A stretch of 52,853 nucleotides of DNA from Acidobacteriota bacterium (GTDB taxonomy: Bacteria; Acidobacteriota; Polarisedimenticolia; J045), in assembly GCA_030949985.1 (NCBI GenBank), contig JAUZRX010000037.1, forward strand, positions 1 through 52,853, written 5' to 3'. Positions 1 to 52,853 of the stretch are shown here, piece after piece (the first letter of the stretch is position 1; each line of letters opens with the position of its first letter). A program made the position numbers and the translations under genes. Under the pieces are notes generated by a model. The model had not been told where the DNA came from. It did not search any database and worked only from the letters and a program-made list of their open reading frames with translations.

Positions 1-33
1 GTCAAGCCCCACGACCTGAAGAACGCTTTCTGA
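1..33 (+). CDS. 3' end of transposase-like gene, left copy (partial)
   Basis: The first ten codons of the window read VKPHDLKNAF followed by TGA. The gene at the right end of the window (minus strand) ends VKPHDLKKAF, and the DNA around both is nearly identical, so this is the last part of a second copy of the same gene, cut off by the window edge. The right copy shows 79 codons and resembles the C-terminus of DDE transposases, so this one is called a transposase end by homology to it. Nothing more can be read from ten codons. Confidence 0.55.
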   Translation, partial: VKPHDLKNAF

Positions 34-181
34 GCGCGCCCGGCCGGCCCGGCCGATGGATCCCGGGGCGCTCCCGCGCCCGGCGGCGCCGGGAGGGGGG
101 GCCTGCGGGCGCCGCCGGGCCGTCACCGGCGGGCGAGAGGGTGGGCTGCGGGGCTCACCGAACGCGCTCCGGGGGGCCGGC

Positions 182-213
182 GCCCGGCGGGAGGGGGCAC
201 CCCCCGGCCGGGC
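182..213. other. Strong GC hairpin inside the left repeat
   Basis: GCCCGG at 182-187 pairs with CCGGGC at 208-213, and the inner G-rich and C-rich arms around CAC extend the stem. The same 32 bases are unchanged in the right copy (52438-52469), although other parts of the repeat differ. It could be a transposase-binding subterminal structure, a terminator or a structured RNA. The sequence alone does not decide. Confidence 0.5.
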
Positions 214-251
214 AGCCAGGAACAACATTGTTCGCTCCACGGTGGGGGGGA

Positions 252-902
252 TCAGGGGGTTCCGGCGGAGGGGCAGAGGGAGGCCAGGGTGCATGCTTGG
301 CACCGAGGATGGCGAGCCGAACAGACCCGCCGGCCATGCCAGATCAGGCCATGGGAGGCAAAGGCCCATTCCTTTTTCGGCAGCAGGCGTGTCAGATCGT
401 CTTCGATACGCCGTGGGTCCTTCGCAGACGACAGGCCGAGGCGGCCGGCCAGGCGCGTGACGTGGGTGTCCACTGCCAGGGCCGGCTCCCCGAAGGCGCT
501 GGCCAGCACCACGTTGGCGGTCTTGCGGCCGACGCCCGGCAGGCGTTGCAGCTTTTCGCGGCTGCGGGGCACCCGGCCGCCGAACTCCTCGTCGAGCATC
601 CTCGCCGCACCGACGATCGAGCGCGCCTTGTTGCGGAACAGGCCGATGCGGGCGATCAGAGGCTCGACTTCCGCCGGCTCGGCGGCGGCCAGCTCGCGGG
701 GCGTGGGATAGCGCCGGAAGAGAGCCGGCGTGACCTGGTTGACTGCCTTGTCGGTGGTCTGGGCCGAGAGGATCGTCGCCACCAGGAGCTGGAAAGGATC
801 CCGGTGCTCGAGTTCGCACTCGGCGTCGGGGTAGAGCTTGCGCAGGCGCCGGATGATGGTCCGGGCACGCCGCTGGAGATCGTCGCTGATCCTGGTCGCC
901 AT
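252..902 (-). CDS. nth: Endonuclease III (DNA glycosylase / AP lyase)
   Basis: Base-excision-repair glycosylase that removes oxidised pyrimidines and cleaves the abasic site. The 216 residues match the usual family length. The helix-hairpin-helix LPGVGRKTAN at 121-130 contains the catalytic lysine K127, and the catalytic aspartate is D145 in VDTHV. The C-terminal [4Fe-4S] loop has exact C-X6-C-X2-C-X5-C spacing (C194, C201, C204, C210). The ATG at 902 is 39 bp from the divergent histidine-kinase start. A CATAAT element on the minus strand at 911-916 lies only 8 nt upstream of this ATG, so the transcript may be almost leaderless. The stop codon sits five bases inside the edge of the left insertion-sequence repeat, with no separate terminator visible. 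Confidence 0.96.
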   Translation of the reverse strand: MATRISDDLQRRARTIIRRLRKLYPDAECELEHRDPFQLLVATILSAQTTDKAVNQVTPALFRRYPTPRELAAAEPAEVEPLIARIGLFRNKARSIVGAARMLDEEFGGRVPRSREKLQRLPGVGRKTANVVLASAFGEPALAVDTHVTRLAGRLGLSSAKDPRRIEDDLTRLLPKKEWAFASHGLIWHGRRVCSARHPRCQACTLASLCPSAGTP

Positions 903-910
903 GGCCGGGG

Positions 911-916
911 ATTATG
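911..916 (-). promoter_or_regulatory. Putative -10 box of nth
   Basis: CATAAT on the minus strand ends 8 nt before the nth start codon. No matching -35 hexamer is evident. If used, transcription would start within about two to four bases of the ATG. The call rests on sequence likeness alone. Confidence 0.35.
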
Positions 917-941
917 CACGAGGGTGTGGCAGACTCGCCTC

Positions 942-2549
942 ATGGGCCTTCGCCTCCGCCTCGCCCTGGCGCTGGTCGCCATGACCTTGCTGCCGGTGGC
1001 CCTCGTCGCCTTCCTCGCCTGGCCGGAGCTGGACGCGGTGAGGAGCACCTTGCTCACCCGGGAGACCGAACGGGTGCGGCTGCTGCTCGAACGCGAGCTG
1101 AGCGGGACTTCCCTGCTCGCCGGTTCCCAGCGCCTGTGCGCTGAAATCGCCGGACTCGAACCACGCTACGCCGACGCCCTCAGCGGCAAGGCCACGGGCA
1201 TGCTGGCCCGGCGCCGCGCCGGGCGCCTGCGCCGCCGTCTCGACCCCCTGGCCCGGGGCGCGGGACTCGACGGCTGGGAGGTGGCCGCCGGCCGGCCCAC
1301 TCCTCCGAGCTGGCACTTCGACCCCGACAGCGACCGTCTGCGGGTGTCCTGGCGGAGGCGCTGCGGCGGATCGCCCTCGGCGCCACGCCTGCTGGTGGCC
1401 TGGCGACAGTGGTCACCATCGCAGTTGGCCGCCCAACTGCAGGCGGCCACCGGCCTGCCGGTGAAAGTCCGCGGACGCCTGCCGGGCCAGGGTGCGGTGC
1501 GCTCCCCGCCGGGATGGCTGGCCGTCACCCGAACGGGCCCCGGAGCCGGCAACGCCCTGGTGGTGGAGGTGGAAGTGGCCGCCACGGGCCGGGGACTGAT
1601 GGACGAACTGCTGCGCCGCCTGCTTGTCTCCGCCCTGCTCGCGGCGGGCATCGCCCTGCTCGCCGCCCTGGCCCTGGCAGCGTGGCTGGCCCGCCCCCTG
1701 CGGGAGTTGACCGTGGCGGTGGAGGCCGCGGCCGACGATCCGGGCCTGCCCCTGCCGCTGCCCGTCGCGGGTGGGGAGGCCGGCCGGCTGGCCCAGGCCG
1801 TCGAGCGCCTGCGGGGGGCCCTGCTGCGGGAAGAGCATCGCCGCAGCGCCGCCGAAAAGACCGCCGCCTGGCAGCAGGTGGCCCGGCGGCTGGCCCACGA
1901 GGTGCGCAACCCGCTGACGCCCATCCGCCTGGCGGTGGACAACCTGCGCCGGGCCGCCCGAAGGGGCGAAGGGGCCCTGGCCTCGGCGCTGGACGACGAG
2001 GCCCGGGCCATCGACCAGGAGGTCGGCCGTCTCGAGCGCCTGGTGCGGGAGTTCGCCGACTTCGCGCGCCTGCCCGAACCGAAGCTCCAAGCGACCGAGA
2101 TCGCCCCCCTGCTGCGCACGGCCCTCGGCGGGCAACTCCCCGGCGAGGGGACGGTCGAACTGGTGGTCGGCGGCGAGCCGGCGGCGTTGGCCGCCCGCGT
2201 AGCGGCGGACCCCGACCTGCTCTCCCTGGCCCTGGCCAACCTGGCCCGCAACGCCTGCCAGGCCATGGAAGGCCGGGGAGAGATCCGCGTCTGGGTGGAA
2301 CGCGACGGCGGCGAGCCGGGGGGACGGCTGCGCATCACCCTGACCGATACCGGACCGGGTCTTCCCGAGGCCGTGCGGGAAACGATCTTCGAGCCTTACG
2401 TCACCGGCCGCCCCGGTACGGGAACGGGCCTCGGCCTGGCTATCGTGCGTCAGGTGATCGCAGCCCACGGCGGGACCATCGAAGCGCGCGACGGCGGTCA
2501 GAGCGCCGGCGCCCGCTTCGTGATCGACCTGCCCCTCGCCAGCGGTTGA
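942..2549 (+). CDS. NtrY-like membrane sensor histidine kinase
   Basis: Sensor kinase of 535 residues. The frame is open from 141, but that stretch is antisense to nth; the ATG at 942 opens directly into a hydrophobic helix and is chosen as start. Order: membrane helix at about 5-26, periplasmic region to about residue 225, second membrane helix at about 228-250, HAMP-like linker (LARPLREL), HisKA with H319 in RRLAHEVRNPLTPIRL, then HATPase_c with N-box NACQAME, DTGPGLPE and GTGLGLAIV. NtrY/AtoS-type kinases carry this H-box and act on sigma-54 activators, and one lies 61 bp downstream. The signal sensed is unknown; the periplasmic part shows no domain I recognise. Confidence 0.9.
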   Translation: MGLRLRLALALVAMTLLPVALVAFLAWPELDAVRSTLLTRETERVRLLLERELSGTSLLAGSQRLCAEIAGLEPRYADALSGKATGMLARRRAGRLRRRLDPLARGAGLDGWEVAAGRPTPPSWHFDPDSDRLRVSWRRRCGGSPSAPRLLVAWRQWSPSQLAAQLQAATGLPVKVRGRLPGQGAVRSPPGWLAVTRTGPGAGNALVVEVEVAATGRGLMDELLRRLLVSALLAAGIALLAALALAAWLARPLRELTVAVEAAADDPGLPLPLPVAGGEAGRLAQAVERLRGALLREEHRRSAAEKTAAWQQVARRLAHEVRNPLTPIRLAVDNLRRAARRGEGALASALDDEARAIDQEVGRLERLVREFADFARLPEPKLQATEIAPLLRTALGGQLPGEGTVELVVGGEPAALAARVAADPDLLSLALANLARNACQAMEGRGEIRVWVERDGGEPGGRLRITLTDTGPGLPEAVRETIFEPYVTGRPGTGTGLGLAIVRQVIAAHGGTIEARDGGQSAGARFVIDLPLASG

Positions 2550-2610
2550 GAACGAAGATCCCACGGGCCCGCGTGCTACGCTGCCGGGAACCAGACCAAG
2601 GAACCAGCTG

Positions 2611-3963
2611 ATGTCGCGCATCCTGATCGCCGACGACGAGGCCAACCTGCGCACCACCCTGACGCGTACCCTGCGGCAGGAGGGCTACGCGGTCAGTGAG
2701 GCCCGGGATGGGGTGGAGGCCGTGTCGCTGCTGCGCCGGGGCGGCATCGACGCGGTGATTCTCGACCTTTCCATGCCGCGGCTCGACGGCTTCGGCGTGC
2801 TCGAAGCCCTGGCCGAAGAGGAGGGAGCACCGCCCGTGATCGTGTTGACGGCCCACGCGGGGCTGGACAACGCGGTGCGGGCGGTACAGGCGGGCGCCTG
2901 GGATTTTCTCGAAAAGCCGCCCTCGGCCGAAGCGATCCTGCTGCGCCTCCGGCGCGCCCTCGAAAGCGCCCGGGACCGGGCCGAACGCGAACCCCCGGCG
3001 GGCGCGCCGCCGATGGACGCCATCCTCGGCGACAGTCCGGCGGTCCAGGCGATGCGGAGAGCGATCGAGAAGATCGCCCGGCATGCGACGCGGGTCCTGG
3101 TGCTCGGAGAGAACGGCACGGGCAAGGAGCTGGTGGCCCGGGCGATCCATCGCCTCTCCCCCCGGGCCGGCGGACCGCTGGTGCGGGTCAACTGCGCCGC
3201 CGTGCCCGCCGAGCTGTTCGAGGCCGAACTCTTCGGTCACGTCAAGGGCGCCTTCACCGGAGCGGTGCAACACCGCCGGGGACGTTTCGAACGCGCCTCG
3301 GGAGGCACGCTCTTCCTAGACGAGATCGGGGAGATCCCCCTGCCGGCCCAGGCCAAGCTGCTGCGGGCCCTGGAGGAGGGCGAGATCGAGCGGGTGGGGG
3401 CCGAGAGCGCGGTCCACGTCGATGCCCGCATCGTCGCCGCCACCAACCGGGACCTGCCCGCACAGATCCGCCGGGGACGCTTCCGCCAGGACCTGTTCTA
3501 CCGCCTCGAGCAGTTCATCGTGGAAGTCCCCCCCCTGCGGGCCCGACGGGAAGACATCCCGCTGCTGGCCCGACACTTCCTCGAGCGGGCACGACGGGAA
3601 TGCGGGCGGGCGGCGCCCGTGACGCTCGGCGACGACGCCCTCGAGGTGCTCGGCGCCCAGAGCTGGCCCGGCAACGTGCGCCAACTACGCAACCTGATGG
3701 AACGGCTGGTGATCCTCGCCGAACGGGACGAGATCGACGCCGCCATGGTGCGCGCCCACCTGGGCCGCCAGACGACGGCCCCCGCCGCGGCCGTGGCGGC
3801 AGGAGGCCGACTGGGAGACGCGGTGGCCGCATTCGAGCGGGAGTTCATCGCCGCAGCCCTCGAGCGGCACGGCGGCAACATGAGCGCCACCGCACGCGAG
3901 CTGGGCCTCGAACGCAGCTCGCTCTACAAGAAAATGCGCACGCTGGGCATGGAGCGGGGATGA
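2611..3963 (+). CDS. NtrC/NtrX-family sigma-54 response regulator
   Basis: Transcription activator of 450 residues, the usual NtrC length. The receiver domain (1-120) has acidic pocket D8-D9, phospho-acceptor D52 (ILDLSMP) and the switch lysine in FLEKP. The AAA+ domain has Walker A GENGTGKE, the sigma-54 contact loop GAFTGA and Walker B GTLFLDEIGEI. The Fis-type helix-turn-helix is at the C-terminus (ATARELGLERSSLYKKM). Because GAFTGA is intact it should act on sigma-54 promoters. It lies 61 bp after the histidine kinase and is presumably its partner. The next gene begins one base after its stop, so the quinone-oxidoreductase homologue is probably co-transcribed. Confidence 0.95.
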   Translation: MSRILIADDEANLRTTLTRTLRQEGYAVSEARDGVEAVSLLRRGGIDAVILDLSMPRLDGFGVLEALAEEEGAPPVIVLTAHAGLDNAVRAVQAGAWDFLEKPPSAEAILLRLRRALESARDRAEREPPAGAPPMDAILGDSPAVQAMRRAIEKIARHATRVLVLGENGTGKELVARAIHRLSPRAGGPLVRVNCAAVPAELFEAELFGHVKGAFTGAVQHRRGRFERASGGTLFLDEIGEIPLPAQAKLLRALEEGEIERVGAESAVHVDARIVAATNRDLPAQIRRGRFRQDLFYRLEQFIVEVPPLRARREDIPLLARHFLERARRECGRAAPVTLGDDALEVLGAQSWPGNVRQLRNLMERLVILAERDEIDAAMVRAHLGRQTTAPAAAVAAGGRLGDAVAAFEREFIAAALERHGGNMSATARELGLERSSLYKKMRTLGMERG

Positions 3964-3964
3964 A

Positions 3965-5005
3965 ATGAAAGCGGAAGCCGCCAGCCGAGTCGTCGTCAGC
4001 CGGTATGGAGGTCCGGAGGTGATGCGCGTCGAGCGCTTTTCGCCCCAACCGCCGACCGGTGAGCAGGTGCTGATCGGCGTACGCGCCGTGGGCCTCAACT
4101 TCGCCGACGTCTTCTGTCGCCTGGGGCTCTACCAGGCAGCGCCCAGGCCCCCCTTTGCGCCGGGTTTCGAGGTGGCCGGAGAAGTTCTGGCCGTAGGCCG
4201 CGACGTGCACGACATCCGGCCCGGCGAGAAGGTGATGGCGGTCACCCGCTTCGGCGCCTACGCCTCGCACCTGCTGACGGAGCGCGCCTGGGTCCGCCGC
4301 CTGCCTCAGGCGTGGAGCTTCGAGCAGGGAGCGGCGTTTCCCGTGGCGACCCTCACGGCGTGGTACGGGCTGATGCGCCTCGGTCGCCTGGAGCGGGGCG
4401 AGACCGTGGTGATCACCGCCGCCGCGGGGGGTGTCGGCCAGGCCGCCTGCCGCCTGGCCCGGGCCCGGGGCGCACGGGTGATCGGTGCGGTGGGCAGCGG
4501 GGAAAAGCAAGCCGCCGCGCGGCAGGCGGGCGCGGAGGAGGTGCTGGTCTCGGCCGACTACCGCATCTGGCGGGCGGTGCGGAAGCTGACCGACAAACGC
4601 GGCCCCGACCTGATCTTCGACGCGGTGGGGGGACGCAGCCTGACCCGGGGGCTGGCCGCCCTTCCCCCGGAGGGGCGACTGGTGCTCTACGGCTTCGCCT
4701 CCATGACACCGGCGGGGCCGAAACGCTCCTGGCCCCGACTGACCTGGCGCTACCTGCGCACGGCGTCGATCTCGCCCTTCGACCTGGTGCAGCACAACCG
4801 CTCGGTGGCCGGCTTCAACCTGGTCCACCTCTGGCACAGGGCCGACCTCTTCGGCGCGGCCCTCGACGACCTGGACCGGCGGGGCCTGCTCGCCACCCTG
4901 ACCCCCCAGGTCACCGCCCGCTTTCCCCTCGAGGCCGCCGGCCAGGCCCTCGAACACCTCCGCCGCCGCGGCACCACGGGAAAGATCGTGCTGACGGTGG
5001 ACTGA
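3965..5005 (+). CDS. Zinc-independent MDR oxidoreductase, VAT-1/quinone reductase-like
   Basis: Medium-chain dehydrogenase/reductase of 346 residues. The N-terminal GroES-like domain has VGLNFADVFCRLGLY, typical of quinone oxidoreductases and VAT-1 homologues. The Rossmann domain carries AAAGGVGQAACRLARARGA for NADPH binding. No structural-zinc cysteine cluster is present, so an NADPH-dependent quinone or enone reductase is more likely than a zinc alcohol dehydrogenase. The ATG follows the regulator's TGA by one base, pointing to translational coupling. The substrate cannot be told from sequence. Confidence 0.88.
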   Translation: MKAEAASRVVVSRYGGPEVMRVERFSPQPPTGEQVLIGVRAVGLNFADVFCRLGLYQAAPRPPFAPGFEVAGEVLAVGRDVHDIRPGEKVMAVTRFGAYASHLLTERAWVRRLPQAWSFEQGAAFPVATLTAWYGLMRLGRLERGETVVITAAAGGVGQAACRLARARGARVIGAVGSGEKQAAARQAGAEEVLVSADYRIWRAVRKLTDKRGPDLIFDAVGGRSLTRGLAALPPEGRLVLYGFASMTPAGPKRSWPRLTWRYLRTASISPFDLVQHNRSVAGFNLVHLWHRADLFGAALDDLDRRGLLATLTPQVTARFPLEAAGQALEHLRRRGTTGKIVLTVD

Positions 5006-5040
5006 GCGCGCCGGGAGACCCACAGCCGGCGAAACCGTGT

Positions 5041-5067
5041 CCCCGGGGCCACAGCGTGGCCCGGGGG
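5041..5067. terminator. GC hairpin downstream of the MDR gene, possible terminator
   Basis: CCCCGGGGCCAC at 5041-5052 and GTGGCCCGGGGG at 5056-5067 form an imperfect stem with one mismatch or bulge around a three-base loop, 36 bases after the MDR stop. No T-run follows, so intrinsic termination is unproven. It lies in a 218 bp gap before a gene with its own strong ribosome-binding site. Confidence 0.4.
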
Positions 5068-5223
5068 CCACAGTGGCAGGGGCTGGCCTCGGTCCGCCAC
5101 ATTCCCCATAAGGCAAGCAACAGCAACTCTTTAGGAACCATGTGCCCCACCTCTGCCTCTCCGGCACGCCCTTCGCACAAGGAAGGGCCGCAACCCCCAC
5201 CACCATTCACAGGAGGCAGAGAC

Positions 5224-6084
5224 ATGAAGACCAGCGCCCTGAAGACCGCCGCCCTCGGCACCCTCGTGCTTTTCGCCGCAGCCTGCTCGGACGATCCTGC
5301 TCCGCCCATCCCCACGGTGACTCCCAGCGTGACCGCGGAGCCGCAGCCGAGCGTCACCCCCCTCCCCGCCACCTTCACCGAGCCCAGCCAGCCCCTGGTC
5401 GAGGACGAAAGCCCGCCGGAGGTCACCACCAGCGAGGCGGCCGTCGAGGACACCGCGGACGACGCGACCCCCTACGAGATCTACACGCGGGGACTGGCCC
5501 AGTGGAAGAGCGGCGAGTTGGAAGCCGCCGAAGCGAGCCTCGAGCAGGCCTGCTGGAAGATGGAAAACTTCGCTCGCGCCCGGGTGAACCTGGCCCGGGT
5601 CCGCCTCGAGCGCGGTGACCTCGACGGCGCCCGCGCGGCCATCGACGAGGCGCTCGGCATCGACGAAGACTTCGCCCCCACCTACAACGTGCTCGGCCGC
5701 ATCCTGCTCGCCGCCGGCGACCGGGACGCCGCCTTCGAGGCCTTTCGCCGCAGCGCCCGTCTCGACCCTTCCAATCCCTGGCCGCTGAACAACATGGGCT
5801 ACGCCCTGCTGGTGGCCGGGGACCCGGCGTCGGCCGCTGAATACCTCGAGCAGGCCCTCGAACGCGACGACCGGCTGGCGGTCGCCTGGAACAACCTGGC
5901 CCTGGTGCGCGAGCGACTCGGCGAGGGCTCCGCGGCGGCCGACGCCGCGGCACGGGCCTCGGCTCTCGACCCGCGTTACGCGCCCGTCGCCCAGCGCCTG
6001 GCGGCCCTGGCCGTGACAACCGCGCCTCGAGCGGTGACAATCGCGGCCCATGAAAACGCGATCGATGCAACTCACGGCCCTTGA
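5224..6084 (+). CDS. TPR-repeat lipoprotein
   Basis: Protein of 286 residues, probably outer-membrane anchored. The start is fixed by AGGAGG at 5211-5216, seven bases upstream of ATG. A signal peptide ends in the lipobox FAAAC, with lipidated C21. A Pro/Thr/Glu-rich linker follows (about 25-80), then tetratricopeptide repeats over about 85-265 with the Trp/Leu/Gly/Tyr/Ala/Pro spacing typical of TPRs (for example [16 protein letters not shown]). TPR lipoproteins act as protein scaffolds; no partner is indicated. Its 3' end overlaps the next gene by 35 nt. The final residues look like a run-through tail, so the functional protein may end near residue 260. Confidence 0.88.
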
Positions 6085-6925
6085 GGGCAACACCCAGTGG
6101 CTCGACGGGGGCGCCATGTTCGGCAACTGCCCCCGGGCCCTGTGGGAACGCTGGACCCGGGTGGACGACCGGCACCGGATTCCCCTGGCCTGCCGCAGTC
6201 TGCTGATTCGAGAGGAGCAGGGGCGCACCCTGCTCCTCGAAGCAGGTATAGGCGCCTTCTTCGAACCCAAGCTGCGGGAGCGCTACGGAGTGAGGGAAGA
6301 CCGGCACGTGCTGCTCGACAGCCTGGCCCGCCAGGGCCTGTCCCACGAACAGATCGACGTGGTGGTGCTCAGTCACCTGCATTTCGATCACGTCGGCGGC
6401 CTGCTCTCGGCCTGGAGTCCCGACCGCGAAGGCGAACTGCTCTTCCCTCGCGCGCGCTTTCTCGTCGGTCGCCGCCAGTGGGAACGCGCCCGGGCGCCCC
6501 ACCCTCGCGATCGGGCCTCCTACCTGCCCCACCTCAACGCCCTGCTCGAGGCCTCCGGGCGCCTGGAACTGGTCGACGGTGAAACCTCTCCCACCCTGGG
6601 CGAGGGTTACCGTTTCCACTTTTCCGACGGCCACACCCCCGGCATGATGCTCACCGAGATCGACACTCCCCGCGGCCCGCTGGTCTTCGTCGCCGACCTG
6701 ATCCCCGGCCGCGCCTGGACCCACCTGCCGATCTCCATGGGCTATGACCGCTACCCCGAGCTGATCATCGACGAGAAGCGCGCCTTCCTCGAGCAGATGC
6801 TGGCCCGGGGCGGACGCTTCTTCTTCACCCACGACCCCGACTGCGCCTTCGCCCGCCTCGAACAGGACGAGAAGGGACGCTACGTGGCGGCACCCGAAGA
6901 TCCGGAAGCACAGGGCGATGGGTGA
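6050..6925 (+). CDS. MBL-fold metallo-hydrolase
   Basis: Metallo-beta-lactamase-fold hydrolase of 291 residues, or 286 if the ATG at 6065 is used. The metal motif HLHFDHVGG is intact; further ligands are likely the His in SDGHTPG, the Asp in VADLIPG and the His in FTHDPDC. No signal peptide is present, so it is probably cytoplasmic. The N-terminal pattern ([16 protein letters not shown]) belongs to a widespread unnamed subfamily. Neither candidate start has a good ribosome-binding site, and the MQLTALEGN start fits the subfamily better. It overlaps the TPR gene upstream and the Sua5/YciO gene downstream (8 nt), suggesting one operon. The substrate is unknown. Confidence 0.88.
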
Positions 6926-7544
6926 GCGGCTGCGCATCCATCCCGTCACCCCCCAGCGCCGTTTCGTCGAGCGGGCGAGCCGGACCCTCGCCGACCACGG
7001 CGTGGTGATCCTGCCCACCGACACCACCTACGCCTTCACCGCCCGTCCCGGTTCCAAGGCGGCCCTCGAGAAGATCTCCCGCATCAAGCAATTCGACCCT
7101 GAGCGCAAACTCTTCAGCCTGATCGTCCCCGACCTCTCCGACGTCGCCCGCTACGCCCTGGTGACCAACCACAGCTACCGTATCCTGCGGCGCTTTCTGC
7201 CGGGGCCCTACACCTTCATCCTGCCTGCCAGTCGGGAAGTCCCCCGCATCCTGCTCTCGAAGCGCAAGACCATCGGCCTGCGCGTCCCCGATCACACCGT
7301 CTGCCGTGAAGTGGCCCGGGCGGCAGGTGGAGGCCTGCTGGCCACCTCGCTGCGGCTGCCGGGTGACGAGTACCCACTGATGGACCCCGACGAGATCGAC
7401 GCGCGCCTGCTGCGCCGGGTGGATCTCTTCCTCGACTGCGATTGGGGCGGCATCGAGCCCTCGACCCTGGTCGATCTCAGCGGCGAGGAGGGTCCGCAAC
7501 TGGTGCGTGAAGGCGCGGGAGACATCGCCGCGTTCAAGGACTGA
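6918..7544 (+). CDS. Sua5/YciO/YrdC family protein
   Basis: Protein of 208 residues of the threonylcarbamoyl-AMP synthase superfamily. Seen: [13 protein letters not shown], the lysine/arginine motif [22 protein letters not shown] and [10 protein letters not shown]. The length and the [10 protein letters not shown] form suit the YciO branch, which has RNA-binding surfaces like TsaC/Sua5 but a less certain role in the tRNA modification t6A. It begins 8 nt inside the MBL gene and its end overlaps the convergent amidohydrolase by 11 nt. Whether it makes t6A depends on whether another TsaC exists in the genome. Confidence 0.9.
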
Positions 7545-8760
7545 CCGCGCCCCCCGGCCGACCGGCGAGCCACAGCACTCCGCCCCCTCGCTCGATCCAC
7601 TCCCGCACCACCCCCGCCGCCGTGCGGGATCGGAACGCCTCGCCCTCCACCACCACGCAGTCGGCCCGACGTCCCACTTCGAGCGCTCCCCGTCCGCGTC
7701 CCCACCCCAGGGCCTCGGCCCCGGCCAGGGTGGCCCGGTAGTAGGCCTCCGCAGGATCCAACCTCGCGTGATGGCGGTGCACTTCCAGGGCCTCGCGCAT
7801 CACGTCGAGCAGGCTCAACCGGGGCCCCGCACCCACGTCGCTGGCCAGACACCAGCGCACCCCCCACCGGCGCAGGGCCTCGAGCGGCATCCGTCCGCTC
7901 CCCAGGGCCGCGTTCGAGGTGGGGCAGTGCACGATCCAACTCCGCCGTCGACGCAGCAACTCGAGTTCTCCGGGCTCGAGCCACACGCCGTGGGCCAGCA
8001 GCGAGCGGGGGGTGAGCAGGCCGCAGTCGTCGTAGAGGCGAGCGATGCTGCGAGAGTCGAAGCGCGCGGCCGCCCGGCGTACTTCCTCCCGGGTCTCGGC
8101 GATGTGGCTCAGCACCCAGCGCCGTCGTCGCCGCGCCAGCGCCCCCGCCTGGCGCAACAGCTTCTCCCCGCAGGAAAGCGCGTAGCGCGGCACCACCGCC
8201 GCCCCGGCCCCCAGCGCGACGTCGGCCTGCTCCAGCCGTCGCATCCACCACGCTGCCGTGTGACACAGGGCCGCGGGGGCTCCGTGCTCGATCAAAGGCG
8301 CTCCGGCCCGCAGGGCCAGCCCCCAGCGCCGCGCCGCCTCCAGCGCCAGGACCGGGCCGTGGGCGAAGGGCGCGGTGAAGACTCCCGCCCCGGCCGTGCC
8401 CGCCGCCACCAGCGCCCGGCAGAACGCCTCGCTCTCTGCCCGCGCCACGGTCTTCTCCCCGTGCCGTACCTCCGCCGGCAGCGCCCGGCGCTCGAGCCAG
8501 CGCTCGAGCGGCTCGTGATACCGGCCGGCGATGGAGAGTTGGGGCAGGTGCACGTGGGGATCCCAGAACGCCGCCGCCACCAGCGCCCGCGCCGAGCCGC
8601 CCGCCAGCGGCACCCGGACCCAGCGCCGACTCGCCGCCCCCGCGTGCACGATCCGCCCCCGACCGTCGAACACCAGCAATCCGTCCCGCCGGTAGGTCAC
8701 CCGCCCCCCCGGGTGGGCGGTGAGAATCCCTCCCCGCAGCGCTCGCAGGGGCCGGCTCAC
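7534..8760 (-). CDS. Amidohydrolase, guanine-deaminase-like
   Basis: Amidohydrolase-superfamily enzyme of 408 residues. The GTG at 8760 forms a GTGA overlap with the stop of the upstream FAD-oxidase gene and is preferred over the longer frame to 8883. Metal ligands: H69/H71 in DPHVHLPQ, His in LSHIAET, His in LLAHGVWL and Asp in ASDVGAG. HCPTSNAALGSG matches the PCPTSN-like segment of guanine deaminases and ATZ/TRZ enzymes. A cytoplasmic aminohydrolase converting guanine to xanthine is plausible, but other N-heterocycle substrates cannot be excluded. Its 3' end overlaps the convergent Sua5/YciO gene by 11 nt. Confidence 0.85.
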   Translation of the reverse strand: MSRPLRALRGGILTAHPGGRVTYRRDGLLVFDGRGRIVHAGAASRRWVRVPLAGGSARALVAAAFWDPHVHLPQLSIAGRYHEPLERWLERRALPAEVRHGEKTVARAESEAFCRALVAAGTAGAGVFTAPFAHGPVLALEAARRWGLALRAGAPLIEHGAPAALCHTAAWWMRRLEQADVALGAGAAVVPRYALSCGEKLLRQAGALARRRRRWVLSHIAETREEVRRAAARFDSRSIARLYDDCGLLTPRSLLAHGVWLEPGELELLRRRRSWIVHCPTSNAALGSGRMPLEALRRWGVRWCLASDVGAGPRLSLLDVMREALEVHRHHARLDPAEAYYRATLAGAEALGWGRGRGALEVGRRADCVVVEGEAFRSRTAAGVVREWIERGGGVLWLAGRPGGAVSP

Positions 8761-10238
8761 GCGGGCTCTGCCGGATCGGGGAAGAGCGTGCCGCGGCCGA
8801 GGCGAGCGGCGGGATCGAAGGCCCGTCGCAGATGCTCCATGCGCTCGATCACCTGGGGCCCGTACTGGATCGGCAGGGCCCACCGTTTGACCTTGCCCAG
8901 GCCGTGCTCGGCGGCTACCGCGCCGCCCATCTCCGCGGCGATCGTCACCATCTCCCGGTAGAGGCTCTCGATCCGGGGCATCTGTTCGGCGTCCCGGGGC
9001 AAGATGTTCACGTGCACGTGATCGTCACCGGCGTGCCCGAAAACCACGTACTCGAAGCCCTGTTCGTCGAGGCGCCGCCGATAGCGACCGATCAGCGCCG
9101 GGGCCCGCCCCCGGGGCACGGCGGTGTCGGTACTCACCTTGCGCACCCCGCGACGAGCCAGCGTCTCGTTGATCGTCGCCGGAATCGCGTGGCGCCACCG
9201 GCGAAAGCGGCGATCGTCGGCGGCGCTGTCCGCCAGCCACGACTCGGCCGCCGCGCCGCTGCGCTCGGCCAGCGCGAGCCAGGCATCCCAGCGCCCGTCC
9301 CGCCGATCGGCCGCCGCGGCCGTGATGCCCTCTTCGAAGAAGATCGCCGCATGGGCCGCGGCGGGCAGCGGCGCGCCCCGCTCGCGCAGCAGCGCCAGCG
9401 CCTCGCCCCCGATCAACTCCAGGGCCCAGGGTTCGAGTTCGGCACGCGCCGCCTCGACAAAGGCGAAGGCCTGCTCTTCCCGCTCGAAGAACAGCAGCCC
9501 GGAGAGGATCTCCACCGGGGCCGGCACCAGGCGCAGTTCCGCCTCGAGAAAGACGCACAGGGTGCCCTCGGAGCCCACCAGCAGATCCACCAGGTCCATG
9601 CCCTCCGCGCAGTGGTAACCCGCCGTGCACTTGGTGGTGGCCGGAGGGCGCCAGCGGGGCACGGGAACGGTGATCGGCCGATTCCCGAACCGGTCGCAGA
9701 CCACCGACGTCCCGACCAGGGGCGGCTCCCCCCGGCGGATCCAGGCACTCGATCCATCCACCAGAGCCACCCGCACCGCCTCGACCCAGCGACGGGTGGA
9801 CCCGAAACGCAGGGAGCGGGCGCCGGAAGCGTTGGTCGCCAGGTTGCCGCCGATCAGGCAGCCGGTCTCGGTGGGATCCGGAGGGTAGAGCAGGCCCGCC
9901 CGGGCCGCGACCTGCTGCACCTCGGCCAGGCTGACCCCCGCCTGCACCCGTAGCAGGGCGCCCCCTTCCACCGGCCGCAGGTCCAGCACCCGGTTCATGC
10001 GCTCGGTGGCCAGCACCGCCCCGCCCCGGGGCACCCGTCCACCGACCACGCCGGTGCCGCCCCCGGAGACGGTCACCGGCAGTTCCCGCCCGTGCCACGC
10101 GGCCAGCATCTCGGCGGCTTCCTCGGCACTGCCCGGCCACCCGACTTCCTCGGCACACCCCCCCTCGAGGCGGCTCTCGTCCACCAGGTAGGGCTCGATG
10201 GCGCCGGCGCTGCGAGTGATACGGCTCACGGGGGGCAT
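8757..10238 (-). CDS. FAD-linked oxidase, GlcD / D-lactate dehydrogenase family
   Basis: Flavoprotein of 493 residues of the FAD_binding_4 plus FAD-oxidase_C type, the family of glycolate oxidase GlcD and D-lactate dehydrogenases. FAD-binding segments VTVSGGGTGVVGG and GCLIGGNLATNASGARS are clear, and the C-terminal part has FGHAGDDHVHVNI and AAEHGLGKVKRW, which carry substrate-binding His/Lys/Arg residues in the family. There is no Fe-S domain, so it should need a separate electron acceptor. A TACAAT box overlaps the annotated ATG, so the real start may be the GTG three codons in (MPPVSRITR to VSRITR). It is coupled by GTGA to the amidohydrolase. Confidence 0.9.
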   Translation of the reverse strand: MPPVSRITRSAGAIEPYLVDESRLEGGCAEEVGWPGSAEEAAEMLAAWHGRELPVTVSGGGTGVVGGRVPRGGAVLATERMNRVLDLRPVEGGALLRVQAGVSLAEVQQVAARAGLLYPPDPTETGCLIGGNLATNASGARSLRFGSTRRWVEAVRVALVDGSSAWIRRGEPPLVGTSVVCDRFGNRPITVPVPRWRPPATTKCTAGYHCAEGMDLVDLLVGSEGTLCVFLEAELRLVPAPVEILSGLLFFEREEQAFAFVEAARAELEPWALELIGGEALALLRERGAPLPAAAHAAIFFEEGITAAAADRRDGRWDAWLALAERSGAAAESWLADSAADDRRFRRWRHAIPATINETLARRGVRKVSTDTAVPRGRAPALIGRYRRRLDEQGFEYVVFGHAGDDHVHVNILPRDAEQMPRIESLYREMVTIAAEMGGAVAAEHGLGKVKRWALPIQYGPQVIERMEHLRRAFDPAARLGRGTLFPDPAEPA

Positions 10239-10381
10239 TGTAGTGCCATCACCAGCCGGGAACCCCGCTTTCCAATTCGTGATCGCCGCCTTCCCCGTGA
10301 TCGTTCACGCCCTTGCACCCTGACACACAACCGCGCGGGCACCCGGATTGCAGGAGGAGAGTTCCGAAAGGGGATCGAGTC

Positions 10382-11074
10382 ATGTCGGAAACCTGGTGGA
10401 GCGCCCTGGGCGCGGCGGCGGCCGTGCTCGTACTCGCGGCCCTGGCACGACCCGAAGCCCGGGCGGCCCAGGGAGTGGATCCGCGGCCGGCCCCGGTCAC
10501 GACTCCCGTCCGGGAGACCGCGGCTTCCGCCCCGGAGGTCGCTGCCGCAACGCCGGAGCCCCCTCGATCCGCCCCGCCTTCCGCGGCGAAGGTCCGTGAC
10601 GGGCGGCTGGTGATCCAACTGGGCGAAGACGAATCCCTCGAGCAACTCGCCGCCCGCCTCTACGGCCGCGCCGCCGTCGCCCCACTCCTTCTCCGCGCCG
10701 GTCTGCCGGCCCGGGGACCCGCCGAGATCGAGGTGCCCCTGGCACGTACGGTCCGGCTCGCCCAAGGCCAGAGCCTCGGCGCCCTGGCGCGCCGCCACGT
10801 CGGCCGGGCCGATCGCTGGAAGGTCCTCGCCGCGCTCAGCGGCATCGGTGATCCGCGACGCGCCCGACCCGGGCGGGAGATCGTGATCCCCGCGGTACTG
10901 GAGGTCGAGGTGCGGCGGGGAGACAGCCTGTCGGCCTATGCCGCCATGGCCTGGGGGAGCGCGCAAGGCGCAGCCTTGATCGCCGACTGGAACGGACTGC
11001 GGACCGGAGCCTGGATCCACCAGGGCGAACGGATCGAGGTGCCGATCGGCGGTCCTTTCGCGGAGCCGGAATGA
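10382..11074 (+). CDS. Membrane-anchored or exported LysM-like protein
   Basis: Protein of 230 residues. The ATG at 10382 follows a GAAAGGGG ribosome-binding-site-like stretch and opens with a hydrophobic segment (about 7-25, signal peptide or anchor), then a Pro/Ala-rich linker to about 70. The rest holds three degenerate LysM-like units: one around GEDESLEQLAARLYG, one around AQGQSLGALARRHVG and one around RRGDSLSAYAAMAWG, each followed by an [I/V]xVP-type strand (IEVPL, IVIPA, IEVPI). LysM domains bind peptidoglycan. The units are divergent, so the assignment rests on the repeating xxGxSLxxxA pattern. Upstream lies the divergent FAD-oxidase. Confidence 0.7.
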   Translation: MSETWWSALGAAAAVLVLAALARPEARAAQGVDPRPAPVTTPVRETAASAPEVAAATPEPPRSAPPSAAKVRDGRLVIQLGEDESLEQLAARLYGRAAVAPLLLRAGLPARGPAEIEVPLARTVRLAQGQSLGALARRHVGRADRWKVLAALSGIGDPRRARPGREIVIPAVLEVEVRRGDSLSAYAAMAWGSAQGAALIADWNGLRTGAWIHQGERIEVPIGGPFAEPE

Positions 11075-11084
11075 AGGCGGCGTC

Positions 11085-11459
11085 TCAGTGACGCCGGGGG
11101 TTTTCCATCACCTTGAGGATCGCGTAGTCGAGGGCCTTGTCGAGGGCCTCGAGAATATCCGTCGGCGGCCCCTGGTCTTCGAGACGCGCCGCGAACGAGG
11201 ACGCGCTGTGGTAGTAGAGCGCCGGCACCCGGTTGAGGGCCAGGCAGTAGATGTCCTCGATCAGGTCCTTGCTCTTGTCGATCTCGGGACAGCGCTCGAG
11301 CTTCTGTTCCAGCATCCGGCAGGCCAGCACCTCGCCCGCGTTGCGGATGCGATCGAGAGAGATCCCGCAGACCTCGCGCATCTCGTGGGTCGAGGTTCCC
11401 AGGCTCGGGTTGTCCTCCTCGTGTCGGTGGTCGTATCGGCCCTGAGTGAACACGATCAT
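11085..11459 (-). CDS. ComFB family protein
   Basis: Small cytoplasmic protein of 124 residues. The frame is open to 11675, but the upstream part is antisense to the response regulator, so the ATG at 11459 is chosen. The middle (KDLIEDIYCLALNRVPALYY) and the following segment match ComFB, the late-competence family protein, in which a C-x-AlnRlPp-Y core is the hallmark. ComFB proteins in cyanobacteria have been reported as cyclic-di-GMP binders; whether that holds here is unknown, although a diguanylate cyclase is encoded at 35787-36716. It is divergent from a lone receiver protein, sharing a 123 bp control region. Confidence 0.8.
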   Translation of the reverse strand: MIVFTQGRYDHRHEEDNPSLGTSTHEMREVCGISLDRIRNAGEVLACRMLEQKLERCPEIDKSKDLIEDIYCLALNRVPALYYHSASSFAARLEDQGPPTDILEALDKALDYAILKVMENPRRH

Positions 11460-11542
11460 CCTCCCGCGGGACGGTTCCAGACGCTCCGCCCTCGAGAAGA
11501 CGTTGGTTCCCGGGGGGTGCTGCGTCAAGTCCGGGAAGCGCG

Positions 11543-11548
11543 TAGAAT
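11543..11548 (+). promoter_or_regulatory. Putative -10 box of the lone receiver gene
   Basis: TAGAAT lies 34 nt upstream of the GTG start of the receiver gene. The same hexamer with similar GC-rich flanks precedes the glycosyltransferase at 12010 and the symporter at 18572. No convincing -35 element is visible. Confidence 0.35.
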
Positions 11549-11582
11549 CCCCGCAAGCTGGGCGAAAGGGGTATGAAGAACC

Positions 11583-11978
11583 GTGAAGACAAAAGGGGGC
11601 CGTGACGGCCCGCGCGTTCTCGTCGTCGACGACGAACCCGTCGTGCTGCACTCCCTGGCACTCGTCCTGGACCACGCCGGCTACTCATGTATCGCCTGCG
11701 AGAGTGGCAGCCGGGCCGTCGAAACCCTTACGGGCGACACTCCCCTGGACCTCGCCCTGGTGGACCTGGTCCTGCCGGACATCCCCGGCGAAGAGGTGCT
11801 CGCCGAGGCCCGGCGCCTGCGACCGGGGCTGCCCCTGGTGGCGATGAGCGGCTTCGGCCGCGGGGCGGCGCCCGAGCAGGGCCCGGAAATGGCGTTCGAC
11901 GCCTTTCTGGCCAAGCCTTTCGAGCGCCAGGCGCTGCTCGCGAAGATCCGCGACCTGGTGGGCTGCCGGCAGGCCTGA
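11583..11978 (+). CDS. Stand-alone response-regulator receiver protein
   Basis: Single receiver domain of 131 residues with no output domain. Acidic residues D16-D17 (VVDDEP), phospho-acceptor D61 (LVDLVLPD) and the switch lysine in FLAKPF are present. It starts at GTG 11583 behind AAGGGG. An ATG at 11574 in another frame would give only a ten-codon peptide that stops inside this gene; it could be an upstream ORF or chance. The next gene, an ArnT-like glycosyltransferase, begins 31 bp downstream with its own possible -10 box. Lone receivers usually shuttle phosphate or bind a partner protein; the divergent ComFB gene is the nearest candidate partner. Confidence 0.88.
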   Translation: MKTKGGRDGPRVLVVDDEPVVLHSLALVLDHAGYSCIACESGSRAVETLTGDTPLDLALVDLVLPDIPGEEVLAEARRLRPGLPLVAMSGFGRGAAPEQGPEMAFDAFLAKPFERQALLAKIRDLVGCRQA

Positions 11979-11994
11979 GGTCCCGGCACCCGTG

Positions 11995-12000
11995 TAGAAT
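11995..12000 (+). promoter_or_regulatory. Putative -10 box of the first ArnT-like gene
   Basis: TAGAAT ends nine bases before the ATG at 12010. A start site at the normal distance would fall about two to four bases before the ATG, giving a leaderless or near-leaderless message, and no Shine-Dalgarno sequence is present. No good -35 hexamer is visible. Confidence 0.4.
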
Positions 12001-12009
12001 CCGCGGGCG

Positions 12010-13683
12010 ATGACAGCCGCCGACCCACATCGTTTCCCCCGGCGGGCCGTGCTGGCCCTGTTGGCCCTGGCGGCGACGCTGGGCCTGCTCGAACTGGGCC
12101 GCCGGGATCTGTGGGCTCCCGACGAACCCAAGTACGCCCTGGTGGCCCGGGAAATGCTCGAAACCGGGCAATTCCTCCGGCCGCACGTCAATGGCGCCCC
12201 CTATCCGGACAAGCCGCCCCTGTTGTTCTGGTGCATCGCCCTGGCCTCCCTGGTCACCGGCGGCGTGGGACAGCCGGCGGCGGTGCTGCCCTCGATTCTG
12301 GCCATGTTGCTGACCCTCTGGGCGACGGGACGACTCGCTCACCGCCTCAGCGGCCAGCGGGCCCCTCCCGTACTGGCGGTGGGCCTGCTGCTGGTGGCCT
12401 ACCGCTTCATTTCCCAGGGCACTTTCGGCCAGATCGACATGCTGCTGACCGCCTGCACCACCTGGGCCTTCCTTCTGCTGGTGGAGGGCGGCGGCCTGCT
12501 CGAGGGCCGGCCCGTCGATCGACGGCGGATCGTCGGGGCCTTCGCCCTGATGGGACTGGGCATCCTGGCCAAGGGACCGGTGGCGCTGATCTGTCCGCTG
12601 GGGGGCTTCCTTCTCGGCGCCGCCCTGGCCGGCCGCCGGGACACCTGGCGGTCACTGCGCAGCGCCGCCGCCTGGCTGACCCTGCTGGCGGTGGTGGGGG
12701 CCTGGCTGATCCCCGCGGCGGTCGGGGCCCTCAGCGGCGGCCAGCAGGCCTGGCTCGAGAACATCCTCTTCCGGCAGACCGCCGTGCGCTACGCGGCGTC
12801 CTGGCATCACCACCAGCCTCCCTGGTATTTCCTGGTCGTCCCGTGGTACGACTTTCTACCGACGATCCTGCTGTTGCCCGCCGCCGCCTGGTCCCTGCTG
12901 CGGGGCGAGGACCGCCACCGGACGGCGCCCCGGCTGCTGGCCGGCGCCTGCCTGTTCGTGCTGATCTTCTTCTCGATCCCCAGTGGCAAGCGGGGCCTGT
13001 ACCTGATGCCCCTCTATCCCTGGCTGGCCACCTGGCTGGCCATCGACCTCGACCGCCGCCTGCAGCGTGCCGGGCGGGCGCTGGCCCCGCTGCGCGGGGC
13101 GGGCATGCTGCTCGGCGTCGCCTTCCTCGCCGCGGCGGCATGGCTCCCCGCCGGCCTCGAGAAGGTACGCCAGCGCCAGGGGGTCGATCTTCCCGCCGCG
13201 CCCCTCTTCACCGTGCTGCTGCTGCTGACCCTGGCCCACCTGTGGCTCGCCCTGCGACCCGGCCGCCGCGCCCTGGCGGGCACCTTCGCCACCTGGCTGC
13301 TGCTGCACGGGCTGATCTTCACCGTCATCCACCCTGCTTTCGATCCACGCAAGTCGGCCCGCCCCTTCATCGCCGCCATTCGCCAGCGCACGGTGGAGGA
13401 GGCCACCGGCGGGATGGTCGATTTCCGGGCCCAGTTCGCCTTCTACGGGGGGCGGCTGCTGACGGCCCAACCGCGGGACGACGCGGCCATGGACCGCATC
13501 GCCCGGCGCCTGGAAAGCGACGAGCCCTTCTGGGTGATCGTCCGCCGCCCCCAGGCCGAAGGGCTCCTGTCCCGCATCCACCCCGACCGGCGGCCGACGC
13601 TGATCGTCGAAAAAGGCGTGGGTGACAAGGACCTGGTGGTCTACGCCAATCGAGCCGCGCTGAAGGACGCCGACCGGCCATGA
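12010..13683 (+). CDS. ArnT-like integral membrane glycosyltransferase (GT83/PMT family), first copy
   Basis: Inner-membrane protein of 557 residues with about a dozen hydrophobic helices. The N-terminal loop LWAPDEPKYALVAREML and the following YPDKPPLLFW are the signature of ArnT/PMT C-fold glycosyltransferases, with the catalytic-type aspartate at D38. FSIPSGKRGLYLMPLYPW is the conserved region that in ArnT lies near the lipid-sugar site. Family members move a sugar from a polyprenyl phosphate donor to lipid A, protein or another acceptor on the periplasmic side. The acceptor is unknown; absence of arn-pathway genes nearby argues against assuming 4-amino-arabinose transfer. It overlaps the next, related gene by ATGA. 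Confidence 0.9.
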   Translation: MTAADPHRFPRRAVLALLALAATLGLLELGRRDLWAPDEPKYALVAREMLETGQFLRPHVNGAPYPDKPPLLFWCIALASLVTGGVGQPAAVLPSILAMLLTLWATGRLAHRLSGQRAPPVLAVGLLLVAYRFISQGTFGQIDMLLTACTTWAFLLLVEGGGLLEGRPVDRRRIVGAFALMGLGILAKGPVALICPLGGFLLGAALAGRRDTWRSLRSAAAWLTLLAVVGAWLIPAAVGALSGGQQAWLENILFRQTAVRYAASWHHHQPPWYFLVVPWYDFLPTILLLPAAAWSLLRGEDRHRTAPRLLAGACLFVLIFFSIPSGKRGLYLMPLYPWLATWLAIDLDRRLQRAGRALAPLRGAGMLLGVAFLAAAAWLPAGLEKVRQRQGVDLPAAPLFTVLLLLTLAHLWLALRPGRRALAGTFATWLLLHGLIFTVIHPAFDPRKSARPFIAAIRQRTVEEATGGMVDFRAQFAFYGGRLLTAQPRDDAAMDRIARRLESDEPFWVIVRRPQAEGLLSRIHPDRRPTLIVEKGVGDKDLVVYANRAALKDADRP

Positions 13684-15278
13684 AGTCCACCGGACGGGGC
13701 CTGGTGCCGGTCCTGGTGGCGCTGGCCATCCTCGGCCCCTCCGTCCCCGGCCGGGAACTGCTCCCTCCCGACGAGCCGCGTTTCGCGTGGATCGCCCAGC
13801 AGATGATGCAGAGCGGCGACTGGCTCCTGCCCCGCTACGACGGCGCGCTCTACCTGGACAAGCCGCCCCTGCTGCTGTGGCTGCAAGCCCTGGCCGCCGC
13901 GGGCGGGGGCCTCGGCCGGGAGGTCGCCGCCCGCTGGGCGAGCCTGGCGGCCACGGCGGGACTGGTGCTGCTGGTCTACCACGCGGGACGGCGCTGGTAC
14001 GACGAGACGACGGGCTTTCTCGCCGCGCTGATCCTGCCTTCCTCGTTGCTCGTGCTCGAGCGGGGCGCCTGGGGCTCCACCGACGCCCTGCTCGCCTGCT
14101 GGGTCTTCGTCGCCCTCTGGGCCGCCGATGGCATCGCCCGGCGCCCGCGCGCGGCTCCCTTCACCGCGGGCCTGGCCACGGGCCTGGGCGTGTTGACCAA
14201 GGGGCCGGTGGCGCTGCTCCTGGTGGCGCTGGCCGTGGCGGCGGGGTTGCCCCGGCGCAGCGAGGGCCCCAGCTGGCGCGTGTTCGTCCACCCGCTCTTC
14301 ATCCTCGGCCTGGGCATGACCGTCGCCCCCTGGGTCGTGGCCGTCGGCCTGCGGGCCGGCTGGGAAGTCTTCGCCCAGGCCGCCTGGCACCACAGCGGCG
14401 ACCGCTTCCTGCACTCGTGGGACAACATCGAGCCCTGGTGGTACCACCTGGAAAACCTCTTCACGGGCTTCTTCCCCTGGTCCCTCGCCACCATCGGCGC
14501 CCTGTGGCCCGCTTTCGCCCGCCGCCGGCTGGCCGACCGCCGCTCCCTCTGGCTGGCCCTCTGGCTGGCCCTGGCGCTGATCGTCTTCTCGCTGCCCGCA
14601 GGCAAGCGGGGGGTCTACCTGCTGCCCCTCTACCCCGCCCTGGCCCTGCTCGCCGCGCGGGCTCTGCCGGCCCTCGCGGCCTGGGCCCCGGGGCGGCGAC
14701 TCGGCGGCGGGCTGCTGTTGGGCGTGGGCCTGCTGGCCCTCGGCGTGGGAGCGTGGATCCTCCTCCCCGCCGCCGGCTCGCCCCTGCCCCCGGCCATCGC
14801 CTCCCTGCCCGCGGTCCACGCCGCCGCCGCGGGGCTGATGCTGACCCTAGCCGCCTGCCTGGGCCTGGGGGGGGCGTTGGCGCTGCCGGGGCGGGCGCCC
14901 CTGTGGGCCGGACCGCTGGCCTTCGCCATCGCCACGGGGGCCCTGTGGCCTCCCTTGCTGGGACCCGCGGTCAACCAGGCCCAGGGGGCGCGGCGACTGG
15001 GCCGGGAAGTGCGCGCGACCCTGCCCGCCGGCGCGCGGGTGGGCATCACGCCCAACAAGCGCGACCTGGTGCGGCTCTACGCCCTGCCCGGGGCCCGGCT
15101 GCTGGCCGATCCCGACGCCGTGGCCCGCCACCTGGCCTCGGATCCCCGGGCCCTGGCCCTCGGTCCCGCCGAGGAACTGGGCCCGCCGCGTTCCTGGCCG
15201 CCGGGGACCCGAATCCTGTGGACCACCCGCCTGGGCCGCGACCACCTGTTGCTGGTCGGCCGACCGGCCGTCCAGTAA
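13680..15278 (+). CDS. ArnT-like integral membrane glycosyltransferase (GT83/PMT family), second copy
   Basis: Protein of 532 residues with the same architecture as the gene before it: LLPPDEPRFAWIAQQMM (catalytic-type D31), YLDKPPLLLWLQA, and FSLPAGKRGVYLLPLYPA. Sequence outside these motifs has diverged strongly, so this is an old duplication, and the two may use different acceptors or work as a pair. The start codon overlaps the previous stop (ATGA), a sign of coupled translation. The C-terminal soluble part (about 430-532) contains a LPAGARVGITPNKRDLV segment that may form the periplasmic domain seen in ArnT relatives. Confidence 0.9.
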   Translation: MKSTGRGLVPVLVALAILGPSVPGRELLPPDEPRFAWIAQQMMQSGDWLLPRYDGALYLDKPPLLLWLQALAAAGGGLGREVAARWASLAATAGLVLLVYHAGRRWYDETTGFLAALILPSSLLVLERGAWGSTDALLACWVFVALWAADGIARRPRAAPFTAGLATGLGVLTKGPVALLLVALAVAAGLPRRSEGPSWRVFVHPLFILGLGMTVAPWVVAVGLRAGWEVFAQAAWHHSGDRFLHSWDNIEPWWYHLENLFTGFFPWSLATIGALWPAFARRRLADRRSLWLALWLALALIVFSLPAGKRGVYLLPLYPALALLAARALPALAAWAPGRRLGGGLLLGVGLLALGVGAWILLPAAGSPLPPAIASLPAVHAAAAGLMLTLAACLGLGGALALPGRAPLWAGPLAFAIATGALWPPLLGPAVNQAQGARRLGREVRATLPAGARVGITPNKRDLVRLYALPGARLLADPDAVARHLASDPRALALGPAEELGPPRSWPPGTRILWTTRLGRDHLLLVGRPAVQ

Positions 15279-15354
15279 TCGCCTTCTTTTTGCCTGAAAC
15301 CCCTTTCCCCGCTACCCGCATTTGCCCGTCACCTGTTATCCTTGCTCTCCGCTG

Positions 15355-15384
15355 TTGACAATACGGGAAGCCGGTCACTAACGT
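15355..15384 (+). promoter_or_regulatory. Putative promoter of the OmpW-like gene
   Basis: A perfect TTGACA at 15355-15360 is followed 18 bases later by TAACGT at 15379-15384, a poor -10. The gap from the upstream gene is 145 bp and locally AT-richer, which fits a promoter region. The -35 match is the only strong part. Confidence 0.35.
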
Positions 15385-15423
15385 TGGGGTTGTGTGAACC
15401 GGAAAAATGAAGGAGATGGAGTG

Positions 15424-16104
15424 ATGCGCTCCCGGATGCGTTGTGCAGTTCTTCTTGCAGTCGTCGCGGCAGCCGTTCTCGGACCGGGCCCCGTCCTGGC
15501 GAGCGGCAGTCCCTGGAGCTTCGAGGCCCGGGCGATGTACATCAACCCGGTCGGCGGCGACGGGACCATGAACGGCCTGGCCAACAGCACCACCGTCGAC
15601 TTCCACGCCGTGCTGGTCCCCGAGCTGGTGGCGGGTTATCGGGTGAACGACAGCTTCACCGTGGACCTGGGCCTTTCCATCGCCAGTTTCGACGTGCAGT
15701 TCGACATCGACACCGCCGGCCCGTTCGACGCCGGTGAAGCCGACATGACGATGATCCAGGTGGCCGGTATCTGGGACCTCACCCAGTGGGGCGACACCGC
15801 CGTGCGCCTCGGCGTCGTGCTGGCCCAGGCGATGTTCGACGACCTCAACCTCAGCCAGGCGTCGGCTACCGAGAGCCTTCGGCGCGTAACACTGGACGAT
15901 GCGCTGCTCTACGGCGTCACCCTGCGCTTCGACACGCCGATCGGCGACAACGGCTGGTATTTCAGCTCCAACCTGCGCTACCTGATGGGCGGTCCGGATA
16001 TCGCGATCGAGCGCTACGTCTCTTCGACTCCAACGGTGATCGGCACCGGATCCGCCGACCTGGATCCGCTGACGGTCTCCCTGGGAGTGGGCTACCAGTA
16101 CTGA
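15424..16104 (+). CDS. OmpW-family outer membrane beta-barrel
   Basis: Outer-membrane protein of 226 residues. ATG 15424 is placed by AAGGAG at 15410-15415. A signal peptide runs to about residue 26 (VLASGSPW after the hydrophobic core). The mature part has alternating polar/hydrophobic strands, and the C-terminal strand DPLTVSLGVGYQY ends in an aromatic residue, the recognition signal for the BAM machinery. WSFEARAMYINP and the closing strand resemble OmpW, an eight-stranded barrel for small hydrophobic molecules. A strong intrinsic terminator follows 55 bp downstream, so this is probably a single-gene transcript. Confidence 0.78.
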   Translation: MRSRMRCAVLLAVVAAAVLGPGPVLASGSPWSFEARAMYINPVGGDGTMNGLANSTTVDFHAVLVPELVAGYRVNDSFTVDLGLSIASFDVQFDIDTAGPFDAGEADMTMIQVAGIWDLTQWGDTAVRLGVVLAQAMFDDLNLSQASATESLRRVTLDDALLYGVTLRFDTPIGDNGWYFSSNLRYLMGGPDIAIERYVSSTPTVIGTGSADLDPLTVSLGVGYQY

Positions 16105-16159
16105 CGAGTTCGGGCATCGGGGCCCGACCCGACCCCCGTGCCGCGATTCACGTTCTGAC

Positions 16160-16191
16160 GGGCGCTTCCCCTGGGGAAGCGCCCTTTTTTT
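16160..16191 (+). terminator. Intrinsic terminator of the OmpW-like gene
   Basis: GGGCGCTTCCCC at 16160-16171 pairs perfectly with GGGGAAGCGCCC at 16173-16184, followed by seven T (16185-16191). It is the only textbook rho-independent terminator in the window. The histidine-kinase start at 16211 lies just 19 bases beyond it. Confidence 0.93.
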
Positions 16192-16210
16192 CGTGGCATT
16201 CTTGAGGCCT

Positions 16211-17143
16211 ATGGCACGCGGCGAAACAGCCTCCCCCCGGCGGCGCAAGGCGCGGGACCCCCTGCAGGTCAACCTGCGCTGGCTGGTCTACCTGATTCTG
16301 CTGGCGGTGATCGTGCCCACCACCCTGGTCACCGGTGTCGGCGTCGCCGTGATGACTTCCCGGGACGGCCCGCGCGACCTGATCTTCGGCATTCTGGTCA
16401 CCGCCTTCGCCCTGTCGGTGATCGCCGGCGCTTTCCTGCTGCTGGTGCTGGCCTGGCGCGGTGCGCGCCTGGCGCGGATCCAGGAGACGTTCCTCTCCCA
16501 CATGGGCCACGAACTGCTCACCCCCCTGGCGGGGATCCGCCTGCACACCCAGATACTCGAGAAACACGACCTGCCCCCGGTCGGTCGTGCGTCCCTGCGC
16601 TCCATTGCGCGGGAGACGAGCCGCCTGCAGGAACTGGTCCAACGCATCCTGCGCTGGCGGGAAATCCGCTCGAGCGCCGATCTCTATCGCCGGCGACGCA
16701 CCACGGCCGGTGAAATCGTCCAACAGGTCCGCCGCCTGCTCCCGGAAAGCTCCAGGGTGAAGATTCGCATCGCCTCTCCCCGGGCGCCCTTGCGGGGCGA
16801 CCCCGAATCCCTGGCCGAGGCGGTGATCAACCTGATCAGCAATGCGCTCAAGTACAGCGCCGATCCGAAGCCCGTGGAACTGGCCGTGCGCCAGCTCGCC
16901 GGACGCGTGATCTTCGTGGTCAGCGACCGGGGTCCGGGCCTTCCCTCCGAGAACCGCAGCCGCATCTTCGAGCCTTTCCAGCGCAGGATACCCGCCGGCG
17001 TGGTGGATCCCGGCGGCTCCGGGCTGGGACTGGCCATCGCCTCACAAATCGCCATCGCGCACCGGGGCAAGCTCGGAGCCCTCGATCGGCGGGGGGGCGG
17101 GACGCGCTTCTACATCCACGTCCCCCTGGATCGCAGCCCATGA
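16211..17143 (+). CDS. Sensor histidine kinase (OmpR-type partner)
   Basis: Kinase of 310 residues. The frame opens at 16193 inside the terminator tail, so the ATG at 16211 is preferred. Two membrane helices (about 24-46 and 60-82) with only a short loop between them leave almost no periplasmic sensor. There is no HAMP; HisKA follows directly with H100 in SHMGHELLTPL. HATPase_c has NLISNALKYS, SDRGPGLPS and GGSGLGLAIA. It probably senses the membrane or a partner protein. The response-regulator gene overlaps its stop by ATGA, so the two form a coupled two-component pair. Confidence 0.92.
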   Translation: MARGETASPRRRKARDPLQVNLRWLVYLILLAVIVPTTLVTGVGVAVMTSRDGPRDLIFGILVTAFALSVIAGAFLLLVLAWRGARLARIQETFLSHMGHELLTPLAGIRLHTQILEKHDLPPVGRASLRSIARETSRLQELVQRILRWREIRSSADLYRRRRTTAGEIVQQVRRLLPESSRVKIRIASPRAPLRGDPESLAEAVINLISNALKYSADPKPVELAVRQLAGRVIFVVSDRGPGLPSENRSRIFEPFQRRIPAGVVDPGGSGLGLAIASQIAIAHRGKLGALDRRGGGTRFYIHVPLDRSP

Positions 17144-17826
17144 CCCGCGCCCCCCACCTGCTGGTGGTGGAAGACGACCGCTCCCTGCGGGAGGGCCTGG
17201 CGACGGCCCTCGCGGCAGCCGGATACCGGGTCTCCACCGCCATCCGCGGCCAGGAAGCCCTCGAGGTGATTCGTCACAACCCGCCCGATCTGGTCTTGCT
17301 CGACCTGATGCTTCCCGGCCTGGACGGCTCGTACGTGCTCCAGGCCGCACGCAAGGAGGGCTACCAGGGCCCGGTGATCATCCTCTCGGCGCGCGACACC
17401 CCGGAAGACAAGATCTACGGCCTGCACGCCGGCGCCGACGACTATGTCACCAAGCCCTTCGACCTGGGCGAGCTGCTGGCCCGGATCGTCGCCCGCCTGC
17501 GGCGCCAGGACGAAGAGCCCACCCTGACGGTCGGCGCGATCGAAATCGATTTCGGAGCCGGCCGTGTCTACCGCAACGGCGAAGCGGTGCACCTGACCCC
17601 GAAGGAATTCGACGTCCTGGCCCTGCTGGCCCGGAGCCACGGTCGCGCCCTGTCCCGCAGCCGGATCGTCGAAGAGGTCTGGGGCCCCGAATACCGTGGC
17701 ACACGCCGCACCGTGGACAACATCATCTACGGCCTGCGCTCGAAGCTCGAGGAGGACCCCGAATCGCCCCGGCTTCTGCTCACGGTCCGGGCACGGGGTT
17801 ACTGCCTGGATCCGTCTGCGAAGTAG
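17140..17826 (+). CDS. OmpR/PhoB-family response regulator
   Basis: Regulator of 228 residues. The receiver has D11-D12 after VV-E, phospho-acceptor D55 (LLDLMLP) and the switch lysine in VTKPF. The C-terminal winged helix includes the family motif LTPKEFDVLALLARSHGRALSR and the recognition region TRRTVDNIIYGLRSKLEEDP. It is coupled to the kinase by ATGA. Its last 47 nt overlap the 3' end of the convergent methyltransferase gene, so the two C-termini share DNA on opposite strands. Target genes cannot be read from sequence. Confidence 0.95.
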   Translation: MTRAPHLLVVEDDRSLREGLATALAAAGYRVSTAIRGQEALEVIRHNPPDLVLLDLMLPGLDGSYVLQAARKEGYQGPVIILSARDTPEDKIYGLHAGADDYVTKPFDLGELLARIVARLRRQDEEPTLTVGAIEIDFGAGRVYRNGEAVHLTPKEFDVLALLARSHGRALSRSRIVEEVWGPEYRGTRRTVDNIIYGLRSKLEEDPESPRLLLTVRARGYCLDPSAK

Positions 17827-18391
17827 GCGGCTTGACCACCCGCAGCTCCATGCGGAATTCCTTGACCACGTTGTTGTAGCGGCGCACCGCGTCGAAGAGA
17901 ACGTTCTGGTCGATCTCGCCTTTCTGCAGGCGCTCGCCCCAGGCGGGGTCGAGTTCGAGCTTGAAGTCGGCCAGTTCGAAATCGACGCCGAGACTCAGGC
18001 CGAGGGTGGAGTTGGCGCAACGGCGGCGCACCCACTCGAGGTTCTTGCGCTGGGAGAAGAGCAACAGGCTGTCGGGGGTCACCGCCCGCACGTGGGTCGG
18101 GTCGTTGATGAAGTCGTCGTGACGGGGGTGGGGTACGTGGATGCGAATCCGCGCCCCACCGCGACAGACCCGGTACAGCTCGCGCATGATGCCCAGGTAG
18201 GTGTCCGTCGTCTGGCCCAAGTGCTCGAGCACATGGTTGAGCACGACTTCGCCGACGGAGTCGTCATCGAAGGGCCAGGGAAAGACTTCCAGGTCGTGCC
18301 GCAGGTCCGGCTCGCCGACCTTGTCCACGTTGACATAGCCCGGCAGCAGGTTCCCCCCGCAGCCGAGGTTGAGTTTGATCGCTTCCCTCAC
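17780..18391 (-). CDS. SAM-dependent class I methyltransferase
   Basis: Protein of 203 residues. GTG 18391 follows GGAGG by seven bases and a TATGAT box at 18413-18418; the longer open frame upstream runs antisense to the symporter and is not used. LNLGCGGNLLPGYVNVD is the SAM-binding glycine loop plus acidic residue, and VVLNHVLEHL is the post-motif typical of Methyltransf_11 proteins often found in polysaccharide clusters. The C-terminal 90 residues are charged and carry no recognised domain. The acceptor is unknown. The final 47 nt overlap the convergent response regulator. Confidence 0.88.
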   Translation of the reverse strand: MREAIKLNLGCGGNLLPGYVNVDKVGEPDLRHDLEVFPWPFDDDSVGEVVLNHVLEHLGQTTDTYLGIMRELYRVCRGGARIRIHVPHPRHDDFINDPTHVRAVTPDSLLLFSQRKNLEWVRRRCANSTLGLSLGVDFELADFKLELDPAWGERLQKGEIDQNVLFDAVRRYNNVVKEFRMELRVVKPPTSQTDPGSNPVPGP

Positions 18392-18541
18392 CGTCGATCC
18401 TCCGAAATCCGCATCATAACGCGACGGGGCGGGCGGTCCGCCGACAAATGCTTTCTCCTGGAAAAGACTCCGACTCCGGGGTCCGTCCGCCCCGGCCGAA
18501 GAGTGGCGTACCGCGCGCCAGGGACCCGTTCGACGGGCTGC

Positions 18542-18547
18542 TAGAAT
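18542..18547 (+). promoter_or_regulatory. Putative -10 box of the symporter gene
   Basis: TAGAAT lies 24 nt upstream of the GTG start at 18572, leaving room for the GGAGGA ribosome-binding site at 18561-18566. No -35 match at normal spacing is visible. Confidence 0.35.
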
Positions 18548-18571
18548 CGAGCCCGTCGCTGGAGGACGGCC

Positions 18572-19924
18572 GTGAACCTGACCGAGATGGTGGCCCGGGC
18601 CTCGGACTTCGCCTGGGGCCCCTACCTGCTGATTCCCCTGCTGCTGCTGACCGGGCTCTACCTGACCCTGCGACTGCGCGGCCTGCAGTTCACCCGGCTC
18701 GGCCACTCCCTCTACCTGGCCCTGGTGGTTCGCCGGGAGAGCGGCGCAGAGGGAGACATCTCCCACTTCCAGGCGCTGATGACCGCCCTGGCCGCCACCG
18801 TGGGTACGGGCAACATCGTCGGCGTGGCCCTGGCCATTGGAGCGGGCGGCCCCGGCGCTTTGCTGTGGATGTGGGTCACCGGACTGGTCGGCATGGCCAC
18901 CAAGTACTCGGAAGCGCTGCTCTCGGTGCACTACCGCGTCACCGACCCCCGGGGCGAGCAATCGGGCGGGCCCATGTACTACCTCTCCCGGGGCATCTCC
19001 CTGGGCAAGGTGGGTCCCGCGCTGGGCGCCCTCTTCGCCCTGTTCGCCACCATCGCCTCTTTCGGCATCGGCAACATGGTGCAGTCCAACTCGGTGGCCG
19101 ACGCCCTGGGCTCTTCGTTCGGTATTCCCGAGTGGGTCACCGGGCTGGTCATCGCTCTGGCGGCAGGCGCCGTGATCCTTGGCGGGATCCGCTCCATCGG
19201 TCGCTTCACCGGCGTCTTCGTCCCGCTGATGATCGCGCTCTACACGCTGGGCTGCGGCGTGGTGATCGCCACCCACGCCTCGGAGCTGCCGCGCGTCTTC
19301 GCCGAGATCTTCACCGGTGCCTTCTCGCCGGTGGCCGCCACCGGGGGCTTTGCGGGCGCGGCTCTGCGGGAGGTGATCCGCCAGGGCGTGGCCCGGGGCA
19401 TCTTCTCCAACGAGTCCGGCCTCGGCTCGGCGGGTATCGCCGCTGCCGCCGCCCAGACCCGCGAGCCGGTGCGCCAGGCCCTGGTGTCGATGACCCAGAC
19501 CTTCATCGACACCATCGTGGTCTGCTCGCTGACCGGCCTGGCGATTCTCTGCACCGGCAGCTGGACCAGCGGCGAGACCGGCGCTCCGCTGACCCAGCTC
19601 GCCTTTCGGGAAGGGCTGCCCGGACAGTGGGGGGACACCATCGTGGCGCTGAGCCTGTCCATGTTCGCCTTCTCCACCATCCTCGGCTGGTGCTATTACG
19701 GGGAGAAGAGCATCGAGTACCTGCTCGGCGTGGGCGCCGTGCGGCCCTACCGGCTGCTCTTCGTGACCTCGACCTTCGTCGGCACCGTCGCGCGGCTCGA
19801 CCTGGTGTGGAAGATCTCCGACCTGATGAACGCCCTGATGGCGCTTCCCAACCTGGTGGGCCTTTTGCTACTCTCCGGGCTGATCGTGAAGCTCACCCGG
19901 CGCTACACGATCGGTTCCCACTGA
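18572..19924 (+). CDS. Sodium:alanine (AGCS family) symporter
   Basis: Inner-membrane transporter of 450 residues with about eleven hydrophobic helices. GTG start behind GGAGGA at 18561-18566. Signatures of the AGCS family (AlsT/AgcS/DagA) are plain: the motif [40 protein letters not shown], and [17 protein letters not shown]. The family imports alanine or glycine with Na+ or H+. It follows the divergent methyltransferase by 180 bp and precedes the BNR-protein gene by 19 bp, which may be co-transcribed. Confidence 0.95.
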
Positions 19925-19943
19925 AAGGCACGAGGAGTCCGCC

Positions 19944-21245
19944 ATGCGCCCCCCGAACCGTCGCCGCGTCCGGCCCTGGCTGCTCGCGGCGACCGCCCCG
20001 GCGGCGTCGGCGGCCCTGCTCTTCACCGGGATTCCGGCGCCGCGAAACCCGCCTCGCCCCGACGTCCCCCCCCTGCCGGGCGGCGGGGGGAAAGGTATCC
20101 CCGACAAGCCCGTGCTCACCTTCGACCCGCCCTCGCCCCCCGCCCGCACCGACGGGGGGGCCGGCGGCACCAATCGCCGGGCCCACCAGGACAGCTCGGG
20201 CCGCGATCAGAACGAAACCTCGATCGCCATCCATCCAAACGATCCGAACAACATCGTCGGCGGCGCCAACGACGCCCGGGAGGGCAGTTGGGCGGCGGAG
20301 GTCTACGCCAGTCACGACGGCGGCCGGACCTTCAGCGACGGGGTGATGCCCTTTCGCGCCCAACCCAATCAAGGCGATCCGACCCTCGCCTTCTGCGGCG
20401 ACGGCACGGTGCTCTACGGCTACCTGGACTACGTCGGTTCTTTCTCGCCCCACCGGCTGATCGTCTCCCACTCCAACGACGGCGGCGACACCTGGTCCGA
20501 CGACCGGGACGGTGCCCCTGACATCGACTTCACCCGTTCGACGGACGGAGGCCCGAACTGGGAGACCCCCTACAGGGTCAACGACGATGCCGTGGGCAAC
20601 GGGAGGGACCAGTTCTTCCCCTGGATGGCCGTCGACGACAAGGGCCTGCTGCACCTGATGTGGCATGACCGGCGGCACGACAGCACGAACGACGCCTTCC
20701 CTATCTGCATCGCCACTTCGCGGGATGGCGGCGAGAGCTTCGATCGCAACCTCCGGGGCAGTGACAGCCCCTCGAAGGGCTCGCTGACGGGCTTTCTCGG
20801 GGACTACGCCGCCCTGGCCGCCGGCGGCGGCAAGTTCGTCCCCCTGTGGAGCGACCTGCGTGCGGGCACCGGCGAAGAAGACGTCTACATCGAGGTGGAG
20901 CCCGCCTTCGACTACGACATCGTCGCCGACGTGCTCTTCGACGCCGACAAGCAGACCCTGCACTTCGCCGACCAGGAACCCCGGCTGGGTGATGTCATCG
21001 TCTACGACCTGGTGCTCGGCGACGTGGCCGACGTGGCCGCCACCGACCCCTGGACCGGCGCCCAGTGCGTTGCGGAAGATCTGGCGGCGCCTCCCGCCAC
21101 CGTCCCGGACCTGCCCGACCCGGGCCGCGCGCTCTACGTACGGCTCCGCGCCCAGGGGCCCCGGGGCCATGGCAGCTTCGGATCGGCCAGCGCCCACCCC
21201 GACACCCGCGACAGCCTGGACGACGCCCCGCCCTGCGGCCTGTGA
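19944..21245 (+). CDS. Secreted BNR/Asp-box (sialidase-like beta-propeller) protein
   Basis: Exported protein of 433 residues with a basic N-terminus, a hydrophobic core (about 12-28) and a Pro/Gly-rich linker. Four Asp boxes (S-x-D-G-G-x-x-[FW]) are seen at 123-130, 177-184, 199-206 and 259-266. Spacing of boxes 1-2 and 3-4 is about one propeller blade, but boxes 2 and 3 are only 22 residues apart, as if most of one blade were lost in frame. Sialidase catalytic residues cannot be assigned, so hydrolase activity is uncertain. The C-terminal 130 residues form a separate region. The next gene starts at GTGA on its stop codon. Confidence 0.82.
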   Translation: MRPPNRRRVRPWLLAATAPAASAALLFTGIPAPRNPPRPDVPPLPGGGGKGIPDKPVLTFDPPSPPARTDGGAGGTNRRAHQDSSGRDQNETSIAIHPNDPNNIVGGANDAREGSWAAEVYASHDGGRTFSDGVMPFRAQPNQGDPTLAFCGDGTVLYGYLDYVGSFSPHRLIVSHSNDGGDTWSDDRDGAPDIDFTRSTDGGPNWETPYRVNDDAVGNGRDQFFPWMAVDDKGLLHLMWHDRRHDSTNDAFPICIATSRDGGESFDRNLRGSDSPSKGSLTGFLGDYAALAAGGGKFVPLWSDLRAGTGEEDVYIEVEPAFDYDIVADVLFDADKQTLHFADQEPRLGDVIVYDLVLGDVADVAATDPWTGAQCVAEDLAAPPATVPDLPDPGRALYVRLRAQGPRGHGSFGSASAHPDTRDSLDDAPPCGL

Positions 21246-22822
21246 GGGGTACCCCACCACGCAACCTCGTCAGCGGGATCGCCCTGGCCATCCTGCCGGC
21301 GATGGTGCTCTTGCGACTGCGGGGTTTCGTCGCGCCCCACGAGGATCCTCGGCAGGCCGTGCTGATCGCGGCGGGTGCGGCGATCTTCCTCGCCGGCGTC
21401 CCGCGCCGACGCGCGGGAAGACTGTCGGTGGCGCTGAAACTGGCACTGATCCTGCTGGCCTGGACGGCGGTCGGGCTGGCGCTGTCGCCCAGCCCGGCCC
21501 GCGGGGGGCTGCGCCTGGCCCAACTGGCCGCCGCGCTCATCATCACCGCGGCTTGCGCGGCCGGGGCCGACGACCGTCGCTGGCTCGACGGCCTGCACCG
21601 GCTGTCGGTGGCGGCGGGACTGACCGTCGCGGGGCTCTTCTGGTGGCGCGCCCTGCTGGCCTTCCCCCGTTCCGACTACCCGGTGTGGCTGATGTTCTCG
21701 CCCATCGGCCACGTCAGCCTGAGCGGAGACGTGCTGGCCTTGTGGTTGCCGCTGCTGGCCTGGACCTGTGTCGAGACCCGACAACCCCGCTGGCTGCGGG
21801 GGGGCGCGGGGCTGGCCCTGGCGGGACTCGGCGGAGCGTTGCTGATGGGCGCCTCCCGGGCCGCGCTGGCGGGCCTGGCGCTGGCAGCGGTAACGGCGAC
21901 GACGCTGGTCGTGGGACGCGACCGCCGCTGGCCCCGGCGGGCGGCGCTCCCGCTGGCCCTGGCCGGCGCCGCGGCGGTCGGGGCCTGGGCCGCGGCGCCC
22001 CTGCCCCTGCGCCCCCTGGAACGAGTGGTGGAGGCCTTCGCCGACGGGGTCGAACAGCGCGGAAGCTGGCTCGGTCCCCGCGCCCCCCTCTATGCCGCCA
22101 CCCTCGAGCTGGTGCGCGCCGCGCCCCTGTTAGGCTACGGGCCGGGCGCTTTCCCCGATGTCTATCCGGGTCGCGCCCGCCGCGGCGCCCCGGCCGGCGA
22201 TCCCCTCACCGCCCCCGGGCTCTTCGCCGCCGACCCCCACAACGCCCTGCTCGAGCAGGCGGTCGACGGCGGCGTGGGGGCGGCCCTGCTGCTGGCCGCC
22301 TTGCTGGCGGTGGTCCTCGCCGGGGCCTGGCAGCGGGCGCGCCGCGACGGTGGCGGACGCGCCGTCGCGGCGGCGGCGGCGCTCGGCGGCGCCCTGCCGG
22401 GTCTCGCCTTCTCCCACACTCTGCACCACCCCTCGAGCCTGTACTTCTTCGCGCTGGCCGCGGGGCTGAGCCGGGCCGCCTCGACCGGAGCCGCCCCCCC
22501 CCGCCCGGCTGCACGCTGGCGGCTGCCCGCCGCCGCCCTGCTGGTGGTCACCCTGGCGATCGGGCCCACCCGCGCCCTGGCCGCCCACTGGGAACTGGGA
22601 CGCGGGCTGGCCAAGCTCGGTCCCTCACCGCTCGCCGCCCGCCGACACCTCGAGCGCGCTCTCGCCTGCGATCCCCGCTGTTTCCGCGCCGCCCTCGCCC
22701 TGGCCCAGCTCGATCTGGCGGGAGGCGACACCGAGGCGGCAGCCACCCGCCTGCGCCAGGTGCTGACCTACCACCCCGACCCGGCTCTCGACTCCCTGTT
22801 GGCGGCGATCAGCCGCCGATAG
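21242..22822 (+). CDS. O-antigen ligase/polymerase-like membrane protein with C-terminal TPR
   Basis: Membrane protein of 526 residues. The start is taken as GTG 21242, which overlaps the upstream TGA (GTGA); the open frame before it lies inside the BNR gene. About ten to twelve hydrophobic helices surround a large periplasmic loop containing LLGYGPGAFPDVYP and DPHNALLEQAVDGGV, the Wzy_C/WaaL-family pattern. After the last helix, about 90 residues (from HLERALACDPRCFRAALALA) form TPR-like helices. Family members ligate or polymerise undecaprenyl-linked glycans. The acceptor is unknown; coupling to a secreted BNR protein raises the chance of a protein O-glycosylation role. Confidence 0.85.
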   Translation: MRGTPPRNLVSGIALAILPAMVLLRLRGFVAPHEDPRQAVLIAAGAAIFLAGVPRRRAGRLSVALKLALILLAWTAVGLALSPSPARGGLRLAQLAAALIITAACAAGADDRRWLDGLHRLSVAAGLTVAGLFWWRALLAFPRSDYPVWLMFSPIGHVSLSGDVLALWLPLLAWTCVETRQPRWLRGGAGLALAGLGGALLMGASRAALAGLALAAVTATTLVVGRDRRWPRRAALPLALAGAAAVGAWAAAPLPLRPLERVVEAFADGVEQRGSWLGPRAPLYAATLELVRAAPLLGYGPGAFPDVYPGRARRGAPAGDPLTAPGLFAADPHNALLEQAVDGGVGAALLLAALLAVVLAGAWQRARRDGGGRAVAAAAALGGALPGLAFSHTLHHPSSLYFFALAAGLSRAASTGAAPPRPAARWRLPAAALLVVTLAIGPTRALAAHWELGRGLAKLGPSPLAARRHLERALACDPRCFRAALALAQLDLAGGDTEAAATRLRQVLTYHPDPALDSLLAAISRR

Positions 22823-22850
22823 ACAGGGCACGAGGCCCGCGGGATATAAT
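22820..22850 (+). promoter_or_regulatory. Putative sigma-70 promoter of the FG-GAP/MopE gene
   Basis: A perfect TATAAT at 22845-22850 has TAGACA at 22820-22825 with a 19-base spacer; the TAG of TAGACA is the stop codon of the upstream gene. The ATG lies 26 bases after the -10. The consensus -10 is strong, the spacer slightly long. Confidence 0.5.
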
Positions 22851-22876
22851 GCCGCGAAGGGGCCCGAGACGACGGC

Positions 22877-25327
22877 ATGCGCGGACTGCTCTTTTTGGTG
22901 TTGAGTCTTGGTTTACCCCTGGCAGCGGGCCTGGTCGAAGAGCGGGCGTGGACGGGTTCTTCGACGGTACCCGACTCCCGGCAGGTGATGACCGAACCGC
23001 TGGCGGCCGATCTGGACGCCGACGGCGCGACAGAACTGGCCTTCATCTCCTTCACCGATCGCAACGATGTACTCGACGCGGAAGACGGTGTGCTCCGGGT
23101 CGTCCGGGGCAGTGATGCCAGCGAGTTGTTGAGTGTGGCGGACCCGGGCTGCCGGGTCTGCGCCGACGGCGGCGCCTGCGTGCCCCTGAACGCCAGGGGC
23201 GACACCGGTTTTCTGGCTCCCGCGTCGGGACTGGCCCTGGGAAATCTGCTCGGAGACAACCGCCCCGAGATCGTCGGGGTGCTCGAAGGCCGGCTCCAGG
23301 AGACCTTGAACCGTGTCGTCGCCTTCGACGCCGACGGTCGATTCCTCTGGTGCAGCGCCAAGCTGCTGCTGCCCCTCGATCCCTACACCCAGCTTTCCCT
23401 GGCGGATCTCGACGCCGACGGCCGGGCGGAGGTGCTGGCGGGCAGCGCGGTCTTCTCGAACCAGGGCGCGCTGCTCTTCGACGATGGTGACCGCAGCGCG
23501 GTGATCTCCATCGCCGCCGACGTGGACGGCGATGGCCTGGCGGAGGTGCTCACCGGCCCCAAGGCCCTGAAGGCCGACGGCACGGTGCTCTGGCAGCAGG
23601 CGGCTTTGGGAACCGGACCGCACTACCCGGCGGTAGGCGACTTCGATCTCGACGGTCTGCCCGAGGTGGTGGTGGTGGATCACGGCACCAGCCGTGTCTT
23701 CATCCTCGAGGGAGCCACCGGCGCGATACGCTGCGAGCAACCCCTCGAGAGCGACGCCGGCACTCCCTGGCTGGGCGGCCCGCCGGCCCTGGGAGACGTG
23801 GACGGCGACTGCGTCCCGGAGGTGGCCGTGGCCGGCGGAAGCGGCTTCACCATGCTGCAGTACGTGGCCCCCACCGGTGGCCAGACCGATTGTCTGCAAC
23901 GGCTGTGGACCCGGGCCCTGGCCGACACCTCGTCTTCCCGCTCGTCCCCCGCCTTCTTCGACTTCGACGCCGACGGCACCCTCGACGTGGCCCAGACCGA
24001 CGAGCAGCGCCTGCGCATCTGGCGCGGCAGCGACGGCGCCCCCATCGGCGAGATCGACAACTCCTCGGCCACCGGCGTCGAGGGGCCGGTGATCGCCGAC
24101 GTGGACGGGGACGGCCAGGCTGAGATCGTCATCGCCGCCAACGACTACGACCGAGTCGGCGCCAGCGGCGTACGGGTGATCCACGATCCGGCCACGACCT
24201 GGCCCGCCGCCCGACCCCTGTGGAACCAGCACGCCTACCACCGCACCAATATCGCGGACGACGGCACCCTGCCCGCCCCGGAGGAAAACTTCTGGGTGGC
24301 ATACAACCACTTCCGCAGTCAGCAGGGCGCGGTCTGCGGTGACGTCGACGAGGACGGGGTGCGCAACGGCGTCGACAACTGCCCCGCCGTGGCCAACGCC
24401 GACCAGCTCGACACCGACGGCGACGGGGCCGGGGACGCCTGCGACTGCGATCCCAACGACGCCGACACCTACCCCGGTGCTCCGCAACTCTGCGATGGCG
24501 CCAACAACGACTGTGACGATCCACTCTGGCCCACGGTGCCGGCGGACGAGGCCGACGACGACGGCGACGGCGCGCGCGTCTGCGACGGCGACTGCGACGA
24601 CAGTAACGACCAGGCCTACCCCGGGGCCACCGAGGCCTGCAACGGTTTCGACGACGACTGCGACGGGCTGATCGACGAGGATGCCGACGGGATGGACTCG
24701 GACTCCGACGGCGTGCGCAATCTCTGCGACAACTGCCGCTTCACCGCCAACCCGGATCAGCTCGACACCGACGGCGACGGGGCCGGAGACGCCTGCGACA
24801 ACTGCCTGACCACGCCCAACCCCACGCAGAAGGACGGCGACGCCGACGGCCTGGGCAACGCCTGCGACAACTGCCCCCACCGGGCCAATCCCGCCCAGGA
24901 AGACGGCGACGGCGACGGCGACGGGGACATCTGCGACAACTGCCCGACCACACCGAACCCCGCCCAGGCGGACGTGGACGGTGACGGCGAGGGTGACCGC
25001 TGCGACCTGGACGACGGTATCGTGCTCTTCGACCAGGTGGACCATCCGCGGGTGAGGTGGCAGTCGGATCCGGCCTACTCCACGTTCAATCTCTACCGCG
25101 GTGACCTGGCGGTGCTCGTCGGCGGCGGCTCTTACACCCAGCTTCCCGGCAGCAACGCCTACGCCGATCGCTTCTGCGGGCTGGCGGACACCTTCCTGGA
25201 CGACACGCTGATTCCCGTCAGGGGCGAGGCGTTCTACTGGCTGGTCACCGGCCAGGGAACCGGGGGGGAGAGCGCCCTGGGTGATGGCGCGGGGGTCACG
25301 CGCCTCAACGACAATCCCTGCCCCTGA
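22877..25327 (+). CDS. Secreted FG-GAP/VCBS protein with MopE and thrombospondin type-3 repeats
   Basis: Exported protein of 816 residues. The signal peptide is about 1-18. Residues 30-470 contain FG-GAP/VCBS-type calcium loops such as DLDADGATEL, DVDGDGLAEV and DFDLDGLPEV, probably a beta-propeller. Residues about 488-714 are aspartate- and cysteine-rich: thrombospondin type-3 units (DxDGxGDACDNCP) alternate with MopE-type metal-binding motifs (CDCDPNDADTYPGAPQLCDG). The last 100 residues (Tyr/Phe-rich) form a further domain, perhaps fibronectin-like. The protein is probably calcium-loaded and cell-surface or extracellular; its role is unknown. A 42-nt unit is repeated almost exactly in the TSP3 region. 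Confidence 0.88.
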   Translation: MRGLLFLVLSLGLPLAAGLVEERAWTGSSTVPDSRQVMTEPLAADLDADGATELAFISFTDRNDVLDAEDGVLRVVRGSDASELLSVADPGCRVCADGGACVPLNARGDTGFLAPASGLALGNLLGDNRPEIVGVLEGRLQETLNRVVAFDADGRFLWCSAKLLLPLDPYTQLSLADLDADGRAEVLAGSAVFSNQGALLFDDGDRSAVISIAADVDGDGLAEVLTGPKALKADGTVLWQQAALGTGPHYPAVGDFDLDGLPEVVVVDHGTSRVFILEGATGAIRCEQPLESDAGTPWLGGPPALGDVDGDCVPEVAVAGGSGFTMLQYVAPTGGQTDCLQRLWTRALADTSSSRSSPAFFDFDADGTLDVAQTDEQRLRIWRGSDGAPIGEIDNSSATGVEGPVIADVDGDGQAEIVIAANDYDRVGASGVRVIHDPATTWPAARPLWNQHAYHRTNIADDGTLPAPEENFWVAYNHFRSQQGAVCGDVDEDGVRNGVDNCPAVANADQLDTDGDGAGDACDCDPNDADTYPGAPQLCDGANNDCDDPLWPTVPADEADDDGDGARVCDGDCDDSNDQAYPGATEACNGFDDDCDGLIDEDADGMDSDSDGVRNLCDNCRFTANPDQLDTDGDGAGDACDNCLTTPNPTQKDGDADGLGNACDNCPHRANPAQEDGDGDGDGDICDNCPTTPNPAQADVDGDGEGDRCDLDDGIVLFDQVDHPRVRWQSDPAYSTFNLYRGDLAVLVGGGSYTQLPGSNAYADRFCGLADTFLDDTLIPVRGEAFYWLVTGQGTGGESALGDGAGVTRLNDNPCP
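24404..24445 (+). repeat. 42-nt direct repeat in the TSP3 region, copy 1
   Basis: This stretch recurs at 24758-24799 with one G/A difference. Both encode QLDTDGDGAGDACD. The near-identity at DNA level suggests recent duplication or recombination within the repeat array. Confidence 0.8.
24758..24799 (+). repeat. 42-nt direct repeat in the TSP3 region, copy 2
   Basis: Second copy of the unit at 24404-24445, in the same frame and coding for the same 14 residues. Confidence 0.8.
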
Positions 25328-25528
25328 ATCCGGCAGGTCGGTTTTCGGCACCACGCCCAGAACGGAGGCCACGACCGGCGCCCCGGATCTGCAACCGGTC
25401 GTCGTGCCCCCGGTGCCATTGGCCCTTCCCGCCGTCGCTCCGCCGCATTCCCCGGGTTACACCTTTCCTGCAGCCGGCCGTAACCTCGAAGCGGTCGGTC
25501 ACGTTATGGAATCTCGAGGAGATGCGCC

Positions 25529-26626
25529 ATGTGCCCGTCCACCAGACTCCTGCTCTCGATCCTGGCCCTGCTGCCGGCCCTGGGGGGCATGGCTTCCTGT
25601 ACCGCACCCCAGGACGTGGAAGCCGCCGAGAAGCCGGCGGAGCCGGCCACCGCCGGGGAAACGGCGGAACCGGCCGTTCCCGTCACCCTGGCCGTCGCCC
25701 GTCGGGGCCGCATCGAGGCGCTGCTCCGCGCCACCGCCAACCTGGAAGCCGAGCGCCAGGTGAAAGTCTATTCCCAGGCCACCGGCATCGTCACCCGGCT
25801 CGCCGTGGAGGAAGGCGACCTGGTGCGCCGGGGTGACCTGCTGGCGCAGCTCGACGACCGACAGGCCCGCTCGGCGGTGGCCAAGGCGGAAAGCCGCCTG
25901 CGCAAACAGCGGCGCGAAACCGATCGAATCGAGCGCCTGTGGCGGAAAAAGCTGATCAGCGAGCAGGAGTTCAGCGAGAGTCGCTACCAGCTCGAACAGA
26001 TCGAACTGGAACTGGCCGACGCCCGCCGCGAGCTGGAGTTCACCACGATCCGGGCGCCTATCGACGGGACGATCGCCGAACGTTCGGTACAGCCCGGCGA
26101 ACGGGTGCAGATCGGCGCCCCCCTGTTCGAAATCGTCGATTTCGATTCCCTGGTGGCGCGGATCTTCGTCCCGGAAAAAGACCTCTCGCGCCTGTCCCCC
26201 GGCCAGGTGGGCCGCATCAGTTCCCGCTCGCTGGGCGAGACGACCTACACCGGCCGGATCCAGCGCATCTCTCCGGTGATCGACCCTGCCACCGGCACCT
26301 CCAAGGTGACCCTGGCCGTGGGTGCCCAGCCCGGCCTGCGCCCCGGCATGTACGTCGACGTGGCCCTGGTCACCCAAGTGCAGGACGACGCCGTCCTGGT
26401 GCCCAAGCAGGCTGTGATCTACGACCGGGACCGCACCTGGCTGTTCCGGATCGATGACGAGCAGCGGGCCCACAAGGTGGAGATCGAGATCGAGCTGGCC
26501 GATCGGGAATCGATCAAGCCCGTCTCCGGCATCGAAGAAGGAGACCGGCTGGTGGTGGCCGGCCAAACCGGTCTCAAGGAAGGCGCCCGGGTCAGCGAAG
26601 TGCCGTCCCCCGCACCGGGAGCCTGA
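25529..26626 (+). CDS. RND efflux periplasmic adaptor (membrane fusion protein), lipoprotein
   Basis: Adaptor of 365 residues. A GAGGAG ribosome-binding site lies just before the ATG at 25529. The signal peptide ends in a lipobox-like MASC, so it is probably anchored in the inner membrane. Lipoyl-like halves (AERQVKVYSQATGIVTRL and ELEFTTIRAPIDGTIAE) flank a short helical hairpin rich in Arg/Glu, then a beta-barrel domain and the membrane-proximal domain (VPKQAVIYD). Adaptors join RND permeases to an outer-membrane TolC channel. Two permease genes follow, separated by 2 bp and by an ATGA overlap; no TolC gene is in the window. Confidence 0.95.
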   Translation: MCPSTRLLLSILALLPALGGMASCTAPQDVEAAEKPAEPATAGETAEPAVPVTLAVARRGRIEALLRATANLEAERQVKVYSQATGIVTRLAVEEGDLVRRGDLLAQLDDRQARSAVAKAESRLRKQRRETDRIERLWRKKLISEQEFSESRYQLEQIELELADARRELEFTTIRAPIDGTIAERSVQPGERVQIGAPLFEIVDFDSLVARIFVPEKDLSRLSPGQVGRISSRSLGETTYTGRIQRISPVIDPATGTSKVTLAVGAQPGLRPGMYVDVALVTQVQDDAVLVPKQAVIYDRDRTWLFRIDDEQRAHKVEIEIELADRESIKPVSGIEEGDRLVVAGQTGLKEGARVSEVPSPAPGA

Positions 26627-26628
26627 CG

Positions 26629-29600
26629 GTGGAGCACCGGCAAGCAGGCAGCTACCTGGTCACGCGCCCGGTGGCCATCACGATGGTCTTTCTCGCGGCC
26701 GTCGTCTTCGGCGCCCTCTCCTACTCGCGCCTGGCCCTGCGGCTGATGCCCGAACTGACCTACCCCACCATCACCGTCCGCACCGAGTACCCGGGTGCGG
26801 CCCCCCAGGAGGTGGAGAGCGACATCTCCCGGCCCATCGAGGAAGCCGTGGGAGTGGTCGGCGGCCTGGGCCGGATCAGTTCCATCTCCCGGGCGGGCGT
26901 CAGCGACGTGGTGCTGGAATTCGACTGGAAGGCCGACATGGCCGAGGCCACCCAGAGCGTGCTGGAGGAGTTGGACCGTGTGTTGCTCCCCGAGCAGGCC
27001 GAGCGACCGCTGATCCTGCACTACGACCCCTCGGAAGACGCCGTGCTGGAATTGTCCCTGGCCTCGACCCGCGAGGGCCCTTCGGACGAAACCGAACTGC
27101 GTCGCCTGCGCCGCCTGGCCGACCGGCGCATCAAGCGCACCCTCGAACCGATTCGCGGCGTGGCGGCAGTGCGTGTCAGCGGCGGCCTGGAAGAAGAGAT
27201 CCAGGTCCTGCTCGACGAGGAGCAACTCCGGCGCCTGCGCATTTCCGCCGCCCAGGTCATCGACCGCCTGGCGGCCGAGAACATCAACCTTGCCGGGGGA
27301 ACGATCCGCGACGGTCGCAGCGAATACATGGTACGCACCCTCGGCGAATTCACGAACCTTCAGCAGATCGCCGACACGGTGGTGGCCGAGCGGGACGGCG
27401 CGCCGCTGCGCATCAAGGACCTGGGCCGGGTGGTGCGATCCCACAAGGAGCGGGAGATCATCACCCGCACCGACGGGCGACCCGCCGTGCGCGTCGAGAT
27501 CTTCAAGGAAGCCGACGCGAACATCGTCGACCTGGCCCACCGGGTGCGACAGGCGGTGGGCAGCGCCGACGAGGGGGAAGAAAGCACCAGCCTCGCGGCC
27601 CTGCTGGCTCACGACGAGAAGGCCGCACTCAAAGTCGTCGCAGACCGTTCCCTGTTCATCGAGAGCAGTCTGCGCGAGGTGCGCCAGGCCGCCATCCTCG
27701 GTGGCCTGCTGGCGGTCGCCGTGCTGCTGCTGTTCCTCCGTCGCCTGCGGCCGACAGCGATCATCGCGGCGAGCATCCCCGTCTCCCTGGCCATCACCTT
27801 CGCACCGCTCAACCTGCTCGGCGTCTCGCTGAACATCATGTCTCTCGGCGGCCTGGCCCTCGGCATCGGTATGCTCGTGGATTCTTCCATCGTCGTGCTG
27901 GAGTCGATCCACCGCTGCCGGGAGGAGGGTGACACTCCGGACCAGGCGGTGGTGCGGGGCACCCGCGAGGTGCGCTCGGCGGTCTTCGCCTCGACCCTGA
28001 CCTCGGTGGCGGTGTTCTTTCCCATGGTCTTCATCGAAGGCGTGGCGGGCCAGGCCTTCGGCGACCTGGGCACGGCGGTGGTGGTCTCCCTGCTCGCTTC
28101 GGCGGCGGTGGCCCTGGTCCTGATCCCGATGCTCGCCGCCCTCGGCGGTTCAGGGACACGACCCGCGGCGCCCTACCGCCTGCGGGAGCTGCTGCGCGTC
28201 GCCTCCGCCCGGCGTTTCGCCGACGCCTTCCGCTCGACCTCGCTGACGCGCTCGATCGCGGCCACTCCTTTCCGGCTGCTGCTGCTGGCCGTGGCCCTGC
28301 CTCTCGAGATCGCCGGCCGGGCGCTGCTGGCGCTGCTGATTCTCCTCTTCCTGCTGGCGCGCCTGGTCGGCCGGGGCCTGGCGGCCATCGGGCGACGGGC
28401 CCGCCGCCGGCTGCCCCCGGACGCCGGCAGCCCTCCCCGCTTCTACCCCAAGCTACTCACCGCCGCCCTGAGCCACCCCTGGTTGCTGCTGCTGGCCGTC
28501 ACCGCCTGCCTCGCCGCCACCGCCGCCGTCCTCCAGCGCATGGAGAGCGAGCTGCTGCCCGAAGTCCACCAGGGCGAATTCACCGTGGAAGTGGCGCTGC
28601 CGGTGGGCACGCCCCTCGATCACACCGCCGAGGTGCTGACCCCCGTCGAACAGGCCCTGCTGGCGGAAAGCGAAGACATCGAGAGCCTGCTGTTGACCCT
28701 GGGATTCGACAGCGCCCAGTCTCAGCGCTCCGACGAGGGCGAGCACACGGCCCGCTTCAAGGTGCTTCTGGCGCCCAGCCGCCGCCCCGAGGAAACAGAG
28801 CGGCGAATCCTCCGGCGCATTCGCCGGCGCCTGGCCACCATTCCCGACATGGAAATCCGCGTGGTGCGTCCGGTACTCTTCAGCTCGAAAACCCCCATCG
28901 AGGTGGAGATCCAGGCCGACGACCTGATCCAGCTCAGGGCCCTGGCCGATCAGGCCGCGGACCTGCTGGCGGAGCTTCCCGAGCTGACTGACGTGGAGAG
29001 TACCCAGCGGCGGGGCGCCCCGGAGATCCAGGTGATCTACGACCGGGACCGTCTCAGTCGCCTGGGCCTGGACATCCGCAGCGTGGCCCGGCTGGTGCGC
29101 AACAAGGTGCAGGGCACCGAGGCCACCCGCTACAACCTGCTCGACCGGAGGATTCCCATCGTCGTGCGCCTCGGCCTCGATGACCGGGAAACCACCGACG
29201 AGGTGCGCGCCCTGGACGTCAACCCGAACGGCACCCGCCCCCTTCCTCTCGAAGCGGTGGCCCGCGTGGTGGTGGGCGAGGGCCCGAGCGAGGTACGGCG
29301 CATCGACGGCCGACGCTCGGCCCTGGTCACCGCCAACCTGGCCAGCGGCTCGCTGACCGGCGCCGCCGCCCGCATCGAGGAAGTACTCGGCCGGGCCATG
29401 GACTGGCCCCTGGGGACCGACTTTCGCATCAGCGGCCAGAGCGAGGAGTGGCAGCGCAGCCGGCGCAGCCTGTGGCTGGTGCTCGCCCTGAGCGTCTTCC
29501 TGGTCTACGTCATCATGGCCGCCCAGTTCGAGTCGCTGATCCACCCCCTGGTGATCATGATCACCATTCCCCTGGCCTTCATCGGCAGCATCGTCGCCAT

Positions 29601-29976
29601 CTGGCTGACCGGTGTGAACATCTCGGTGGTGGTGCTGCTGGGGCTGATCATGCTGGCCGGCATCGTGGTCAATAACGCCATCGTACTGGTGGACTACATC
29701 AACGTGCTGCGCGACCGGGGCCTGGGCTTGCGGGAAGCGGTGGTCACCGCCGGCGGCGTGCGGCTGCGACCGATCCTGATGACCACCGCGACCACCGTGC
29801 TGGGCCTGCTGCCGATGGCGGTGGGCTGGGGTGACGGAGCGGAGATCCGCCGCCCGATGGCCATCGCGGTGATCGCCGGGCTGCTCTCCTCCACCGCCCT
29901 GACGCTGGTGGTGATCCCCGTGGTCTACGAACGCATCGAGTCGCTGATCGGTCGCCGCGGAAGGGCGCGCCGATGA
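26629..29976 (+). CDS. RND efflux permease 1 (HAE-1-like)
   Basis: Inner-membrane proton-driven transporter of 1115 residues, about 60-80 longer than AcrB. GTG start two bases after the adaptor stop. Typical features: first helix followed by MPELTYPTITVRTEYPGA, TM4 with GLALGIGMLVDSSIVVLESI (one of the two usual relay aspartates kept, the second replaced by Ser), and TM10 NNAIVLVDYINVL. Between the halves an extra segment of about 100 residues (around 505-605) holds Arg-rich stretches and an additional long hydrophobic run, which accounts for the excess length. Substrate is unknown. It is coupled to permease 2 by ATGA. Confidence 0.94.
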   Translation: MEHRQAGSYLVTRPVAITMVFLAAVVFGALSYSRLALRLMPELTYPTITVRTEYPGAAPQEVESDISRPIEEAVGVVGGLGRISSISRAGVSDVVLEFDWKADMAEATQSVLEELDRVLLPEQAERPLILHYDPSEDAVLELSLASTREGPSDETELRRLRRLADRRIKRTLEPIRGVAAVRVSGGLEEEIQVLLDEEQLRRLRISAAQVIDRLAAENINLAGGTIRDGRSEYMVRTLGEFTNLQQIADTVVAERDGAPLRIKDLGRVVRSHKEREIITRTDGRPAVRVEIFKEADANIVDLAHRVRQAVGSADEGEESTSLAALLAHDEKAALKVVADRSLFIESSLREVRQAAILGGLLAVAVLLLFLRRLRPTAIIAASIPVSLAITFAPLNLLGVSLNIMSLGGLALGIGMLVDSSIVVLESIHRCREEGDTPDQAVVRGTREVRSAVFASTLTSVAVFFPMVFIEGVAGQAFGDLGTAVVVSLLASAAVALVLIPMLAALGGSGTRPAAPYRLRELLRVASARRFADAFRSTSLTRSIAATPFRLLLLAVALPLEIAGRALLALLILLFLLARLVGRGLAAIGRRARRRLPPDAGSPPRFYPKLLTAALSHPWLLLLAVTACLAATAAVLQRMESELLPEVHQGEFTVEVALPVGTPLDHTAEVLTPVEQALLAESEDIESLLLTLGFDSAQSQRSDEGEHTARFKVLLAPSRRPEETERRILRRIRRRLATIPDMEIRVVRPVLFSSKTPIEVEIQADDLIQLRALADQAADLLAELPELTDVESTQRRGAPEIQVIYDRDRLSRLGLDIRSVARLVRNKVQGTEATRYNLLDRRIPIVVRLGLDDRETTDEVRALDVNPNGTRPLPLEAVARVVVGEGPSEVRRIDGRRSALVTANLASGSLTGAAARIEEVLGRAMDWPLGTDFRISGQSEEWQRSRRSLWLVLALSVFLVYVIMAAQFESLIHPLVIMITIPLAFIGSIVAIWLTGVNISVVVLLGLIMLAGIVVNNAIVLVDYINVLRDRGLGLREAVVTAGGVRLRPILMTTATTVLGLLPMAVGWGDGAEIRRPMAIAVIAGLLSSTALTLVVIPVVYERIESLIGRRGRARR

Positions 29977-32900
29977 GCCGGGGCGAGGCATCGCTGGCCC
30001 GCTTCTCCCTCGACCGCCGAGTGACGGTTTTCGTGCTCTTCCTGACAGTGGTCGTGGTCGGCCTGGTGGCCGCCACGGGCATTCCCGTCGAGCTGGTGCC
30101 GCGGGGCTTCGATCCGCCGTTTCTGTCGCTCTCGGTTTCCTGGCCCGACGCCCCGCCCCGGGAAGTGCTCGACAAGCTGGTGCTGCCCCTCGAGGAGGAG
30201 ATGGCCACCGTGCGGGGCATGGGGCGTATCTCTTCCTACGCAGGCGTGGGCCGGGCCCAGCTCTGGCTGCAATTCAAGCAGGCCACCGACATGGACGTGG
30301 CCTACCGGGAAGTACGCGACCGCATCGAACGGGCCCGCCGCCGCATGCCCGCCGAAATCGACCAGGTCCGGATCCACAAGGAAGACGAAGCCTCGATCCC
30401 CGTGCTGGTGCTGGGGGTGGCGGTCGACCCGGAGGTGGGCGATCCCTACGAGCTGCTCCAACGCGGCCTGGCGCAGCGCCTCCAGCGGGTGGAAGGCGTG
30501 GCCGCGGTGACCACCGACGGCCTGGAGGAAAAAGAGATCCTCATCGAGCTGGACCGACGGCTGGTGGAATCCGCCGGCCTGGATCTCTTCCAGCTCGGCG
30601 AGCAACTCGCGGCGGACAACTTCACCCTCCCCGGAGGCAAGGTCTTCGACGGTGGTCGCCGCCTGCTGCTGCGCTCGGTGGCCCGCTACGAGAGCCTCGA
30701 AGACCTGCGCGGGCGGTGGATCGCCCCGGGAGTGCGCCTGGGCGAAGTCGCCACCATCACCTACGAGGAGCCGAAGAAGAACTACCGCGTCAGGGCCATG
30801 GGCAAACCGGCGGTGGCGATGGTGATCCTCAAGGAGGGCGAAGCCAACGCCCGGGAAGTTTCGAGCCGCCTGGCCGCGGTCCTCGAGGAGATCGAACAGG
30901 ACCCGCGCCTGGCGGGGCTCGAAATCATCACCCTCTTCGACCAGGGCCGGGTGATCGATGAATCCCTCGATACCATGCTGGGAAGCGGCCTGGTGGGCGG
31001 CTGCCTGGCCGCCCTGGTGCTGCTTTTCTTTCTCCGCCGCTTCCGGCTGACGGTGATCATCGCCCTGTCGATTCCCCTGAGCCTGGTGCTGGCGCTGACG
31101 GTGATGTTCTTCGCGGGAGAGACGCTGAACATCCTCTCTCTGCTGGGCCTGATGATCTGTGTCGGCCTGCTGGTGGACAACGCGGTGGTGGTCGCCGAGA
31201 ACATCCACCGCCTGCACCAGGAAGGCCTGGACCGGCGCGAGGCCTCGATCCGCGGCACCGGCGAGATCGCGCTGGCGATCACCATGTCGACCATGACCAC
31301 CATCATCGCCTTTCTCCCGGCTGCCCTGGTGGAGGGTGACGCCCGCTTTTTCCTCGTGCGCCTGGCCCTGCCGATTTGCGTGGCCCTGGCCGGATCGCTG
31401 CTGGTGGCGCTGGTCTTCGTTCCCCTCTGCGTCTACCTCACCCTGCCCGAAAACGCGGGCGACCGACCCGCCGGCCGACTGGCCGGGATCGGCGAGATCC
31501 TGCGCCGGGGCGGCCTCTGGCTCTACGACCACAGCCTGGGGCCCCTCGCCGCTGTCTACGACCGTCTGCTGGCCCGGGCCCTGGGCCGGCGTCTGGAGCT
31601 GGTGCTGGCCCTGGCCGCTCTCTTCGCCCTGACCGCGGCCTTTCCCTTCGGCGCCGCCCTGGATCCTGAAGATTCCCGGGCGGTACGCTTCACCGACGTG
31701 CAGGAAGAGGAACGCTCGGGGCTGTCGATCCGGGTACGCATGCCCGCCGACACGACCCTCGAGGAGGCCGAGAGCTGGTTCCGGCGGACCGATCAGGTTC
31801 TCGAGCGGCACCGCGAACAGTGGGATCTCGACGGCTACTTCCACTTCCACCGCTCGCAGGAGGGGGAAATCCAGGCCTGGTTCAAGCGCCCGCGTCAGAA
31901 CGAGCTGACATCCGCCGAGGTGACCGAGCTGTTCATCGCCGCCCTTCCCGTCCGTCCCGGCTTCGTGATCCACTCCGGCCAGAAAAGCCAGGTCAGCAAG
32001 GAGCGCGGCGATGACACCTTCAGCGTCATCCTGACGGGGGAAGATCCGGAGAGGCTGGAAAACGTGGCCCTGTCCCTGACCGCCGAACTGGTGCGGATCG
32101 ATGGTGTGATCGGCGCCCGCAAGGCCTTCGAAACCTCCCGGGAAGAGCTTGGGCTGGTGGTGGATCGGGACCGGGCCCGACGCTACGGCGCCGAGCCCCG
32201 GGTGATCGCCGCGGTGGTGGGCACGGCCTTGCGGGGCCGCAGCCTGCCCCGCTACCAGGACCGGGGCCGGGAAGTACCGGTGCGCATTCGCTTCCGCGAG
32301 GCCGACCGGGAAGAGCTGGCGGAACTGGAGACCTTCCTGGTGCCCAGCGCCTCGGGGCCCCTCTCCCTGGCCACCCTGACCGACGCGCGCCCCCTGGCCG
32401 GCGCTCCCTTCATCTACCGGGAGAACCGCCGAATCTCCCGCACCATCACCCTCGATCTGGCCGAAGAAGACCGGGAGGCCACCCGCCAGCGACTGGCGGC
32501 CCTGGTCGCGGGACTGGCGCTGCCCGAAGGCGTGCACCTGGCCAGCCGCACCCAGCGGGAAGACTTCGACAGCGACCTGTCGAGCCTCTTCTTCGCCCTC
32601 GGCTTGTCTGTGATCTTCATCTACCTGCTGATGGGCTTTCTCTTCGAGAACATCATCTTACCCCTGTCGATCGTGCTGACCATTCCCCTGGCCGCCATCG
32701 GTGTGGGCTGGATCCACTTTCTCGCCGACCGGGACATCGACTTCCTCGGCGCGGTGGGCATCGTGCTGCTGGTGGGAGTAGTGGTGAACAACGGCATCGT
32801 GCTGGTGGACACCATCGGCCGCCTGCGCCGCCAGGGCCTGCCACGCGACGAGGCCGTCGGCGCCGCGGCCCGGCGCCGTTTCCGTCCGATCATGATGACC

Positions 32901-33134
32901 GCCATCACCACCGTCGGCGGAATGATCCCCCTGGCCTTCGCCGGGACCTCTTCCATCGGCATGAGCTACACCAGTTTCAGCCTGACCCTGATCGGCGGCA
33001 TGACCTCCGGTACCGCCCTGACCCTACTGGTCGTACCCGTCTTCTACACCTTCTTCGACGACGCCACCGCGGCTTCGATCCGCGCCTGGTGCACGGCCCG
33101 TTCTCTCGCTGTGGCCGCCAGCCGGCGCCAGTAG
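29973..33134 (+). CDS. RND efflux permease 2 (HAE-1-like)
   Basis: Second permease of 1053 residues, close to the usual RND length. It begins with RFSLDRRVTVFVLFLTVVVVG and VELVPRGFDPPFLSLSVSWP; TM4 carries MICVGLLVDNAVVVAENIHR and TM10 VVVNNGIVLVDTIGRL. It is clearly divergent from permease 1, so the pair is not a recent duplication. One adaptor followed by two unlike permeases is the arrangement of MdtABC, where the permeases form a heterotrimer; the same is inferred here. No terminator is obvious in the 280 bp that follow. Confidence 0.94.
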   Translation: MSRGEASLARFSLDRRVTVFVLFLTVVVVGLVAATGIPVELVPRGFDPPFLSLSVSWPDAPPREVLDKLVLPLEEEMATVRGMGRISSYAGVGRAQLWLQFKQATDMDVAYREVRDRIERARRRMPAEIDQVRIHKEDEASIPVLVLGVAVDPEVGDPYELLQRGLAQRLQRVEGVAAVTTDGLEEKEILIELDRRLVESAGLDLFQLGEQLAADNFTLPGGKVFDGGRRLLLRSVARYESLEDLRGRWIAPGVRLGEVATITYEEPKKNYRVRAMGKPAVAMVILKEGEANAREVSSRLAAVLEEIEQDPRLAGLEIITLFDQGRVIDESLDTMLGSGLVGGCLAALVLLFFLRRFRLTVIIALSIPLSLVLALTVMFFAGETLNILSLLGLMICVGLLVDNAVVVAENIHRLHQEGLDRREASIRGTGEIALAITMSTMTTIIAFLPAALVEGDARFFLVRLALPICVALAGSLLVALVFVPLCVYLTLPENAGDRPAGRLAGIGEILRRGGLWLYDHSLGPLAAVYDRLLARALGRRLELVLALAALFALTAAFPFGAALDPEDSRAVRFTDVQEEERSGLSIRVRMPADTTLEEAESWFRRTDQVLERHREQWDLDGYFHFHRSQEGEIQAWFKRPRQNELTSAEVTELFIAALPVRPGFVIHSGQKSQVSKERGDDTFSVILTGEDPERLENVALSLTAELVRIDGVIGARKAFETSREELGLVVDRDRARRYGAEPRVIAAVVGTALRGRSLPRYQDRGREVPVRIRFREADREELAELETFLVPSASGPLSLATLTDARPLAGAPFIYRENRRISRTITLDLAEEDREATRQRLAALVAGLALPEGVHLASRTQREDFDSDLSSLFFALGLSVIFIYLLMGFLFENIILPLSIVLTIPLAAIGVGWIHFLADRDIDFLGAVGIVLLVGVVVNNGIVLVDTIGRLRRQGLPRDEAVGAAARRRFRPIMMTAITTVGGMIPLAFAGTSSIGMSYTSFSLTLIGGMTSGTALTLLVVPVFYTFFDDATAASIRAWCTARSLAVAASRRQ

Positions 33135-33230
33135 GCCATCCACGATGAATTGGCCCATACGCATCCCATAAAAACCACGGCTTGGCTGATATTTCTTGCC
33201 CATCGACCACGCGAGGACTGTCGTGGCGAC

Positions 33231-33383
33231 ATGCACTCTCGCCACCTTGGCTCCTTCTTGCCCGGCCGGGCCCCACCTCGGCGGATCGTCGTGCTCACCG
33301 GTTCGCGGCAGGTGGGAAAGATCACCCTCGCGCAACCAGCCTCCCGCACGGCTCCCATCCCATCGCCGAACCGCAGCCGATAG
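33231..33383 (+). pseudogene. Remnant of a DUF4143/AAA_14 ATPase gene
   Basis: In the 280 bp gap after the RND operon a 51-codon frame reads MHSRHLGSF, then PPRRIVVLTGSRQVGKITL, then loses likeness and stops. This is the N-terminus and Walker A of DUF4143-type ATPases, which usually read VVLxGPRQVGKTTL. The residue after the P-loop lysine is Ile instead of Thr/Ser, which should abolish nucleotide binding, and the rest of the roughly 400-residue protein is missing. The flanking DNA is less GC-rich than its neighbours, in keeping with a decayed acquired gene. There is no second motif to confirm it. Confidence 0.6.
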
Positions 33384-33414
33384 ACTGGGCGCCTCGGTCC
33401 ACAGGAGAGCGGCG

Positions 33415-34710
33415 ATGCCCGAGTCGGCGGAAGTGATCGTGGTGGGAAGCGGGCCCGGAGGCGCGACGGTGGCGCGGGAGCTGGCCCGGGCCGGCCGGCG
33501 GGTGCTGATTGTCGAGCGGGGTGCGGACCACCGGGGCCGCTGGTACCACGGCACCCACCTCGGCGCCTTGCGCTACACCGAGCGGGGCGGACTGTTGTTC
33601 ACCCGCGAAGGCCTGCAGATCGTCCGCCCGATGATGGTCGGCGGGGCCACCGCCCTCTACTGCGCCAGCGCCGCGCCGCCGCCGCCATGGCTCGCCTCGC
33701 GCTACGGCATCGATCTCCAGGCCGACGCCGCCGCGGCCGCCGAGGAGCTGGGGGTCGCCCCCCTGGACGAGGAGCTGCGGGGAGAGGCCTCCACCCGCAT
33801 CGCCCAGGCCGCGCAAACCGTCGGCCAGCGGTGGGAGCCCCAACCCAAGTTCTTCCGGCCCGAGCGCGCGGGCCGCTTCCGCTGCGGCGCCCACTGCATG
33901 CTGGGCTGCCGCTGCGGGGCCAAGTGGAGCGCGGCGGAGTCCGTGGACCAGGCCGTGGTGGCGGGAGCCCGCCTGCTGACCGGAGTACGGGTCGAGCGAG
34001 TGCTGGTGGAAGGGGGTCGCGCCCGGGGCGTGGTCGGCCGCCGGGGGCGAACGAGCTTCGAGGCCCGGGCCGAAGTGGTGGTGCTGGCCGCCGGTGGCCT
34101 GGGCAGCCCGCCGATCCTCCGTCGCTCGGGGCTCGAGGAGGCGGGCCGGGGGCTGGCCATGGACACCACGGTGATGGTCTACGGCGTGGCCGCCGGCCGG
34201 GGCATCGGCCGTGAGCCCCCCATGACCTGGTCCTGGGAAGATCCCCGGGGGCGCTTCATGCTCAGCACCCTGGTCGACCCCTGGTTGCTCTTTCCCTTGA
34301 TGGCCTTTCTGGCCCACCCCCGCCACCTGCTGCGCTGGCCCCGCTGGGGACGGATGCTCGGCGTGATGATCAAGGTGCGCGACCAGGTCTCCGGCGGCAT
34401 CGGTGACGATCTTTCCATCAGCAAGCCTCTGACCGGCGCCGACCGGGCCGTGCTCGAAGAAGCCGGCGGCCTGGCCCGGTCGATCCTCCTCGCCGCGGGG
34501 GCGGCCCCCGGCACCCTCTTCACCACACCCCTGCGCGGGACCCACCCCAGCGCCACGGTGCGCATCGGCGAGATGCTCGACCACGAGCTGGCCACGTCCA
34601 TCGCCGGGCTCTTCGTCTGCGACGCCAGCGTCTTTCCCGAGGCCCTGGGCCGGCCCACGGTGCTGACCCTGATCGCCTTCGCCCGGCGCCTGGCCCGCCG
34701 CCTGCGATGA
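33415..34710 (+). CDS. GMC-type FAD-dependent oxidoreductase
   Basis: Flavoprotein of 431 residues. The ATG at 33415 has AGGAGAG upstream and opens directly into the FAD-binding Rossmann motif VIVVGSGPGGATVAREL followed by VLIVERG. VVVLAAGGLGSPPILRRSG and the C-terminal LFVCDASVFPEALGRPTVLT are the GMC family signatures. A cysteine-rich stretch, CGAHCMLGCRCGAKW, lies mid-protein, as in GMC-like enzymes of the fructose/glucoside dehydrogenase type. The protein is shorter than classical GMC oxidases (over 500). Substrate unknown. The following gene overlaps its stop by ATGA. Confidence 0.88.
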   Translation: MPESAEVIVVGSGPGGATVARELARAGRRVLIVERGADHRGRWYHGTHLGALRYTERGGLLFTREGLQIVRPMMVGGATALYCASAAPPPPWLASRYGIDLQADAAAAAEELGVAPLDEELRGEASTRIAQAAQTVGQRWEPQPKFFRPERAGRFRCGAHCMLGCRCGAKWSAAESVDQAVVAGARLLTGVRVERVLVEGGRARGVVGRRGRTSFEARAEVVVLAAGGLGSPPILRRSGLEEAGRGLAMDTTVMVYGVAAGRGIGREPPMTWSWEDPRGRFMLSTLVDPWLLFPLMAFLAHPRHLLRWPRWGRMLGVMIKVRDQVSGGIGDDLSISKPLTGADRAVLEEAGGLARSILLAAGAAPGTLFTTPLRGTHPSATVRIGEMLDHELATSIAGLFVCDASVFPEALGRPTVLTLIAFARRLARRLR

Positions 34711-35705
34711 ACGCCGCCGCACTCCTCGCCGCCCTGGACGCCCATCCCCGCCTCGACCTGGGCGGCACCGACTCGCCCTTCGAGCCCTTCCCCCTGCTCG
34801 AAGAGCTGAGCGGAAGGCCCGCCTGGATCAAGCGGGACGATACGCTGGGCCCCGCGCCGGGCGGCAACAAGACCCGCAAGCTGGAGTACCTGCTGGCCGA
34901 GGCCCGCCGCCGGGGAGCACGCCGCGTGGCCACCTTCGGCGCGCTGACCTCGAACCACACGCGGCTGACCGCCGTCCTGGCCCGGGAGGTGGGGCTCGAG
35001 GCTCATCTTTTCTTTTTCGATCACCGCCCGGCAGAGCTGACGGGCAGCCTGGCCCTGGCCGCCGAAGCCGGTGCGCAGCTGCACTTCTTCCCGGCCTTCC
35101 GCAGCCTGCGCGGCAAGACGCGCCTGGAGACGGCCAGCCGCATGGCCCACGCCCTGTGCCTGGCGCGCCTGGGCCGCCACTACTTCATCCCGGTGGGCGG
35201 TCACGGCTGGCGCGGGGCCCTGGGCTACGTACGCGCCGCGGTGGAACTGCACCGCCAGGCGCGGGCGGCGGGGCTGGGCCCGGCGCGGGTCGGACTCGCC
35301 ACAGGAACGGGAGGCACCCTGGCGGGCCTGATGGCGGGGCTGGCTCTGCTGGACTCGCCCCTGCAGCCGCTCGGCATCGACGTGGGCGGCCTGTGGCGGC
35401 GCTTCCGTCCCTCGATCGCCCGCCTGGCCGGGGAGGTCTGCCGGCGCCTGGGCTCGGCGCGGCCCTTCCCCCCCGAATCGGTGCCCCTGGTCGAAGAGCG
35501 CTACGTGGGCCCCGGCTACGGCAGCCCCTTGCCGCTGGCCGCGGATCCCGGCGCACGCGCCGCTGCGGCGGGCCTGCACCTCGACCCCGTCTATACCGCC
35601 AAGGCCCTCGCCGGCCTGGCCGATCTTGTCCGCCGCGGCGCAGTGGAAGGCGCCGGAGCGCTGATCTTCCTCCATACGGGGGGCCTGCCTTCGCCGGCGG
35701 CATAG
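34707..35705 (+). CDS. PLP-dependent ACC deaminase / D-cysteine desulfhydrase family enzyme
   Basis: Fold-type II PLP enzyme of 332 residues. The lysine that binds PLP is K55 in PGGNKTRKLEYLLAEA, and GALTSNHTRLTAVLA is the substrate/phosphate region of this family. A glycine-rich phosphate loop TGTGGTLAGLMAGL lies near residue 200. Family members deaminate 1-aminocyclopropane-1-carboxylate or release sulfide from D-cysteine; diagnostic residues for either substrate cannot be assigned with confidence here. It is coupled to the GMC oxidoreductase by ATGA. Confidence 0.88.
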   Translation: MNAAALLAALDAHPRLDLGGTDSPFEPFPLLEELSGRPAWIKRDDTLGPAPGGNKTRKLEYLLAEARRRGARRVATFGALTSNHTRLTAVLAREVGLEAHLFFFDHRPAELTGSLALAAEAGAQLHFFPAFRSLRGKTRLETASRMAHALCLARLGRHYFIPVGGHGWRGALGYVRAAVELHRQARAAGLGPARVGLATGTGGTLAGLMAGLALLDSPLQPLGIDVGGLWRRFRPSIARLAGEVCRRLGSARPFPPESVPLVEERYVGPGYGSPLPLAADPGARAAAAGLHLDPVYTAKALAGLADLVRRGAVEGAGALIFLHTGGLPSPAA

Positions 35706-35714
35706 AACCCCGCC

Positions 35715-35724
35715 CCCGATCGGG
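35715..35724. terminator. Short palindrome between convergent genes
   Basis: CCCGATCGGG lies ten bases after the PLP-enzyme stop, in the 81 bp gap between that gene and the convergent GGDEF gene. No T-run accompanies it. The nearby segments ATAGAACCCCGCCC and ATCGAACCCCGCCC are a partial direct repeat. A terminator role is only a possibility. Confidence 0.25.
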
Positions 35725-35786
35725 CGCAGGCCCGCATCGTCCCTTCGGCCGACCCCATCGAACCCCGCCCGCGGCCGGAGTCGCCG

Positions 35787-36716
35787 CTACCCGGAACGCC
35801 GGGGCCCTTCGACCCGGTTGCGTCCCGCATTCTTGGCCCGGTAGAGACAGTCGTCCGCCCGACGCAGCAGGTCGGTGACACCGCGGTCCTGGTCGTCGAG
35901 GGCCGCATAGCCCACGCTGATGGTGACGGGGATCGTCTCACCGCGGTATCGAAAATCGTATTCTTCCACCCGTTCCCGCAGACTCTCGGCCACGATGCGC
36001 CCGCCGTCACCATCGGTCTCGGGCAGCACCACGGTGAATTCCTCGCCTCCGTAGCGGGCGAAGAAGTCGTGGATCCGCAGGCGACCGGCGATCACCTCCG
36101 CCAGCTCGCGCAGCACCGCGTCACCGGCGGGATGCCCGTAGCTGTCGTTGATCCGTTTGAAGTGATCGATATCGAGCATCAACACGCTCAGCGGGCGGCG
36201 ATGGCGCCTGGCGCGGGCGACTTCCCGCTGCAATACCTGGTCCAGAAAGCGCTTGTTGTAGGCACCGGTCAGAGCGTCGGTGACACTCATCCGGTAGCTG
36301 CGCTCGAAGTAGCGGGTTTCCTCGTCCTCACCGCGGATGAACTTGAATACCGTCTCGCCCACCCGCAGCTTGGCGCCGCTTTCGAGCGGCACCCGTCCAC
36401 TGACCTTCCGGCCGTCGACCAGGGTCCCGTTGGTCGAGCCTTGATCCTCGATGAACCACTGCTGACCGAGGCAAATCAGCAACGCGTGGCGGCGGGAAAC
36501 CGAGTCTTCCTCGACGGCGATGATGTTGTCGGCATCGCGTCCGATAGTGGTCGGACTCTCGAGCAGGGGCAGGCTGCGGCCGAGCATCGTGGGCATGGTG
36601 GTCTCGATCACCACCAGGCGATACTTGTCCACGTCGGTCACGGCCTGGCGGCCGGTTTCGAGAATCCGGGTCGACTCGCAGCTCGCGTCGGTTTCGATGA
36701 TGTCCTTTCCGGTCAT
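35787..36716 (-). CDS. FHA-GGDEF diguanylate cyclase
   Basis: Protein of 309 residues with ATG at 36716. An N-terminal FHA domain (about 45-125) has the phosphothreonine-binding pattern GR at 59-60, SRRH at 74-77 and STNGT at 94-98. The GGDEF domain (about 140-305) has the active form GGEEF at 223-227, and an inhibitory-site RxxD (R214, D217) exactly five residues before it, so product inhibition by c-di-GMP is expected. No membrane segment: cytoplasmic, probably controlled by binding a phosphorylated partner. The gene starts 10 bp after the DAHP-synthase stop, suggesting co-transcription with aromatic biosynthesis genes, which is odd. Confidence 0.93.
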   Translation of the reverse strand: MTGKDIIETDASCESTRILETGRQAVTDVDKYRLVVIETTMPTMLGRSLPLLESPTTIGRDADNIIAVEEDSVSRRHALLICLGQQWFIEDQGSTNGTLVDGRKVSGRVPLESGAKLRVGETVFKFIRGEDEETRYFERSYRMSVTDALTGAYNKRFLDQVLQREVARARRHRRPLSVLMLDIDHFKRINDSYGHPAGDAVLRELAEVIAGRLRIHDFFARYGGEEFTVVLPETDGDGGRIVAESLRERVEEYDFRYRGETIPVTISVGYAALDDQDRGVTDLLRRADDCLYRAKNAGRNRVEGPRRSG

Positions 36717-36726
36717 GCAGCAGTCC

Positions 36727-37842
36727 TCATCCTGCGGTCTCGGTCTGCACGGCAAGGGCGGAGATCTCTTCGTACGCCGCCCGTACACGCTCCACGTAGG
36801 CCATCAGGCGTGGCAATGCGTCGGGTGTCAGGGCCTGGGGTCCGTCACACAGGGCGCTGGCCGGCGCAGGGTGGAAATCGATCAGCACCATCGACGCCCC
36901 CGCGATCAGGCCCTGGCCGGTCACGTGAAAGATATCCGTCAGTCCGTCTGGAGCGCGACGGGTGGAGCCCACCGAGTGGGAGGGGTCGATGCACACCGGC
37001 ATCCGCGTCTGGCGCCGGACCACCGGCACATGGGCGAAGTCCACCAGGTTGCGATGCGGATCACCGAGGTGGGTCTTCACGCCACGCAGACAAAAAACGA
37101 TGTTCGGGTTGCCCTCCGAGGCGATGTATTCACAGGCGTTGAGGGACTCTTCGAGGGTGATCCCCATGCCTCGCTTGTAGAGGACGGGATAGACCTTCTG
37201 GCGACCGGCCTGCTTGAGCAACTCGAAGTTCTGGGCGTTGCGGGTGCCGATCTGGATCATCACGCCGGTGGGCCGGCCCGTGGCCTCGAGGGCCTGGTCG
37301 ATCTCCTCGATGTGGCGCGCGTCGGTGACCTCCATGGCCACCACCCGAATCCCGTGCTTGCCCGCCAGCTCGAAGACCCAGGGCAGGCAGGAAGCACCGA
37401 GGCCCTGGAAGTCGTAAGGACTGGTACGAGGCTTGTAGGCCCCCATGCGGGCGGTCTGGAGACCGTGCTCGGCCAGGGCCGCGAAGGTCTGCTCCACGTG
37501 CTCGGGAGTGTCCACCGCACAGAGCCCGGCGAAAACCTTCACCGCCGTCCCGTCGAAGCCAACGCCGTTGTAGGCGAAACCCGTGGGCATCCCGGGGGCG
37601 TCGTGACGCCCCACCAGGCGGTAGCGGGAGGAAACCCGCACGACCTGGCGCACACCGGGGAAGGTCTTGAACGGCTCCTCGGGAACTTTCTGCGTCGAAC
37701 CGAGAAGATGCACCTCGGTAATCGAGTGGGTCGCCCCCTGATACTCGTAGCGCTTGGGGGTGACGTCGTCGAAGCGGCGAGCGAGAGCCTCGACGGCTTC
37801 CACCGACTCCCGCGGCGTGTCCGGGTCGAACATGATGATCAT
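36727..37842 (-). CDS. DAHP synthase type I-beta-like (aroF-like), divergent
   Basis: Protein of 371 residues for the first step of the shikimate pathway, joining phosphoenolpyruvate and erythrose-4-phosphate. An N-terminal ferredoxin-like regulatory domain (about 1-80) precedes the TIM barrel with MGAYKPRTSPYDFQGLG, QIGTRNAQNF, YKRGMGITLEE, CIDPSHSVG and LCDGPQAL. Compared with the family as I recall it, the usual CERG reads CLRG and the Glu metal ligand in VEVHPEP is Asp (IDFHPAP), so activity may be altered. Start ATG 37842 overlaps the tyrA stop (ATGA). The N-terminal domain suggests feedback control by an aromatic amino acid. Confidence 0.88.
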   Translation of the reverse strand: MIIMFDPDTPRESVEAVEALARRFDDVTPKRYEYQGATHSITEVHLLGSTQKVPEEPFKTFPGVRQVVRVSSRYRLVGRHDAPGMPTGFAYNGVGFDGTAVKVFAGLCAVDTPEHVEQTFAALAEHGLQTARMGAYKPRTSPYDFQGLGASCLPWVFELAGKHGIRVVAMEVTDARHIEEIDQALEATGRPTGVMIQIGTRNAQNFELLKQAGRQKVYPVLYKRGMGITLEESLNACEYIASEGNPNIVFCLRGVKTHLGDPHRNLVDFAHVPVVRRQTRMPVCIDPSHSVGSTRRAPDGLTDIFHVTGQGLIAGASMVLIDFHPAPASALCDGPQALTPDALPRLMAYVERVRAAYEEISALAVQTETAG

Positions 37843-38942
37843 CGCTTCTCCTCCAGCTGCAGCCGACGGGAAAACCTCAGGATCTCCTCGAAAACCCGGG
37901 CCACGTCGGCCGGCGCCAGGCCCCGCTCCGCGGCCCACTGACGTCGGCGTTCGAGGACTTGACTCTCCCGGCCCGCGTCCCGCACACCCTGGCCCAGGTC
38001 GCTCTTGGCCCGGGCCGCGCGGCGGGCCAGGCGGGCCCGGCGGGAGAGCAATTCGACGAGTTGCCGGTCCAGGTCGTCGATCACTTCACGCACCTCACGC
38101 AGTTCCGGCGAGCGCCGGCCCAGGTCCGGCAGGCTCAGGTCGCCGGCGGGTGCATCCGCCGCCTCGGCGGCTTCCACGGCGGCGGGCTCGCCCAGCCGGC
38201 GGTCGATTTCCACCAGCGCGTCGACGAAACGCGCCCGGGCCTCGGCGGCGTGAGGATTGTGGCAGTGGAGGGCGGTGAGCAGGTGCCCGGCGTCGGAACG
38301 CACGGCTTCCACCGTGCGGGCGATGGCCTGGGCCGAGGGGGGAGCCAGCTCCGAGTCCACGGCCAGCCCCGCGTCGACCAGGGCCTTGGCGACGAAGTAG
38401 GCCATGGCGTGGGACTCGGCCATTTCCCGGTCGTGGGCCTCGGCGGGCTTGAAGGTCACCGCACAACCCAATTCCCGGTAGAGAGCCGCGGCCAGTTCGA
38501 CGGCCCGGGGACTCGAGCCTTCGGGACAGACCACCACCCGCAGGGGGCGCTCTCCGAGAGCCAGGGAGGTGGGGCCGAAAAGGGGATGGCTGGGCACCCA
38601 GCGGCAGCGGCCCCCGAGCCGGGAGGCCATGGCCCGGACCGGCTCGACCTTGACGCTGCTGACGTCGATCAGCAGATGTTCGGGGCGGAGCCGGGGAGCC
38701 AAGCTCTCGAGGGCCCCGGCCAGGGCGGGTACAGGGACGGCCACGAAGATCAGCCGGCAGGCGCCCAGCAGCGCCGCCGGGGAGTCCGCCCTCCACGACA
38801 CGGGGACCTCGGCCCGCGGGTCATGGGCCCGCACCCGGGCTCCCGACTCCTCCAGGAGCTGAGCCCAGGCCCGACCGAAGCGGCCGTAGCCCAGGATCCC
38901 CACCGGCAGGGACCGGAGCTGTTCGACTTCCTCCAGGACCAT
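37839..38942 (-). CDS. tyrA: Prephenate dehydrogenase with C-terminal chorismate mutase
   Basis: Bifunctional enzyme of 367 residues making 4-hydroxyphenylpyruvate for tyrosine. The N-terminal NAD-binding part has VGILGYGRFGRAWAQLL, the dehydrogenase part LIDVSSVKVEPV and VPSHPLFGP. The last 86 residues (about 281-367) are an AroQ-type chorismate mutase in which, aligned with E. coli from memory, all active-site positions are kept: LREVR, ARLARRAARAK, VRDAGRES and the Ser/Gln of RFSRRLQ. The order dehydrogenase then mutase is the reverse of E. coli TyrA. The start is ATG 38942 after GGAG. It overlaps the DAHP-synthase gene by ATGA and leads the operon. Confidence 0.92.
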   Translation of the reverse strand: MVLEEVEQLRSLPVGILGYGRFGRAWAQLLEESGARVRAHDPRAEVPVSWRADSPAALLGACRLIFVAVPVPALAGALESLAPRLRPEHLLIDVSSVKVEPVRAMASRLGGRCRWVPSHPLFGPTSLALGERPLRVVVCPEGSSPRAVELAAALYRELGCAVTFKPAEAHDREMAESHAMAYFVAKALVDAGLAVDSELAPPSAQAIARTVEAVRSDAGHLLTALHCHNPHAAEARARFVDALVEIDRRLGEPAAVEAAEAADAPAGDLSLPDLGRRSPELREVREVIDDLDRQLVELLSRRARLARRAARAKSDLGQGVRDAGRESQVLERRRQWAAERGLAPADVARVFEEILRFSRRLQLEEKR

Positions 38943-39050
38943 TCCATCTCCACGCCGAGCCCGGACGCGGGTCTCGCTTAGCGCTCCATGGAGTGAAGAT
39001 AGGTGGCGCGGGGCGCGCCGCAACGGCCATCGCCGCGCGGGCCGGGAGTG

Positions 39051-39896
39051 CTACGGTTCGGGGTCCACGCGGGGGAGATAGACGGTAAAGGCGGCGCCCT
39101 GGCCGGGTTCGGAGGAGACTTCGATATGGCCGCCGCTGGCCCGCACGATGCCCAGCGCGGCGGCCAGGCCCAGGCCGCAGCCCTGCCCCGCCTCCTTGGT
39201 GGTGAAGAAAGGCTCGAAGATCCGCCCATGGAGTTCGGGACGGATGCCGACCCCCGTATCCGCCACGGACAGGCAGACCCAGCGCTGCCCGGTGTCCGGG
39301 CCCCGCCGGGAGCCGAGCTCGCCATCCACGTGGCGGGTTTCGACGACCACCTGGCCCGACTGCTCCATGGCCTCCCGGGCGTTGAGGACCAGGTTGACCA
39401 GCACCTGCTCGAGCAGGCAGGCGTCCGCGCAGATCAGGGCGGGGGCCGGCGTCAGCCTCAGGTCGAGGCCGAAGCGTGTGCCGAGGGCGCGCTGCAGCCA
39501 GGGCTCGAGGCGGCGAATCACGTCGTTGAGGTCGAGGCGGCGGGGCGAGACCGGCTGCCGGCGACTGAAGATCAGCAGCTGCCGGGTCAGGGCCGCCGCC
39601 CGACTCACCGACCGCCGGATCTCCCGGGCCGCCTCGGTGGGATCCTCCCGCCCGGGCGGCCCCTCCTCGAGCAGGGCGCACTGGGCCTCGATGGCCATCA
39701 GCAGGTTGTTGAACTCGTGGGCCACGCCCCCGGCCATGCGCTCGAGAGCATCGAGACGCTCACCATCCGCCCCCCCCGCGCCGCGGACGGCACCCGGGCG
39801 CAGAGCCCAGCGTACAGGACCCGAAAGCCAGACCTCTCGCCTCCGCGAGTCTCCCAAGGCCGCCTCTGGCGGCGCCTCTCCCCGTCCGCGCCGCAT
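39051..39896 (-). CDS. Soluble histidine kinase lacking a sensor domain
   Basis: Protein of 281 residues. After about 45 low-complexity Arg/Ala/Gly residues comes HisKA with H60 in GGVAHEFNNLL, then HATPase_c with NLVLNAREAME, VADTGVGI and GCGLGLAAALGIV. No PAS, GAF or membrane segment precedes the kinase core, and no response regulator is adjacent. The N-terminal residues look unlike a real domain, so the start may lie further in, or an N-terminal sensor may have been lost by frameshift; a TAGAAT box on the minus strand at 39974-39979 lies 77 nt upstream. Ordered 108 bp before tyrA on the same strand. Confidence 0.8.
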   Translation of the reverse strand: MRRGRGEAPPEAALGDSRRREVWLSGPVRWALRPGAVRGAGGADGERLDALERMAGGVAHEFNNLLMAIEAQCALLEEGPPGREDPTEAAREIRRSVSRAAALTRQLLIFSRRQPVSPRRLDLNDVIRRLEPWLQRALGTRFGLDLRLTPAPALICADACLLEQVLVNLVLNAREAMEQSGQVVVETRHVDGELGSRRGPDTGQRWVCLSVADTGVGIRPELHGRIFEPFFTTKEAGQGCGLGLAAALGIVRASGGHIEVSSEPGQGAAFTVYLPRVDPEP

Positions 39897-40033
39897 CCTG
39901 CCGGCCGCGCCTCCCCGTGACGCGACGCCGGCTGATCCGGATCCTCTCGACCCCAGAACACCGGCGGCGCGCTATTCTAGGGCCAGGCGCCCCCACCGGG
40001 TCAAGCGCCCCCTCACCGATTCGAGAGTTCCCC

Positions 40034-42166
40034 ATGCGCCACTCCCTTCCTCTCCGTTTCCTCTTCGCCCTGGGACCGACCCTGGCGCTGGCCGCCTGTT
40101 TTTCCGCCTCCAAGGAGAGTTCCATGCCGTCCCCCCCTCTCGCCGAACAACGCCCCCACCTGACCGAGATTCACGGACGCACCCTGACCGACGAGTACTT
40201 CTGGCTGCGCGAGCGGGGCGCCCCCGAGGTGCTGGCCTACCTGGAGGCGGAAAACGACTACACCGCGGCCCGGATGGCGCACACCCGGGACCTGCAAGAA
40301 GAACTCTTCCGCGAGTTTCGGACCCGGCTCAAGGAAACCGACACCAGCGTGCCGGTGAAGATCGACGACTTCTACTACTACTCCCGCACCGAGGAAGGGC
40401 GCGAGTACACCATCGAATGCCGCAAGAGGGGCTCCCTCGAGGCGCCCGAGCAGGTGCTGCTCGACGGGAACCGGATGGCGGAGGGCAAAGACTTTTTCCG
40501 CCTCGGCGTCTTCGAAGTCAGCCCGGACCACCGCTACCTGGCCTACTCGGTCGACGAGGCCGGCCGCGAAGAATACACCCTGCGGGTGCGGGACCTCGAA
40601 ACCGGCGAAGATCTGCCCGAGGCCATCGGCCGCACCTACTATTCCGCGGCCTGGGCCGCCGATTCCCGCACCGTGTTCTACACGGTCCTCGACGAGGCCG
40701 AGCGCCCGTTCCGCATCATGCGCCACCGCCTGGGCACCGATCCGGGTGAAGACACCATCGTCTACACCGAAGCCGACGAACGCTTCCATCTCTCGCTGCG
40801 TACCACCAAGAGCCGCGATTACATCCTGATCGAGGCGGAGAGCCAGATCACCCGGGAAACCCTCTTCCTCGACGCGCGGCGGCCCGACGGCGCCTTCCGG
40901 GTCTTCGCCCCGCGACAAGATGGGGTGGAGTACCGGGTCTATCACCATGGCCGGCACTTCCTGGTGCTGACCAACGAGGACGCGGTGAATTTCCGCCTGC
41001 TGAGAACTCCCACCGGGAAGATCGACCGCGGACAGTGGGAGGAGGTCATCCCCCACGAAGAGGAAGTCAAGCTCGACGGACTGGACGTGTTCCGGGATCA
41101 CCTGGTGCTCTACCGCCGCAAGGGAGGCCTGCGGGGCATCACCCTCTACGACCCGGATTTCCGCCGGGGCCACGACCTGGACTTCGAGGAACCGGTCTAC
41201 ACCGTCGGCGCCGGCTGGAACCCGGTCTACGACAGCGACACGTTTCGCTACACCTACAGCTCGCTGGTCTCTCCCCAGGCGGTGTGGGAATACGACTTCA
41301 CCAGCGGCCGGCGGCGCCTGCTCAAGCAGCAGGAAGTGCTGGGAGGCTACGATCCGACGGCCTACGTCAGCCGGCGGATCTGGGTCCCCGCCCGCGACGG
41401 ACGAAAGATTCCCGTGTCACTGGTCCAGCGCCGGGACCTGGGTGAAGACCGGCCCCGCCCCTGCCTGCTCTACGGCTACGGCTCCTACGGTATCAGCATC
41501 GATCCGCACTTTTCCCTGACCCGGGTCAGCCTGCTCGACCGGGGCCTCGTCTTCGCCATCGCCCACGTCCGGGGCGGCGGTGAGATGGGCCGACGCTGGT
41601 ACGAGGACGGCAAGCTGCTGCACAAGAAAAACACTTTCTACGACTTCATCGACGTGGCCGAGCACCTGATCGACACCGGGGTGACGGCGCCCGATCGCCT
41701 GGCCATCGAGGGAGGCAGCGCGGGGGGGATGCTGATCGGCGCCGTGCTCAACATGCGCCCGGAGCTGTTCCGCGCCGCCCACGCAGCCGTGCCCTTCGTC
41801 GACGTGATCAACACCATGCTCGACGAAAGCCTGCCCCTGACGGTGATCGAGTACGAGGAGTGGGGCGATCCCCACGAAAAGGAGTTCTTCGAATACATGC
41901 TCTCCTACTCGCCCTACGACAATGTCAGCGAGCAGCACTATCCGGACCTGCTGATCACCGCGGGGCTCAACGACCCCCGGGTGCAGTACTGGGAACCGGC
42001 CAAGTGGGCGGCGCGGCTGCGCGCCCGCGCGCAAGGCGACGGCCTGTTGCTGCTGAAGACCGAGATGGGCGCCGGCCACTCCGGTCCCTCCGGCCGCTAC
42101 CACCGCCTGCGCGAGATCGCCTTCGAGTATGCCTTCTTCCTCGACCGCCTGCTCGAGGGCAGCTAG
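40034..42166 (+). CDS. ptrB: Oligopeptidase B-like prolyl oligopeptidase (S9A), lipoprotein
   Basis: Serine peptidase of 710 residues. ATG 40034 is chosen because it opens a signal peptide with lipobox LAAC, placing the enzyme in the envelope; cytoplasmic PtrB lacks this. An N-terminal seven-bladed propeller (about 60-420) begins with RTLTDEYFWLRER, the oligopeptidase B opening. The catalytic domain has S562 in GGSAGG, Asp in GLNDPRVQYWEP and His in GAGHSGPSGRY, and YGSYGISIDPHFS is typical of the family. Specificity is probably for basic residues. Its stop codon overlaps the convergent M14 gene's stop (4 nt). Confidence 0.93.
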   Translation: MRHSLPLRFLFALGPTLALAACFSASKESSMPSPPLAEQRPHLTEIHGRTLTDEYFWLRERGAPEVLAYLEAENDYTAARMAHTRDLQEELFREFRTRLKETDTSVPVKIDDFYYYSRTEEGREYTIECRKRGSLEAPEQVLLDGNRMAEGKDFFRLGVFEVSPDHRYLAYSVDEAGREEYTLRVRDLETGEDLPEAIGRTYYSAAWAADSRTVFYTVLDEAERPFRIMRHRLGTDPGEDTIVYTEADERFHLSLRTTKSRDYILIEAESQITRETLFLDARRPDGAFRVFAPRQDGVEYRVYHHGRHFLVLTNEDAVNFRLLRTPTGKIDRGQWEEVIPHEEEVKLDGLDVFRDHLVLYRRKGGLRGITLYDPDFRRGHDLDFEEPVYTVGAGWNPVYDSDTFRYTYSSLVSPQAVWEYDFTSGRRRLLKQQEVLGGYDPTAYVSRRIWVPARDGRKIPVSLVQRRDLGEDRPRPCLLYGYGSYGISIDPHFSLTRVSLLDRGLVFAIAHVRGGGEMGRRWYEDGKLLHKKNTFYDFIDVAEHLIDTGVTAPDRLAIEGGSAGGMLIGAVLNMRPELFRAAHAAVPFVDVINTMLDESLPLTVIEYEEWGDPHEKEFFEYMLSYSPYDNVSEQHYPDLLITAGLNDPRVQYWEPAKWAARLRARAQGDGLLLLKTEMGAGHSGPSGRYHRLREIAFEYAFFLDRLLEGS

Positions 42167-45100
42167 GGAACCTCGTCGCCGCCGCTGTTGAGAGCCGTGA
42201 CCAGGTAGTAGTAGGTCGCGGCGTCCGAGGGGCCGGCCACCCCGAGGTCGTAGTGCAGGGGCGCGGTGGGACGGGCCGTTTCACTGAAGCCGCCGCCGGG
42301 GGAAACGCTGCGCTGGACCCGGTACTCGGTGGCCGGGCCATGAGTCGCGTCCTCCGCCGGAGCGGTCCAGCTCAAGCGCAGGTCGAAGTGGCGGCGTTCG
42401 AGCCGCAGCGTGTCGCCCACGGGGTTCGGCGGATCGAGCACGGGGGCGTCCCAGCCCTCGCAGACCCAGCGGTCGCCTTCCAGGCGCAGGTCGTCGAGCC
42501 CCGCCTCGACGATGCTCTCTCCCCCCCCGTCGGTGACCACGAAACGCAGCGCGAACTGGTCGGTGGGCGTGATCAGATTCGAGAGTTCCTTGCGCACGAA
42601 GGTCCAGGCATTGGCCTTGGTGGAGACGGTCTCCACCTGCCTGTACTGCAGGCCATCTTCCGTGACCTCCACCACCAGGGTGTCGGGCCCGGGACCGTCG
42701 CCCGTGAAGAACCAGCGCCAGTAGGTCAGTTCCAGGGTCTCCCAGGCGCCGGCGGCCAGGGGCGGGGTGGTGAGAATGGTCTGACCGTCCACCTCGGCGA
42801 TGGTCGGTGGCACGACCGTCGGCGGTTGCACGTTCTGGGTCGCCCAGCAGTTGATCCCCGGGTCCGGCGTGTGGTCCTGGTCCGGGTTGGCCGGCTCCCC
42901 GTTGTAGAACGAGGGGTGGGGCTCACCCCACTGCCAGTCGCCGTCGGTGGCGTCGCCGGAGACGGTCCAGCCCCGGTCGAGTTCCATGTCGTCCTCGAAG
43001 AGCAGGCCGTATTCCAGGCTGCCCACCGGCACGGTGAAGTGACTGACGGACTCGGCCCCGCTGTCGTCCCGCACGGTGAGGGTGAAGGGGATCTTCGCCG
43101 CGCACTCCGGTCCCGCGGTGAAGGTGAAGTGCGGCGGCAACGATCCGACGACCGCGCCGGCGGGAATCACCGGGTACTCGGCCACGGCGTTGTGGATCGT
43201 CACCGCCGGATCCGTGGTGCTCAACACGGCGGTGACGCCCCGACTCGCCGACGAGCGGGTACTGCGCAAGTCGACGGTCATGGTCACGGTCTCGCCCGCG
43301 TCCAGCGCACCGTCGGCGTTGCCGTAGTTGGGATCGTTCTCTTCGATCCGGTGACTGTCGTATTTCAGCTTGCCGCCGGCGGTCAGGGCCGCCCGGCCGC
43401 AGATGGCGATGTCGTCGATGTAGAAGCCGCTGCGGCTGCCACCTCCATCCTGGCGCAGTACGAAGCGCAGCCAGACCTGGGAGAGATCATCGACACTCTC
43501 GGGCAGGTCCACCCGGTATTCCTCCCAGCGCTCGTCCCGGCCGAAGCCCCGCCAGACCTCGGTGAAGGTGCTGCCGTCGGTACTCACCTCGATGCGGGCC
43601 AGGTCGTAGGCCGGCTCGTTGTTCAGCCAGCGCTGAAAGCGCAGTTCGGCATCCTTCAGTCCCTCGAGGTCGATGGGCGCGGAGGTCAGCACGAACTCTC
43701 CCCCCCCCGTGCCGTAGTTGCCCGACAGGTTGGTGCCGTAGACGTTGTCGCCGCTGAACGCGCGATCCGGGCCGGAGACGCCGCCCGATCCCGCCGGCAC
43801 GCCGAACTCCCAGCCCAGAGCCGGGCCTTCGATGGTCCAGCCCGGATCCTCGTCGAGAGCCTCGAGCCAGAAGGGGCAGGAGACGAATCCGCCGGTGATC
43901 AGCAGGTCCGTCACGGCCTCGCTGCGGCAGAGGCCCTGGTCGGCGCTGAAGGTGATCGTGACCCGGGCCCGGTGGCCCTCGGGAGCATCGGCCAGGATGC
44001 GCAGACGGAACGGGTCGAGGGCCTCGGCCCGCCCTTCGGCGGGAATCAGCGCAAAAGCGGCCTGGTCGTCGAGAATCTCCACGTAGGGATCGGTGGAACT
44101 GAGCCGCGCCACGCCGCCGGTGATCTCGCCGCCGGTGGCATAGGCGGTGGGGTAGAGGTCGGCCTCCTCGCCGGCGTCGAGTTCGCCGTCGGCATCGCCG
44201 GCCGCGTCGTCGACCCGCAGATCGCTCAGCTCGAGGGCGAACGAGCCGTCGGGAACCAGCCAGAAGTCCTGCTGCGCGTTGCTGAAGGCGACGCGGGTCG
44301 GCCAACTTTGCCGGTGGTAGCCGCTCAGCGCCGCGTAGGCGGTGTATGTGCCGGGCACCAGGATGCGGTGGTAGAAACCGTTGGCCGGGACGGCGGTCCG
44401 GGGCTCCTGGCCCTGGGTGAAAACCTGCTCCTCGAGACCCACCTCCGCTCCCAGGGGCGCCGCCGAACAGGCGTCGCGCACCCGGCCGGTGATGGCGCCT
44501 CCGGCCATCCGGCGGAGCAGGTACTGCCAGCCTGCCCGGTTGCGCAGCACGGTGTCGTCACGCCAGGTGTCGTAGTCGGGCTGAAAACCCTGCATCGCCG
44601 CGTTCATTTCGATGGTGAAGCCCACCGTACCCGCGATGGCGTGGAGCCAGCCGTCACTGTCCCCGTCGACCTCGTAGAGCAGTTCGTAAGGAGTCCCCAT
44701 TTCGTACCAGCCGTCGCCGGCGTCGTTCTCGATGGAGGCCGCCAGGCTTGAACCCAGGTCCCGGTGAGCCCTGAGATCCGGATCGTCCGGCTTGCTGGGC
44801 TGACAGCCGAAGGGATGGAGCACCAGTTCGCTGTAGGTGTGATAGGTCAGGCTGATCGAGGGATGCACCGAACGGGCCAGCTCTGTCAGGCCCCGGGTTT
44901 CCGGCTCGGAATTGGCGGAAGGGCCGCGATAGGTGTCGGAACTGGGCACGCCGCTCGACCCCCCGCAGCCGTCGGGCCCCCAGAGGTAGGGGTAGTTGCG
45001 GTTGGGGTCCACGCCAAAGCTGCCGTCGCCGTTGTCACGGCGGTTCTTGCGCCAGTTGCTGTTGACGTTGAAGACGTAGTTGGTGCCGTCCGGGTTGTGA

Positions 45101-45726
45101 CAGGGCACGATGTAGATCTGGTAGTTGTCGACCCACTCGGTGACCTCGGGGTCGATGCCGTAGTTGTCGGTCAGGTAGTCCATCATGTCGATCAGCGCCT
45201 CGGGGGTCATCACCTCCCGGGCGTGATGCTGGGCGACGAAGAGAATCCGCGGCTCGGCCTCGTCCTGCTCCACGTTGTCGGAGATCTTCAGCAGACCGAC
45301 GACCCTCCCGCCCTCGGTCGGCGAAGAGTACTCCAGGCGCCGGGCGATGGCCGGGTGCTCGCCGGCCACCCGGTCGATCTCGGCGTCGGTCTCGGCCTCG
45401 TCATGGTAGTCGGAGAGGGCGTCGAGGCCATCGGTGGTGGGGGTCGTCTCCTCCAGCACCCGGGGATCGAAACCGGCCTGCCGCAACGCGCTGAGCTCGG
45501 ACTCCCGCACGGTCAGGTAGGCCGCCCCGGTCTTCGCCTTGTAGGCGTCGATCAGCAGGCCCATGGCGGTGATCCGGGCCAGGTCCGCGGGGGGCTCGGC
45601 GAGTTGGACCGCCACCCGGAAGTAGCGCTCGGCGGGCGATGGAGCGGGAGCGGCGATGATACCCGGCACCAGGACGAGGAGCAGAACGAGGGCCCACCAG
45701 GGGCACCGGCGAAGACGGGCGGTCAT
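42163..45726 (-). CDS. Secreted M14-family zinc carboxypeptidase, multidomain
   Basis: Exported protein of 1187 residues; signal peptide about 1-26, then a propeptide-like region to about 95. The peptidase domain (about 100-410) has zinc ligands H168 and E171 in HHARE, a third His in SLTYHTYSE, substrate-binding DPNRNYPYLW, and the catalytic Glu in FTIEMN. Downstream: a carboxypeptidase-regulatory-like beta domain (about 415-500, GAITGRVRDA), CARDB/MAM-like beta domains, and a final fibronectin type III-like domain. No sorting motif is seen at the C-terminus. It lies 126 bp after mraY and may be the last gene of that operon or have its own promoter. Confidence 0.92.
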   Translation of the reverse strand: MTARLRRCPWWALVLLLVLVPGIIAAPAPSPAERYFRVAVQLAEPPADLARITAMGLLIDAYKAKTGAAYLTVRESELSALRQAGFDPRVLEETTPTTDGLDALSDYHDEAETDAEIDRVAGEHPAIARRLEYSSPTEGGRVVGLLKISDNVEQDEAEPRILFVAQHHAREVMTPEALIDMMDYLTDNYGIDPEVTEWVDNYQIYIVPCHNPDGTNYVFNVNSNWRKNRRDNGDGSFGVDPNRNYPYLWGPDGCGGSSGVPSSDTYRGPSANSEPETRGLTELARSVHPSISLTYHTYSELVLHPFGCQPSKPDDPDLRAHRDLGSSLAASIENDAGDGWYEMGTPYELLYEVDGDSDGWLHAIAGTVGFTIEMNAAMQGFQPDYDTWRDDTVLRNRAGWQYLLRRMAGGAITGRVRDACSAAPLGAEVGLEEQVFTQGQEPRTAVPANGFYHRILVPGTYTAYAALSGYHRQSWPTRVAFSNAQQDFWLVPDGSFALELSDLRVDDAAGDADGELDAGEEADLYPTAYATGGEITGGVARLSSTDPYVEILDDQAAFALIPAEGRAEALDPFRLRILADAPEGHRARVTITFSADQGLCRSEAVTDLLITGGFVSCPFWLEALDEDPGWTIEGPALGWEFGVPAGSGGVSGPDRAFSGDNVYGTNLSGNYGTGGGEFVLTSAPIDLEGLKDAELRFQRWLNNEPAYDLARIEVSTDGSTFTEVWRGFGRDERWEEYRVDLPESVDDLSQVWLRFVLRQDGGGSRSGFYIDDIAICGRAALTAGGKLKYDSHRIEENDPNYGNADGALDAGETVTMTVDLRSTRSSASRGVTAVLSTTDPAVTIHNAVAEYPVIPAGAVVGSLPPHFTFTAGPECAAKIPFTLTVRDDSGAESVSHFTVPVGSLEYGLLFEDDMELDRGWTVSGDATDGDWQWGEPHPSFYNGEPANPDQDHTPDPGINCWATQNVQPPTVVPPTIAEVDGQTILTTPPLAAGAWETLELTYWRWFFTGDGPGPDTLVVEVTEDGLQYRQVETVSTKANAWTFVRKELSNLITPTDQFALRFVVTDGGGESIVEAGLDDLRLEGDRWVCEGWDAPVLDPPNPVGDTLRLERRHFDLRLSWTAPAEDATHGPATEYRVQRSVSPGGGFSETARPTAPLHYDLGVAGPSDAATYYYLVTALNSGGDEVP

Positions 45727-45852
45727 GGATGTCTCTCCACGGTGGGCCGCGCTCGGGGGGTGGGGTCCCTGGGGGGGCGGGCCACGCTTCTGCCCGTTCT
45801 TATACGTCGAAACCCCGCCCCGATGAACCGCCGAGCGACGATATCGACCGCG

Positions 45853-46959
45853 TCAGCGGATTTTCAGGGAGAGGAAGCCGATGGTGGCCAGAATCATGGC
45901 GACGATCCAGAAGCGCACCACCACCTTGGGCTCGGGAATGCCCGCGTGGCTCATGGCGTGGTGGAAAGGGGCGCGGTGGAACACCCGCCGGCCGATGCGG
46001 TCGCCCACCTTCTGCTGCATCAGCGAGGTGAAGATCTCGAAGACGAAGACGCCGCCGACGATGGGAAAGAGCATCTCCTGCTTGGTCAGGAAGGCCATCA
46101 TCGCCAGCACCCCCCCGATGCCCAACGAGCCGGTGTCCCCCATGAAGACCTCGGCCGGATAGGTGTTGAACCACATGAAACCGAGAATGCCCCCGATCAA
46201 CACGCCGGCGAAGACCGCCATTTCGCCGGCCCCCGGAAGATAGGGAAACAGCAGGTACCGCGCGTAAATCGTGTTGCCCAGGATGTAAGCATAGACCAGG
46301 TACACACCGAGACCGAAGGTGGAAGTGCCGCAAAGCAACCCATCCATGCCGTCGGTGATATTCACCGCGTTGACGATGGAGAAGATGGCGAACACGGCGA
46401 AGAGCACGAACCCCACCGGCGTCAGGTCCAGCAGCGGCTCCTTGTAGAACGGGATGTAGAGCAGCGTCCGCTCCCTCGCGGGCAGCGGACTGAAGTCGGA
46501 AACCAGGAAGACGGCGAAGGGCACGATGCAACCCAGCAGCAGCAGGGTCTTGGCCGCCTGGCTCAGTCCCGACAGGGACGACTTGAAACGGGACTTGAGG
46601 GAGTCGTCGAGGAAGCCCACCAGGGAGAGGTAGGAGAAGCCTCCCACCAGCGGCCAGAAGAACCGGCTTTCCAGGTCGCCCCAGAGGAAGACCGAAACCA
46701 GGGTGGAGGCCAGCAGGATCAGCCCCCCGGCGGTCGGCGTGCCCCGCTTGGACTCGGCGCTCAGGGAGAGGAAATCGCCGGAGGTGTCCCGCAGCCCCTT
46801 GTCGTAGAGGCGCACGATGAAACGGAAACCGAAGAGCAGGCTCAGCCCCAGGGCGGTGGCCATGCCCAGCAAGGCGCGCACGGTGATGTAGTTGGCCAGC
46901 CGGAGAAAGCCGGCATCGACCCCCAGGTCGGCCAGCCACGCGGCGAGCAACTTGATCAT
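45853..46959 (-). CDS. mraY: MraY-type phospho-MurNAc-pentapeptide transferase, variant motif
   Basis: Polytopic membrane enzyme of 368 residues, normal MraY length, making lipid I from UDP-MurNAc-pentapeptide and undecaprenyl phosphate. Seen: KRGTPTAGGL, VGFLDDSLKS, NAVNITDGMDGL, VFMGDTGSLGIGG and the C-terminal PEPKVVVRFWIVA. The conserved APxHHHFE signature reads APFHHAMSHAG, so the third His of the HHH motif is replaced by Ala. ATG 46959 overlaps the murG stop (ATGA); the open frame upstream is antisense-like sequence inside murG. The variant motif leaves open a changed substrate or a paralogue role. Confidence 0.9.
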   Translation of the reverse strand: MIKLLAAWLADLGVDAGFLRLANYITVRALLGMATALGLSLLFGFRFIVRLYDKGLRDTSGDFLSLSAESKRGTPTAGGLILLASTLVSVFLWGDLESRFFWPLVGGFSYLSLVGFLDDSLKSRFKSSLSGLSQAAKTLLLLGCIVPFAVFLVSDFSPLPARERTLLYIPFYKEPLLDLTPVGFVLFAVFAIFSIVNAVNITDGMDGLLCGTSTFGLGVYLVYAYILGNTIYARYLLFPYLPGAGEMAVFAGVLIGGILGFMWFNTYPAEVFMGDTGSLGIGGVLAMMAFLTKQEMLFPIVGGVFVFEIFTSLMQQKVGDRIGRRVFHRAPFHHAMSHAGIPEPKVVVRFWIVAMILATIGFLSLKIR

Positions 46960-48959
46960 CCCATCCGCTCCAGTTGTTCGATCACCCGGATGTAGCGCGA
47001 ACGCACCCGGAAATGGGGCCGGAACTCCGAGGTGGTCACCAGCATCCGTTTGACGAAGAGGCGCACGCGGGCGATGTCTTCGAAACGCCCGGCCCTCAAC
47101 CCGAGAGAAATGGCATCGAGCAGGGCTTCCCGCAGGCGGATCTTCCGGGACGCCCGGTAGCGCTCCATCCGCGCCAGGAACGTCGTCTCGTCCAGGAAGA
47201 GCACCGCGGCCAGGATCGCCTCGGCCCGCACTTCCCAACTCTCCAGGCGTCGATCGAGGCGTGAGAGGATCAGTTCGTGAATGTCTTTCCGCGCGGCCAT
47301 TGGCCCGTGGAAGCGCCGGTAGAGGGCGATGGCCTCCCGCCGCGTCTCGTAGTAGCCGTCTTCGAGTCCGGCCCGCACCAGGTCGCCGAAAAAGGGCTCG
47401 TACGCCCCCGCCCGCCGGAGGGCGGCCAGGGCGTTCCGCTTGAGGTAGCCGCGGAAACCGTCGAAGTGGTCCCGGATGAAGGGGTAGCGCTCGCGACACC
47501 CCAGGGCGCCGATCAGCTTGATGCCCCGGTTGACCACCAGGTCGTCGGAAGAAGCCAGGTACTCTTCCATCTTGATCCGGTAATACTGGCGGTAGAGTTC
47601 GTCCACCGATCGTTCCCGCCCCTCGACCGCCAGGTACTTGATCAGGCTGTCGAAGTTGCGCTGAAAGCGCACGAAGCGGGGCTCGACCACCTGGGAGACG
47701 AAATCCACCGGCCGGCGCCCGAGGACACTGGAGACGGCGCGCACCACCGAGTCTTCCATGCCCCGGTCGTAGAGTGCCGCGGCATGGGCGGCCAGGGTCC
47801 GGCGACGCTCGGGATCGGCGGCCAGGGCCTCGATGCGCGCCGCCAGTTCCCCGGCGTCCACCATGTCCCGGCCGCTGGACGGATCCCGGCGTTCGAAGAG
47901 CACCTCGGCTCCGTCTTTCTCGGCCACGGCCAGGGCGTTGAACTCCTGGTGATCGCCAGGCAGGCCGCGCTTGGGGATCAACAGCGCCGCGCGCCCCAGC
48001 GCCAGCACCTCGGAAAGGGAGCCGGCTCCCGCCCGGCAGACCAGCAGGTCGGCGGCCCGCTGGTAGTCGTAGAGATCGTCCAGGTAACGGTAGCCGCGAT
48101 AGAAGACCCGACCGTCCTCCCGCCTGGCCACCAGGTCGGCGGCCTGGAAGCGCTCGCCCAGCACGTCACGGATGCGCCGCGCGGTGTCTCCCACCGCGTC
48201 GTAGGAGCGGGAAGCCTGCAGGCCGACACTGTGCACGATGACGAGCCTGTCCACCCGGGCCAGCCGCCCGAGGGCCGCGGCCAGCGCCCGGTTGATGCTG
48301 CGCGCACCCATCGAACCACCGGCCACCACCACCACGAAAGCATCCTCGGGCAGGTTCAGCCGGCGGCGCAGCGCCCCCCGCTCCTCTCCCTCTTCCAGGT
48401 AGGTCCGGCGCACCGGGTAGCCCGTGGCCACGCAGCGATTGTTCCAGATGAAGTAGGCGGTCTCCTTGAAACTCACCAGCACCAGGTCGGCGAAGAGCGA
48501 GGCGAACTGGTTGAGCAGGCCGGGCACCAGGTTCTGCTCGTCGATGACGATGCGCAGGCGAAGGAAGGGTTTGAGCAGGAACGCCGCCACGATCACCGGG
48601 GCCGAGACGTAGCCGCCGGCCGCCAGCACCAGCCGGGGCCGAAAACGCAGCAGCCAGGCCATCGAGGCCAGGGCCCCACGCAGCACCGAAGCCAGTGCCC
48701 GCAGCTTGGCCGGCCACGAGCCCCCGGCAAAGGGCGCGGCCGGAATGAACTGCAAAGGGATGCCCTGGCGGGGAACGATTTCTTCTTCCGCCCGGCCCCG
48801 CACGCCAAGGTAGAGCGCCTTGCCCACGATACCCCGCCGGCGGAGCATCTCGTACAGCGCCAGGCAGGGATAGACGTGTCCGCCGGTCCCGCCCCCGGTC
48901 AGGACGACACGCACCCCCCTGGCGGTCGGGGGAGCCGTGGATTCCCGTCGCGAGGCCAT
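46956..48959 (-). CDS. murG: MurG glycosyltransferase with C-terminal HEAT-like extension
   Basis: Protein of 667 residues against about 360 for MurG. The GT28 part (about 1-410) has the donor/acceptor loop TGGGTGGHVYP (21-31), IDEQNLVPGLLNQ, GGSMGARSINRAL and CRAGAGSLSEVLALG, matching lipid I:GlcNAc transferase. Residues about 416-667 (46956-47714) are helical, with recurring hydrophobic patterns (VNRGIKLIGALG, LKRNALAALRRAG, TRREAIALYRRF) like HEAT repeats and no stop or frameshift between the parts. The start is ATG 48959; the longer frame would run through nfuA antisense. It lies 14 bp after nfuA and overlaps mraY by ATGA. The extension may dock MraY or other cell-wall enzymes. Confidence 0.9.
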   Translation of the reverse strand: MASRRESTAPPTARGVRVVLTGGGTGGHVYPCLALYEMLRRRGIVGKALYLGVRGRAEEEIVPRQGIPLQFIPAAPFAGGSWPAKLRALASVLRGALASMAWLLRFRPRLVLAAGGYVSAPVIVAAFLLKPFLRLRIVIDEQNLVPGLLNQFASLFADLVLVSFKETAYFIWNNRCVATGYPVRRTYLEEGEERGALRRRLNLPEDAFVVVVAGGSMGARSINRALAAALGRLARVDRLVIVHSVGLQASRSYDAVGDTARRIRDVLGERFQAADLVARREDGRVFYRGYRYLDDLYDYQRAADLLVCRAGAGSLSEVLALGRAALLIPKRGLPGDHQEFNALAVAEKDGAEVLFERRDPSSGRDMVDAGELAARIEALAADPERRRTLAAHAAALYDRGMEDSVVRAVSSVLGRRPVDFVSQVVEPRFVRFQRNFDSLIKYLAVEGRERSVDELYRQYYRIKMEEYLASSDDLVVNRGIKLIGALGCRERYPFIRDHFDGFRGYLKRNALAALRRAGAYEPFFGDLVRAGLEDGYYETRREAIALYRRFHGPMAARKDIHELILSRLDRRLESWEVRAEAILAAVLFLDETTFLARMERYRASRKIRLREALLDAISLGLRAGRFEDIARVRLFVKRMLVTTSEFRPHFRVRSRYIRVIEQLERMG

Positions 48960-48973
48960 CGCCGCCGCGGGCT

Positions 48974-49546
48974 TCAGTGGGACATGAAAGGGTGGGTTCC
49001 CGCGCCGTGATCGGTTCGGTCGACCACGTCGCTGATCTCGGGCACTTCCCCGATGATCGCCCGCCGGATCCCCTCGCTCAGAGTGGCCTGGGCGCCGGAG
49101 CAGCCCTGGCAGCCCCCGCCGAGCTGGACATAGGCCACACCATCGCTGACCTCCACCAGCTCGATCCAGCCGCCATGCTGGGCCAGGGAGGGCTGCACGC
49201 GCTGATCGAGGACCGACTGCACCTTCCTGGCCACCGGATCTTTCCACTCGGGCTCGGCGGCGGGGTTTTTGATCTGGAAGCCGGCGTTGCCGTCGTGCTC
49301 GACGAAGTCGACGGTGGCGTCTTTCATCCACTCCGCGGATTGAGCATCGAAGACAGCCTTGATGCCGTCGGCCTCGACCACCTGGTCCTGCTCGGTGATC
49401 TCCCCGTCACCCACCAGCTGCAAACCGTAGCGGAAGGTGTAGTTGCCCACCTTGGACGCGCGAATCCTCAGCGCGTTGGCGTCGTCGCCGGACTCTTCCA
49501 TGATTTCGCGGATCTTGCTGCTCGCCGCCTGAGTGAAGCTGATCAT
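48974..49546 (-). CDS. nfuA: NfuA-type Fe-S cluster carrier
   Basis: Protein of 190 residues, the usual NfuA length. An N-terminal degenerate IscA/HesB-like domain (about 1-95) lacks the IscA cysteines, and a C-terminal NifU domain (about 105-175) has the cluster-binding C136-x-x-C139 in LGGGCQGCSGAQ. It carries [4Fe-4S] clusters to apo-proteins, useful under oxidative stress or iron limitation. ATG 49546 follows AGGAG with good spacing. It is the first gene of the minus-strand run nfuA-murG-mraY; the functional link of Fe-S carrier and cell-wall genes is not evident. Confidence 0.93.
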   Translation of the reverse strand: MISFTQAASSKIREIMEESGDDANALRIRASKVGNYTFRYGLQLVGDGEITEQDQVVEADGIKAVFDAQSAEWMKDATVDFVEHDGNAGFQIKNPAAEPEWKDPVARKVQSVLDQRVQPSLAQHGGWIELVEVSDGVAYVQLGGGCQGCSGAQATLSEGIRRAIIGEVPEISDVVDRTDHGAGTHPFMSH

Positions 49547-49742
49547 CTGAAAATCTCCTCGTTGACTCCGGATCACGGGAAGGCAGTTTACCCTTCCCCG
49601 GCCGGAATTGCGCCTCGGGACCGGGGCGGATGGGGCCTCATCCCGCCCGGCGGCCACCGGATCACAGATGCGTAACCACCTTTGGGTTTCACGAACCGGC
49701 GGCGTTCCCACCTGCCGGCCCTCGTGAGAGCGCCGAAGTCCG

Positions 49743-49748
49743 TATACT
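49743..49748 (+). promoter_or_regulatory. Putative -10 box of the S9 peptidase gene
   Basis: TATACT lies 55 nt upstream of ATG 49804, within the 257 bp region between this gene and the divergent nfuA. No -35 match at normal spacing is visible. The rest of the gap shows no other clear element. Confidence 0.3.
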
Positions 49749-49803
49749 AGCGGCTTGCCCGGCCCCGCCGCCGCTTCCGGCCCGGGGCCCACAGAGAGAG
49801 ATC

Positions 49804-51684
49804 ATGCCCCAGGTCCCCCTGATCCCCCGAGAAGTCCTCTTCGGCAATCCCGGCCGGGCCGCGCCGCGCATCTCCCCGGACGGCGACCGCCTGGCCTACC
49901 TGGCGCCCTCCCCCCAGGGGGTGCTCAACATCTGGGTCCGCACCCTGGGCCGGCAGGATGACACCCAGGTCACCGACGATCGACAGCGCGGCATTCGTTC
50001 CTACACCTGGACCCACGATGGCCGGCACCTGCTCTACGTCCAGGACCGGGAAGGGGACGAGAACTGGCACGTCCACCTGGTCCACGCCGCCGAACGCAGC
50101 ACCCGCGACCTGACCCCCTTCGACGGGGTGCGGGCCCAGGGGGTGATGCTCGACCGGCACCACCCGGGACAGATGCTCGTCGGCCTCAACCGCTCCGACC
50201 CCAGCATCTTCGACGTCTACCGGGTCGATCTGGACAGCGGGGAGATGACTCTCGACACCAAGAACCCCGGAGACGTGGTGAGCTGGGTCACCGATGCGAA
50301 TTTCCAGATTCGTGGCGCGGTGGCCAAGAGCACCGAGGACGGCAGCACGTCCCTGCGGGTGCGCTCGAGCCCCGGGGACCGCTGGAAGGTCATCGCCCAC
50401 TGGCCCTTCGAGGACAATGGCGGCCCGGTGGCCTTCACCCGCGACGGCCGGGCGATCATCGCCGAGACCTCGGAGGACAGTGATACCGCGCGCCTGGTGC
50501 TGCTCGACGCGGAAACGGGACGGATACTCGAGCAACTGGCCCACGACCCGCGCTGCGACGTGGGCAGCCTGCTGCTCGATCCCGAGCGCCGGGTGGTCCA
50601 GGCTGTGGGCTTCAACTACCAGCGCAACGAGTGGACACTGCTCGATCCGGGCATCGCCGACGATTTCGCCCTGATCGCCGAGAAGACCCGCGGGCAGTTC
50701 ATGGTCACCGACAGGGACCACGAAGACCGTTTCTGGATCATCGCCGACGAAGTGGACGACGGCCCTCTCACCTGGCATCTCTACGACCGCCACCGGGGGT
50801 GCCTGGAAGTCCTCTTCGCCAACCGCCCCGAACTCGACGACTACCGCCTGGCACCCCGTGACCCGGTGCTCATCAGGACCCGCGACGGCCACGACATGGT
50901 GGGCTTTCTGACCCTGCCGGTGGATCGGGAGAGTCGGCCCGGCCCGATGGTCCTGGTGGTCCACGGCGGACCCTGGGCCCGGGACCGATGGGGCTTCGAC
51001 CCCGTGGCCCAGTGGCTGGCCAATCGTGGCTACACGGCCCTGCAGGTCAATTTCCGCGGCTCCACCGGCTACGGCAAGAGCTGGCTCAACGCAGGCAATG
51101 GTGAATGGGGCGTGGGCGCCATGCAGCACGACCTGAGCGACGCGGTCCGGTGGGCCGTCGACCAGGGTTACGCCGATCCGGCCCGGGTCTGCATCTACGG
51201 CGGCTCCTACGGGGGCTACGCCACCCTGGCGGGACTGACCTTCACACCCGAACTCTACTGCTGTGGAGTGGACATCGTCGGCCCCTCCAACGTCCGCACG
51301 CTCTTCGAGTCGGTGCCTCCCTACTGGAAGCCGATGAAACGGCAACTGATCCGCCGCGTGGGGGACGTGGAGGCCGACGAGGCACTCAACCGCCGCATCT
51401 CGCCCCTCTATCACGTGGACAAGATCCGCGCCCCGCTGATCATCGCCCAGGGCGCCAACGACCCCCGCGTCAACATCCGGGAGGCCGACCAGATGGTCGA
51501 AGCCATGCGCAGCCGCGGCCTGGCCGTGACCTACGTGGTCTACCCCGACGAAGGACATGGCTTCGCCCGCCCGGAGAACCGCCTCGACTTCTATGGCCGC
51601 ATCGAGGAGTTCCTCGCCGACAGGCTGGGGGGTCGCGCTGAACCCTGGGTCCAAGTCGAGGGCTCGACGGCGGAGCTTCGCTGA
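49804..51684 (+). CDS. S9 family serine peptidase (acylaminoacyl-peptidase/DPP-like)
   Basis: Cytoplasmic-looking enzyme of 626 residues, no signal peptide. The N-terminal propeller (about 15-370) has TolB/DPP-like strands (AAPRISPDGDRLAYLA, SYTWTHDGRHLLYVQD). The alpha/beta-hydrolase domain carries VLVVHGGPWARDRWGFDP, NFRGSTGYGKSW, nucleophile S468 in GGSYGG, Asp in GANDPRV and His in DEGHGF. This is the S9C layout of acylaminoacyl peptidases. Substrates are short peptides, otherwise unknown. It is followed 28 bp later by the superoxide-reductase-like gene, probably with its own ribosome-binding site in the same transcript. Confidence 0.92.
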   Translation: MPQVPLIPREVLFGNPGRAAPRISPDGDRLAYLAPSPQGVLNIWVRTLGRQDDTQVTDDRQRGIRSYTWTHDGRHLLYVQDREGDENWHVHLVHAAERSTRDLTPFDGVRAQGVMLDRHHPGQMLVGLNRSDPSIFDVYRVDLDSGEMTLDTKNPGDVVSWVTDANFQIRGAVAKSTEDGSTSLRVRSSPGDRWKVIAHWPFEDNGGPVAFTRDGRAIIAETSEDSDTARLVLLDAETGRILEQLAHDPRCDVGSLLLDPERRVVQAVGFNYQRNEWTLLDPGIADDFALIAEKTRGQFMVTDRDHEDRFWIIADEVDDGPLTWHLYDRHRGCLEVLFANRPELDDYRLAPRDPVLIRTRDGHDMVGFLTLPVDRESRPGPMVLVVHGGPWARDRWGFDPVAQWLANRGYTALQVNFRGSTGYGKSWLNAGNGEWGVGAMQHDLSDAVRWAVDQGYADPARVCIYGGSYGGYATLAGLTFTPELYCCGVDIVGPSNVRTLFESVPPYWKPMKRQLIRRVGDVEADEALNRRISPLYHVDKIRAPLIIAQGANDPRVNIREADQMVEAMRSRGLAVTYVVYPDEGHGFARPENRLDFYGRIEEFLADRLGGRAEPWVQVEGSTAELR

Positions 51685-51712
51685 ACAACCCCCTTCCATA
51701 AGGAGTACAGCC

Positions 51713-52402
51713 ATGAATCATCCCGACCGCAGGATCTTCCTCAAGCGCCTGGCAACTCTCGCCGGCGGCGTGGTTCTCGTCCCGGTGGTCACTTCGTGCT
51801 CCAGCGGCCCCTCCGGCGGCGAGGAGCAGGCGCCCGCCGCACCCGCGACGACCGGACCCGCCCTGCCCGAGGTCCCCCTGGTGCGCCCGACCGAGTGGGA
51901 TCCCATCGCCTACAACCGGGAGCGGGGCAACGCGGGAGCGATTCCCCCGAGCTACCTGCCGAAGATCAACGGCCCCGACGGTGTCACCGGCCACCTGGGC
52001 AAGCACCTGCCCTACGTGCCCGAGGTCGACGCGAGCCTGGTTCCCGCGGGCTACGTGGCGCTGATGTGGGGCGACCCCGCCAAGGGCTACGTGCGCCACC
52101 CCCAGGCCGTGCGGAGCGAAGCGAACAACATGGAAGGCCACTGGTACAACTGGATCCGCATCCGCAAGGCCGTCGACGGCGAGGCGGAAGAACTCCAGAG
52201 CCGGTACTCGGACTGGCCGGGTACGGCGGAGGGCGACAACGGGGCCTACGCGGTCTTCGGCGACGGCGAGATCACGGCGGATTCGGGCAAGAACACGATC
52301 TACCTCGCCGCCCTGCCCGGCGACGTGCAGCCCGGCGACACGGTCCGCATCCACGCCCATTGCCTGACCCATGGCGAATACGTGGACTTCCTGACCCTCT
52401 GA
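51713..52402 (+). CDS. Tat-exported superoxide-reductase-like lipoprotein
   Basis: Protein of 229 residues, ATG after AAGGAG (51700-51705). The N-terminus has a twin-arginine motif DRRIFLKRL, a hydrophobic core and a lipobox TSC (C29), so a folded cofactor protein anchored outside the cytoplasm is expected. The rest resembles the desulfoferrodoxin/neelaredoxin iron domain: K97-H98 (GKHLP), H129-P, H143 (EGHWYNWI) and C217/H220 (HCLTHG) match the four-His one-Cys iron site; the usual Glu before the lysine is Gly, and the H129-H143 spacing is about eight residues longer than in classical superoxide reductase. It should reduce superoxide or bind iron in the periplasm. The right-hand repeat begins at the base after the stop. 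Confidence 0.78.
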   Translation: MNHPDRRIFLKRLATLAGGVVLVPVVTSCSSGPSGGEEQAPAAPATTGPALPEVPLVRPTEWDPIAYNRERGNAGAIPPSYLPKINGPDGVTGHLGKHLPYVPEVDASLVPAGYVALMWGDPAKGYVRHPQAVRSEANNMEGHWYNWIRIRKAVDGEAEELQSRYSDWPGTAEGDNGAYAVFGDGEITADSGKNTIYLAALPGDVQPGDTVRIHAHCLTHGEYVDFLTL

Positions 52403-52646
52403 CCCCACCGTGGAGCGAACAATGTTGTTCCTGGCCGCCCGGCCGGGGGGTGCCCCCTCCCGCCGGGCGCCGGCCCCCCGGAACGCGCCCGGTGCGCCCC
52501 TCAGCCCCCCCTCGCCCGCCGGTGACGGCCCGGGGAGCGCCCGCAGCCCCCCCCTCCCGGCGCCGCCGGGCGCGGGGGCGCCCCGGGATCCATCGGCCGG
52601 GCCGGCCGGGCGCGCTCAGAAAGCTTTCTTCAGGTCGTGGGGCTTG
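52403..52646 (-). repeat. Terminal inverted repeat, right copy (insertion-sequence end)
   Basis: Reverse complement of 1-247 at about 95% identity. It begins at CCCCACCGTGG directly after the stop codon of the superoxide-reductase-like gene and runs through the non-coding part into the end of the transposase-like gene. The palindrome GAACAATGTTGTTC at 52417-52430 and the hairpin at 52438-52469 are conserved. Only the left copy's end limits the match, so the repeat probably continues through the transposase gene beyond the window. Confidence 0.8.
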
Positions 52647-52853
52647 ACTTCCAGGTGGGACGGGAAGGGCAGGCGGCGGCGATAGACCGCCTCCCAGGTC
52701 GGCGGCAGGTCTACCTCGAAGGGCTGGAGCCGGCGGGCGAGGATCCGCGTCCAGTCCCAGGGCCGGTCGCTCAGCCCGGCATGCATGGCCCGGGTACCGG
52801 CCCGGGGCTGGCGCTCGGCGCGCAGCTTGACGTAGTTCAGCCACACCCCGTGG
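52616..52853 (-). CDS. Transposase-like protein, C-terminal part (5' end outside window)
   Basis: The last 79 codons of a minus-strand gene whose start lies beyond the window. The segment NYVKLRAERQPRAGTRAM and the following GLSDRPWDWTRIL resemble the C-terminal part of integrase-core DDE transposases, where an NYVRPHRxL-like stretch is followed by TPAMxxGLTDHxWxxxELL. The catalytic DDE residues would lie upstream, out of sight. The gene end is repeated at 1-33 of the window, with the adjoining 210 nt, which supports a mobile element. Reading the GTG at 52846 as a start is unlikely because the frame stays open to the window edge. Confidence 0.6.
   Translation of the reverse strand, partial: HGVWLNYVKLRAERQPRAGTRAMHAGLSDRPWDWTRILARRLQPFEVDLPPTWEAVYRRRLPFPSHLEVKPHDLKKAF

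Follow-up and report, generated by a model that had tools for sequence, protein, structure and literature searches.

Fused enzymes of peptidoglycan synthesis are well known, and MurE-MurF, MurB-MurC, MurC-Ddl, MurG-MurC, MraY-MurG, and FtsW-MurG have all been described (PMC6420597, PMC4929429). These fusions join steps of the pathway in one chain, an arrangement that has been read as pointing to a multi-enzyme complex; the same kind of joining was found in relatives of the protein studied here, in which MurG and MurJ share a chain (G052, G005, and G043). For the possibility that MraY, MurG, and MurJ act together in a single complex, the evidence so far consists of two-hybrid results, co-localization, and operon order in model bacteria. 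The analyzed DNA, called the window, is a 52,853-nucleotide stretch of contig JAUZRX010000037.1 from an Acidobacteriota bacterium, and it encodes a MurG fused to a HEAT domain (residues 419-667, labeled EXT). Whereas the known fusions join pathway enzymes to each other, chains of this type add the HEAT domain and, among relatives, also MurJ, placed either before or after MurG, and neither addition was found in the available portions of the two papers cited above. The window chain itself comprises one enzyme plus the HEAT domain and so has no second catalytic or transport step.

The murG-EXT gene lies on the minus strand (48959..46956), starts with an ATG at 48959, ends with a TGA at 46958-46956, and forms an open frame of 667 residues with no internal stops. 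This confirmed the original prediction of a 667-residue fusion of MurG to a HEAT-like extension, with a complete MurG at about residues 14-415 followed by a HEAT solenoid at 419-667. Both GT28 domains scored over their Pfam cut-offs in the same chain: the N-terminal domain (residues 18-161; 48477..48908, minus strand; PF03033, E 4.5e-29), which carries the GGGTGGH and DEQN motifs, and the C-terminal UDP-GlcNAc domain (residues 209-358; 47886..48335, minus strand; PF04101, E 8e-19), which carries GGSMGAR, RAGAGSLSE, and HQEFNA, so that all five active-site motifs are kept in the window copy. The two domains and the glycine-rich, EQN, RxGA..E, and HQxxNA motifs are shared with the GT28 enzymes MurG of E. 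coli (1f0k) and P. aeruginosa (3s2u), and the MurG part of the relative L094 matched 3s2u with a TM-score of 0.89 over the target. Unlike those enzymes, the window protein has a 250-residue HEAT extension, a longer segment in the UDP-GlcNAc domain, a clade of its own, and a gene position outside the dcw cluster. The GGS-to-RxG spacing had a median of 89 in EXT-type MurGs versus 67 in ordinary MurGs, among the sequences in which both motifs were found.

Against TIGR01133 (murG), residues 16-405 scored 205.6 bits, below the NCBIfam equivalog cut-off of 250.25. All EXT-type MurGs searched fell below this cut-off (maximum 249), and the ordinary MurGs of the family mates G002 and G003 reached 282-288. 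Because the window MurG is the only one present in its genome, the low score was read as the mark of a divergent clade. The MurG and MraY trees were quick ones, with SH-aLRT as the sole measure of support; in the former, a branch with 99% SH-aLRT separated all 67 EXT-type rows from 27 ordinary MurGs, among them those of the family to which the window belongs. In the latter, in which L042 is labeled ordinary only because its contig cuts EXT, the window's EXT-linked MraY was placed far from the ordinary MraYs of the family.

The window genome (G000; 3.7 Mb and listed as 100% complete, with G001 as a same-genus relative) has one MurG, murG-EXT being the sole match to both PF03033 and TIGR01133, and one MraY over the cut-off. 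The murG-EXT product is most likely the working lipid II synthase of the cell and is predicted to transfer GlcNAc to lipid I, the step that yields the final cell-wall precursor formed in the cytoplasm. The only mraY (45853..46959, minus strand; 368 aa; TIGR00445, 246.7 bits with a cut-off of 192.05) starts at 46959, overlapping the murG-EXT stop codon as ATGA. The dcw cluster was located on contig C44 (G000:C44), where rsmH, ftsI, murE, murF, murD, ftsW, murC, ftsQ, ftsA, and ftsZ were recognized from translations and Mur-ligase matches, and where our own profiles gave no match to MurG or MraY. The dcw regions of G008, G055, G052, G043, and Desulfacinum infernum likewise have no murG or mraY, whereas the family mate G002 keeps both in place in its cluster. 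On this comparison, the ordinary pair appears to have given way to the EXT-type pair in the window lineage, and the MurG tree supports such a replacement. Both the window (48974-49792, minus strand) and G008 (L034:3650-4222, minus strand) have an apparently NifU-like gene immediately upstream of murG-EXT, and the new locus is therefore common to the family. In G246, an ordinary MraY (430 bits; L216, G246:C62:14676-15644) occurs besides the EXT-linked one, together with only an EXT-type MurG; contamination and a real mixed state are both possible there.

The EXT region (46959..47705, minus strand) was modeled by AlphaFold2 as a solenoid of 13 helices (pLDDT 91.9, pTM 0.88). A profile of the EXT family searched against the PDB matched designed HEAT proteins (alphaRep) at E 2e-16, and Foldseek retrieved alphaRep, the PP2A scaffold, and importin folds of the HEAT/ARM class, with a best E of only 1.9e-3 and TM-scores of about 0.46-0.6 over the EXT query. 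Pfam HEAT_2 matched four of seven EXT family members; since Pfam found no HEAT model in the window EXT alone, the assignment of the latter is based on its fold and on the profile of the family. The HEAT-like identity proposed earlier for the extension was thus borne out by structure prediction and by the profile search of the PDB. With known HEAT/alphaRep solenoids (PF13646; 3ltj, 6gx7; PP2A scaffold 1b3u), EXT shares the solenoid of helical pairs; it differs as a distinct family with invariant residues of its own, a constant linkage to mraY, and a gap in score from generic HEAT proteins. The most conserved stretch (47340..47531, minus strand) holds N477, K481, L482, G504, R508, N509, D534, Y536, E538, and R540, all invariant in 51 relatives (alignment A2); R610, outside this stretch, is invariant in the same alignment. 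Purifying selection on EXT equals that on the catalytic part, with dN/dS of 0.126 and 0.135, respectively, between the window and G001.

The extension is not peculiar to the MurG of the window, as it is widespread and occurs in several phyla. EXT was found in 48 of 396 sampled Acidobacteriota genomes at no less than 80 bits (next match, 33 bits), in 15 of 297 Desulfobacterota genomes at 168 bits or more (next match, 56), in 19 of 392 Planctomycetota genomes at 95 bits or more (next match, 70), and in one of 42 Fermentibacterota genomes. Further loci were labeled as Krumholzibacteriota, Delongbacteria, Calditrichota, and Proteobacteria. That the extension might be both common and already described had been named as a reason to discard the idea of a novel fusion; common it is, whereas no paper found in the open-licence literature searched describes a MurG that carries a HEAT domain or a HEAT domain next to MraY.

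For the comparison of gene arrangements, 62 loci were used, 61 from a single EXT-motif scan plus the window, and mraY was not a selection criterion. They comprised 24 MurG-EXT chains, seven MurG-EXT chains with a separate murJ nearby, nine MurJ-MurG-EXT and 14 MurG-MurJ-EXT chains, two MurJ-EXT chains cut by a contig end, and six EXT loci lacking an in-frame MurG, four of them (L110, L132, L144, and L147) truncated by the end of the contig and two (L140 and L146) standalone. In the EXT tree, most architectures were grouped, yet several changes between them are needed. At L119 (3555-5714), inspection by eye gave an apparent N-terminal transmembrane segment ahead of the MurG of a MurG-EXT chain.

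The constant neighbor of EXT is mraY, which lies directly downstream in 61 of the 62 loci, and the remaining one, L087, ends at the contig edge. Among strong EXT loci whose downstream side was examined, all adjoin mraY save L225/L258, where no mraY lies directly downstream of EXT, and the loci cut by a contig end. Within the Planctomycetota, mraY follows 18 of the 19 strong EXT matches (at least 95 bits) and none of the 10 loci listed for generic HEAT matches (at most 70 bits). Standalone HEAT genes located directly before mraY made up 11 of those 19 strong matches and also occurred in one Fermentibacteria genome (L251:8371-9057, L253:8342-9022, L228, L231-L240, and L140:4737-5648). In G778 and G746, EXT is positioned between ftsW and mraY within the dcw cluster. 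The Fermentibacteria genome G404 keeps murG in a dcw cluster that has no mraY, and its only true MraY adjoins the standalone EXT; likewise, the standalone EXT of the planctomycete G406 precedes the only MraY, with MurG encoded elsewhere. These two genomes, the ones with a standalone EXT in which the position of MurG was checked, and the Planctomycetota counts indicate that EXT follows MraY, not MurG.

A link to MurJ, the lipid II flippase of the MOP family, had not been foreseen, and many relatives proved to carry a complete MurJ within their EXT chain (PF03023, E 7.7e-69 in P0003 and 1.1e-75 in P0005); the window's own chain has no MurJ. The presence of MurJ, MurG, and HEAT in a single chain was confirmed by Pfam and NCBIfam. 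Single MurJ-MurG-HEAT frames, about 1160 aa long and with mraY next downstream, were found at L035 (6437-9931; G052), L040 with L039 (G005), L089-L096, and L101; G005, from the window's own family, has MurJ and the start of MurG in one frame and the rest of MurG with EXT on another contig. MurG-MurJ-HEAT frames of 1071-1320 aa were found at L037 (7317-10532; G043), L038 (8063-11632; G058), L106, L111, L116, L258, and L262. In the longer of these frames, a segment of about 100-120 residues separates MurG from MurJ, and Pfam matched nothing in that of L111, the one scanned. G043 and G058 have no MurJ over the cut-off besides the fused one. The two fusion orders lie apart in the MurG tree, and the joins therefore look independent, which suggests that EXT-type chains acquired MurJ separately in each order. 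We found no description of a MurG-MurJ fusion in the open-licence literature searched. In the window genome, MurJ is encoded on other contigs than murG-EXT, so coupling to the flippase was not seen there. The genome G055 (L036), listed as 96% complete and carrying MurG-EXT and MraY, gave no MurJ by TIGR01695, and another flippase may serve.

We consider it more probable than not that EXT is a HEAT scaffold partnering MraY, which would hold MurG, and MurJ in many relatives, beside that enzyme. EXT would dock on the cytoplasmic side of MraY and keep MurG over the membrane next to it. MurG could then receive lipid I directly as MraY makes it, and in lineages with a fused or neighboring MurJ the resulting lipid II might move on to the flippase with no free diffusion. 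Given the usual membrane topology of MurJ, all of the arrangements would leave MurG and EXT in the cytoplasm. Operon adjacency need not mean binding. Of the earlier suggestion that the extension is a scaffold for MraY, the genomic link stood firmly, on the counts given above for the 62 loci and for Planctomycetota, while the physical contact between EXT and MraY is what we infer from it. An AlphaFold2 model of the 1159-residue MurJ-MurG-EXT chain L094, built from 28 sequences (pLDDT 78.4, pTM 0.57), reproduced MurG and EXT well and MurJ poorly and gave no firm arrangement of the domains; a fold search with it confirmed only MurG and MurJ. A broader proposal, which we judge about as apt to hold as to fail, is that EXT is a widespread and so far undescribed accessory subunit of MraY, free in part of the Planctomycetota and welded to MurG, and in two orders to MurJ, in Acidobacteriota, Desulfobacterota, and others, forming a lipid II assembly line that would physically couple the making of lipid I and of lipid II to flipping. 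MurG-MurJ chains in two orders, together with a shared HEAT domain almost always beside mraY, are strong independent evidence for a MraY-MurG-MurJ complex. The fused chains offer single-chain constructs for structural work and for tests of lipid I and lipid II hand-over, and the HEAT protein would add a new candidate component to a pathway that is both essential and targeted by antibiotics.

The main rival to the scaffold is a regulator of MraY. EXT would sense a lipid, nucleotide, or protein signal and adjust lipid I synthesis, and its fusion to MurG would let lipid II synthesis report back to MraY. Standalone EXT beside mraY fits such a role, feedback control of MraY has a precedent in P. 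aeruginosa (PMC10914600), and the first EXT repeats contain invariant charged residues. We nevertheless regard it as unlikely: Pfam, AlphaFold2, and Foldseek gave only a HEAT binding fold in EXT and no recognizable ligand or enzyme domain, and its repeated covalent joining to MurG and MurJ suits assembly better than sensing. The original prediction had offered a sensor as its second option, and nothing in these results favors that option over a scaffold.

Less probable still is that EXT serves as a localization tag that anchors lipid II synthesis at the membrane or at the machinery of elongation or division, with mraY as its neighbor merely through operon order. In favor of a tag, MurG of model bacteria interacts with MreB as well as MraY (PMC6420597, PMC4929429), and EXT adjoins ftsW in G778 and G746; yet mraY stays beside EXT in different phyla and settings, whether within the dcw cluster or away from it and with or without murG or ftsW. 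A basic surface for membrane binding was also considered, given the net charge of +13 of the window EXT, and was not supported as a constant feature, as the charge ranges from -3 to +23 across EXTs with a median of 6.

That the MurG-EXT/MraY pair makes a lipid-linked precursor of some polymer other than peptidoglycan is very improbable. The sub-cut-off murG score (205.6 vs 250.25) and the separate clade would agree with it, but the MurG motifs are kept, the MraY exceeds its equivalog cut-off, and the genome retains ftsW, ftsZ, and the Mur ligases; the absence of any other MurG or true MraY from this essentially complete genome led us to reject a second polymer pathway. A frameshift or misassembly joining two genes, named in the original prediction as a possible refutation, has a negligible chance of explaining the fusion even though most relatives are metagenome assemblies, since a matching boundary recurs in many independent genomes, among them that of an isolate, Desulfacinum infernum DSM 9756 (L121), and the one-contig genome G153, and EXT is under purifying selection. 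Elsewhere in the window, two large adjoining frames on the plus strand (26629-29976 and 29973-33134) resemble RND-type transporters, as judged by eye only.
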